Assembly (NCBI GenBank): GCA_030526045.1
Contig: JAUNDN010000022.1
Location: 1,495-41,443 of the forward strand
Source: Bacillota bacterium
GTDB taxonomy: Bacteria > Bacillota > Clostridia > Lachnospirales > Lachnospiraceae
Length of the DNA stretch: 39,949 nucleotides
Direction of reading: 5' to 3'
This document shows, piece by piece, positions 1 to 39,949 of this stretch. The notes under the pieces are model-generated. The model saw nothing but the letters and a program-made list of their open reading frames with translations, had not been told where the DNA came from and did not search any database. A program made the translations under genes and the position numbers. The first letter of the stretch is position 1, and every line of letters starts with the position of its first letter.

Positions 1-114
1 CAAAACACGATCCAGACGCAGAAAAGCCAGCTTGCGCAAAAGGATACGGTCATTGCAGAAAAAGACAAGCTGATTGAAGAACTGCAGAGCAAGCTTAAAG
101 AAAAAGAGGCCTAA
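1..114 (+). CDS. C-terminal fragment of a coiled-coil protein (5' end outside window)
   Basis: Frame 1 is open from the window edge and gives 37 residues ending in KLKEKEA before TAA at 112-114. The fragment is rich in K, E, Q, D and L and reads as the end of a coiled coil, with heptad-like leucine/isoleucine spacing around KDKLIEELQSKL. The start and any functional domain lie upstream of the window, so function cannot be assigned. It converges on the amidase gene and overlaps it by 4 bases: the tetramer CTAA carries TAA for this gene and TAG for the opposite one. I am fairly sure the frame is coding because of the coiled-coil composition and the clean stop-to-stop junction. Confidence 0.6.
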   Translation, partial: QNTIQTQKSQLAQKDTVIAEKDKLIEELQSKLKEKEA

Positions 115-884
115 GCCGCCTCATCTCCTTTTCCTAATATGTATTCCTCCAAATCCAGAATGAACTGTTCCCATGCTGCTTCATTCTCTACATAGTACAG
201 CGGACATTTCTTTCCGCCCTCATCGTAGTGTCTTCTCATATCCTCCGGCGCCAGTTTATATTCCTTCAGCAGCCATGCACAGAGCCGGATCAGCGACTGG
301 TAAGTCTCATCCGTGAACTCTCCATCTTCACTTAAATAGCAGCATTCAATGGATATGGAATCCTCGTTTCTCTTTTTTACTGCATACCCGATTTCATTGA
401 GGGGAATGCACTGTATAATCTCGCCCTCATAGCCGATGATGAAATGGGCACTGGCAGAAGTCTCGCCTGTAGTCCCCAGGTTTTCAAAATAGCTACGGTT
501 CTGGGCTGCACTGGTTCCGGGATTAGCCGTATAGTGAACAAAAATGTTTCTAACCTTCTTAAGCTCTGTACCCGGTCTGGAATAGGCATTTACCGTAAGA
601 AAATCTTCAACAATTGCAGGCTTTCTCGATTCGTTTGCCTGAATCATCTGTTTTCTCTCCGAGCTGAGTACACTTGCTAGTGCTCCCTTGCCGGCAAAAC
701 CTCTGATTAATTGATATAACAACACACAAAAGAGGATGATCAGTACCAGCTCGCATGTCAAGATGATTCCTTTCGTGATCGCTGCCTTTTTTCGCCTGCG
801 CCTTTTCCTGCTATTGGTTCTTCTCTTACCTTGTGGATTTTTCTCATCCTCGTTTTTTGAAATATCAATCAGTTCCAGTTCCAT
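111..884 (-). CDS. Membrane-anchored N-acetylmuramoyl-L-alanine amidase (Amidase_2 / PGRP fold)
   Basis: This 257-residue protein should cut the bond between MurNAc and L-alanine in peptidoglycan, acting outside the membrane. Residues 1-36 are a basic cytoplasmic tail (KRRRRKK), residues 37-60 one transmembrane helix, and about 95-250 an Amidase_2 domain. Zinc ligands can be aligned with T7 lysozyme: H117 in VHYT, H219 in RRHYD and C227 in KKCP. The H-to-C spacing of 8 equals that of the T7 enzyme, and K225 sits where its catalytic lysine lies. The start is chosen for the GAGGCGGG ribosome site just upstream. A monocistronic unit is likely, with an extended -10 promoter at about 926-931. Physiological role (remodelling, recycling or germination) cannot be told from sequence. 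Confidence 0.88.
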   Translation of the reverse strand: MELELIDISKNEDEKNPQGKRRTNSRKRRRRKKAAITKGIILTCELVLIILFCVLLYQLIRGFAGKGALASVLSSERKQMIQANESRKPAIVEDFLTVNAYSRPGTELKKVRNIFVHYTANPGTSAAQNRSYFENLGTTGETSASAHFIIGYEGEIIQCIPLNEIGYAVKKRNEDSISIECCYLSEDGEFTDETYQSLIRLCAWLLKEYKLAPEDMRRHYDEGGKKCPLYYVENEAAWEQFILDLEEYILGKGDEAA

Positions 885-925
885 CCCGCCTCATCCTTCG
901 TATGAATTTCATTCTATCCATGTTG

Positions 926-931
926 ATTATA
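926..931 (-). promoter_or_regulatory. Extended -10 promoter for the amidase gene
   Basis: Read on the minus strand this is TGCTATAAT, an extended -10 element (TGnTATAAT), about 40 bases upstream of the amidase start. The -35 position (949-954, ATTAAA) is poor, which is usual for extended -10 promoters. Confidence 0.55.
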
Positions 932-981
932 GCAGGATGCCTCATGGCTTTAATTAACAAATCATAAAGATTTCCTTAAAT

Positions 982-1917
982 TCACTTCTGTTTTTCTCTT
1001 GCTCTTTTCCTGTCATTTTTATCCTGATACAGTTCCACATTTCCAAGTCCTTGCACAAACTTGGAGAACTGGCTGTATCCGAAATCCTTAACGTTAAAAT
1101 GATTGTATTTATTATAGACACGATTACTCAGCTCGCTGATGCCGATTCCCTTTGCTCCGGATTTCTGAATAATTCCTCTGACATAATTGCAGATTTCCTC
1201 ACGGGACTTTTCGTTATTTCTCAGTGAAATGGTAATCACATTCTGGTTCTTTTCCAGATGGAACATTCCTGCATCCTCCACGAATTTAGAAAGCAGGCTA
1301 TATCCGTAATTTCTCACGTCAAAGTCAGGATACATATTCACAAGGCGATTGCCAACAGCTGCGAGCTCCAGACTTTTCCCTTTATTTTCATTCTCATTGA
1401 CAATGTTTGTAATCGCATTATAGATCACTTCTCTGCCGATGGTATTATCCTTATCATCCTTATTAGCAGTATCCTCATCCTGATTACTCAAATTTTCCAG
1501 ATTAACAAAACGGGTACAGGCCACACGAAAAGAACGCGGTGTCTTCTCTTCCCCCATCCCAATCACTTCCATGCCCGATTCCCGAAGGCGGCTGGCAAGG
1601 CGGGTGAAATCACTGTCGCTGGATACAATACAGAACCCCTCTACATTCCCTGTATACAGAATATCCATGGCATCAATGATCAGGGTAGAATCCGTTGCAT
1701 TTTTTCCCACCGTATTGCTGAACTGCTGTACAGGAATCACAGAATTCTCTAACAGTTCGCCCTTCCATTTGTTTGCCTGTGTACTGGTCCAGTCTCCGTA
1801 AATTCTCTTATATGTGGTAATACCGTAGGTAGAAAGTTCCTCCAGAATCACACCGATATATTTAGCTGATATGTTATCTGCATCAATCAATAGTGCAAAG
1901 CGCTTATTATCCATCAA
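982..1917 (-). CDS. NYN-domain RNase-like protein with two OST-HTH/LOTUS domains
   Basis: 311 residues. Residues 5-142 form a NYN (PIN-like) nuclease domain with the expected acidic set: D12 and D14 in LLIDADN, D76 in KNATDSTLIIDAMD, and D101/D103 in VSSDSDF. A polar linker (144-160) leads to two tandem OST-HTH/LOTUS domains, about 162-232 and 239-300, each carrying the pattern YxxF-V-x-Y-GYSxxSKFV. LOTUS domains bind RNA, so a role in RNA cleavage or decay is the family expectation; the substrate is unknown. The start is the first of two adjacent ATGs, 7 bases after AGGAGG. It stands alone between the oad terminator and the amidase gene and has its own extended -10 promoter. Confidence 0.9.
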   Translation of the reverse strand: MMDNKRFALLIDADNISAKYIGVILEELSTYGITTYKRIYGDWTSTQANKWKGELLENSVIPVQQFSNTVGKNATDSTLIIDAMDILYTGNVEGFCIVSSDSDFTRLASRLRESGMEVIGMGEEKTPRSFRVACTRFVNLENLSNQDEDTANKDDKDNTIGREVIYNAITNIVNENENKGKSLELAAVGNRLVNMYPDFDVRNYGYSLLSKFVEDAGMFHLEKNQNVITISLRNNEKSREEICNYVRGIIQKSGAKGIGISELSNRVYNKYNHFNVKDFGYSQFSKFVQGLGNVELYQDKNDRKRAREKQK

Positions 1918-1947
1918 ACAGCCTCCTTATTTATCCATGGTTATTCT

Positions 1948-1953
1948 ATTATA
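1948..1953 (-). promoter_or_regulatory. Extended -10 promoter for the NYN-LOTUS gene
   Basis: The minus strand reads TATGCTATAAT, giving TGC-TATAAT. The start of transcription would fall about 25 bases upstream of the NYN start codon. The -35 position (1971-1976, TGGTGT) lies inside the oad terminator hairpin and is weak. Confidence 0.6.
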
Positions 1954-1961
1954 GCATAGAA

Positions 1962-1987
1962 AAACCCCTCACACCAGTGAGGGGTTT
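1962..1987 (-). terminator. Rho-independent terminator of the oad/mmd operon
   Basis: A perfect 11-bp stem, AAACCCCTCAC with GTGAGGGGTTT, closes a 4-base ACCA loop. On the minus strand it follows the oadA stop by about 25 bases and runs into a T5 tract. A T-rich run also exists on the plus side (TTTCTTTT), so the element could work in both directions, although no plus-strand gene ends here. Confidence 0.93.
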
Positions 1988-2011
1988 CTTTTGTTAGTGG
2001 TTTTAGATTGC

Positions 2012-3439
2012 TTATACGGGATATGCTGCATTCTTGGTGTCTGCCTGTGTCATATCTACCTTTTCCTGCTGAGCCTGACGATACTTGAAGAAGTCCGTTG
2101 CCACCTGAGGGAACAGTGCATAAGACAATACATCCTCATCCTGCTGCTTCCATTCCTTCATTTCAGACTCTAACTTATCCATCTCGTTTTCAATCAGATC
2201 TGCGGGACGGCAGGTAATTCTCTCTTCACCGGGAATAACCTTGTCAATAACTTCCTGGCTCATCGGTTTAACTGTCTGACCATATTCGCCACGAAGAACT
2301 GCCTTGGTTTCCTTAGTTGCCATCTTGTATCTTTCACCCATCAGTACATTAAATACAGCTTGTGTACCAACAATCTGTGAAGAAGGTGTAACCAAAGGAG
2401 GCTCACCTAAGTCCTTACGAACCTGAGGAATTTCCTTCAGCACATCATAGTACTTATCTTCCGCATTCTGTTCCTTCAGCTGGCTAACCATGTTAGAAAG
2501 CATACCGCCGGGAACCTGATATAACAGTGTCTTGATATCAACACCCATAACCTTGGGATTCAAAAGTCCGCTTGCAAGGCACTCATCTCTGTAAGGTCTG
2601 AAATAATCAGCAATTTCAGCAAGAAGGTTCTGATCATAGCCTGTATCGTAAGGAGTTCCCTTGAAGGTTTCAACCATAACCTCGGTTGCAGGCTGTGAAG
2701 TACCCATAGCAAAAGGTGAAATTGCACAGTCGATCACATCTACCCCTGCTTCTACTGCTTTCAGGTAAGTCATGCTGGCAACACCGGATGTATAGTGTGT
2801 ATGTAACTGAATCGGGAGCTTGGTTGCCTCCTTCATTGCCTTGATCAATTCAGCTGCCTTGTAAGGAACCAGAAGACCTGCCATATCCTTGATACAGATA
2901 GAATCTGCACCCATCTCTTCAATCTTCTTAGCCATATCTACCCAGTATTCCAGAGTATAGGCATCACCTAACGTATAGGAAAGAGCAATCTGTGCATGAC
3001 CTCTTCCTTCCTGTACCTTGATCTTATTCGTTGCATTAACCGCTTCCTGAAGGTTTCTCAAGTCATTCAGACAGTCAAAGATACGGATGATATCAATACC
3101 GTTTGCAATGGACTTCTCAACAAAGCTGTCTACCACGTCATCTGCGTAAGGTCTGTATCCTAAGATATTCTGACCTCTGAACAGCATCTGCAGCTTCGTA
3201 TTCTTGAAGCCATCTCTTAATTTTCTAAGTCTCTCCCATGGATCTTCCTTTAAGAAACGAAGGGAAGCATCAAATGTTGCACCACCCCAGCATTCTACTG
3301 CGTGATAACCAACTTTATCCATTTTCTCTACGATTGGAAGCATCATATCGGTAGGCATTCTTGTTGCAATCAGGGACTGATGTGCATCACGAAGAACGGT
3401 TTCCATAATTCCAACCGGTTTTTTAACCTGTTCTGCCAT
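2012..3439 (-). CDS. oadA: Oxaloacetate decarboxylase alpha subunit, carboxyltransferase part only
   Basis: 475 residues, the biotin-dependent carboxyltransferase that moves CO2 between oxaloacetate and biotin (pyruvate carboxylase subunit B / transcarboxylase 5S family). Family residues are in place: D18 in RDAHQSL, K184 in CIKDMAG (the carbamylated lysine) and H213/H215 in LHTHYTSG, all around the metal of the TIM barrel; the C-terminal part matches the conserved PYC_OADA region. Unlike Klebsiella OadA it has no C-terminal biotinyl domain; a separate 117-residue carrier is encoded two genes upstream. It is the last gene of a five-gene operon, 30 bases after oadB, and ends at a strong terminator. 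The 5S subunit of propionibacterial transcarboxylase is an equally good relative. Confidence 0.93.
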   Translation of the reverse strand: MAEQVKKPVGIMETVLRDAHQSLIATRMPTDMMLPIVEKMDKVGYHAVECWGGATFDASLRFLKEDPWERLRKLRDGFKNTKLQMLFRGQNILGYRPYADDVVDSFVEKSIANGIDIIRIFDCLNDLRNLQEAVNATNKIKVQEGRGHAQIALSYTLGDAYTLEYWVDMAKKIEEMGADSICIKDMAGLLVPYKAAELIKAMKEATKLPIQLHTHYTSGVASMTYLKAVEAGVDVIDCAISPFAMGTSQPATEVMVETFKGTPYDTGYDQNLLAEIADYFRPYRDECLASGLLNPKVMGVDIKTLLYQVPGGMLSNMVSQLKEQNAEDKYYDVLKEIPQVRKDLGEPPLVTPSSQIVGTQAVFNVLMGERYKMATKETKAVLRGEYGQTVKPMSQEVIDKVIPGEERITCRPADLIENEMDKLESEMKEWKQQDEDVLSYALFPQVATDFFKYRQAQQEKVDMTQADTKNAAYPV

Positions 3440-3469
3440 TTGTTAAATCCTCCTATATATTTATAATGA

Positions 3470-4621
3470 TTAGAATACACCAAATACTGCCATGAAGGTA
3501 CCTGCTGCTACAGCAGTACCGATAACACCCGCTACGTTAGGTCCCATAGCATGCATCAGCAGGAAGTTGGTAGGATCAGCTTCTGCGCCAACCTTCTGTG
3601 AAACTCTTGCCGCCATAGGAACTGCAGATACACCGGCAGAACCGATCAACGGATTTACCTTACCCTTGGTAGCAATACACATCAGCTTACCAAACAGAAC
3701 GCCTGCTGCGGTACCGAATGCAAATGCAATCAGACCAAGAATGACGATTTTGATGGTATCCCAGTTCAGGAATGCCTCTGCACTTGTAGTCGCACCTACA
3801 GATGTACCAAGCAGGATAACTACGATATACATCAGTGCGTTGGAAGCTGTATCCGTCAGCTGTCTTACAACACCGGATTCTCTGAACAGGTTACCCAGCA
3901 TCAGCATACCGACAAGGGGAGCTGTTGTAGGAAGAATCAGACATACTACAATCGTAACAATAATCGGGAAAAGGATCTTTTCAAGCTTGGATACCGGACG
4001 AAGCTGTCCCATTTTGATCTTTCTTTCCTTTTCTGTTGTCAGCAGCTTCATAATAGGCGGCTGAATAATCGGTACCAGTGACATATAGGAATAAGCTGCC
4101 ACCGCAATCGGTCCGAGCAATGCTGTCTGTCCAAGCTTACCTGCAAGGAAGATGGATGTAGGACCGTCTGCACCACCGATAATGGAGATTGCTGCTGCAG
4201 CCTTATCATTAAAGCCAAGAGCAATTGCTCCAAAGTATGCTGCAAAAATACCAAACTGTGCTGCAGCACCGAGTAAGAAGCTCTTAGGATTGGCAATCAG
4301 GGGACCGAAGTCCGTCATGGCACCAACTCCCATGAAAATCAGGGAAGGTAAAATTGCCCACTCATCTAAGAGATAAAAATAATACAGTAAGCCACCGACT
4401 CCGTTTGAAGATTCTTCAATTGACATCATGATGTCGGGATAAATGTTAACCAGCAGCATACCAAATGCGATCGGTGTCAAAAGCAATGGTTCAAAGCCCT
4501 TGGCAATCGCAAGATAAAGAAACACACAGGCAACAATGATCATTGCAAAATTTCCTACAGTCAGGTTAAAAAAGGCTGTCTGATGGATCAGGTTGTCCAG
4601 TGTTGTTACGATATAATCCAT
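3470..4621 (-). CDS. oadB: Na+-translocating decarboxylase beta subunit (OadB/MmdB/GcdB)
   Basis: 383 residues, polytopic, the membrane pump that decarboxylates carboxybiotin and exports Na+. The signature [13 protein letters not shown] at about 149-161 contains the aspartate linked to Na+ transport in this family, and the second conserved stretch, [14 protein letters not shown] (327-340) followed by [10 protein letters not shown] (356-365), is intact. Length equals that of short MmdB/GcdB-type subunits; Klebsiella OadB is longer. The start follows AGGAGGT. It lies between the biotin carrier (46 bases upstream) and oadA (30 bases downstream), so it is clearly part of one membrane complex. The sequence alone does not say whether oxaloacetate, methylmalonyl-CoA or another acyl-CoA feeds it. 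Confidence 0.94.
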
Positions 4622-4667
4622 TTTTTTTACCTCCTGTTGTTTTGATCAGTACACACAATGTCCGGCA

Positions 4668-5021
4668 TTAGTTCAGAGTTGCCAGTAATGCGCCTGCTTC
4701 AACAGGATCACCAACAGCTACGTCGATGCTTGCAACAGTACCATCCTGCGGTGCTACAACAGGGATTTCCATCTTCATTGCTTCAAGAATCACTACTGTA
4801 TCGCCAGCCTTAAGAGCCTGTCCGACACTTGCTTCAACCTTGAACACCTTACCTGCTGCACCGGCCTCTACTCTTACACTGCCTGCTGCGCCGGCTGCTG
4901 CCTTAGGTGCTGCTGCAGGTGCTGCCTTGGGAGCTGCAGGTGCGGGTGCTCCTGTGGATGCTCCTTCCTCTACTACTACATCATATACGTTTCCGTTTAC
5001 GGTAATTGTATAATTTTTCAT
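4668..5021 (-). CDS. Biotin carboxyl carrier protein of the decarboxylase/transcarboxylase complex
   Basis: 117 residues. A short N-terminal beta segment (MKNYTITVNGNVYDVVVEEG) is followed by an alanine/proline/lysine-rich flexible linker (about 21-47) and a biotinyl domain with the signature EAMKMEI; K83 is the biotinylated lysine. This is the layout of MmdC/GcdC and of the 1.3S subunit of transcarboxylase. It is the only biotin carrier in the operon although two carboxyltransferases are encoded, so it probably visits both active sites and then OadB. The AT-poor linker codons (repeated GCTGCAxxx) make the gene locally repetitive. Start supported by AGGAGG 8 bases upstream. Confidence 0.94.
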   Translation of the reverse strand: MKNYTITVNGNVYDVVVEEGASTGAPAPAAPKAAPAAAPKAAAGAAGSVRVEAGAAGKVFKVEASVGQALKAGDTVVILEAMKMEIPVVAPQDGTVASIDVAVGDPVEAGALLATLN

Positions 5022-5062
5022 TACTAAAATCCTCCTGTGATCTTATTCATCAATCTAAATTA

Positions 5063-5839
5063 TTAAGCTCTCTGCCATTTATTTCCGGCACGTCTGATGC
5101 TTCTTACAACAAATCCGTCAGTAGAAGAAGCGCCTTCACTTGCTGCAATAGCTGCTGCAATAACAGCTACCAGTTCCAGATCATCGGAAAGCTCTTCCTT
5201 CTCAATGATCTGTGCAATTGTATTATCCACTGCTGCACTCTTGACATCTTCCTTGGCAGGCTTCTTCGCAAATTTTGCCTGAAGCTTGGGAATCAGGTTA
5301 AAGCAGCTGATAATTCCGCAAATCAGAATCAGAACCACAAATACGGTTCCCATTCCAAGCAGGGTATTTAATGCAGCCTTCTGCATGTTTTCACCAAAGG
5401 TGTAGTTTACATTGGTAGTAATACTGGTGGGGTTAGAATCTTCAAACACAAATTCCACTGTAGCATTACGTTTTTCCCCTTTAATCTCGACTGTAAGTAC
5501 ACCATCCACCGGATAAGGTTGTCCTTGCATCTCTTCAACAACAACAGTGTTTCCGGTGACCTTGACCAATTCCACATAATTACCCATATCCTCGGAAGCT
5601 TTTGCCCAGCTGTTAAGAGCATTTTCAAGCATCGTAGTATCCATGCCGTTCTGCTTCATACTGGCAAGGTAGCTCTCCTCTGCGTTCTGGATCACTATCA
5701 AATTAATTGTGTCAATAATGCCTCCAGCGAGTTCTTCCGCAGTCTGTGTTGACAGCAGGTTTACCTCTTCCTCCTGTCCACAAGCTGAAAAAGCAAGCAT
5801 ACAGGTAATCATACCTAATACTAATAACCATTTTTTCAT
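5063..5839 (-). CDS. OadG-like subunit fused to an exported lipoprotein domain
   Basis: 258 residues. Residues 1-19 are a lipoprotein signal peptide with lipobox FSAC (C20). Residues 21-150 form an extracytoplasmic domain resembling DUF3887-type small domains. A transmembrane helix spans about 155-182, and the cytoplasmic tail (183-258) is of OadG/MmdD type, ending in GFVVRSIRRAGNKWQRA, which typically closes such subunits. OadG/MmdD subunits are small single-pass proteins of 80-120 residues that help assemble OadA/MmdA with OadB. Here that piece is joined to an outer-face lipidated sensor-like domain, an odd arrangement. It sits 18 bases after the acyl-CoA carboxyltransferase and 41 before the carrier. 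Confidence 0.82.
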   Translation of the reverse strand: MKKWLLVLGMITCMLAFSACGQEEEVNLLSTQTAEELAGGIIDTINLIVIQNAEESYLASMKQNGMDTTMLENALNSWAKASEDMGNYVELVKVTGNTVVVEEMQGQPYPVDGVLTVEIKGEKRNATVEFVFEDSNPTSITTNVNYTFGENMQKAALNTLLGMGTVFVVLILICGIISCFNLIPKLQAKFAKKPAKEDVKSAAVDNTIAQIIEKEELSDDLELVAVIAAAIAASEGASSTDGFVVRSIRRAGNKWQRA

Positions 5840-5857
5840 ATTAAGTAATCATCCTTT

Positions 5858-7288
5858 CTAGACTGTACCATGTTTCTTTGCAGGACGGTCTTCCCTCTTT
5901 GTGAACAGCATCTCAAATGCACCGATCACATATTTTCTGGTATCTGCGGGTTCGATGATCTGATCAACATATCCTCTCTTTGCTGCACCTGCTGCGCTTG
6001 TCTGCAGTGCTGCATATTCTTTTGCACAGGCATCAATTGCATCTGCGCCCTGACCGTCACAAATAATCTTTGCTGCAAGCTTTGCATCCATCGTACCAAT
6101 CTGTGCATCCGGCCATGCCATAGTGATATCAGCACCGATTGCCTTGGAATTCATTGCCACATAAGCGCTTCCGAATGCCTGTCCGATAATAACGTTTACT
6201 TTAGGAACTGTTGCATTTGCAAATGCATATGTAAGCTTAGCTGCTGCCTTGGCGATCTTCTTCTCTGCGCATTTGTCTGCCTTAAAGCCCTTCACATTGG
6301 TAAGTGACAGAACCGGAATATTGAATGCATCACAGAAGTTTACGAAATCTGCTGCTTTATCACAGCCTGCAGGAGTCAGAACAGCATCAAATTTATCTGT
6401 TACAGTTCCGTCCTCTCCGTATACCTCACTGCGGTTTGCAACAGCGCCTACTGTCACACCGTTCAATCTGATCAGTGCGGTTACCATTTCCTTCGCATAG
6501 CCTTCTTTTACTTCAAATACCACGCCGTCATCGGCAAGCTGGGACAATGCAATGGAGGTATCTCCTGTGCATCCTGCAATTTCTGTGCAGACCCGATTCA
6601 GATCATCCGTGCATTCTTCAAAGGACATATCATCCTCATTATTGGCAGGAAGCATTGCTACCAGTTCTCTGATCTTAGCAAGAATAGAAGCTTCATCTGC
6701 AACTACATCAACGATTCCTGCTTCCTCGCTCTGAAAAGCAGCTGCAGAGGTATCACACTTGCTGATCTCATTTCCGTCTAATGCATTCGGAGCATTTACG
6801 AATAGCTTTGCTTTCTTCTCTTCCATAAATGTGAAGTCTGTCAAAGTAGGAATCAGGGCAAGTCCGCCACCGCAGGATCCAAAGATTGCTGTGATCTGGG
6901 GAATAATGCCTGAGCTTAAAACCTGCTTTTTGTAGATTTCACCGAAACCGTTCAGTGCATCGGTTGCTTCCTGTAATCTAAGTCCGGCAGACTCAATCAG
7001 TCCGATTACGGGTGCTCCCGTCTTAAGTGCCAGATCATAGAGGCTGGCAATCTTCTTTGCATGCATTTCACCGATACTGCCGTTTAATACGGAAGCATCC
7101 TGGCTGTATACATACACAAGGTTGCCACCAATCACTCCGTAGCCGGTAATAACACCGTCAGAAGGAGTCTCAGTCTGTTTCAAATTAAAATCTGTGCTTC
7201 TTGCTGTAATCTGCGCACCGATTTCAACGAAACTGTTTTCATCGAGTAAAGCGGTAATTCTTTGACTCGCCTGTGAAGTAGTACTCAT
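5858..7288 (-). CDS. Divergent acyl-CoA carboxyltransferase subunit (MmdA / transcarboxylase 12S family)
   Basis: 476 residues, two crotonase-like halves typical of the Carboxyl_trans family (MmdA, GcdA, PccB). It should exchange CO2 between an acyl-CoA and biotin on the carrier. The two oxyanion-hole loops are recognisable but unusual: GSCGGGLALIP (137-147), where the family usually reads xCAGGAxYSP, and GQAFGSAYVAMNSK (369-382), where it usually reads xAYGGAYxxMxSK. The protein is shorter than usual (about 510). These changes suggest a different acyl-CoA substrate or reduced activity. It is the first gene of the oad operon, with GGAGGG 8 bases before ATG. Candidate substrates are methylmalonyl-, malonyl- or glutaconyl-CoA; I cannot decide between them. 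Confidence 0.85.
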   Translation of the reverse strand: MSTTSQASQRITALLDENSFVEIGAQITARSTDFNLKQTETPSDGVITGYGVIGGNLVYVYSQDASVLNGSIGEMHAKKIASLYDLALKTGAPVIGLIESAGLRLQEATDALNGFGEIYKKQVLSSGIIPQITAIFGSCGGGLALIPTLTDFTFMEEKKAKLFVNAPNALDGNEISKCDTSAAAFQSEEAGIVDVVADEASILAKIRELVAMLPANNEDDMSFEECTDDLNRVCTEIAGCTGDTSIALSQLADDGVVFEVKEGYAKEMVTALIRLNGVTVGAVANRSEVYGEDGTVTDKFDAVLTPAGCDKAADFVNFCDAFNIPVLSLTNVKGFKADKCAEKKIAKAAAKLTYAFANATVPKVNVIIGQAFGSAYVAMNSKAIGADITMAWPDAQIGTMDAKLAAKIICDGQGADAIDACAKEYAALQTSAAGAAKRGYVDQIIEPADTRKYVIGAFEMLFTKREDRPAKKHGTV

Positions 7289-7319
7289 GTTTTCAGCCCT
7301 CCATTTTTATATTAAAAAA

Positions 7320-7325
7320 ATTATA
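7320..7325 (-). promoter_or_regulatory. Candidate -10 box close to the carboxyltransferase operon
   Basis: A perfect TATAAT on the minus strand about 32 bases before the start codon; no convincing -35 is present at 16-18 bases, where the GGGGACA palindrome lies instead. It competes with the extended -10 at 7372-7377 as the operon promoter. Confidence 0.35.
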
Positions 7326-7336
7326 ACTAGATTCAC

Positions 7337-7354
7337 GGGGACAGACTTGTCCCC
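7337..7354. repeat. Inverted repeat GGGGACA-N4-TGTCCCC (REP-like palindrome or operator)
   Basis: A perfect 7-bp inverted repeat with loop GACT lies between the two candidate promoters of the oad operon and about 50 bases upstream of its first start codon. It is not followed by a T tract on either strand, so a simple terminator is unlikely. GGGGACA...TGTCCCC palindromes resemble REP elements mobilised by RAYT transposases; the other reading is an operator for the oad promoter. Confidence 0.55.
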
Positions 7355-7371
7355 ATAATTTCACCTATAGA

Positions 7372-7377
7372 AGTATA
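7372..7377 (-). promoter_or_regulatory. Extended -10 promoter candidate for the oad/mmd operon
   Basis: Minus strand TGTTATACT is an extended -10 element (TGnTATACT). The -35 is poor. If used, it gives an 80-base leader that contains the GGGGACA palindrome. Confidence 0.45.
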
Positions 7378-7450
7378 ACACAAATGTTTTCAAACGCATA
7401 GGGATAAATTTTTGTTTTTTACAAAATTTTTATACATTTCCGATTTTTGG

Positions 7451-7456
7451 TATGAT
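7451..7456 (+). promoter_or_regulatory. Extended -10 promoter for the plus-strand D,D-carboxypeptidase
   Basis: TGGTATGAT gives TGn-TATGAT about 75 bases upstream of the preferred start codon at 7532. The -35 region is AT-rich but not consensus. It lies back to back with the oad promoter region. Confidence 0.5.
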
Positions 7457-7531
7457 ATTTACCGTCTTCTGAGAATAGTTATATTGTTTCTTACATATAT
7501 AATTAGGAAAAGGAACCTTTTGAGGAAACTC

Positions 7532-8830
7532 ATGAAACTTCGAACATATCATTCCATCCTTCTGCTCGGATGGCTTCTCATTCTTACCCTCTTCCCCTCC
7601 ATATCCCTTTTTGCCGCTACCGGTCAGGAAGCAGATGCTTCCGATCTGAAGCTGTATGCCCAGTCGGCAGTGCTGATGGATGCGGATTCCGGTCGTATCT
7701 TGTACGAAAAGGAGGGGCATAAGGTTCTGCCCATGGCAAGCACCACCAAAATCATGACCTGTATCCTCGCCCTTGAGTATGGTAATCCTGAGGATTACGC
7801 CGAAACCTCCGCCTATGCTTCCAGCATGCCCAAGGTGAAACTCTATGCACGATCCGGTGAATGCTTTAAGCTAAAGGATCTTCTCTACTCTCTCATGTTG
7901 GAATCTCACAACGATTCCGCGGTAGTGATTGCAGAGCATATTGCCGGAAGCACAGAAGCCTTTGCGGATATGATGAACCAGAAAGCGCGTGACATCGGCT
8001 GCTTTGACACCTTCTTCATTACGCCAAACGGTCTGGACGCCACACTCACCGGTCCTGACGGTCAAGTCAGAGCGCATTCCACCACAGCCGCAGATCTTGC
8101 ACGCATAATGTCCTATTGTATCACGGATTCTCCAAAGCAGAAGGAATTTCTGGAGATTACCGGAACAGCCTCCCACTCCTTTGGAAGCTATCAAAAAAAG
8201 GAAAACGGCTTCGTTCCCAGCGGAAGAACCTTTTCCTGTAATAATCACAATGCTTTTCTTACCATGATGGAAGGAGCTTTATCCGGGAAAACCGGTTTTA
8301 CCGGCAACGCCGGTTATTGCTATGTGGGTGCTTTGAAAAGAGATGATCGTACCTTCGTTGTCGCTCTGCTTGCCTGTGGATGGCCAAACAATAAGTCTTA
8401 TAAATGGAGCGACACGAAGCAGTTGATGAACTTCGGAATTGATCATTTTGAATATCACCGGCTTTCGGAGGTTCTGTATGATGAATCTACATTAACCCCC
8501 ATCCCGGTTCAAAACGGCCAGACGAAGCGTCTGGGAGAATTGGCTCATGTCAATGTGACAATTGACCGGCCCGCTGCTTCGCAGACAGCCTCTTCCTCCT
8601 CTGTAGAGGAAGGACTTCTTTTGAAAAAAGGCGAACAGTTTCAGGTGAAATTTCAAATGGAGAAGTCCCTCACCGCCCCGGTGTCTGCCGGTACACAAGT
8701 CGGCACCATCGAATATTTTGCGGGCAAGGATCTCTATAAGGTCGAGTCCATTCTCACCTGTGATGACATTCCTGCCATCAGTTATTTCTGGTGTCTTCAC
8801 CAGTCGTTCCTGCGCTATTGCCTGCACTAA
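7532..8830 (+). CDS. D-alanyl-D-alanine carboxypeptidase (peptidase S11, PBP5/DacF type)
   Basis: 432 residues from ATG 7532. Residues 1-30 are a Sec signal peptide, followed by the S11 domain with its three motifs: S70-TTK73, S125-HN127 and K253-TG255. A PBP5_C-like beta domain (about 325-410) and an amphipathic C-terminal tail follow. It removes the terminal D-Ala from pentapeptides on the outer membrane face and so limits cross-linking. The frame stays open upstream to 7412, but those codons overlap the promoter and lack a ribosome site; GAGG 6-7 bases before 7532 and the immediate signal peptide decide the start. The gene converges with scpB, overlapping by 4 bases (CTAA). A second S11 gene lies at 11799-12965. 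Confidence 0.92.
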   Translation: MKLRTYHSILLLGWLLILTLFPSISLFAATGQEADASDLKLYAQSAVLMDADSGRILYEKEGHKVLPMASTTKIMTCILALEYGNPEDYAETSAYASSMPKVKLYARSGECFKLKDLLYSLMLESHNDSAVVIAEHIAGSTEAFADMMNQKARDIGCFDTFFITPNGLDATLTGPDGQVRAHSTTAADLARIMSYCITDSPKQKEFLEITGTASHSFGSYQKKENGFVPSGRTFSCNNHNAFLTMMEGALSGKTGFTGNAGYCYVGALKRDDRTFVVALLACGWPNNKSYKWSDTKQLMNFGIDHFEYHRLSEVLYDESTLTPIPVQNGQTKRLGELAHVNVTIDRPAASQTASSSSVEEGLLLKKGEQFQVKFQMEKSLTAPVSAGTQVGTIEYFAGKDLYKVESILTCDDIPAISYFWCLHQSFLRYCLH

Positions 8831-9396
8831 ATATCCAGCTGGACACTTGCCTCCTGCTCTGCCTGTATTTTAAATTCTTCTATCTGAACTGCAGAAAGCT
8901 CCGGCAGTTCTTCCAGCGATTTCACGCCAAAGCTGCGCAGGAATTCTTCTGTTGTGCCAAACAGAAGCGGTCTTCCCGGAGCATCCATTCTGCCCACCTC
9001 TGCAATCAGGCCGAACTCCACCAGCCTGTTGACCGCGTGGTCACAGCTGACGCCTCTGATCTTCTCAATCTCCGCTCTGGTGATAGGCTGCTTATAAGCA
9101 ATAATGGAAAGTGTCTCCAAAAGCGTATCCGTGAGCACATATTTGCGCGGTGTCTTGGCAATCTTTATCAGATATTCATACATTTCCGCCCTGGTGCACA
9201 TCTGGTAGGAATCCTCCAGCTCCATCAGCGTAATACCACCGCCCTTGCTGTCATACTCCTCCTTCATTTCCACCAACAGCTGCCTGGTTGTTTTCTTATC
9301 TTCTTCAATCACTGCCGCAAGTCGTTCTACCTCCACGGACTCTCCCATGGTAAAAAGAATTGCTTCCAGGATTGCTTTTGCTTCCTGCCTGTCCAA
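8827..9396 (-). CDS. scpB: Segregation and condensation protein B
   Basis: 189 residues, the usual size for ScpB, with tandem winged-helix domains. Recognisable stretches are ILEAILFTMGESV near the start, KYVLTDTLLETLSIIAYKQP (the core of the second winged helix), ITRAEIEKIRGVSCDHAVNRL, and the glycine-rich GRPLLFGTTEEFLRSFG near residue 150. ScpB pairs with ScpA and SMC to form the bacterial condensin that organises and separates chromosomes. It follows scpA by 13 bases, with deoC upstream of both, so the three are probably one transcript. Its stop overlaps the convergent carboxypeptidase gene. Confidence 0.96.
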   Translation of the reverse strand: MDRQEAKAILEAILFTMGESVEVERLAAVIEEDKKTTRQLLVEMKEEYDSKGGGITLMELEDSYQMCTRAEMYEYLIKIAKTPRKYVLTDTLLETLSIIAYKQPITRAEIEKIRGVSCDHAVNRLVEFGLIAEVGRMDAPGRPLLFGTTEEFLRSFGVKSLEELPELSAVQIEEFKIQAEQEASVQLDI

Positions 9397-9409
9397 TCTA
9401 TGTTCCCCC

Positions 9410-10156
9410 TTATCCTTCGTTTGAAGTGATCAGGATATCCTCAAAGATATCCTCCTGTACAATCGATATCCGTCCTGTCTTCATCATCTCCAGCATGACA
9501 AGAAAGGTAACAATAATTTCCATCCTGCTATGCTGCTTTTCCAACAGTTCACGAAAGCTGAAGGTCTTGTGGGTGTGGATATACTGTTCTATGTAAGCAG
9601 TCTTTGCATCCATATCCACCTCGTCCTTTTCAATCTGTCCAAAGGTACTTCGCACAGGATCAATCTTGTCCTCCTGTCTGCGCATTACCATCTTGAACAG
9701 CTCCTGCAGCTTTCCGAGATTTGCGTCACCTAAAAGCTCCTGCATGTTGACGGGCGGTCTGTAATCCTCGATTTCCTTGGGCAGCGTCTTTTCCTTGAAC
9801 AGGGTTCTTGCCGCATCCACCTGCCTGTCCTTCAGTTCATAGGACATGTATTTATACATTTTATATTCCAGCAGTTTCTGTACCAGTTCAGCTCTTGGAT
9901 CCTCCTCTTCCCCCTCCTCATTAACTTCCTTGGGAAGGAGCATTCTACACTTAATGTCCAGAAGAGTCGCCGCCATAACAAGGAATTCACTCATCACGTT
10001 CATATCCTCGGTTTCCATGGCCTTGATATATTCAAGATACTGCTCTGTAATTTCCACAATCGGGATATCATAAATATCCACCTTGTTCTTTTCAATCAGA
10101 TGCAGAAGAAGGTCCAACGGTCCTTCAAATGCCTCCAGCTTCACCGATAATGCCAT
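9410..10156 (-). CDS. scpA: Segregation and condensation protein A (kleisin)
   Basis: 248 residues from ATG 10156. The N-terminal kleisin signature LEAFEGPLDLLLHLIEKNK and the following DIYDIPIVEITEQYLEYI are clear; the acidic middle (EEGEEEDPRAEL) and the C-terminal winged helix (TFSFRELLEKQHSRMEIIVTF) match the family. ScpA bridges the SMC heads and recruits ScpB. The frame is open upstream to 10216, but that part overlaps deoC; AAAGGAG about 8 bases before 10156 and homology set the start. Spacing is 13 bases both to deoC and to scpB, implying one operon. Confidence 0.96.
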   Translation of the reverse strand: MALSVKLEAFEGPLDLLLHLIEKNKVDIYDIPIVEITEQYLEYIKAMETEDMNVMSEFLVMAATLLDIKCRMLLPKEVNEEGEEEDPRAELVQKLLEYKMYKYMSYELKDRQVDAARTLFKEKTLPKEIEDYRPPVNMQELLGDANLGKLQELFKMVMRRQEDKIDPVRSTFGQIEKDEVDMDAKTAYIEQYIHTHKTFSFRELLEKQHSRMEIIVTFLVMLEMMKTGRISIVQEDIFEDILITSNEG

Positions 10157-10169
10157 CGATCCGGCTCCT

Positions 10170-10805
10170 TTACTTACAGATTGCGATTGTCGCACTCGTT
10201 CCCAGTCTGCTTGCACCGGCGTTTACCATCATCTGTGCGGTTTCTCTGTCCCTGATTCCTCCGGAAGCCTTAACGCCCATTTCATCGCCGACCGTCTTTC
10301 TCATCAGTGCTACATCCTCTGCCTTTGCTCCTCCGGTAGAAAAGCCTGTAGAAGTCTTCACAAAATCTGCTCCTGCCTCCTTTGACAGCTCGCAGGCCTT
10401 CACCTTCTCTTCATCCGTCAAAAGGCAAGTCTCAATGATAACCTTAAGCAGTGCATTGCCGCATGCCTTCTTTACCTCTCTGATATCGGAAAGCACTACG
10501 TCGTACAGCTTGTCCTTTAAGGCGCCCACATTAATTACCATATCAATTTCCTGTGCTCCGTCCTCAACAGCAATCGCTGTTTCCGCAACCTTTGCCCTGG
10601 TAGACATCTGACCCAGAGGAAATCCGATCACGGTACAAACCTTAACATCCGTGCCATTCAGCTGCTGTGCAACATAAGAAGTATAATAGCTGTTCACGCA
10701 GACGGACATAAAGCCGTATTCCTTTGCCTCCTCACAGATTTTCTTTACTGCTTCCCTGCCGGCATCAGCCTTTAATATTGTGTGATCAAATAATTTTGTA
10801 TCCAT
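10170..10805 (-). CDS. deoC: Deoxyribose-phosphate aldolase
   Basis: 211 residues, a class I TIM-barrel aldolase that splits 2-deoxyribose-5-phosphate into glyceraldehyde-3-phosphate and acetaldehyde in deoxynucleoside catabolism. Catalytic residues are visible: D88 in EIDMVINVG, the Schiff-base lysine K150 in FVKTSTGF, and K179 in GVKASGGIR; the phosphate-binding tail ASRLGTSA is present. The start has GAGGAGA in front. A good sigma-A-type promoter lies just upstream. No other deo gene is nearby; the partner genes are scpA and scpB, with which it probably shares its transcript for reasons of position rather than pathway. Confidence 0.96.
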
Positions 10806-10829
10806 TTTCTCTCTCCTCGTAATTTTTTA

Positions 10830-10858
10830 ATTTTATCATGGTTCTATTTTTCAGTCAA
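10830..10858 (-). promoter_or_regulatory. Sigma-A-type promoter of deoC-scpA-scpB
   Basis: Minus strand -35 TTGACT (10853-10858), 17-base spacer, -10 TAAAAT (10830-10835), preceded by TGA to make an extended -10. It lies in the 77-base gap between the phosphoesterase stop and deoC and gives a leader of about 20 bases. Confidence 0.8.
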
Positions 10859-10882
10859 ATGACCAATCTTCAAGCACTGCAG

Positions 10883-11749
10883 CTATGCCTGCTGTTCTCC
10901 GGAAGGCTGAAGCCGGATTACCACCAGTTCCCCCGGATTAAAGATTCTGATGGGCAGTGTATGGGTTCCCAGGCCTCTGCTCAGGATCATGGTTGACTCA
11001 CCCTCCGTAAATTCTCCGCCGTCATATTTCGGGAAAAGGCGCAGTGCGGGAGATAAGACACCTCCGAGAACCGGAAGGTTCATTAAGCCTCCATGCACAT
11101 GCCCGGCCACTACAAGATCGGCACCCCAAGCTGCATAGCTTTCAAAATAATCCGGATTATGAGCAATCAGAATCGAAAAGCGTTCCCGATCCGGCTTACC
11201 AAGCGTTTTTTCCAGATAGGAAGGTTCCATAGTGACCCTTTTAAACTTGCCGTAATAGCTTCTTTCGATTTCACTTCCGTAAATATCCATATGGTAATCA
11301 AGCAGGCTGCTCTTTTCGTTGACAAGCTGACGCACACCGGCTTCCCGAAGCTTTTCGCTATAGTCTTCATACATTGAACCATACTCCTCGGGAAAAATTC
11401 TGGTCTTCTGCTCATGGTTTCCGTTTCCGTAATAAATCGGGTAGCGGGAAGCTAATTCGGTCACAAGATGCTCAGCAGTCTTCGTGTCACTGCCTCTCAT
11501 GGATGTGTACATGTCCCCGGCAATCAGAATCATATCCGGGTGAAGCTCATCAATTGCTCTGATCAGCTTCTCATTATTCTTCCCGAAGGACTTCCCATGC
11601 AGGTCTGAGAGAAGGACGATCAGAGCATCCTTCCTCATCTTTGATGACCTGCATTTGTATTCTTTTATCACAAAACGGTTGCAGTCAACAGCCATGACCA
11701 GCACAAAAAAGAGAGCCAGGATCAGTACTGCATAAATCAGTATATTCAA
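10883..11749 (-). CDS. Membrane-anchored metallophosphoesterase (YkuE-like)
   Basis: 288 residues from TTG 11749. Residues 1-20 form a transmembrane anchor, then the calcineurin-like metallophosphatase motifs appear in order: LSDLHG (D49, H51), AGDM (D79), GNGNHE (N111, H112), H197 in AHNPD and AGHVHGG (H217, H219). The dinuclear metal site is complete. The family includes YkuE/YaeI-type enzymes that act on lipids or envelope phosphoesters; the substrate here is unknown. The frame extends upstream to an ATG at 11785, but that site lacks a ribosome site, whereas AGAAAGGAA precedes the TTG at good spacing and places the transmembrane helix at the very N-terminus. It follows the S11 carboxypeptidase gene closely, which fits a role in the cell envelope. 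Confidence 0.85.
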   Translation of the reverse strand: MNILIYAVLILALFFVLVMAVDCNRFVIKEYKCRSSKMRKDALIVLLSDLHGKSFGKNNEKLIRAIDELHPDMILIAGDMYTSMRGSDTKTAEHLVTELASRYPIYYGNGNHEQKTRIFPEEYGSMYEDYSEKLREAGVRQLVNEKSSLLDYHMDIYGSEIERSYYGKFKRVTMEPSYLEKTLGKPDRERFSILIAHNPDYFESYAAWGADLVVAGHVHGGLMNLPVLGGVLSPALRLFPKYDGGEFTEGESTMILSRGLGTHTLPIRIFNPGELVVIRLQPSGEQQA

Positions 11750-11798
11750 TGTATATTTCCTTTCTGAAAAAAGTACCTTTAACATCTTACCACAAGTT

Positions 11799-12965
11799 TT
11801 ACAAACTACAAAACAGTTTCCACACTTTTATCAGATAATCTCTGTAAACTGCCTTGTCAATCGTCACATCCGAAAGGATGGAAACGCTGCCGATCCGCTT
11901 CCCGTCCATTGTATAAACGGCTTCTCCGACAGCATCTCCCCGCTTAAGCGGTGCTTCCACCTCCGGTGGCAGGGAAATGGTCTTCTGAATACTACCTAAG
12001 TCACTCCCTTGAATATCCAGATACCGGAAAGGTCCCTGATAGACCAGTGCTGCCTCCTCCTGCACACCGCCTTTTACCGGCAGCGCAGGAAGCGCTTCTT
12101 CGTTTTTATCCTCATAAAGGGCACTGACACTGTAGCCGTAATTTAGGAGTGCCATCGCATCCTGAAAACGTGTCTTGTTACTGGGAGAACCCATGACCAC
12201 GCCAATCAGATCGATGCCGTCCTTGCTTGCTGTTGCCGAAAGGCAATATAGAGCTTTGCTGGTGGAGCCGGTCTTAAGCCCGGTGGTCCACTCATACATT
12301 TTGAGCAGCTTATTGGTGCTGGATAGGGTAAAGTTTGATGTTCCCTGATGGGTTGTGTGAGTGATATCCTCCATCCAGATTTTCGTATAATCCAGGATCT
12401 GTGGGTATTTGGTGATCAACTCCTTTGACATGATCGCCACATCCTTCGCTGAGGTATAGTGATCATCCGATTCACTGAGTCCGCAGCAATCCTCAAAATG
12501 AGTATTATTAAGTCCAAGTTCTTTCGCTCTTTTGTTCATCAAATCCACAAATTCTGTTTCACTTCCCGCAATAAATTCTGCAGCAGCCACACTTGCATCA
12601 TTGCCGGAGGATACTGCAATACACTTGATAATCGTCTCCAGTGTCTGTATTTCCCCCTCCTCCAGAAATACCTGGGAACCGCCCATGGACTTTGCATAGG
12701 CGCTGGTCATGACCTCACTGTCAAGCCTTACTCTCCCCGTCCCCAGATGATCAAAGATAACCAGCAGCGTCATAATTTTGGTAATGCTGGCAGGACTGCG
12801 TCTTGTGTCAGCGTCCTTCTCACAAATAATCTGACCGGTTGAGGCTTCCATCAGTATATAGGAAGGAGCCTCCACCTGTGGCTGGGCAAGCACCTCCATC
12901 GGAAGCATCAGGCAAAAAATAAAACATATCGCATAGCATAGGGTAACTTTTAAAAATTTATTCAC
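11799..12965 (-). CDS. D-alanyl-D-alanine carboxypeptidase (peptidase S11, DacF-like)
   Basis: 388 residues. A signal peptide occupies residues 1-27 (ends VLAQ). S11 active-site motifs are S60-ITK63, S120-GN122 and K231-TG233, all intact. The C-terminal PBP5_C-like domain (about 285-375) precedes a short amphipathic tail. The enzyme trims D-Ala from peptidoglycan stem peptides outside the membrane. In Bacillus, dacF belongs to the sporulation set, but nothing here shows that this copy is sporulation-linked. It is the second S11 enzyme in 5 kb; the two proteins are clearly diverged, so this is not a recent duplication. Ribosome site GGGGAG is somewhat far from the ATG. Confidence 0.93.
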   Translation of the reverse strand: MNKFLKVTLCYAICFIFCLMLPMEVLAQPQVEAPSYILMEASTGQIICEKDADTRRSPASITKIMTLLVIFDHLGTGRVRLDSEVMTSAYAKSMGGSQVFLEEGEIQTLETIIKCIAVSSGNDASVAAAEFIAGSETEFVDLMNKRAKELGLNNTHFEDCCGLSESDDHYTSAKDVAIMSKELITKYPQILDYTKIWMEDITHTTHQGTSNFTLSSTNKLLKMYEWTTGLKTGSTSKALYCLSATASKDGIDLIGVVMGSPSNKTRFQDAMALLNYGYSVSALYEDKNEEALPALPVKGGVQEEAALVYQGPFRYLDIQGSDLGSIQKTISLPPEVEAPLKRGDAVGEAVYTMDGKRIGSVSILSDVTIDKAVYRDYLIKVWKLFCSL

Positions 12966-13045
12966 GTAACTGCTCTCCCCTTATGTATTCTACTACTATG
13001 GATATGTTTTATTTTTATTTATCATGCACGTAAAATGAATACCGA

Positions 13046-13639
13046 CTAATACCACCTTGTCCGGAAGGAATGATAAGCGTCAACCAGCTTGTCCTTCTTC
13101 TCCTTCAGGCTCACATGGAAAATATTCATCAGCTTGATCACATAGTCAATGGTAACAAGCACCAACACCACCTTGCATGCTCTGATTCCCCACTCCATGC
13201 TGTACCGGTCCACGAAGCCAAGAATTTTAGAATGCAGGAAGGTTATGATAATAATAGCATAAAATCCCCATGCAATGGTGCTTTCCAGGCAGATAATCCC
13301 CTGATAGTTGCAAGGCTTTTCATTGTAGTCCCACCATACCTCACCAAACAGCTTCAGCATCAATCTTCCAACCAGATATTCAAAGGTGGTTGCAAGCACC
13401 GCACCTGTAAAGTAAAGTGCCACCAGATTACTGCTTAAGGGATGTAAAATCAAATATCCCACCACACCGCCAAAACCATAGATTGGGCAAAAGGGGCCTC
13501 TTCCAAAGCCACGATTTGTCAGTTTCCTGTTACAGAAGGACATATAGATTGATTCCACTACCCAGCCCAGAACACTATAAATAATAAATGCAGAAACAAG
13601 ATGATACACATCTGTCCCAAAAAATTCCCTCGTCCACAT
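13046..13639 (-). CDS. CmpB-type (PF06541) polytopic membrane protein, putative ABC permease
   Basis: 197 residues from ATG 13639. It has four to five hydrophobic segments and the family hallmarks SVLGWVVESIY, NRGFGRGPFCPIYGFG and the LEYLVG/WWDYN pair (here FEYLVGRLMLKLFGEVWWDY), followed by RICLES-like CLESTIAWG. Members are annotated as putative ABC transporter permeases, but no ATPase or binding protein is present here, so transport is unproven. The frame is open to 13672, yet GAGGGG 9 bases before 13639 and the conserved start MWTREFF favour the shorter form. It is downstream of the rpsU terminator and upstream of the S11 gene, so it may start its own transcript. Confidence 0.85.
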   Translation of the reverse strand: MWTREFFGTDVYHLVSAFIIYSVLGWVVESIYMSFCNRKLTNRGFGRGPFCPIYGFGGVVGYLILHPLSSNLVALYFTGAVLATTFEYLVGRLMLKLFGEVWWDYNEKPCNYQGIICLESTIAWGFYAIIIITFLHSKILGFVDRYSMEWGIRACKVVLVLVTIDYVIKLMNIFHVSLKEKKDKLVDAYHSFRTRWY

Positions 13640-13673
13640 GTTTATGATCCCCTCTTTTGTATTGAGAAACAAG

Positions 13674-13701
13674 AAAGTCCTTGGAGTTATTCAAGGACTT
13701 T
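13674..13701 (-). terminator. Rho-independent terminator after rpsU
   Basis: A 10-bp stem, AAAGTCCTTG with CAAGGACTTT, closes an 8-base loop 16 bases downstream of the rpsU stop on the minus strand. The following tract (TTTCTTGTTTC) is T-rich but interrupted, so read-through into the CmpB gene is possible. Confidence 0.8.
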
Positions 13702-13717
13702 TCATTGTACGCTATAA

Positions 13718-13894
13718 TTAGTTGTATTTACGTTTTCTTGCTGCTTCAGATTTCTTTTTGCGTCTTACGCTTGGCTTCTCGTAATGCTCTCTCTTACGAA
13801 TCTCCTGCTGAATACCAGCCTTCGCGCAACTTCTTTTAAAACGACGTAAAGCGCTATCTAAAGTCTCGTTCTCTTTTACGATTACGTTTGACAT
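13718..13894 (-). CDS. rpsU: 30S ribosomal protein S21
   Basis: 58 residues from ATG 13894. The sequence opens [20 protein letters not shown], has the conserved [18 protein letters not shown] core and ends in a lysine/arginine-rich tail, exactly the S21 family pattern and length. S21 helps 16S rRNA pair with the Shine-Dalgarno sequence during initiation. The frame continues upstream for 44 codons with no similarity, and GGGAGG precedes 13894, so the short form is right. It is monocistronic: its promoter lies in the gap after alaS, a leader of about 95 bases precedes it, and a terminator follows it. Confidence 0.97.
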
Positions 13895-13964
13895 CTTACA
13901 CCCTGACCTCCCTTCAGTCCCTTCCTCGTAACATCGACTGATTGGGTTTTTATTTGTATACCTT

Positions 13965-13977
13965 GTACACCATGTAC
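13965..13977 (-). promoter_or_regulatory. Imperfect palindrome in the rpsU leader
   Basis: GTACA-N3-TGTAC lies in the 95-base 5' leader of rpsU, shortly after the predicted transcription start. It could be a weak operator or a leader stem; the evidence is only its symmetry and place. Confidence 0.3.
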
Positions 13978-13994
13978 TCATATACACACGTATG

Positions 13995-14022
13995 ATTATA
14001 CCACAAATTTCACCCGCGTCAA
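13995..14022 (-). promoter_or_regulatory. Strong sigma-A promoter of rpsU
   Basis: Minus strand -35 TTGACG (14017-14022), 16-base spacer ending in TGG, -10 TATAAT (13995-14000), so both the -35 and an extended -10 are present. It begins 15 bases after the alaS stop, as expected for a highly expressed ribosomal gene. Confidence 0.88.
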
Positions 14023-14037
14023 TCAAAAATTTTTATT

Positions 14038-16683
14038 TTATCCAAGCTGGCTCTCCAATACCTTTGAAGCCTCTGCAATCGCTGCACTGATTCCAGCCGG
14101 ATTCTTACCGCCTGCCTGTGCCATATTGGGACGTCCGCCGCCACCGCCGCCGACTAACGCTGCAATACCTTTGATCAGATTACCTGCGTGTGCCCCCTTG
14201 TCAATTGCCTCCTGTGTTGCCATAGCCACCATGTTTACCTTGCCATCGCATTCTGATATCAGAACGATCACGCCCTCGCCAATCTTAGTCTTCAGCTGGT
14301 CTCCCAGATCACGAAGCCCGTTCATGTCTACACCGGCTACTGAAGTTGAAAGGAATTTCACACCCTTGATCTCTTTTACCTGATCGGAAACATCTCCAAG
14401 TGCATCTTTCGCTGCCTTGCTCTTTAACGATTCATTCTCGCTCTGCAGCGCTTTCATTTCAGCCATCAGATGTTCCGCACGCTCAAGCAAAGAAGCGGGC
14501 GATGTTTTAAGCGCTACAGCTACGGCATTCAATTTTTCTTCCATATCCTGATAATAAGCCGTTACGTTCCTGCCCGTGATTGCTTCAATACGGCGTATAC
14601 CGGCAGCCACACCGGACTCGGAAAGAATCTTAAACGAACCAATCTCACCTGTATGTCCCACATGAGTACCGCCGCATAATTCCTTCGAGAAATCCCCGAC
14701 CATAACTACACGGACGGTATCACCGTACTTTTCACCAAAAAGTGCCATGGCTCCGGTCTTCTTTGCCTCATCAAGGCTCATAATCTTTGTTTCTACGGTC
14801 AGATCCTCTGCAATTTTATCATTTACAATCTCTTCAACCTTCCTGATCTCCTCCACGGTCATTGCCTGTCCATGGCTGAAGTCAAAACGTGTTCTCTCTC
14901 CATCCTGATAAGATCCTGACTGCTCCACATGATCCCCTAACACCTCACGGAGTGCCTCCTGTAACAGGTGCGTTGCCGTATGGTTCTTACAGGTATTACC
15001 ACGATTCAATGCAGAAACGGAAAGGGAAGCGCTTTCACCTGCGGTAATCACTCCGGCCACCACTTTACCGATATGACCGATTCTGCCTCCCGGTAACTTG
15101 ATCGTATCCAGAACATCAAAGACACCCTGCTTGGTACGTATCACACCAAAATCACCCTTCTGACCCCCCATGGTTGCGTAGAAAGGTGTCTTAAAGGTAA
15201 TTACGGTACCCTCTTCTCCTTCATTTAGGGAATCCTTCCACTCACTTCCTGTATTTATCGCTGCGATGCTGCTTTCTGCATCCAATGTATCATAACCGAC
15301 AAACTCGCTGACAACGGAAGCATCCAAACTCTCATAAAGCCCTGCATTTTCTGTAGAAAGCTTTGCAGAAAAATTCTGATTATCCCGTGCCTTCTGCTTC
15401 TGTTCTTCCATAGCCTCGGCAAAACCGGCTTCATCCACCTTAAGACCTTCCTCCTGTGCCAGTTCTACGGTCAATTCGATGGGGAAGCCAAAGGTATCAT
15501 ATAGATAGAATGCAGACTTACCGTCAATCTCAGCAGAACCTGCCTTCTTTTTCTGCTCCAGAATCTTGCGGAATTCTTTCATGCCATTTTCCACGGTGCT
15601 TTCAAAACGATTGATCTCCTTCTTCAGCTCTGTGATCACAAATTCTTTATTTGCCTTCAGAAGAGGATAGCTTTCCGCATAAATATCATCAATATAAATC
15701 TCTGCAATTCTCAGCAGGTCGTCAACCTTCAGATTCAGTACACGTCCGTGCCTTACCGCACGACGAATCAGACGACGCAATACATATCCGGCACCCACGT
15801 TAGAGGGCAGAAGCTTTGCCTCATCTCCGATCAGCATAACAGAAGTACGGATATGATCTGCCAGAATTCTCATAGACCTTGTCAGCTTCTCATCCTGCTC
15901 ATATTTCGTTCCCGAAACCTTCTCCACATAGGCAATCACGGGAGCAAACAGATCGATCTGGTATACATCCCTTGTTCCGTTTAAGAATGCCAGAATACGT
16001 TCAAGTCCCCAACCGGTATCTACATTTTTCTGTTTCAGTGGTGTCAGGCTTCCGTCCTGATGCTTCTCATACTGCATGAAAACATCATTTCCAAGCTCCG
16101 TATATTTCCCGCAATGGCATCCAGGCCCGCAATCCGGTCTGTCTGCCACATAAAACATTTCACTGTCAGGTCCGCAGGGGCCATGCTCTAACCCCCACCA
16201 GTTGTCTTCTGCCGGCAGGTAATAAATATTCTCCTTCTTGAAGCCGGAAGCTATACGATACTGGGCACCTTCCTCATCTCTGGGAGCATTTTCATCCCCC
16301 GCAAATACGGTTGCAGCAAGATGATCGGCATCAAAGCCGAATACCTGGGTCAAAAGCTCAAAGCTCCACTGACACCGTTCTTTTTTGAAATAATCCCCAA
16401 GGCTCCAGCTTCCCATCATTTCAAAGAAGGTTACATGGCTCTTATCACCTACCGAATCAATATCATTGGTACGAACGCACCCCTGCACATTACAGAGTCT
16501 GGTTCCCAAAGGATGTTTCTGCCCTAACAGATATGGCATCAGCGGCTGCATTCCCGCTACGTTAAAGAGCACTCCGGTGGACCCGTCAGACACAAGCGAC
16601 ACCGCCCCTACATCCACATGTCCACGCTCTATATAAAATTGTTTCCAGGTCTTTCTCAGTTCGTCTGAAGTGAATTGTCTCAT
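14038..16683 (-). CDS. alaS: Alanyl-tRNA synthetase, atypical N-terminal catalytic region
   Basis: 881 residues, close to the 876 of E. coli. It charges tRNA-Ala and hydrolyses mischarged Ser/Gly-tRNA. The editing domain zinc set is present (HTATHLL, and CGGTHV further on), and the C-terminal DHHA1 domain ends with the glycine-rich GGGGGGRPNMAQAGG. The catalytic half is unusual: it begins MRQFTSDELRKTWKQFYIER, reads NVQGCVRTNDIDSVG and GPCGPDSEMFY (C170, D173), and then carries a cysteine cluster C185-x3-C189-H-C191, where classical bacterial AlaRS reads GPCGPCSEI. It follows glyS by 40 bases, too short for a T-box, so it is probably transcribed with glyS from the lipoprotein promoter. Confidence 0.93.
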   Translation of the reverse strand: MRQFTSDELRKTWKQFYIERGHVDVGAVSLVSDGSTGVLFNVAGMQPLMPYLLGQKHPLGTRLCNVQGCVRTNDIDSVGDKSHVTFFEMMGSWSLGDYFKKERCQWSFELLTQVFGFDADHLAATVFAGDENAPRDEEGAQYRIASGFKKENIYYLPAEDNWWGLEHGPCGPDSEMFYVADRPDCGPGCHCGKYTELGNDVFMQYEKHQDGSLTPLKQKNVDTGWGLERILAFLNGTRDVYQIDLFAPVIAYVEKVSGTKYEQDEKLTRSMRILADHIRTSVMLIGDEAKLLPSNVGAGYVLRRLIRRAVRHGRVLNLKVDDLLRIAEIYIDDIYAESYPLLKANKEFVITELKKEINRFESTVENGMKEFRKILEQKKKAGSAEIDGKSAFYLYDTFGFPIELTVELAQEEGLKVDEAGFAEAMEEQKQKARDNQNFSAKLSTENAGLYESLDASVVSEFVGYDTLDAESSIAAINTGSEWKDSLNEGEEGTVITFKTPFYATMGGQKGDFGVIRTKQGVFDVLDTIKLPGGRIGHIGKVVAGVITAGESASLSVSALNRGNTCKNHTATHLLQEALREVLGDHVEQSGSYQDGERTRFDFSHGQAMTVEEIRKVEEIVNDKIAEDLTVETKIMSLDEAKKTGAMALFGEKYGDTVRVVMVGDFSKELCGGTHVGHTGEIGSFKILSESGVAAGIRRIEAITGRNVTAYYQDMEEKLNAVAVALKTSPASLLERAEHLMAEMKALQSENESLKSKAAKDALGDVSDQVKEIKGVKFLSTSVAGVDMNGLRDLGDQLKTKIGEGVIVLISECDGKVNMVAMATQEAIDKGAHAGNLIKGIAALVGGGGGGRPNMAQAGGKNPAGISAAIAEASKVLESQLG

Positions 16684-16723
16684 TTATTTCCTCTCCTCAT
16701 CTTCCTCATCAGCAATCTGCTTC

Positions 16724-18112
16724 TTAGAACGCAAGCTTTTCGGCAAAATAAGCATCAAGGTCTGCAATTGCTACACGTTCCTGTTCCATGGAATCCCTGA
16801 ATCTCACAGTCACGCAGCCGTCTGTCTCGGAATCAAAATCGTATGTCACGCAGAAAGGCGTACCGATCTCATCCTGACGGCGGTATCTCTTACCTATATT
16901 GCCTCTGTCGTCAAATTCACAGTTATACTTTTTGGAAAGCTGTGTAAAGATCTTCTCCGCACCCTCGTTCAGCTTCTTGGATAAGGGCAGTACACCGATC
17001 TTAACTGGTGCAAGTGCCGGATGGAAATGAAGTACAGTACGAACATCACCTTCTCCGATTTCTTCTTCATCATAAGCTGCACAAAGGAAAGCAAGTACCA
17101 CACGATCCGCTCCCAGGGAGGGCTCGATAACGTAAGGAACATATCTCCAATTCTTCTGATCATCAAAATAGGTTAAATCTTCACCGGATACATTCTGATG
17201 TTGTGTCAGGTCATAATCGGTTCTGTCCGCAATGCCCCACAGTTCACCCCATCCGAAGGGGAACAAAAATTCAATATCGGTTGTTGCCTTGGAATAGAAG
17301 GACAGTTCTTCCTTATCGTGGTCACGTACACGCATCTCCTCTTCCTTCATGCCAAGACTCTTTAACCAGTCAATACAGAACTGTTTCCAGTAAGCAAACC
17401 ATTCGAGGTCTGTCTCAGGCTCACAGAAGAATTCCAGCTCCATCTGTTCAAATTCTCTGGTACGGAAGGTAAAGTTTCCGGGTGTAATCTCATTACGGAA
17501 GGATTTACCGATCTGTCCAATACCGAAAGGAATCTTCTTGCGGGAAGTCCTCTGTACATTCTTGAAGTTTACAAAAATACCTTGTGCGGTTTCAGGTCTT
17601 AAATAAACGGTGTTCTTTGCATCCTCTGTTACGCCCTGAAAGGTCTTGAACATCAGGTTGAACTGACGGATATCTGTAAAATTATGTTTACCGCAGGATG
17701 GACAGGGAATCTGATGTTCCTCAATGAAATCCTTCATCTTCTCCTGACTCCAGCCGTCTACAGAGCCATCCAGTGTAATCGCGTTTTCTGCTGCAAAATC
17801 TTCGATAATTTTGTCTGCACGGAAGCGTTCATGACATTCCTTGCAATCCATCAAAGGATCAGAGAAGCTTCCAAGATGTCCGGATGCTACCCAGGTCTGG
17901 GGATTCATGAGAATCGCACAGTCAACTCCTACATTATAGGGATTTTCCATGATGAATTTCTGCCACCATGCCTTTTTTACATTGTTCTTCAGTTCCACAC
18001 CAAGGTTACCGTAATCCCAGGTGTTGGCAAGACCTCCGTAAATCTCGGAACCGGGATATACAAACCCTCTTGCCTTCGCCAATGCAACAATTTTCTCCAT
18101 CGTTTTTTCCAT
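16724..18112 (-). CDS. glyS: Glycyl-tRNA synthetase, dimeric class II type
   Basis: 462 residues from ATG 18112, the length of the bacterial alpha2 (eukaryote/archaeal-like) enzyme rather than the alpha2beta2 GlyQ/GlyS form. The N-terminal [18 protein letters not shown], class II motif 2 ([19 protein letters not shown]) and motif 3 ([14 protein letters not shown]) are clear, and the C-terminal anticodon-binding domain follows. An ATG three codons upstream lies too close to the GAAAGG ribosome site, so the second ATG, 10 bases after it, is preferred. The gene sits 40 bases after the lipoprotein stop and 40 before alaS. No T-box fits in the 31-base space upstream of the longer form, so regulation must come from further up. 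Confidence 0.95.
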
Positions 18113-18152
18113 AGCACACATACCTTTCGTTCTTTCTATTTAGTTAATTACT

Positions 18153-18803
18153 TTATTGATACAGAATATATGCCAGTCCTTCCGCATTCTCTGTTCGTTT
18201 CACACTCTTGCCATTATTGGATGTAATGACATTTTCGTTCGTATACTGCACTTTTCCGTTCAAAATGACCGTCGCATCCAGAACAACCGTTTCATCCTTG
18301 ATGATCTTTTTGCTAACATCCATGATCAGTAATCTGCAGCCCTCCATAGCGAGGATATCGGCCTGCCCTATCGTATTAAGGGAATCCTTTACGCTGCTTA
18401 ATACCACATTCAGATCATAGCCTGCATCCTTTGCTTCCGCCGGCGTTCCATGAAAGAACACCACGTGATTGAAACCGGCAAAATCTGCTGCCTTCTGATA
18501 GGTCATATCCACAGTGGCAATCTGATCCTTCACATCCACCTTCTCAACCGTAATACAGCCACTTCCTGCCTCTCTGTTATAGTCCGCTGCCTCCACAAGA
18601 ATCATCTGTTGCAGTTCATCCTTATTGTAATAGCTTTGGTCAAAACTCTCTTCTATATGGGAGCGCACCGTTCCGTCTTTCTCTATGGAAATCGTGGTTG
18701 TTTTTTCCTTGCTGCCTAAGCCGCAGGAGGTCATCGTCAGTACTCCTGCCATCATCAGTACGATACCCATCCACCCGGATTTTGTTCTCAAAATACTATT
18801 CAT
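18153..18803 (-). CDS. Lipoprotein of unknown function
   Basis: 216 residues with a lipoprotein signal: charged start, hydrophobic core and C27 in LTMTSCG. The mature part has a beta-rich look, with repeated ISIEKDGTV, ITVEKVDVK and VVLDATVILNGKV segments, and no catalytic motif that I recognise. I cannot name a family. It is the first gene of a transcript with glyS and alaS (41 bases to glyS) and has a clear promoter of its own right after recO. Lipoproteins of this kind are recurrent in Lachnospiraceae, but its place ahead of tRNA synthetase genes gives no obvious clue to its role. Confidence 0.72.
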   Translation of the reverse strand: MNSILRTKSGWMGIVLMMAGVLTMTSCGLGSKEKTTTISIEKDGTVRSHIEESFDQSYYNKDELQQMILVEAADYNREAGSGCITVEKVDVKDQIATVDMTYQKAADFAGFNHVVFFHGTPAEAKDAGYDLNVVLSSVKDSLNTIGQADILAMEGCRLLIMDVSKKIIKDETVVLDATVILNGKVQYTNENVITSNNGKSVKRTENAEGLAYILYQ

Positions 18804-18849
18804 GCTTTTTTCCCGTACAAACAGTTCCTCTTTCCAGATTTACCAATCC

Positions 18850-18878
18850 ATTATATATGAGTTACCCCTGTTTTTCAA
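18850..18878 (-). promoter_or_regulatory. Sigma-A promoter of lipoprotein-glyS-alaS
   Basis: Minus strand -35 TTGAAA (18873-18878), 17-base spacer, -10 TATAAT (18850-18855). It starts 8 bases after the recO stop and gives a leader of about 40 bases. It is among the best promoters in the window. Confidence 0.88.
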
Positions 18879-18886
18879 CATCAATT

Positions 18887-19540
18887 TCATTTCATCTGTG
18901 AAAGAATCTCCAGACTTTTAAATTTTCTGTCCATAAACCGTTTCCGATAAATCTCTGTCAGCTTTGCAAGCTCTGAAAGCACTTCCGGTGTTACGGTAAA
19001 GGTATAGAGCTTTTCCACCGCAGTGTTTACAATGTAGGAAAGTGTGTATACCGTAGAATCCCTGTAGTCGTTTTCATTTCCGGGGATTCCCGGATATTCA
19101 CCGTTTATCGAAAGAGCCTTTATTTCAAATATGTATCTGACCAATTCCCTTGAAAGACTCTGATGCTGCAAGGCACGCAGTGACTGATAGAGCAGCTTCA
19201 GCATCTGGGTTTCATCGCTGTTCTCTCTGGTATAGTAATCCATAACCTCAAGAAAATACATTCCATAACAGGTCAGTTCATAATCCTCACGCAGTCCCTC
19301 AAAGTAATTACCGATCGCCGCTTCCTTAATACTGTAAGCAGTTCTCCCCTCATAAATCTGAAACTGCCCAAAGCAAAAGGGATTGGTGGAAGCTAACAGC
19401 CTGCTGCCCTGCTTTCTTGCCCCTCTGGCAAAGGCTGCTATCTTTCCCCTCTCCCTTGTTAGTATAACTACCCGCCTGTCAGATTCCCCGACCGGCTCTG
19501 CTTTCAATATGATCCCTGTAACATTGACCTGTTCCTGCAT
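18887..19540 (-). CDS. recO: DNA repair protein RecO
   Basis: 218 residues from ATG 19540. The N-terminal OB-fold is recognisable from VTGIILKAEPVGESDRRVVILTRERGKI, followed by the conserved GARKQGSRLLASTNPF and then the helical domain. RecO works with RecR to load RecA on SSB-coated DNA in gap repair. The family is usually about 250 residues, so this one is short, and I do not see the C-terminal cysteine cluster found in some members. The frame is open up to 19582, but AGGGAG 9 bases before 19540 and alignment with MxExxVxGIIL starts support the inner ATG. It overlaps the YqzL-like gene by 62 bases, in another frame, and lies downstream of era as in Bacillus. Confidence 0.93.
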   Translation of the reverse strand: MQEQVNVTGIILKAEPVGESDRRVVILTRERGKIAAFARGARKQGSRLLASTNPFCFGQFQIYEGRTAYSIKEAAIGNYFEGLREDYELTCYGMYFLEVMDYYTRENSDETQMLKLLYQSLRALQHQSLSRELVRYIFEIKALSINGEYPGIPGNENDYRDSTVYTLSYIVNTAVEKLYTFTVTPEVLSELAKLTEIYRKRFMDRKFKSLEILSQMK

Positions 19541-19661
19541 AAGGTCCTGCTCCCTCATCCTCATTCTGCCTGCCGGTAGCATTTCGTTCTTCCCGGTAGG
19601 CCAGATAGTCTTCTATCTTCCCTGTGCTTAAGAATTGTTCCCAGTAATTTATCGTCCTCAT
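19479..19661 (-). CDS. YqzL-like small protein between era and recO
   Basis: 60 residues beginning MRTINYWEQFLSTGKIEDYL. This N-terminal pattern (aromatic W, F, STG or NTG, then Y-L) and its place between era and recO fit the YqzL-like family, about 47 residues in Bacillus and of unknown function. AGGGGG lies 6 bases before the ATG, a strong ribosome site. The last third overlaps the recO start in a different frame by 62 bases and has low-complexity G, R, E and A composition, so only the first 25-30 residues look conserved. Translational coupling to recO is likely. Identification rests on a short motif plus gene order. Confidence 0.72.
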   Translation of the reverse strand: MRTINYWEQFLSTGKIEDYLAYREERNATGRQNEDEGAGPYAGTGQCYRDHIESRAGRGI

Positions 19662-19717
19662 CTTGCGCCCCCTATTATCAAAAAGTATGATATTAGGGTT
19701 TACTCTTTTGGCCTTAA

Positions 19718-20623
19718 CTATTCGTTTTCCCCGGAATCATATCCAAAATTTTTCAGAAGAAATTCGCTGTCCCGCCAGTCCTTTTTCACCTTCACCCAAA
19801 GCTGCAGATTGACCCGGCTCTCCAGCAGTTCCTCAATGTCCCTCCTGGCGCTCATGCCTATCTTTTTCAGCATACTTCCCTGTTTTCCGATAATAATTCC
19901 CTTGTGGGATTCTCTCTCACAGATAATGGTAGCATCAATATCCACAATCTGCCCCCGCCACTTCATCCGTTCAATGGTAACGGCAATTCCGTGAGGAATT
20001 TCCTCATCAAGACACCGCAATGCCTTTTCACGGATCAGTTCTGCCACAATCTGACGTTGAGGCTGATCGGTTACCGTATCCTCATCATAAAAAGCCGGTC
20101 CGTAGGGCAGATACTTCATAATGCAGCGGATCAGTTCATCTGTATTATCATTCTTTAGCGCCGACACCGGAACAATTTCAGCAAAGTCCATTTCCTTCCG
20201 GTAGGTATCAATGAAGCCGAACAGTTCCTCCTTCTTAACCGTATCAATCTTGTTGATCACCAGAATCACAGGTGTATTCAGATTCCGAAGCTGCATCAAA
20301 ATCTGCTGTTCTCCTGCTCCGATATAGTTTGTAGGCTCCACCAGCCACAGCACCACATCCACTTCCTTAAGGCTTCCCTTTGCAATGCTCACCATATAAT
20401 CACCGAGACGGTTTTTGGCCTTATGAATTCCGGGGGTGTCCACAAACACGATCTGCCCGTTTTCAGAAGTGTAAACTGTCTGAATGCGATTTCTTGTAGT
20501 CTGAGGTTTGTTTGATGTAATGGCAATCTTCTGTCCGATGAGGCAATTCATCAGAGTGGATTTTCCTACATTGGGTCTGCCGATCAACGCCGCAAATCCG
20601 GATTTAAACTGTTCGTTCGTCAT
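19718..20623 (-). CDS. era: GTPase Era
   Basis: 301 residues. The G1 loop GRPNVGKS (15-22), G3 DTPGIH (D62), G4 NKID (124-127) and G5-like VSALK are all present, followed by a C-terminal KH domain with IIIGKQGSMLKKIG (about 243-256). Era binds the 3' end of 16S rRNA and is needed for 30S assembly. The start has AAGGAAAG upstream and overlaps the end of the DUF4349 gene by 20 bases. Together with the YqzL-like gene and recO it forms the conserved Firmicute cluster; the usual upstream partners (ybeY, dgkA, cdd) are absent and replaced by a DUF4349 lipoprotein. Confidence 0.97.
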   Translation of the reverse strand: MTNEQFKSGFAALIGRPNVGKSTLMNCLIGQKIAITSNKPQTTRNRIQTVYTSENGQIVFVDTPGIHKAKNRLGDYMVSIAKGSLKEVDVVLWLVEPTNYIGAGEQQILMQLRNLNTPVILVINKIDTVKKEELFGFIDTYRKEMDFAEIVPVSALKNDNTDELIRCIMKYLPYGPAFYDEDTVTDQPQRQIVAELIREKALRCLDEEIPHGIAVTIERMKWRGQIVDIDATIICERESHKGIIIGKQGSMLKKIGMSARRDIEELLESRVNLQLWVKVKKDWRDSEFLLKNFGYDSGENE

Positions 20624-21671
20624 CGTTATTATCTTTCCTTAATGCTTCTTTCTTTTTCTGTTTTTCCAGTTTCTTTTCGGCTTTTACCTTCTGTTTTTCA
20701 AGCCTCTTCTGCCTTCTCGCATCTCTCCCTCTCCAAAATGCACGGATAACCAGAATCACAGCTGTCAGGATCACTCCCCAAAGGATAATATGGGGCAGGT
20801 TGATGATAAAGCCGATGAAGAAGTCTGCAAGACCGCTTCCCACCTCACAAAGGCTGTCAACAAAGCCGGTGGAAATCTTCTCCCATGTGCCCTGCTCCTC
20901 CACAGGTGTCAGTTTTTCAACCTCGTTGATATACAGATATATGGTACTGTAGGAAACCTGATTGTCCATTGTCCGCAGCTGGGATTCCATACTCTCAATC
21001 TGATAACGCACCTCGGAAAGACGACCTTCGATCGTAATAATGTCCTCAACGGTTTCTGCCTGCTCAAGGAGCTCCAGGAGCCTTGTCTGTTCCGTGACAA
21101 GAGCTTCCTTATGGCTTTCCATATCCACGTACTGCAGCGTCACATCCGTAACACTGTCATTACGGCTGATCACATTGGATACCTCCGCTATGGAGGAAAG
21201 AAATGCATTCAGATTTGCTGCCGGAATACGGATAGTCAGATTGGCATTTCTCGTTCCCCTGCCGTAATAATTACTGCCATTGTAGGTATAGCTCTCTTCT
21301 ATGTAGCCGGAAAGACGTTCTGTCTTCTCCTCCACTACTGTAAGCAGTTCGTCAAAGGTTTCCGTCTCCACCTCCAGATTCACATTCCGTATCAGCTTCC
21401 GCTTAACATCCTGAACCTCCGGCGTCTGTGACGTGCTACCACTCTCCTCAGCGACCGCTTCCTCCGGCATCTCAGCCGCAGCCTCTGTCTCATAGCTGTA
21501 AATATCGTTGGACAGATAGGTCCCTCCGGCATCGTAGGCAGCCGATTTCCCCATAGCCGCTGTATCTGCCGCCATTTCGTAGGACTTGCTGCCTCCTCCG
21601 CAGCCTGCCAGCGCAAGTCCTAACGTAATGACCAGTGCTAATACTTTTACTTTTTCCGTTGTCTTTTTCAT
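20604..21671 (-). CDS. DUF4349 lipoprotein with membrane-spanning C-terminus
   Basis: 355 residues from ATG 21671. The lipoprotein signal ends ALAGC (C24). A low-complexity Ala/Glu segment (about 30-85) leads to the DUF4349 domain (about 90-305), recognised by KLIRNVNLEVETETFDELL, GYIEES, ATLTIRIPA-like ANLTIRIPAANLNAFL, a central coiled coil (TRLLELLEQAETVEDIITIE, GRLSEVRYQIE) and VSYSTIYL. A transmembrane helix (about 285-312) and a lysine-rich cytoplasmic coiled-coil tail end the protein. Function is unknown. A TTG two codons upstream is possible, but GGAGG at 8 bases favours the ATG. Its end overlaps era by 20 bases, implying co-translation. Confidence 0.9.
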   Translation of the reverse strand: MKKTTEKVKVLALVITLGLALAGCGGGSKSYEMAADTAAMGKSAAYDAGGTYLSNDIYSYETEAAAEMPEEAVAEESGSTSQTPEVQDVKRKLIRNVNLEVETETFDELLTVVEEKTERLSGYIEESYTYNGSNYYGRGTRNANLTIRIPAANLNAFLSSIAEVSNVISRNDSVTDVTLQYVDMESHKEALVTEQTRLLELLEQAETVEDIITIEGRLSEVRYQIESMESQLRTMDNQVSYSTIYLYINEVEKLTPVEEQGTWEKISTGFVDSLCEVGSGLADFFIGFIINLPHIILWGVILTAVILVIRAFWRGRDARRQKRLEKQKVKAEKKLEKQKKKEALRKDNNDDERTV

Positions 21672-21746
21672 ATGCAATTCCTCCCTCTAAACTTATGAGC
21701 TTCAGTTATAGAAGATACGTTTCCCCTGATACCAATTTATGGCTTT

Positions 21747-24674
21747 TTAAAAAAGCTGGTCTACATTTTTAAAAAGCTGCTGATTTTCCTTAATCCTCTC
21801 TCCATTCCCGACAACGCACAGGCAGTCTGCTTCCATGAAAGCCTGCACATACCGGTAAAGTCCCCTAAGCTCCTCCCCGGTTGCTGCAAGAAGTTCGTCT
21901 CTTTCCCTCTGTACCCGCTCCATGGAAAGTCCCGTCAGATAACCGCCCAGAGAATAGCTCCCCTTCGTTGCCGGTGTCATGGGCGTATCCAGCTCGCTGA
22001 TTGCCCCGATGATAAACTGGGTCACAGTACGTTCATCCAGCTTGGCGTTTCTGATATAATCTGCTGCCCTTGCGAACACATCGATCGTCTTGTCAAGATT
22101 GGGGTCACGGTAGGATACAAAGTATCCGTCCCCGTTCTTAGAAAAGTTGCACATACAGCCGTAAGCGCCACCCTTCACCCTCACCTGATTCCAGAGATAG
22201 TCATACCCCATCATCACCTTAAGTACCTTGAGTGCACCCGTATAAGGCAGACCTTTCTCTATAAAGTTACCGGCGCGACAGACATATTGCACCTGTCCGG
22301 CTGTCATAAAGCCCTCATTCTTTTTCTCTAGAATGGGTCTGTAGCCCGGTGTTTTTTCCATCGGATTTGTAATCAGCTCTGCCTTCAGCCCTCTCACGGC
22401 ATCCTCCAGTCCTTCCCAGCTTTCCTTCGTTGCTGTATAATCAACCAGAAGATTTTCCGGTCTGAAAATGCAGGCTGTGAGTTCCTTCAGATTTGCAATC
22501 AGTTCTTCTTTTCCGGCATCAAAATTCTGATCCAGCTTCTCAAGCAGACGGTATTGCGGAATTCCGCTGATCTGCCCGGATACTGCTGCCGTAGGTGAAA
22601 AATAAGAAAGTGCCCGTAAAGCCGCGGTAGAATGTCCCGCGCTTGTCATTGCTGCCTGCAGCCTTGATTTTGCTTCCGAAATGATCTCATGCAGACGCTT
22701 TGTATCATCAAATCTGGAGGTAAGGATGATCTCCTTCATCAGCTCAAGTGCCTTATCCCGTTTCTCATACAAAGCTCTGGCACGAATTTCAAGCATTGCC
22801 CGGTATTCCTTCATATGCTCTGCATTGGTATAGGTATTTACCACAGCCTTGATTCCGCCGGTATGAATATTCACTTCATTCGTCAGTTCCCCATAACTGA
22901 AATGCTCCGTATCCACCATCATGAGAACCGATTTCAAAATGCCCAGATACGGGAATAACCGTTCCGGTACCTGTCTTAAGTCAAACAGAAGATTCAAATA
23001 ACAGATTCCGTTGGTAAAGATATCGTGAAGCACAAAGGGTGTTCCGTCAATCTCCCGCACCTCATTCACATAAGGAGTGGCTTCCTTCTTCATATCCTCC
23101 CTGTTTAGCAGCGGAATGGTTTCAAGTGCCTCCAAAGGGCTTTCCGCTTCCTGATATTCCCGAAGTGCAACCGTCTGATTCACAATTTCCTGCCTCTTTT
23201 CCAGGCTTAAGGTTTCCTTATATTGCTGGAGCCTCTCATGGAGCTCCTGATCCTTTCTGGTAGTAAGCCCGGGAACCGGTTTTACAACCAAGATGGTCTT
23301 ATGCGGATTCTCTAAAAAATACGTTTTGATCAGCCCTTCAAAATAGCCTGTACCAATCTCTTCCTTCAATTCACGGAAGGTCTCATTGGCTTCAATATGC
23401 ATAAACGGCTTCGTCTCATCATAAAGCCAGCTTTCCATTGCCTGCAGTCCCAAGATCAGGCCCTTGGGATAGGAGCCGAAATCCGCTTCCCGATACTTAA
23501 ATTCATAATAATTGATGGCTGCTGCCAATGCTTTCCTGTCAAGACCATCCAGCGCAGCTTTCTGAAGGACATTTGTTATCGTATCTACAAAGGCTTTCTT
23601 TTGGGAAGCCTCCGCATTTTTGGCAATAACGGAAAAATAGGGCTGACGAATACCGTTTTCCATGGTACTGTACACGTCCTTACCAATTCCCGCATCAAGC
23701 AGTGCCTGCTTTACAGGTGCACCCGGCACCTGGCAGAGAACATAATCGAGCACATCCATTGCCACATAAAGCTTTCTGTCAAGGCTGGTTCCCATGGAAA
23801 CATTGTATGTCAGATAAGTGTTTTCATGTACCGGCTCATCCTCCATCACCGAGTATTCCTTCTCCAGTTCCCTTTCTGTCTCAAAAGGCTTCTGAAGCAC
23901 AATTTCGGAATCCACCGAAAGTGCCCTAAATGCATTCAGATAATTCTCATCCATAAAGGTAAGGTACTCTGCCGCGTCCAAATTACCGTACAGATAAATA
24001 AAGCTGTTGGAGGGATGATAAAACTTTTTGTGGAAGGCAAGGAATTCCTCATAGCTAAGCTCCGGAATCACCTCCGGGTCGCCTCCGGATTCCAGTCCAT
24101 AGGTAATATCGGGATATAGGGAATTCATGATTTCCCGCTCAACCACATCATCCGGCGAAGAAAAAGCTCCCTTCATTTCATTATATACAACACCATTGAT
24201 GGACAGATCATCCTGTGGATTCTCCATCTCATAGTGCCAGCCTTCCTGCTTAAAGATCTTATCCTCCTTATAGATGTTGGGATAAAAGACTGCATCCAGA
24301 TAAACATGAACCAGATTCTTAAAATCCTTGTCATTACAACTGGCCACCGGATAGACTGTCTTATCCGGATAGGTCATAGCATTCAGAAAGGTGTTTAAGG
24401 AACCCTTAGCCAGTTCGATAAACGGATCCTTTACCGGAAAATGCTTAGAACCGCAAAGCACGGAATGCTCCAGAATATGGGCAACTCCCGTACTGTCCTT
24501 TGGCGGTGTACGGAATCCGATATAAAATACTTTATTTTCATCGTCATTCAATAAAAGCGTAATGTTTGCACCGGTTTTTTTGTGCTTCAAAAGATACCCT
24601 TCCGAGTTCAAATCCCCGATTTTTCTTTTTTCAATAATGGTGTAAGCCTTTAAATCCTCTATCTGCTGCTTCAT
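21747..24674 (-). CDS. M16C family zinc metallopeptidase (PreP/Cym1-like presequence protease type)
   Basis: 975 residues, the full length of the family, which encloses peptides between two M16 halves. The inverted zinc motif is H66-ILE69-H70 (HxxEH), with the third ligand E166 in NEMKGAFSS. The C-terminal R/Y pair expected for substrate binding lies in the region VKGGAYGC...YRDPNL. There is no signal peptide, so it is cytoplasmic and probably degrades short peptides. The gene stands between the small unknown gene at 24741 (66 bases) and the DUF4349 lipoprotein (75 bases); all are on the minus strand. A plus-strand frame of 240 codons inside it is a shadow. Confidence 0.93.
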   Translation of the reverse strand: MKQQIEDLKAYTIIEKRKIGDLNSEGYLLKHKKTGANITLLLNDDENKVFYIGFRTPPKDSTGVAHILEHSVLCGSKHFPVKDPFIELAKGSLNTFLNAMTYPDKTVYPVASCNDKDFKNLVHVYLDAVFYPNIYKEDKIFKQEGWHYEMENPQDDLSINGVVYNEMKGAFSSPDDVVEREIMNSLYPDITYGLESGGDPEVIPELSYEEFLAFHKKFYHPSNSFIYLYGNLDAAEYLTFMDENYLNAFRALSVDSEIVLQKPFETERELEKEYSVMEDEPVHENTYLTYNVSMGTSLDRKLYVAMDVLDYVLCQVPGAPVKQALLDAGIGKDVYSTMENGIRQPYFSVIAKNAEASQKKAFVDTITNVLQKAALDGLDRKALAAAINYYEFKYREADFGSYPKGLILGLQAMESWLYDETKPFMHIEANETFRELKEEIGTGYFEGLIKTYFLENPHKTILVVKPVPGLTTRKDQELHERLQQYKETLSLEKRQEIVNQTVALREYQEAESPLEALETIPLLNREDMKKEATPYVNEVREIDGTPFVLHDIFTNGICYLNLLFDLRQVPERLFPYLGILKSVLMMVDTEHFSYGELTNEVNIHTGGIKAVVNTYTNAEHMKEYRAMLEIRARALYEKRDKALELMKEIILTSRFDDTKRLHEIISEAKSRLQAAMTSAGHSTAALRALSYFSPTAAVSGQISGIPQYRLLEKLDQNFDAGKEELIANLKELTACIFRPENLLVDYTATKESWEGLEDAVRGLKAELITNPMEKTPGYRPILEKKNEGFMTAGQVQYVCRAGNFIEKGLPYTGALKVLKVMMGYDYLWNQVRVKGGAYGCMCNFSKNGDGYFVSYRDPNLDKTIDVFARAADYIRNAKLDERTVTQFIIGAISELDTPMTPATKGSYSLGGYLTGLSMERVQRERDELLAATGEELRGLYRYVQAFMEADCLCVVGNGERIKENQQLFKNVDQLF

Positions 24675-24740
24675 CGCACATCTGCCCTTTCTTCTTCAAA
24701 ATTCCTATCTATCACCCAGTTTGCCCGAAAAAGAAGTGTT

Positions 24741-25175
24741 CTAGACGCTGAAGGTCATCATTCCCAGCTTTGACAGGATTATTTCATTGATGATCAGCCC
24801 CGATGCCTTCTTTCTGGCAAGATTGATATCCGATAGTTCCTTTAATGTCAGGATCTTTTCCTGATAATTGATTTTACTCTTTCCAAACAGGCTTTTTTTC
24901 TCAACCTGTACCTGTACCTTAACACGCGCCTTCAACTGCTGCCAGGTCTCAAACAGGAAGGTTCCCGGTTCTATGTAATAAAACTCACTTTCCAGCGTTG
25001 TTTCCGGTGATGATTCCTTTAGTATATAGTGCGTCAGAATCGCCTTCAGCTTAAAGGGAACCGCTTCTGCCTCCAAAAGCTCCTGATAAGAATACCGGGC
25101 TCCCAGATAAATACTTCCGGTATCCTGCATCACGTATTTGAAATCCTCGTACTGCGTCACTTTTCCCTTTAACAT
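24741..25175 (-). CDS. Small conserved-looking protein of unknown function
   Basis: 144 residues from ATG 25175, starting MLKGKVTQYEDFKYV. It has alternating beta and helix character, a mid-region YYIEPGTFLFETWQQLKARVKVQVQVEKK and a hydrophobic C-terminus SGLIINEIILSKLGMMTF. I recognise no family, signal peptide or catalytic motif. AAAGG lies 8 bases before this ATG; a slightly earlier ATG overlaps the stop of the sigma-like gene (TAATG), so the two genes are translationally coupled. That tight link suggests a joint function with the sigma-like protein upstream. Confidence 0.72.
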   Translation of the reverse strand: MLKGKVTQYEDFKYVMQDTGSIYLGARYSYQELLEAEAVPFKLKAILTHYILKESSPETTLESEFYYIEPGTFLFETWQQLKARVKVQVQVEKKSLFGKSKINYQEKILTLKELSDINLARKKASGLIINEIILSKLGMMTFSV

Positions 25176-25180
25176 TTGCA

Positions 25181-25933
25181 TTACCTTTCCAGATCCTCGA
25201 TGGCAAATCCGCTCATTCTCATGGCATCCTCAATTGCTTTTACAGACAAACCGGTATTTTCTGCAAGCTCGCTGACAGTGACTTTCCTTTGCAGTTCTTC
25301 AGCCAGCTCCTTTGCCTTCTTTGCAACCCTGTTTACTCTCTCAAGCACCTTTTTATCCTTGTCCGTTTCCCTGAGGTTTTCGGCAATACTTTCTTCCATA
25401 GCATCCATAACCATTTTAATCAGCATTCCCTCGGCTTCCCCGGCATGCTCTAGGCATCCTAACATGGTCACACCTACAGACAGCGCTACGTTGCCCTCTC
25501 CGATCAGGTCCTCCAAACAGACACCCTGTCCGGCATATAGTCTGGAAATTTCTATGACTCTGGGCAGATAACACTGAATCAGTCTGTGCTGGGCGTCCGA
25601 TTCTCCTGCCATGGCAGAAAGTGTCAATGCTTCCCTTTCACCCTCGCTTAATTCCTCCAGTTGCTTAAGTTCTTTCTTATATTCTTCCAGATAATCTGTT
25701 TCATCCTCTGTCAGATAATCATCTAAATCTACCGGCTCATCAATACCGATTTTATGCTTTTTCAAATAATCAAACACCAGTTCCAGCTGTTCCTTTGAAA
25801 GCTCAAGTGCCTCAAATGCTGAACTTACCTGTTCGGCGGATATACAGTTTCCCTGCTCCTTAGCCTGCTTTCTGACCTCTTCAAGAGTTCTTGCAAACAA
25901 TAATTCTTTATTTTCTGCCATGCTCCCTCTCAT
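25181..25933 (-). CDS. Sigma-70-like protein lacking region 4
   Basis: 250 residues. Residues 10-65 resemble RpoD region 1.1 (GNCISAEQVSSAFEALELS, then LVFDYLKKHKIGI). After an acidic linker, residues 97-150 resemble regions 1.2-2.2 (LIQCYLPRVIEISRLYAGQG, then LEDLIGEGNVAL). Residues 195-240 resemble region 3 (RKVTVSELAENTGLSVKAIE). The aromatic-rich region 2.3-2.4 is replaced by MLIKMVMDAMEESIAEN, and region 4 is missing altogether. It could bind core polymerase or an anti-sigma without recognising a promoter. Whether it is translated from the first ATG (25933) or the fifth codon (25921) is unclear; a stem with AAGGAAG in its loop lies at the start. Confidence 0.8.
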   Translation of the reverse strand: MRGSMAENKELLFARTLEEVRKQAKEQGNCISAEQVSSAFEALELSKEQLELVFDYLKKHKIGIDEPVDLDDYLTEDETDYLEEYKKELKQLEELSEGEREALTLSAMAGESDAQHRLIQCYLPRVIEISRLYAGQGVCLEDLIGEGNVALSVGVTMLGCLEHAGEAEGMLIKMVMDAMEESIAENLRETDKDKKVLERVNRVAKKAKELAEELQRKVTVSELAENTGLSVKAIEDAMRMSGFAIEDLER

Positions 25934-25935
25934 TC

Positions 25936-25973
25936 TGCCGCAAAGCTTCCTTCAAAAGTCATCGCGGGCGGCA
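25936..25973 (-). promoter_or_regulatory. Leader stem-loop over the sigma-like gene ribosome site
   Basis: TGCCGC and GCGGCA form a 6-bp stem with a 26-base loop that contains AAGGAAG, a candidate ribosome site, just ahead of the start codon. Such a shape could modulate translation; the stem is short, so this is only a suggestion. Confidence 0.3.
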
Positions 25974-25997
25974 TTTTATGAAAATTTGTTATCGCAT

Positions 25998-26888
25998 TTA
26001 TGAATGTTTTACATGCGTATGCGTAAATAGATGATCCTGACAATACTCATAGTTCCCGTCACATTTAGAACAGAACCTGAATTCTAATTCGGGATTCGTC
26101 TCCTCTGTTCTGCCGCAGATGGCACATTTATGCCTGGTAATCTTTACGCTCTTCTTTACCTCACGCCGGAATTCCTGTCTGCGCTTCATCTGCTTAGGGG
26201 TCATGCGTATCTTCCCCCTGCTGGTCAGGAAGAAAACAATAAAGTTCATAAGGGAAGCTGCAATGACGAAGCGGTTTGCCACATTCAACACCGCAAGATT
26301 TGTTCCATATCCGACAATAAACTGATAAATCAATATGACGCCGTAGATAATACCAAGCACCTTTACCTTGATCGGAAGGATGAAGAAAAGTAGCACCTGC
26401 ATGTTCGGAAAGGTTGCCGCAAACGCAAGGAATATGGACATATTCACATAATATGTGCTGAACATGCCGGAAACGATCGTAAAATAATCCTCTCCCAATG
26501 CCGTGAAAACATCTGTCTGAAAGAGCATCGTATAGCCCAAAAGTAAAAATGCACCAAGAATGGTAAATATTGCACCGGAAAAAATATAGACATTGTACCG
26601 GTAGGTTCCCCAGGTTCTCTCCAGAGTGGTACCGATGGAATAATAAAAATACAACATCAACAGTGTAAAAAAATCAAAACCGGACGGTGGAACCACCAGC
26701 CAGGTAACCAGTCGCCAGATTTGTCCTTGAAAAATAATCTTATAAGGATTCAGATATAGAAAATGCAAAAAATCGGGATAGATCCACTCAAAAAGATAAC
26801 CGAATGCATAGCAGATAATCAGCACCAGTGATAAATTCTTAATCGCGTATTTTCCGAATTTTCTTTCGAAGCTCCCTTGGGATTTCAT
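25998..26888 (-). CDS. Rhomboid/derlin-like membrane protein without catalytic serine, with C-terminal zinc finger
   Basis: 296 residues from ATG 26888. Six transmembrane segments follow the rhomboid plan: IFQGQIWRLVTW (W58R59, the L1 loop motif), then YYSIGTTLERTWGTYRYNVY (TM2/3 hallmark). Where an active rhomboid has GxSG, the sequence reads YYVNMSIFLAFAATFPN (146-162), and the catalytic His is absent, so this is probably a pseudoprotease. The C-terminus carries a treble-clef-like cluster C255, C258, C273, C276, C283, H286, H290 and H292. GGAGG 6 bases upstream fixes the start; the frame is open to 26960 without support. It is upstream of the sigma-like gene (64 bases). Confidence 0.85.
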   Translation of the reverse strand: MKSQGSFERKFGKYAIKNLSLVLIICYAFGYLFEWIYPDFLHFLYLNPYKIIFQGQIWRLVTWLVVPPSGFDFFTLLMLYFYYSIGTTLERTWGTYRYNVYIFSGAIFTILGAFLLLGYTMLFQTDVFTALGEDYFTIVSGMFSTYYVNMSIFLAFAATFPNMQVLLFFILPIKVKVLGIIYGVILIYQFIVGYGTNLAVLNVANRFVIAASLMNFIVFFLTSRGKIRMTPKQMKRRQEFRREVKKSVKITRHKCAICGRTEETNPELEFRFCSKCDGNYEYCQDHLFTHTHVKHS

Positions 26889-26943
26889 GCCTAACCTCCG
26901 TATCGCAAATCTCTCATTCATGATAGTTCGTAAAACTTCATAT

Positions 26944-26972
26944 ATTCTAACATTCCCCAACCCAATTGTAAA
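26944..26972 (-). promoter_or_regulatory. Promoter of the rhomboid-like gene
   Basis: Minus strand -35 TTTACA (26967-26972), 17-base spacer ending in TGT, -10 TAGAAT (26944-26949). It stands back to back with the promoter of the activase gene. Confidence 0.7.
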
Positions 26973-27036
26973 CCAAGGCTCCGGTTTTTTTAGAATTACA
27001 AAATTTTTTCTTTACAAATTGTTTACCTTTCCCGCG

Positions 27037-27065
27037 TTGCAATTTGCATTTCGGTGTCGTATAAT
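27037..27065 (+). promoter_or_regulatory. Sigma-A promoter of the activase / DUF4317 operon
   Basis: -35 TTGCAA (27037-27042), exactly 17 bases, -10 TATAAT (27060-27065). The leader would be about 65 bases. The spacer is unremarkable. Confidence 0.82.
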
Positions 27066-27136
27066 TACAGAGCATGTCATTTTTTGCGATTACATAATAA
27101 ATAGGAAATTATTCCCTGACAGAAAGGCGGTAAACT

Positions 27137-30100
27137 ATGGAAAATCAGCATTATACCCTGGGTATTGACATCGGTTCTACCACTGTCAAAATTGCCATTC
27201 TGAACAATGCTAATCATATTTTGTTTTCTGACTATAAAAGGCATTTTGCCAACATCAGAGAAACGCTCCTTGATTTATTGAAGGAAGCCTTCGAAAAGCT
27301 TGGAAATATTGAACTTCACCCCATGATCACCGGCTCCGGCGGACTTACCCTCGCCAACCATCTGGAGATTCCCTTTGTGCAGGAGGTCATCAGTGTGGCT
27401 ACGGCACTCAAGGAGCTGGCGCCCGAGACAGATGTTGCCATTGAGCTTGGCGGTGAGGACGCTAAGATCATTTACTTTGAAGGCGGCAATGTGGAACAGC
27501 GTATGAACGGCATCTGTGCCGGTGGTACAGGATCCTTTATCGACCAGATGGCTTCACTGATTCAGACCGATGCTTCCGGCTTAAATGAATATGCCAGACA
27601 ATACAAATCCCTCTATACCATCGCTGCAAGATGCGGTGTATTCGCCAAATCAGACATACAGCCCCTGATTAATGAGGGAGCTACCAAGGAAGATTTATCT
27701 GCCTCCATTTTTCAGGCAGTTGTCAACCAGACCATCAGCGGTCTCGCATGCGGAAAGCCTATTCGCGGTCATGTTGCCTTTTTAGGCGGTCCGCTTCACT
27801 TTTTATCCGAATTAAAAGCTGCCTTCATCCGCACTCTAAAGCTGGATGAAGAGCATGTCATTGAGACGGAACATTCCCACCTCTTTGCTGCCATCGGTTC
27901 GGCGATGAATGCCAAGGAGGAGGTTTCCTATACCATGGAGGAAATGGTCTTAAAGCTTTCCTCCGATATTAAAATGGAATTCGAGGTGGAACGTATGGAG
28001 CCTCTGTTTTCCTCAACAGCAGAATATGAAAGCTTTCGTTCCCGCCATGGAAAGCATCACGTCCAAACAGCAGATCTTGCCTCCTACCGCGGCAACTGTT
28101 ATCTGGGTATTGATGCCGGAAGTACCACCACTAAGGTCGCGCTTGTAGGTGAGGACGGTTCTCTTTTGTATTCCTTCTACAGCAATAATGACGGTAGTCC
28201 CCTAAAAACTGCCATCCGTTCTATCCGTGAAATCTATTCGCTTCTTCCTGAGGATGCACAGATCGTACGCTCCTGCTCCACCGGCTACGGCGAAGCGCTG
28301 ATGAAGGCTGCTTTTCTTTTGGACGACGGAGAAGTGGAAACAGTGGCCCACTATTATGCCGCTGCTTTCTTCAACCCGGAGGTAGACTGCATCCTCGACA
28401 TCGGCGGTCAGGACATGAAATGTATTAAAATCAAGAACCAGACCGTAGACAGTGTACAGCTCAACGAGGCATGCTCCTCCGGCTGCGGTTCCTTTATCGA
28501 AACCTTTGCCAAATCCCTGAATTACAGTGTGGAGGACTTTGCCCATGCTGCTCTTTTTGCGGAGCATCCCATAGATTTAGGTACCAGATGCACCGTCTTT
28601 ATGAATTCCAAGGTAAAGCAGGCACAGAAGGAAGGTGCTTCCGTCCCTGATATCTCCGCCGGTCTTGCCTACTCAGTCATCAAAAATGCACTCTTTAAGG
28701 TTATCAAGGTTTCCGATGCTGCATCTCTCGGAAAAAACATTGTGGTTCAGGGCGGAACCTTCTACAACGATGCAGTTCTTCGAAGCTTTGAAAAAATAGC
28801 CGGCTGCGAGGCTGTCCGTCCTGACATTGCGGGAATCATGGGTGCTTTCGGTGCTGCCCTGATTGCAAGGGAGCATTACAGTGAGGGCTATGAAACCACC
28901 ATGCTGCCCTTTGAAAAGATTGACACCCTGCAATTTGAAACAAGCATGGCAAAATGCAAGGGCTGCACCAACAGCTGTCGTCTGACTATCAACAAGTTTA
29001 CCGGCGGACGCCAGTATATCTCCGGTAACCGCTGCGAACGCGGACTCGGCAAACAAAAAAATGAAAACGGTATTCCTAACCTTTTTGACTATAAGCTGAA
29101 GCGTATCTTCGGTTACGAGCCTCTTCCCGCCGACGAGGCTCCCCGCGGAACGGTTGGCATTCCCCGGGTTCTTAATATGTATGAGAATTACCCCTTCTGG
29201 TTTACCTTCTTTACGAAGCTGGGCTACCAGGTGGTTCTGTCTCCCTTATCCAACCGCAGGATCTATGAACTCGGCATTGAATCCATTCCCAGTGAATCCG
29301 AGTGTTACCCTGCCAAGCTGGCTCACGGACACGTAAGCTGGCTGATCAACCAGAAGGTAGACTTCATCTTCTACCCTGCATTGTTTTATGAAAGAAATGA
29401 ATTTGACGAGGCAAATAACCACTATAACTGTCCGATCGTTACCTCTTACTCCGAAAATATCAAAAATAACGTAGAGGAAATAGGCAGAGGAGAAGTCATC
29501 CTGCGTAACCCCTTCCTTTCCTTCCGGGATCTGAAAACTGTATCCGAGGCTCTGGTAAAGGAATTTAAGGAACTTCCCGTAGAGGAAGTCATGGAAGCCG
29601 CCCGCCTGGGCTGGGAAGAGCTTGCAAACGCGAGAACGGACATGCAGGCAAAGGGCGAGGAGGTTCTGTCTTATCTTAAGGAAACAGGAAAGCGGGGCAT
29701 TGTCCTAGCAGGTCGCCCTTATCATATTGATCCGGAGATCAACCACGGTATTCCCGAACTGATCACCTCCTACGGCATCGCTGTGCTGACAGAGGATTCC
29801 GTTTCCCATTTAGGCAAACTCGAACGGCCCTTAATCGTATCCGATCAGTGGATGTACCATTCCCGCCTTTATGCTGCCGCAAGCTATGTAAAAACGGTAG
29901 ACAACCTGGATCTCATTCAGCTGAACTCCTTTGGCTGCGGTCTGGATGCTGTAACTACAGATCAGGTAAACGATATCCTTACAGGCTCAGACAAGATATA
30001 CACCTGCCTTAAAATTGATGAAGTCAATAATCTGGGAGCTGCCAGAATCCGCATCCGCTCGCTTCTTTCTGCAATCCGTGTGCGTGAAAAGCAGAATAAG

Positions 30101-31372
30101 CAGCGTACCATCCGTTCCAGTGCCATCAACAAGGTGAAATTTACACAGGAGATGAGAAAGGATTACACCATCCTTTGTCCCCAGATGTCTCCGATTCATT
30201 TTGACATCTTAGAGTCTGCCTTTAATGCCTGCGGTTTCCACTTTGAAGTACTGTCTAACGACAACAGACGTGCCGTTGATGTAGGTCTTAAATATGTAAA
30301 CAATGATGCCTGCTACCCTTCCCTTATGGTAGTCGGACAGATCATGGATGCCCTGCTCTCCGGGAAATATGACCTGAACAAAACCGCAGTCATCATGACT
30401 CAGACCGGCGGCGGATGCCGTGCAACCAACTACATCGGCTTCATCAGACGTGCCCTTGAAAAAGCTGGCATGCCACAAATTCCGGTTATTTCCCTAAATA
30501 TGGGCGGAATTGAAACAAACCCCGGCTTTGAATTAAATGCAGAGCTGTTAATGCGTGCCGCATATGGCGCAGTATTTGGCGATATCTTCATGCGCTGTGT
30601 TTACCGCATGCGCCCTTACGAGAAGGAAAAAGGCAGTGTCGAGGCTGTCCACCAGAAATGGCTGAAAAAATGTCAGGCTTTTGTATCTGCAAAGCATATG
30701 AACTTCTTTACCTTCCGGAAGATGTGTCGTCAAATCGTAGAGGATTTTGATGCAATTCCCGTCACCGGAGAAGTCAAGCCAAGAGTGGGCATTGTAGGAG
30801 AAATTCTCGTAAAATTTGCACCTGCTGCCAACAACCACCTGGTTGAGTTGCTGGAATCTGAGGGTGCTGAAGCTGTAGTCCCTGATCTTTTGGATTTCAT
30901 GCTTTACTGCTTCTACAACCAGATATATAAGGCACAGGAGCTTGGAACAAGCAAAAAAACAGCGCTTATTTCAAGACTCGGTATCTATGCACTGGAGTTT
31001 TTGAGAGGAAGTGCCGCCAAGGCTCTTTCAAGAAGTAAGAACTTCACACCGCCTACCAGTATCTATCAGACTGTAGAGTATGCAAAGCCCATTGTTTCCA
31101 TCGGCAACCAGACGGGTGAAGGCTGGTTCCTGACCGGAGAAATGGTAGAACTGATTCACAGCGGCGTAAACAATATTGTCTGCACCCAGCCCTTTGCCTG
31201 CCTGCCAAACCATGTGGTCGGAAAGGGTGTCATCAAGGCACTGCGCAAGCAGTATCCATTAAGCAACATTGTGGCAATTGACTATGATCCCGGTGCCAGC
31301 GAGGTAAATCAGCTAAACCGCATTAAGCTGATGCTCTCCACTGCCCAGAAAAATCTTGCAAAGGAGAAATAA
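27137..31372 (+). CDS. Giant 2-hydroxyacyl-CoA dehydratase activase / DUF2229 fusion protein
   Basis: 1411 residues. Two ASKHA (BadF/HgdC-type) ATPase domains come first: about 5-265 ([12 protein letters not shown], then [11 protein letters not shown] and RCGVFAKSD) and 322-590 ([24 protein letters not shown] and RCTVFMNSK). The latter two stretches hold cysteines that bridge a [4Fe-4S] cluster in activases. A cysteine-rich segment (CKGCTNSC, then GNRCERG, about 606-635), a DUF2229 domain (about 680-900) and a C-terminal HgdB-like part with [13 protein letters not shown] and [14 protein letters not shown] follow. In known systems the ATPase drives one electron onto a dehydratase or double-cubane reductase; here both seem to be in one chain. 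Substrate unknown. AAAGGCGG precedes the start. Confidence 0.92.
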
Positions 31373-31375
31373 CTT

Positions 31376-32503
31376 ATGATCAAAGCCGAAGTTAATGAAA
31401 TCAAACGACTCTATACGCCCAGTAACTGCTCGATCACCAGAATCTGCGGCTGTTATGTAGACGGTGAAAAAAATAAGAAAACAGAATTTAAGGAGGCATT
31501 TCTCTCTCTTCCCGAGGAAGAAATCTTTAAGTATTTTGAATTGTTGCGCAAGACGCTTTCCGGTACCATCGGTAAGAATCTTCTGAATCTGGAATTTCCC
31601 CTTGCCAGTGAAGCAGAAGGCGGCAACCAGGAATTCCTGCTTCGCCTGCGCGATAGCAAGCTGAAGGATGATTCGCTTCTTGCCGAATTCTATGACAGGG
31701 TTATCGGTTCCTATGAATACGTGGGGAATTATCTGATCTTGCTGATACACGATGCCTATGATGTTCCCGGCAAGACCACCGACGGTCTTACGATGGATGA
31801 CGCTTCCGACACGGTATTTGACTACATTCTCTGCTGCATCTGCCCGGTGAATCTTTCCAAGCCGGGGCTTTCCTATGATGCACAGGCAAACGAATTTCAC
31901 AACCGAGTCCGTGACTGGATCGTTGAACAGCCGGATACGGGATTTCTATTCCCCGGGTTTAATGACAGATGTGCAGACATTCACAGCACTCTCTATTACA
32001 CCAAAAATTCCGAAGAACCTCATTCTGAATTTGTAGACAGTATTCTGGGAGCGGTTCTGCCCCTGTCTGCCGGTAGCCAGAAGGAAACCTTTCAGGCACT
32101 GGTGGAAGAAACCCTGGGCGATGATGCGGAATATGAGGTTGTAAAAAATATTCATGAGAATCTGACAGAAATGATTGAAGAACATAAGGAACTTCCCGAG
32201 CCTCTCACGCTGGACAAGAAGCAGGTAAAGAACCTTTTTGAAAAAAGCGGTGTGACAGAAGAAAAACTGGCAGATTTTGAAAAGCTTTATGACGCCGCTG
32301 CCGGAGAGGATACTGCTCTTATGGTATCCAACGTAGCAAACACCCGGACCTTTGAAGTAAAAACTCCCGATGTGGTTGTCAGGGTCAACCCTGAACGAGC
32401 TGACCTTGTAAACACAATGCTGGTAGAGGGCAGGCGCTGCCTTGTCATTGAATTGAGCGATCACGTAGAGGTGAACGGCATCAGCATCCGGACCGGCAGG
32501 TAA
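31376..32503 (+). CDS. DUF4317 protein
   Basis: 375 residues, recognised as DUF4317 from MIKAEVNEIKRLYTPSNCSITRICGCYVD at the start and from EFYDRVIGSYEYVGNYLIL, ILCCICPVNLSKPGLSY and PGFNDRCADIHSTLYYTK in the middle. No signal peptide, membrane segment or known catalytic motif; function is unknown. AGGAG inside the last codons of the activase gene lies 9 bases before the ATG, and only 3 bases separate the two genes, so they are one transcript. The early cysteines (C18, C24, C26) are notable beside an Fe-S protein. The gene converges with the PocR-MCP gene across 28 bases without a visible terminator. Confidence 0.9.
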   Translation: MIKAEVNEIKRLYTPSNCSITRICGCYVDGEKNKKTEFKEAFLSLPEEEIFKYFELLRKTLSGTIGKNLLNLEFPLASEAEGGNQEFLLRLRDSKLKDDSLLAEFYDRVIGSYEYVGNYLILLIHDAYDVPGKTTDGLTMDDASDTVFDYILCCICPVNLSKPGLSYDAQANEFHNRVRDWIVEQPDTGFLFPGFNDRCADIHSTLYYTKNSEEPHSEFVDSILGAVLPLSAGSQKETFQALVEETLGDDAEYEVVKNIHENLTEMIEEHKELPEPLTLDKKQVKNLFEKSGVTEEKLADFEKLYDAAAGEDTALMVSNVANTRTFEVKTPDVVVRVNPERADLVNTMLVEGRRCLVIELSDHVEVNGISIRTGR

Positions 32504-32531
32504 AATCTATGTGCTTCGTCAAGCAGCTTCG

Positions 32532-33320
32532 TTATTCTTCCATTGCGTGCTTCTGGCTCATCTTCCGGACAGACTGCTGAATATCAGAGGCTGCTTCACT
32601 GATTTCCTTGTAAATTCCAGCTGACTGGGTTGCAAGTTCCCCCATCTGTTTTGCCACCACTGCAAAGCCGGCACCTGCAACGCCTGCTCTTGCAGATTCA
32701 ATTGACGCGTTTAGGGATAATATATTCTGCTTGGTTGCAATCCCTTCCAGTTCCTTTGTCTTTTTGTTAATCTCAGCTACAGTTGAGATTGCATTATCCA
32801 ATTCCTCATCAAAAATATTGAGCCGCTTATTATTGCGATACTTCATATATTCCAGATTTACTACACGATTCATAACATCTGCAAGTAATGAGGCAGCCGC
32901 TCTGATTGATTTCTCTGAACGGATCGGCACTTGGCGAAGTGCCTTAATATACGCGTCCGGATCAATATTAAGTTCATCAGCAATGTTCCTGAATTTCTCC
33001 TCATCGGGCTGCGCCGGAAGAACCTGTCCGCCGATAATGGCACCTACCTTTTCCCCTTCTACCACAATATCTGCTGCAAAATCCATCAAACCCGCATGGC
33101 AGAAGTAGGTTCCGGTACATTCCGTATCACACTTCACGCATCGTCTCTTACCTTCCTCGGAATTTCTGGTATACTTCATACAGAAATCCGTAAAGTTACT
33201 GCCCTCGGTTATATAATTTCCGTCCGCATCTACTGCAATAGCAGCTAATCCTGTTGCATCAGAGAATTGATCCTGAATGCTCTGTAATTGTTTTAAATCC
33301 ATAAAATCACTGATTTTCAT
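32532..33320 (-). CDS. Soluble PocR-type sensor with a short MCP signalling hairpin
   Basis: 262 residues. Residues 5-155 form a PocR ligand-binding domain (VVEGEKVGAIIGGQVLP is typical), with cysteines C47, C61, C64, C68 and C74 that could hold a metal or Fe-S centre. Residues 165-250 are a coiled coil containing the MCP tip NILSLNASIESARAGVAGAGFAVVAKQMGELA, the part that binds CheA/CheW. There is no transmembrane or HAMP segment and the helical arms are very short, so it is a minimal cytoplasmic receptor or an adaptor. AGGGGG precedes the start. It follows the EAL-HDOD gene by 24 bases and is probably co-transcribed with it. Confidence 0.87.
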   Translation of the reverse strand: MKISDFMDLKQLQSIQDQFSDATGLAAIAVDADGNYITEGSNFTDFCMKYTRNSEEGKRRCVKCDTECTGTYFCHAGLMDFAADIVVEGEKVGAIIGGQVLPAQPDEEKFRNIADELNIDPDAYIKALRQVPIRSEKSIRAAASLLADVMNRVVNLEYMKYRNNKRLNIFDEELDNAISTVAEINKKTKELEGIATKQNILSLNASIESARAGVAGAGFAVVAKQMGELATQSAGIYKEISEAASDIQQSVRKMSQKHAMEE

Positions 33321-33344
33321 CTATATGTACCCCCTAAAAATTAT

Positions 33345-34568
33345 TTACTCTGCAAAAAGATCCCGATACCACGTCAGAGAACTTAAGTAAGCCTCATTCA
33401 CCTGTTCCATATCGATTTCCTGCAAAATCATAAGTCTGGAAATCTCCTGCCAGTTTGCACATTCATACTGAGTAATAAAACTCATGATCGGTGCAAATTT
33501 CCCTTTGTTATCTACCAGTGCTTCCCGGATTTCCTTGGATACCTGAACCATCTTCAGGGCTTCCTCCATCGGCTTACTCAAGATCAGATCCAGTACCGAG
33601 AATAATCCCATTAAGAATAACTCAGGTGCCTGAGCTGCAAGAGAGAATGCCGGTGCCAGATTTTCCGCAAATTTTGCACGAAGCAGAGACAATCTGGTAA
33701 TTTCATTGGGCTTATCCGCATACAGCTTATTCGCTACAGCAGTATTGATCCATTTCTTCAATTCCTTCTGACCAAGCATTGCAGCTGCATGTCTGATTGA
33801 TGTGATCTCAGAATTGACCGCCATCCTGTTAACCATCTTAAGAAGAGAAATAACAAGTGCTGTATCCCTGCCGATAATATCTGCTGCCTTTGTCAGCTCG
33901 AAATCCTCACCGTTCACTGTATTGAGCAGCTCTATATAGTTGATCTTTAGCGGTGCAACCTCTGTTTCCCCCTTTGTAACAGGAACACGATAGAACTCAC
34001 CCTCGTACAGTTCATAGCCACCGTCTTCCTTCAAGGTATCAAATATTTCCTGTGTCTGAATATTACCTGCGCACAGCTTGACATTAGGATAAATATTGGA
34101 AAAATAGATTTTGGCCTTTGTAATATCAATCTTCTTATGATCCAGCAGTACATAATCCATAAGAAGAAGGATTTCCCGATAAGCCTCAAACTGAGGAACA
34201 GCTAGCTTTCGGATCGCAAATTTGTATCCCTCTTCCTTCAGTTCACGGATTCGTTCTACATACATCGGTTCCGGCTTAACGGAATTGTCTACCAGAAGCA
34301 CGATACTTTCATGCGGGGCACTGCATTGACTGTCAATGTCTGTAAAGATAGAAACATTATTAACGGGAACAAAAACCTCTTTATCCGCAGAAAGGGTTTC
34401 AATTCCCATACTTTCAATAACCTCAAGCCCCGGTATCCGTGTAGCGCCATCATAACTTCCTGTCCCCTGAAGAATGGGATTCAGAAACATATTACTCTTC
34501 TGTGTAAATAACGAATACGCCCGCACGCTCATTTCCTTGTCAAACAAAGGGATTAATGTAACAAGCAT
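33345..34568 (-). CDS. YuxH-type protein: degenerate EAL plus HDOD domain
   Basis: 407 residues. The N-terminal half (1-190) follows the EAL fold, but the EAL signature itself and most metal ligands are absent (it starts VTLIPLFDKEMSVRAYSLF), so c-di-GMP hydrolysis is unlikely. The C-terminal half (about 200-390) is an HDOD domain, seen from LTKAADIIGRDTALVISLLKMVN, IRHAAAMLGQKELKKW and LFLMGLFSVLDLIL. Such proteins link nucleotide signalling to regulation of motility or other processes. GGAGGAAAGGT precedes the start. It is the first gene of a pair with the PocR-MCP gene, both lacking transmembrane segments. Confidence 0.9.
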   Translation of the reverse strand: MLVTLIPLFDKEMSVRAYSLFTQKSNMFLNPILQGTGSYDGATRIPGLEVIESMGIETLSADKEVFVPVNNVSIFTDIDSQCSAPHESIVLLVDNSVKPEPMYVERIRELKEEGYKFAIRKLAVPQFEAYREILLLMDYVLLDHKKIDITKAKIYFSNIYPNVKLCAGNIQTQEIFDTLKEDGGYELYEGEFYRVPVTKGETEVAPLKINYIELLNTVNGEDFELTKAADIIGRDTALVISLLKMVNRMAVNSEITSIRHAAAMLGQKELKKWINTAVANKLYADKPNEITRLSLLRAKFAENLAPAFSLAAQAPELFLMGLFSVLDLILSKPMEEALKMVQVSKEIREALVDNKGKFAPIMSFITQYECANWQEISRLMILQEIDMEQVNEAYLSSLTWYRDLFAE

Positions 34569-34639
34569 ACCTTTCCTCCAATACGTTCAATTTGATAATA
34601 TCAGTTTACACTATTTATTTAATTTACACAATATTTATC

Positions 34640-34882
34640 CTAAAATTCCACGGCGTTTTTGTGATTTTGAATATATTCCCGTAAAATTCCGGATGCAGAA
34701 TGAATATCAAGCCCCGAGTCCTCCAGCATCTGATTCAGTCCATTAAGATCCCTGTCCTTCTTTTCTTTGTAAAGGGCATCCAGCTCATTTTGTTCTGATT
34801 TCAGCCTGATCTTTAGTGCACTGACCAGTTCTTCTTTTTCCCTGATTTTGTCCTCAATTGCTTTTCTTTGACCTCTTGCCAT
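34640..34882 (-). CDS. Small coiled-coil protein
   Basis: 80 residues from ATG 34882, starting MARGQRKAIEDKIREKEEL. Heptad repeats cover about 5-50 (KIREKEELVSALKIRLKSEQ, then NELDALYKEK), and the C-terminal third (LNQMLEDSGLDIHSASGILR) looks like a helix-turn-helix packing unit. No family is recognised. GAGGT 7 bases before this ATG decides the start; the frame is open to 34906. It lies between the EAL-HDOD gene and the GGDEF gene, 89 bases after the latter, so it may act with either. Small size and coiled coil suggest a structural partner. Confidence 0.7.
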   Translation of the reverse strand: MARGQRKAIEDKIREKEELVSALKIRLKSEQNELDALYKEKKDRDLNGLNQMLEDSGLDIHSASGILREYIQNHKNAVEF

Positions 34883-34971
34883 ATGATCTACCTCATTTCC
34901 GCGCAAAAGCAGCGCTTATTATCAATATTACTATAGTATATGGACAAGACCATCTGTTTATGTCAGTTTTT

Positions 34972-36828
34972 CTACCGAATCTCTTCCGCGGAAAATGCTT
35001 TCCTTCTTCTCTTCACCTCATACATATTGTTATCTGCCCGCTTCACAAGCATTTCAAGTGTTTCACCCGCTTCTTCGCACCAGACATGCCCCATACTGGT
35101 ACAAAGCGTAAAAGGAAGTTTTTCCTTTCGTGCATACTCCTCCAGAAGACTTTGTACGCGCTGCTCCTTTTGAAGGATATCATCCTCTCCGCAAAAAGCT
35201 CCCATAACCAGGAATTCATCCCCGCCCATACGAACCTTCACGGTCTCCCTCTCAAATACGGTCTTTATGGCATCTGATACGCCTTTGATTGCCAGATCTC
35301 CCATATTATGACCATATCTGTCATTCATCTTCTTTAAATTGTCAATATCAAAATAAATCAGATATACTCTGCCACCCTGCTCCTCAAAAAAGCTTTCTGC
35401 AAATTTACCGTAACCAAAGCGATTGTATAAGCCGGTTAGCGCATCCTGCGTATACAACTGCTCCAGCATTCTGTTGATCCTGCTAAGCTCCTCTCTCTGC
35501 CAGATATTTTCCAATGCAAGCGATATGCTCTCCATAAAATTTCTGTGACGCATGTCCTTCATCAGACCATCCACATAAGGCATTATACTATACCCGAAGG
35601 CATCCCTGCCGAAATGAAGCGGTGCAAACAGAAATATCCGAGTTTCCTCTGAATACGGCCAGTCGGGCGGCAAAAGCTGCACTTCCCGCTCCATCTCATT
35701 ACATCCATGCTCCGTATAAACATTCAATATCTTGTCATAGCCCTTCTTTTCTTCGCTCCTGTCTCCCCGGGCAAAGGTCTGATTGAGGCATACCGCTACA
35801 TGAGGCAACGCAAGAAGCTCCCTGCATTTGCCCATATTTTCCTGAAGCTCCGCTTGATTGGTACTGCCGCAAAGAAGCTGTCTGACCATTCTCTGGTTGA
35901 TTTCCAGATAAATCTCCCGTCTTCGCTCCCGGTATATATATCTGAAATTCTCCCGTATACTTCCGCCACAAAGCCCACAGCCACAGCTCTCATTATATTT
36001 CACTTCGCCCTGTAAATAAAATTCTTCGGGTACCCTTTTCCCGTCAATCAGTTCAAGGAGCCGACAGATGCTCTCATAGCCAAGCTGTTCCCAGTTTCGG
36101 TTCACGCTTGTAATAGAAGGGAAAAAATGCTGTCCCTCATCCGAATTATCAAAGCCGATGATCCGAAAATTCTCCGGTGCAAAGTATCCGTCCTTTTCTG
36201 CTTCTTCACAGTATCCCAGTGCCATATTATCATTGGCACAGATCAGAGCATCCGGCAGATGAAGCCCCTTTTCTTTCCACGCGTGGTAAGCCATCCATCC
36301 ATCCTCGTAAAGAAAGCTGCAATGCAAAATTCGCTCCTGCTCCACCTGTAGCCCGTGCTTTCTAAGGCAGTCACAGTATGCGTGATATCGTTCCTGATTC
36401 TCCTCATTCTCCCAGGGTCCTCCCAAAAAATTGAACTTCCTGCACCCGTGGACCGTAATCATGTGCTCCACCAATCTGTAAAACGCATGATAATTATCGA
36501 TTCCCGCAAAAGGAACACCATCAAATTTCTGGTCAATACTAAGGATCTTTTTCCCGCATGCCCGGTACTGGGAAATCATCTGCTCTATAACAGGAACGTT
36601 TCCAACGCTGTTTATGGCAATCAGCATACCGTCATAATCCTTCGGATCCGGCAGATAAAAAATCTCCTGCTCTTTTCGATGGTAATCCGACCTCTCCGTA
36701 ACATCATATGCATTGAAAACATGCAGCTCCATGTCATCTTCTTCCATTTTTCTCCGGATTCCCTGAAGAAGGCTGCTGATATATTCCTCATTCCAGACAC
36801 TGGACATCATCAAAATTTTTCTTTTCAT
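34972..36828 (-). CDS. Diguanylate cyclase with cytoplasmic LacI/PBP1-type sensor
   Basis: 618 residues, no transmembrane segment. Residues 1-280 follow the periplasmic-binding-protein fold of LacI/GalR regulators without the DNA-binding helix-turn-helix (DGMLIAINS, ICANDNMALGYCEEAEKDGY, IIGFDNSDEGQHFFPSITSV). A cysteine pair motif SCGCGLCG comes next (about 281-288), then a helical linker and a GGDEF domain opened by DALTGLYNRFGYG. The catalytic motif GGDEF is at 535-539. The RxxD inhibitory site is not visible. It should make c-di-GMP in response to a small ligand, perhaps a sugar. It lies 39 bases after metA; three other signalling-type genes follow. Confidence 0.93.
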   Translation of the reverse strand: MKRKILMMSSVWNEEYISSLLQGIRRKMEEDDMELHVFNAYDVTERSDYHRKEQEIFYLPDPKDYDGMLIAINSVGNVPVIEQMISQYRACGKKILSIDQKFDGVPFAGIDNYHAFYRLVEHMITVHGCRKFNFLGGPWENEENQERYHAYCDCLRKHGLQVEQERILHCSFLYEDGWMAYHAWKEKGLHLPDALICANDNMALGYCEEAEKDGYFAPENFRIIGFDNSDEGQHFFPSITSVNRNWEQLGYESICRLLELIDGKRVPEEFYLQGEVKYNESCGCGLCGGSIRENFRYIYRERRREIYLEINQRMVRQLLCGSTNQAELQENMGKCRELLALPHVAVCLNQTFARGDRSEEKKGYDKILNVYTEHGCNEMEREVQLLPPDWPYSEETRIFLFAPLHFGRDAFGYSIMPYVDGLMKDMRHRNFMESISLALENIWQREELSRINRMLEQLYTQDALTGLYNRFGYGKFAESFFEEQGGRVYLIYFDIDNLKKMNDRYGHNMGDLAIKGVSDAIKTVFERETVKVRMGGDEFLVMGAFCGEDDILQKEQRVQSLLEEYARKEKLPFTLCTSMGHVWCEEAGETLEMLVKRADNNMYEVKRRRKAFSAEEIR

Positions 36829-36850
36829 GACAGTATCTCCATCAATAATT

Positions 36851-36869
36851 CCGCTATCATCCCGCTATC
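36851..36869. repeat. Short direct repeat at the metA stop
   Basis: CCGCTATC occurs twice (36851-36858 and 36862-36869) with 3 bases between, the second copy spanning the metA stop codon. It may be a chance or a slippage duplication. Confidence 0.35.
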
Positions 36870-37800
36870 AGATCCACATTGCCGGACTGATCTCATCCAG
36901 ATCGTAAGGTGTCACCTGATATACGTAATAATTGAGCCAGTTGCAATACAGATTATTACTGTGAGACCTCCACTGTAAAGGAGGCTTTTTCGTGTCATCA
37001 TCTCCCGGATAATAATTCTTCGGAAGCTTAATCGGCAGTCCCTTATTTTTATCCCTCATATACTCATTATGCAGTGTATATCTGTCATATTCCGGATGTC
37101 CCATGATAAAAATCTGCTTTCCGCCCTCCGTCATGCAAAGCAATACACCTGCTTCATCGGATTCGGCCAGCACTGTCAGTTCCCTGCAGTTATGAATGTC
37201 TTCCGAGCGCACCGCAGTATGCCTGCTGTGAGGAATCATAAAGAAGTCATCAAATCCCCGGACAAGCGGAATTTTTCTGTTCATCACCTTATGCTCAAAT
37301 ACACCGAACAATTTCTCCTCAAGAAGAATCTTCTCTATCCCGAAATGATGGTATAGTCCTGCCTGTGCTCCCCAGCAAATATGTAGAGTGGAGGTCACAT
37401 GGCTCTTGGTCCATTCCATGATTTCACAAAGCTCTCCCCAATAGTCAACTTCCTCAAAAGGGATCTGCTCCACCGGAGCTCCCGTAATGATCAGTCCATC
37501 AAATTTATTATCCTTTAGTTCATCAAAAGTACTATAAAACCTGTTCAGATGCTGAATGGGTGTATTGATGGAAATATGGCTGTTCATTTTCATAAAGGAT
37601 ACTTCAATATGTAGCGGAGTATTGGATAGCGCACGCAAAAGCTGAAGCTCCGTATCCTGCTTGACCGGCATCAGGTTCAAAATACAGATCTGAAGCGGAC
37701 GGATATCCTGATGCATTGCACGGTATTCGTCCATGACAAATATATTTTCATTTTCCAGTATCTCTTTCGCAGGTAAATCACTTTGTACTTTAATGGGCAT
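36868..37800 (-). CDS. metA: Homoserine O-acetyltransferase (MetA family)
   Basis: 310 residues, same numbering as E. coli MetA. The catalytic cysteine is C142 in [11 protein letters not shown], with H235 and E237 in GHPEYD completing the triad and K47 in MPVKQDT. Residue 111 is glutamate ([16 protein letters not shown]); in this family E111 selects acetyl-CoA and G111 succinyl-CoA, so the activated homoserine is probably O-acetyl-L-homoserine for methionine synthesis. Start [15 protein letters not shown] is the family's usual one and AAAAGGA precedes it. Only 54 bases separate it from ligA, so no SAM riboswitch fits. It lies between ligA and the GGDEF gene. Confidence 0.96.
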
Positions 37801-37843
37801 TCCTTTTATCCACCTTTATTTCATGTTCAATATTGATTAACGC

Positions 37844-37862
37844 AAAAAGTGCACTCATGCAC
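37844..37862 (-). terminator. Weak stem-loop with T5 at the ligA end
   Basis: Minus strand GTGCA-TGAG-TGCAC followed by TTTTT. The ligA stop codon TGA lies in the loop. A 5-bp stem is weak, so partial termination or none is expected before metA. Confidence 0.35.
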
Positions 37863-39819
37863 CAAACCGTTCTACGAATTCATCCTCTGTCAGAATAGGT
37901 ATTCCCAGTTCCTTTGCTTTACGGTTCTTTGATGAAGTAGACAGGGCATCATTATTCACAAGGTAGTTCGTCTTTGAGGTAACACTTCCCGTCACCTTTC
38001 CGCCTGCCGTCTCCACATATGCTTTAAATTCATCCCGGTTCTTATAATAATGTACATCTCCCGTGATGACAAAGGTAAGACCTTCACATTTTCCACCTTC
38101 TTGGGCCTTTAGGTTTACCGCTTCTATTGTAACCTCTTTTAGGAGTGCTTTCAAGGATGACTTATTCTTCTCATCTTCGTACCACGCCATCACCGAATTT
38201 GATTTTTCAGGCCCGATTCCGTCAATATCCTCAAAGCCGTCACGATTCTCCATTCTTTCCAGAAATCCCTCAAAACCACAAGCTGCAACCATCTTCTTCC
38301 CGGCATCAATCCCGATCATGGGAATGCAAAGGGCATATATGAAATTCACAGGATGCGCATGCCTGCTTTTCTCAATTGCATTCAACAGGTTTTCACAGGA
38401 TTTTTCTCCAAATCCCTCCATCAGCCTGATGATGTCCGCATGCCCGGTCAGATGATAAATATCCGCAAATTCCCTAATAAAACCTTCATTCATAAAGCGA
38501 AGAATTGTCTGAATGGACAAACCGTCAATATCCATTCCGGATTTGCTCACAAAACGTGTAAACTTCTTCACATGCTTGGCGCTACAGTCAGGATTCGTGC
38601 AGTGAAGCGTTTTCGTCCTGCTCTTAGAACTGATCCGTATTTCAGTCCGAGCACCGCAAACAGGGCAATGAGAAGGTATTTCAAAGCTTCCTGAAGACTC
38701 TGTGACTGCAATACATTTCGGAATAATCTTGTTTGCCTTAATTATTTCCAGACCGCAATTCTCTCCGATGCCAAGGCGTTCCATTTCACTGATGTTGCAA
38801 AGGGAAGCCCGGCAGACCGTTGTTCCCTCAAGCTGTACCGGCTCAAAAACCGCCACCGGAGAGATTGTGGAGGCGGCACAGGACCACTCAATATGATCAA
38901 GTCTGGTCTTTGCCGAGACATCCTGCCATTTAAAGGCATAACCCGCTCTAGCTGCATGATGACCGGTAACACTACCGGATGCTGCATAATCGGTATCATC
39001 ATAGCAGATCACAAGTCCGTCCACGGGAATATCCATTTTCCCTGTCTCCACCTTTTCCGTCCATCTGGCTATTGCATCAACAAGGTTTTCTGTCGTAACA
39101 GCTTCCCTGTCAACTACCGTAAATCCTTCTTTTTCGAGGAAGTCCATTCTCTCTCCCCAGGAGACAATGGTTTCTTCAAGATAAACCAGGGTAAAGGCAT
39201 GAAAACAAACATGTCTTTCCTTCACCTTCTCAAGATCATCCAGACTTAACGTTCCGGAAGCCAGATTCCTCGGATTTGCATATTTTTCGTCATTGTCTTC
39301 AATCGTGTCATTGATCATCTCAAAATCCGTATAGGATATTGCTGCTTCTCCACGAACCACCAGATGCCCCTGATAATTTATTTTTAGAGGAAAGCCTTTG
39401 ATTGAATTCTTTAAATAAGTGATATTGCTTCCAACGACTCCATTGCCTCTGGTCAGAATTCTGGTCAGCCTGCCGTGATCGTAGGTCAGAACAAGCGTCA
39501 GACCGTCAAGCTTCCATGAAAGCCAGATTTTCCTGTTCTCAGCCCATTTCTGCAGTTCAGAGACTTTTTTGGTCTTTGCAAGTGACAGCGCAGGGAACTC
39601 ATGCGCTTCTCTGTTCCCGTTACTTTCTTCAAATCCGGTATTCTGAGTCGGACTATCGGGCGAAATGTATCCGGTCTTTGCTTCAAGCGCTACGGCTTCA
39701 TCAAACAAAGCATCCCATTCATAGTTAGACATGATTTCTTCCCCGCCATTATAGTAGGCATCGGATGCCTCATTCAGGCGTCTTATAAGCTCCTCATATC
39801 TCTTTTGATCCTCTCCCAT
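37855..39819 (-). CDS. ligA: NAD-dependent DNA ligase, divergent LigA type
   Basis: 654 residues from ATG 39819. An Ia domain (near MSNYEWDALFD), the adenylation domain with nucleophilic lysine in WKLDG, VRGEAAI and NPRNLASGTL, an OB-fold, a four-cysteine zinc finger (CPVCGA...CTNPDC), HhH repeats and a C-terminal BRCT domain (TFVITGDVHYYKNRDEF, VTSKTNYLVNND) appear in the right order. The sequence differs from standard LigA: KLDG for KIDG, AASGTL-type motif and an altered IIIa/V region (GHHAARAGYAFKWQD). It may be a second ligase of the genome. GGAGG 5 bases upstream favours 39819; an ATG at 39831 is the alternative. Confidence 0.93.
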   Translation of the reverse strand: MGEDQKRYEELIRRLNEASDAYYNGGEEIMSNYEWDALFDEAVALEAKTGYISPDSPTQNTGFEESNGNREAHEFPALSLAKTKKVSELQKWAENRKIWLSWKLDGLTLVLTYDHGRLTRILTRGNGVVGSNITYLKNSIKGFPLKINYQGHLVVRGEAAISYTDFEMINDTIEDNDEKYANPRNLASGTLSLDDLEKVKERHVCFHAFTLVYLEETIVSWGERMDFLEKEGFTVVDREAVTTENLVDAIARWTEKVETGKMDIPVDGLVICYDDTDYAASGSVTGHHAARAGYAFKWQDVSAKTRLDHIEWSCAASTISPVAVFEPVQLEGTTVCRASLCNISEMERLGIGENCGLEIIKANKIIPKCIAVTESSGSFEIPSHCPVCGARTEIRISSKSRTKTLHCTNPDCSAKHVKKFTRFVSKSGMDIDGLSIQTILRFMNEGFIREFADIYHLTGHADIIRLMEGFGEKSCENLLNAIEKSRHAHPVNFIYALCIPMIGIDAGKKMVAACGFEGFLERMENRDGFEDIDGIGPEKSNSVMAWYEDEKNKSSLKALLKEVTIEAVNLKAQEGGKCEGLTFVITGDVHYYKNRDEFKAYVETAGGKVTGSVTSKTNYLVNNDALSTSSKNRKAKELGIPILTEDEFVERFGA

Positions 39820-39870
39820 CTTATCCTCCATTTCCGAATGTCATTTTTCATGATTTTCAGTTCTAATTCT

Positions 39871-39886
39871 TGCAAGTTTTCTTGCA
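39871..39886. promoter_or_regulatory. Perfect inverted repeat TGCAAG-TTTT-CTTGCA upstream of ligA
   Basis: A 6-bp perfect dyad with an AT spacer lies about 50 bases upstream of the ligA start. This is the size of a small operator (TetR or LexA-like geometry). It is not a terminator because no T tract follows. No convincing -10/-35 pair is seen around it in the available sequence. Confidence 0.4.
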
Positions 39887-39949
39887 CACTTACCAATTTA
39901 TCCGTCATGTGTGTAGAAAATAAAACCTGTTTTTCTTAAATAATACCTG

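What the first reader, a model, noticed from the sequence alone, without database searches (positions are those of the whole stretch)
2012..7288. One operon with two carboxyltransferases, one biotin carrier and a Na+ pump
The operon encodes an OadA-type (keto acid) and an MmdA-type (acyl-CoA) carboxyltransferase, but a single free biotin carrier plus OadB. Propionibacterial transcarboxylase is 12S (MmdA-like) + 5S (OadA-like) + 1.3S (carrier). Adding OadB would make an enzyme that can either move CO2 between acyl-CoA and pyruvate/oxaloacetate or spend it on Na+ export. The inference is a switchable transcarboxylase/Na+ pump.
Basis: partly seen in the sequence, partly recalled or inferred. Interest (0 to 1): 0.72.

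Follow-up and report, generated by a model that had tools for sequence, protein, structure and literature searches.

The report
Shared biotin hub replacing biotin carboxylase
A five-gene bacterial operon carries two CO2-transferring enzymes and a sodium pump on one shared biotin protein, and that protein appears to be the cell's only one, so it probably also supplies the CO2 for making fatty acids in gut bacteria that have lost the usual ATP-burning step.

Summary
The operon is real (window 7288-2012, minus strand): MmdA-like carboxyltransferase, OadG-like subunit, free biotin carrier, OadB, OadA/5S-type carboxyltransferase without a biotin domain. The order recurs in relatives. The methylmalonyl-CoA analogy does not: the mutase was found in 0 of 150 family genomes.

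The larger finding lies outside the coordinates. No biotin carboxylase and no other biotin carrier were detected in this genome, yet it keeps a fatty-acid operon with AccDA, from which accB and accC are missing. Of 150 genera, 46 lack detectable biotin carboxylase; 27 of those keep FabD. AccB and AccC are in none of those 27 FabD regions; of 27 positive controls, 27 have accB and 26 accC. The state changed at least six times on a fab tree.

Best reading: OadA (from oxaloacetate), or OadB in reverse, charges one carrier that serves the Na+ pump, the MmdA-like enzyme and AccDA, giving malonyl-CoA without biotin carboxylase. The anatomy is shown; the chemistry is inferred. A C. thermocellum model already assumes a transcarboxylase for malonyl-CoA.

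The parts
5858..7288 (-). MmdA-like acyl-CoA carboxyltransferase (12S/PccB-type, 476 aa), divergent subfamily
   Evidence: PF01039 344 bits; best solved relative T. maritima propionyl-CoA carboxylase beta 1vrg 350 bits, 12S 1on3 312 bits; TIGR01117 404.9 bits, under its cut-off of 998.8
5063..5839 (-). OadG-like gamma subunit with a lipoprotein-type N-terminus and an extra domain of about 130 aa before the membrane helix
   Evidence: PF04277 at residues 154-234; TIGR01195 39.5 bits over its cut-off of 36.05; Cys20 conserved in 90% or more of 36 sequences; lipobox and topology read by eye
4668..5021 (-). free biotin carboxyl carrier (117 aa), the only biotin/lipoyl domain found in the genome
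   Evidence: PF00364 63 bits; 1 match genome-wide; biotinylation motif M-K-M in 101 of 101 aligned carriers
3470..4621 (-). OadB, Na+-translocating carboxybiotin decarboxylase
   Evidence: PF03977 514 bits; TIGR01109 487 bits over its cut-off of 190.6; GGADGPT in 95 of 95
2012..3439 (-). OadA/5S-type 2-oxoacid carboxyltransferase without a biotin domain (475 aa)
   Evidence: PF02436 and PF00682; NF008985 751.7 bits over its cut-off of 718; RDAHQS, CIKDMAG and LHTHYTS near-invariant in 88 sequences
1962..1987 (-). possible intrinsic terminator after the last gene
   Evidence: 11-pair hairpin, listed by the scan for the plus strand only; on the minus strand it ends in five T, three of them in the stem, read by eye; weak

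Best explanation
The operon makes a biotin hub. One free carrier is charged with CO2 by the OadA-type subunit from oxaloacetate, or, running backwards, by OadB from CO2 driven by Na+ influx. The charged carrier can be spent at OadB (Na+ export), at the MmdA-like subunit (an acyl-CoA), or at AccDA of the fatty-acid operon, where it gives malonyl-CoA. In this genome and in many genera of its family this hub has replaced AccB and AccC, so malonyl-CoA forms without an ATP-dependent biotin carboxylase. Shown: the genes, their order, the single carrier, no biotin carboxylase detected, AccDA and fab genes kept with accB and accC missing, several changes of state on a tree. Inferred: every carboxyl transfer, the physical sharing of the carrier, the direction of flux, that the changes of state were losses, and that AccDA accepts this carrier.
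For: Own genome: PF02785 none, PF00364 one, PF01039 only the MmdA-like protein and AccDA. AccDA passes both the accD (341.5 over 317.45) and accA (367 over 319.3) cut-offs, and FabD, the malonyl-CoA user, passes its own. The fab operon lacks accB and accC at their usual places, with gaps of 8 and 15 bp there.

Family census, one genome per genus, n=150: 46 without biotin carboxylase, of which 27 have FabD at E 1e-20. A PYC_OADA protein is present in 46 of 46 of them. Exactly one biotin/lipoyl domain in 41 of 46 against 5 of 104.

Gaps in negative against positive fab operons: FabF-FabZ median 9.5 bp (n=24, range -53 to 836) against 494.5 bp (n=26, 415-707); FabZ-AccDA 2 bp (n=11, -58 to 1119) against 1387 bp (n=25, 1350-1568). 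AccB and AccC are in none of the 27 negative regions; AccB is in 27 of 27 and AccC in 26 of 27 positive controls, one of which (L121) supplied the reference proteins. AccDA is kept in 16 of the 27 negative regions, fused in 11 and as separate AccD and AccA frames in 5. Seven of the others have a PccB-like carboxyltransferase (558 bits or more); six of these seven genomes have a single biotin/lipoyl domain.

At least 6 changes of state on a fab tree of 51 genera. 35 of 41 named genomes lack biotin carboxylase, including the complete genome AP025576.1 (L024). [quoted passage not shown]
Against: No biochemistry. The operon is nearly universal in the family, so its presence hardly tracks loss of biotin carboxylase: no PYC_OADA match in 0 of 46 against 6 of 104 (Fisher p = 0.18); counting four genera with only a pyruvate-carboxylase-length frame, 10 of 104 (p = 0.03); leaving out two of those ten cut by contig ends, 8 of 104 (p = 0.11) (no correction for kinship). 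19 negative genera also lack FabD, and 14 of the 17 of those whose operon I fetched keep the five genes in order, so the operon has a role apart from fatty acids. Three of the 27 genera (G025, G058, G105) have more than one biotin/lipoyl domain. Malonate activation (MatB) and fatty-acid uptake were not searched. The own genome is 90.3% complete. That AccDA accepts this carrier is unproved.
Confidence: 0.55

Rival explanations
1. It is mainly an oxaloacetate decarboxylase Na+ pump (PEP to oxaloacetate to pyruvate). The MmdA-like subunit is an accessory, and AccDA is starved, vestigial or fed otherwise (malonate, exogenous fatty acids).
For: PYC_OADA proteins are in 144 of 150 genera, with and without biotin carboxylase; at least four of these (G040, G075, G086, G138, all positive) show only a pyruvate-carboxylase-length frame. 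Two genera (G030, G042) keep OadG-carrier-OadB-OadA and have no PF01039 match at all. C. thermocellum Cthe_0699-0701 is listed as oxaloacetate decarboxylase (PMC3561251, passages).
Against: AccDA is kept in 16 negative fab regions, 11 fused and 5 as two frames, at 49-74% identity to the window genome's copy in the 15 other genera, and passes curated cut-offs in this genome. FabD needs malonyl-CoA. The MmdA-like gene is kept in 15 of 17 fetched genera that lack both biotin carboxylase and FabD, in 14 of them within the five-gene order.
Confidence: 0.25
2. The charging agent is OadB run backwards: a Na+-driven biotin carboxylation from CO2, with OadA only a side branch.
For: Reversal of such pumps with acetyl-CoA is reported (Dimroth and Hilpert 1984, title cited in PMC7274780). 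The five genes including OadB are in order in 23 of 26 other negative, FabD-positive genera; of the other three, G025 lacks OadB in the operon, G031 is cut by a contig end and G080 is split over two contigs, both with OadB.
Against: G025 is negative and FabD-positive but has no OadB in its operon (L149), so there OadA would suffice unless OadB lies elsewhere (not searched).
Confidence: 0.3
3. The MmdA-like subunit itself makes malonyl-CoA from acetyl-CoA and AccDA is redundant, as a C. thermocellum model assumes for its transcarboxylase.
For: G114 lacks biotin carboxylase, has FabD and a single PF01039 match, the MmdA-like one. Model iCth446 assigns Clo1313_1523-1526 to malonyl-CoA (PMC5414155, passages).
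Against: 23 of 27 such genera have a second carboxyltransferase seen directly: AccDA in 16 fab regions, PccB-like in 7. 25 of 27 have two or more PF01039 matches, but these can be halves of one gene.
Confidence: 0.25
4. Biotin carboxylase is present but unseen (missing contigs, or a protein too divergent for PF02785).
For: Draft genomes; the own genome is 90.3% complete. Some negative fab regions run into contig ends (L115-L118).
Against: The accB and accC slots are closed inside contiguous fab operons. Several negatives are 99-100% complete, and a complete 7.29 Mb genome is negative. The model rings in 13 of 14 control genomes.
Confidence: 0.06

Closest known systems
Propionibacterial methylmalonyl-CoA:pyruvate transcarboxylase (12S, 5S, 1.3S)
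   Same: An acyl-CoA and a keto-acid carboxyltransferase share one biotin carrier with no biotin carboxylase (recalled)
   Different: Here OadB and OadG are in the operon, the partner mutase is not found, and the 12S-like protein is divergent (312 bits to 1on3)
Na+-translocating oxaloacetate decarboxylase (OadGAB)
   Same: OadA-type, OadB and OadG subunits present with conserved motifs
   Different: Carrier is a separate protein; an acyl-CoA carboxyltransferase leads the operon
Na+-translocating methylmalonyl-CoA decarboxylase (mmdADECB, Veillonella; order recalled)
   Same: Carboxyltransferase, gamma, carrier, beta in that order
   Different: OadA appended; MmdA subfamily cut-off not reached; no mutase found in 150 genomes
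Clostridium thermocellum Cthe_0699-0701 / Clo1313_1523-1526
   Same: Treated as a putative transcarboxylase supplying malonyl-CoA where acetyl-CoA carboxylase is missing (PMC5414155)
   Different: That is a model assumption; the loci were not compared here; the cases here often retain AccDA
Bacterial multi-subunit acetyl-CoA carboxylase (AccBCDA)
   Same: AccDA carboxyltransferase kept in the fab operon
   Different: AccB and AccC missing from their usual slots

Membership tests
Na+-translocating oxaloacetate decarboxylase | OadA-type carboxyltransferase, OadB and OadG encoded together | tested here: met
   NF008985, TIGR01109 and TIGR01195 over their cut-offs (the oadA equivalog TIGR01108 was not: 666.9 against 756.5, a model that includes the biotin domain)
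Na+-translocating oxaloacetate decarboxylase | biotin domain fused to the alpha subunit (classical enterobacterial form, recalled) | tested here: not met
   no biotin-domain match in the 475-aa protein; separate 117-aa carrier
Na+-translocating oxaloacetate decarboxylase | Na+ transport coupled to oxaloacetate decarboxylation | not testable with these tools
   needs biochemistry
12S/5S/1.3S transcarboxylase | 12S-like + 5S-like + single free carrier | tested here: met
12S/5S/1.3S transcarboxylase | 5S equivalog model NF008984 | tested here: not met
   547.1 bits against a cut-off of 827
12S/5S/1.3S transcarboxylase | methylmalonyl-CoA mutase partner in the genome | tested here: not met
   PF01642 0 of 1 own, 0 of 150 family at E 1e-20, rings in 8 of 14 controls
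Na+-translocating methylmalonyl-CoA decarboxylase | TIGR01117 mmdA subfamily cut-off | tested here: not met
   404.9 against 998.8 bits
acetyl-CoA carboxylase (AccBCDA) | AccD and AccA carboxyltransferase | tested here: met
   own AccDA fusion passes TIGR00515 and TIGR00513
acetyl-CoA carboxylase (AccBCDA) | AccC biotin carboxylase and AccB carrier | tested here: not met
   PF02785 none; only the operon's carrier; slots closed

The most novel reading that the evidence does not exclude
In much of the Lachnospiraceae, malonyl-CoA for fatty acids is made by an acetyl-CoA carboxylase without biotin carboxylase. AccDA draws carboxybiotin from a membrane Na+-decarboxylase/transcarboxylase hub charged by oxaloacetate or by the Na+ gradient, so one carrier couples glycolysis, the sodium motive force and lipid synthesis. 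The arrangement arose repeatedly by losing accB and accC.
Probability: 0.45. Interest if true: 0.88.

Novelty: new variant of a known kind. Interest (0 to 1): 0.75.

Why it matters
ATP-dependent biotin carboxylation is usually treated as the obligate first step of bacterial fatty-acid synthesis and is a drug target (general knowledge). If 46 of 150 sampled genera of this family lack it, 27 of them still carrying FabD, then a common gut family runs the committed step on oxaloacetate or Na+ energy. That could explain the patchy acetyl-CoA carboxylase predictions reported for butyrivibrios (36-61 of 62 genomes for its subunits, against 60 or more for FabD, F, G, Z and K; PMC4478896, passages). 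It would correct metabolic models that gap-fill a biotin carboxylase (PMC2852388 used carbamoyl-phosphate synthase; passage), and it gives a natural enzyme set for ATP-free malonyl-CoA.

Tried and rejected
Methylmalonyl-CoA/propionate role: rejected for lack of mutase.

Chance juxtaposition: rejected by conserved order.

Acyl-CoA specificity from sequence: the residue after the second GAY-type motif is Val here (Ile in 1vrg and 7w5u, Val in 3n6r). That this position sets specificity is recalled. Inconclusive.

Riboswitch or other RNA in the window: none at gathering threshold. Promoters: 13 found against 11.6 expected, uninformative.

Neighbours as part of the system: the NYN-LOTUS gene lies within the locus in only 8 of 48 complete loci over 15 kb, and the upstream DacS11, ScpB and ScpA genes (46, 41 and 41 of 48) look like plain synteny.

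Limits of the counts. Not tallied: MmdA-OadA distances across all 150 genera (searches list them; the OadB-less outliers G025 and G100 were picked by eye and read in L149 and L183). Of the 80 named loci 41 were tested for biotin carboxylase; many are MAGs of unstated completeness, and at least two (L037, L058) are the same genomes as G023 and G028 of the census, by identical match coordinates. The 27 positive fab controls (of 101 positive genera with FabD) came mostly from the top of hit lists, not at random. The census table was typed by hand; negatives beyond the listed 20 were got by subtraction. The match lists are capped. The tree used the quick method on fab proteins, leaves out G074 (too few genes), G025 and G081, flags G098 and G103 as long branches, and cannot tell gain from loss. 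L163 counts as in order although its MmdA frame is cut by the contig end. Not searched (cap reached): MatB, PEP carboxykinase, OadB elsewhere in G025 and G100, other families. L087-L093, L119 and L128 were fetched but are in no count.

Full report
**Observation.** The window holds five closely spaced genes on the minus strand, 7288 to 2012, followed by a hairpin that may be a terminator (weak). Profiles identify them as an MmdA-like carboxyltransferase, an OadG-like gamma subunit, a free biotin carrier, OadB and an OadA/5S-type carboxyltransferase without a biotin domain. The MmdA-like protein is homologous to propionyl-CoA carboxylase beta and 12S subunits (1vrg 350 bits, 1on3 312 bits) but reaches only 404.9 of the 998.8 bits needed for the MmdA subfamily. 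Motifs of OadA, OadB and the carrier are near-invariant over 88, 95 and 101 aligned sequences; their catalytic meaning is recalled. The MmdA-like motifs vary more at individual sites.

**Conservation.** In 80 named loci chosen by MmdA similarity, 67 hold all five genes in order; 12 are cut by contig ends and L077 has a split OadB frame and a cut OadA. In a sample of one genome per genus from the family (n=150, completeness 90% or more), a PYC_OADA protein is found in 144 at E 1e-8, though at least four of these (G040, G075, G086, G138) show only a pyruvate-carboxylase-length frame, and PF01039 proteins are found in 148. Partial operons occur. G025 and G100 have MmdA-OadG-carrier-OadA without OadB (L149, L183). 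G030 and G042 have OadG-carrier-OadB-OadA and no PF01039 match in the genome. G092 has MmdA-OadG-carrier-OadB with OadA on another contig. So the pump half and the transcarboxylase half are separable, and the five-gene form is the composite.

**Not methylmalonyl-CoA.** Methylmalonyl-CoA mutase was not found in the own genome nor in 150 of 150 family genomes at E 1e-20, while the same search rings in 8 of 14 control genomes.

**What the window does not show.** The own genome (2.68 Mb, 90.3% complete) has one biotin/lipoyl domain, the operon's, no detected biotin carboxylase, one PYC_OADA protein, and, besides the MmdA-like protein, one other PF01039 protein, an AccDA fusion. AccDA sits in a contiguous operon acpP-fabK-fabD-fabG-fabF-fabZ-accDA-(fabK-like)-fabH and passes the accD and accA cut-offs; FabD, which uses malonyl-CoA, passes too. 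The FabF-FabZ and FabZ-AccDA gaps are 8 and 15 bp.

**Census.** Biotin carboxylase (PF02785) is missing in 46 of 150 genera. FabD is found in 128 of 150 at E 1e-20, 108 over its cut-off. Cross-table: negative/FabD-positive 27, negative/FabD-negative 19, positive/FabD-positive 101, positive/FabD-negative 3 (Fisher p = 6e-9, not corrected for kinship). A PYC_OADA protein is missing in 0 of 46 negatives and 6 of 104 positives (p = 0.18). Adding the four with only a pyruvate-carboxylase-length frame gives 10 of 104 (p = 0.03); leaving out G022 and G033, whose operons run into contig ends, gives 8 of 104 (p = 0.11). So presence of the operon separates the groups weakly at best. Exactly one biotin/lipoyl domain: 41 of 46 against 5 of 104. 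Of the 27 FabD-positive negatives 24 have exactly one; G025 and G058 have two and G105 three.

**Fab operons.** I fetched the FabD region of all 27 negative/FabD-positive genera (own L086; others) and of 27 positive genera. AccB and AccC matches are in none of the 27 negative regions (gaps for 25 of the 27). AccDA is in 16, fused in 11 and as two frames in 5. Some negative regions run into contig ends (L115-L118). Seven of the rest (G025, G043, G049, G065, G091, G111, G140) have a PccB-like carboxyltransferase instead (558 bits or more). In G025 it lies beside fabD (L113). For the other six I found no carrier match in the fetched stretch (L177 is cut short), each of these six genomes has a single biotin/lipoyl domain, and I read the neighbours of two in full. 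G114 has only the MmdA-like one; G031, G080 and G081 are incomplete or unclear. In the positive set AccB is in 27 of 27 and AccC in 26 of 27 (L141 is cut); the reference AccB and AccC came from one of these, L121. Median gaps: FabF-FabZ 494.5 bp (n=26) against 9.5 bp (n=24); FabZ-AccDA 1387 bp (n=25) against 2 bp (n=11, the negatives where the two are neighbours). One divergent negative, G103, has 836 and 1119 bp. On a FabD-G-F-Z tree of 51 genera the state changes at least 6 times (shuffled mean 17), and well-supported branches force 6; the tree alone cannot tell loss from gain, and two negatives sit on long branches.

**Named genomes.** Of 41 of the 80 named loci used as handles, 35 genomes lack a PF02785 match. 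They include Parablautia intestinalis (L006), Lachnospiraceae bacterium 10-1 (L011), Eisenbergiella porci (L022) and the complete 7.29 Mb genome of Lachnospiraceae bacterium CE91-St56 (L024). Six have it: L037, L038, L050, L058, L083 and L085. I did not see their fab operons.

**Operon in negatives.** In 26 other negative/FabD-positive genera the five-gene order is present in 23 (one, L163, with MmdA cut by the contig end); G025 lacks OadB, G031 is cut by a contig end and G080 is split over two contigs. In 17 of the 19 negative/FabD-negative genera (G121 and G125 not fetched) it is present in 14; two lack MmdA and one (G092) is split. The operon therefore has a role besides fatty acids, and the acyl-CoA used by the MmdA-like subunit is not settled.

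**Mechanism.** Established chemistry (recalled; partly in the papers below) allows OadA to carboxylate carrier biotin from oxaloacetate, OadB to decarboxylate it with Na+ export or run in reverse, and 12S/AccDA-type enzymes to pass CO2 to acyl-CoA. With no biotin carboxylase and no other carrier seen, the simplest way to charge biotin for AccDA is this operon. Whether oxaloacetate or Na+-driven CO2 fixation is the main source is open; the OadB-less operon of G025 favours oxaloacetate there. Oxaloacetate decarboxylation has a listed free energy of -34.4 kJ/mol (PMC8100219, passage); I did not compute the free energy of the net transfer to acetyl-CoA.

[quoted passage not shown] PMC5414155: C. 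thermocellum lacks a standard acetyl-CoA carboxylase and the model recruits a putative transcarboxylase Clo1313_1523-1526 for malonyl-CoA. PMC2852388 gap-filled biotin carboxylase with carbamoyl-phosphate synthase. PMC3039559 found Cthe_0699 at about 220 kDa without other acetyl-CoA carboxylase subunits, and also above 880 kDa. PMC3561251 lists Cthe_0699-0701 as oxaloacetate decarboxylase. PMC4478896 reports patchy acetyl-CoA carboxylase subunits but nearly universal Fab enzymes (FabH 41 of 62) and oxaloacetate decarboxylase in 62 of 62 butyrivibrio genomes. PMC9960984, a review on engineered 3-hydroxypropionate, names methylmalonyl-CoA carboxyltransferase in a list of abbreviations; I saw no more. 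So the transcarboxylase-for-malonyl-CoA idea is in print as a model assumption. The family-wide loss of accB/accC with AccDA kept, and the single shared carrier, I did not find in searches of the held open-access library, which lacks most subscription journals.

**Verdict.** I rate it a new variant of known decarboxylase/transcarboxylase systems.

Noticed in passing
window 5063-5839: The OadG-like subunit is much longer than a classical gamma chain (258 aa; most relatives seen are 236-320 aa, some only 108-156 aa): a lipoprotein-type N-terminus with Cys20 conserved in 90% or more of 36 sequences and an extra domain with no Pfam match before the membrane helix.
   Followed up: partly
window 982-1917: A bacterial NYN nuclease-type protein with two OST-HTH/LOTUS domains (PF01936, PF12872) lies just downstream of the operon; found in 8 of 48 complete loci over 15 kb.
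   Followed up: partly
L149 (G025) and L183 (G100): Operons lacking OadB but keeping MmdA, OadG, carrier and OadA, which look like a transcarboxylase that has shed its pump.
   Followed up: partly
L182 (G013) and L113 (G025): A 12S/PccB-type carboxyltransferase directly beside fabD, with no AccDA match in the fetched stretch; G013 has biotin carboxylase, G025 does not.
   Followed up: partly
family census: 19 of 46 biotin-carboxylase-negative genera also lack a FabD match, against 3 of 104 positives, suggesting loss of fatty-acid synthesis in several genera of the family.
   Followed up: partly
window 27137-31372: A 1411-aa protein of the 2-hydroxyacyl-CoA dehydratase activase type (PF01869 twice, PF09989), followed by a DUF4317 protein.
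   Followed up: no
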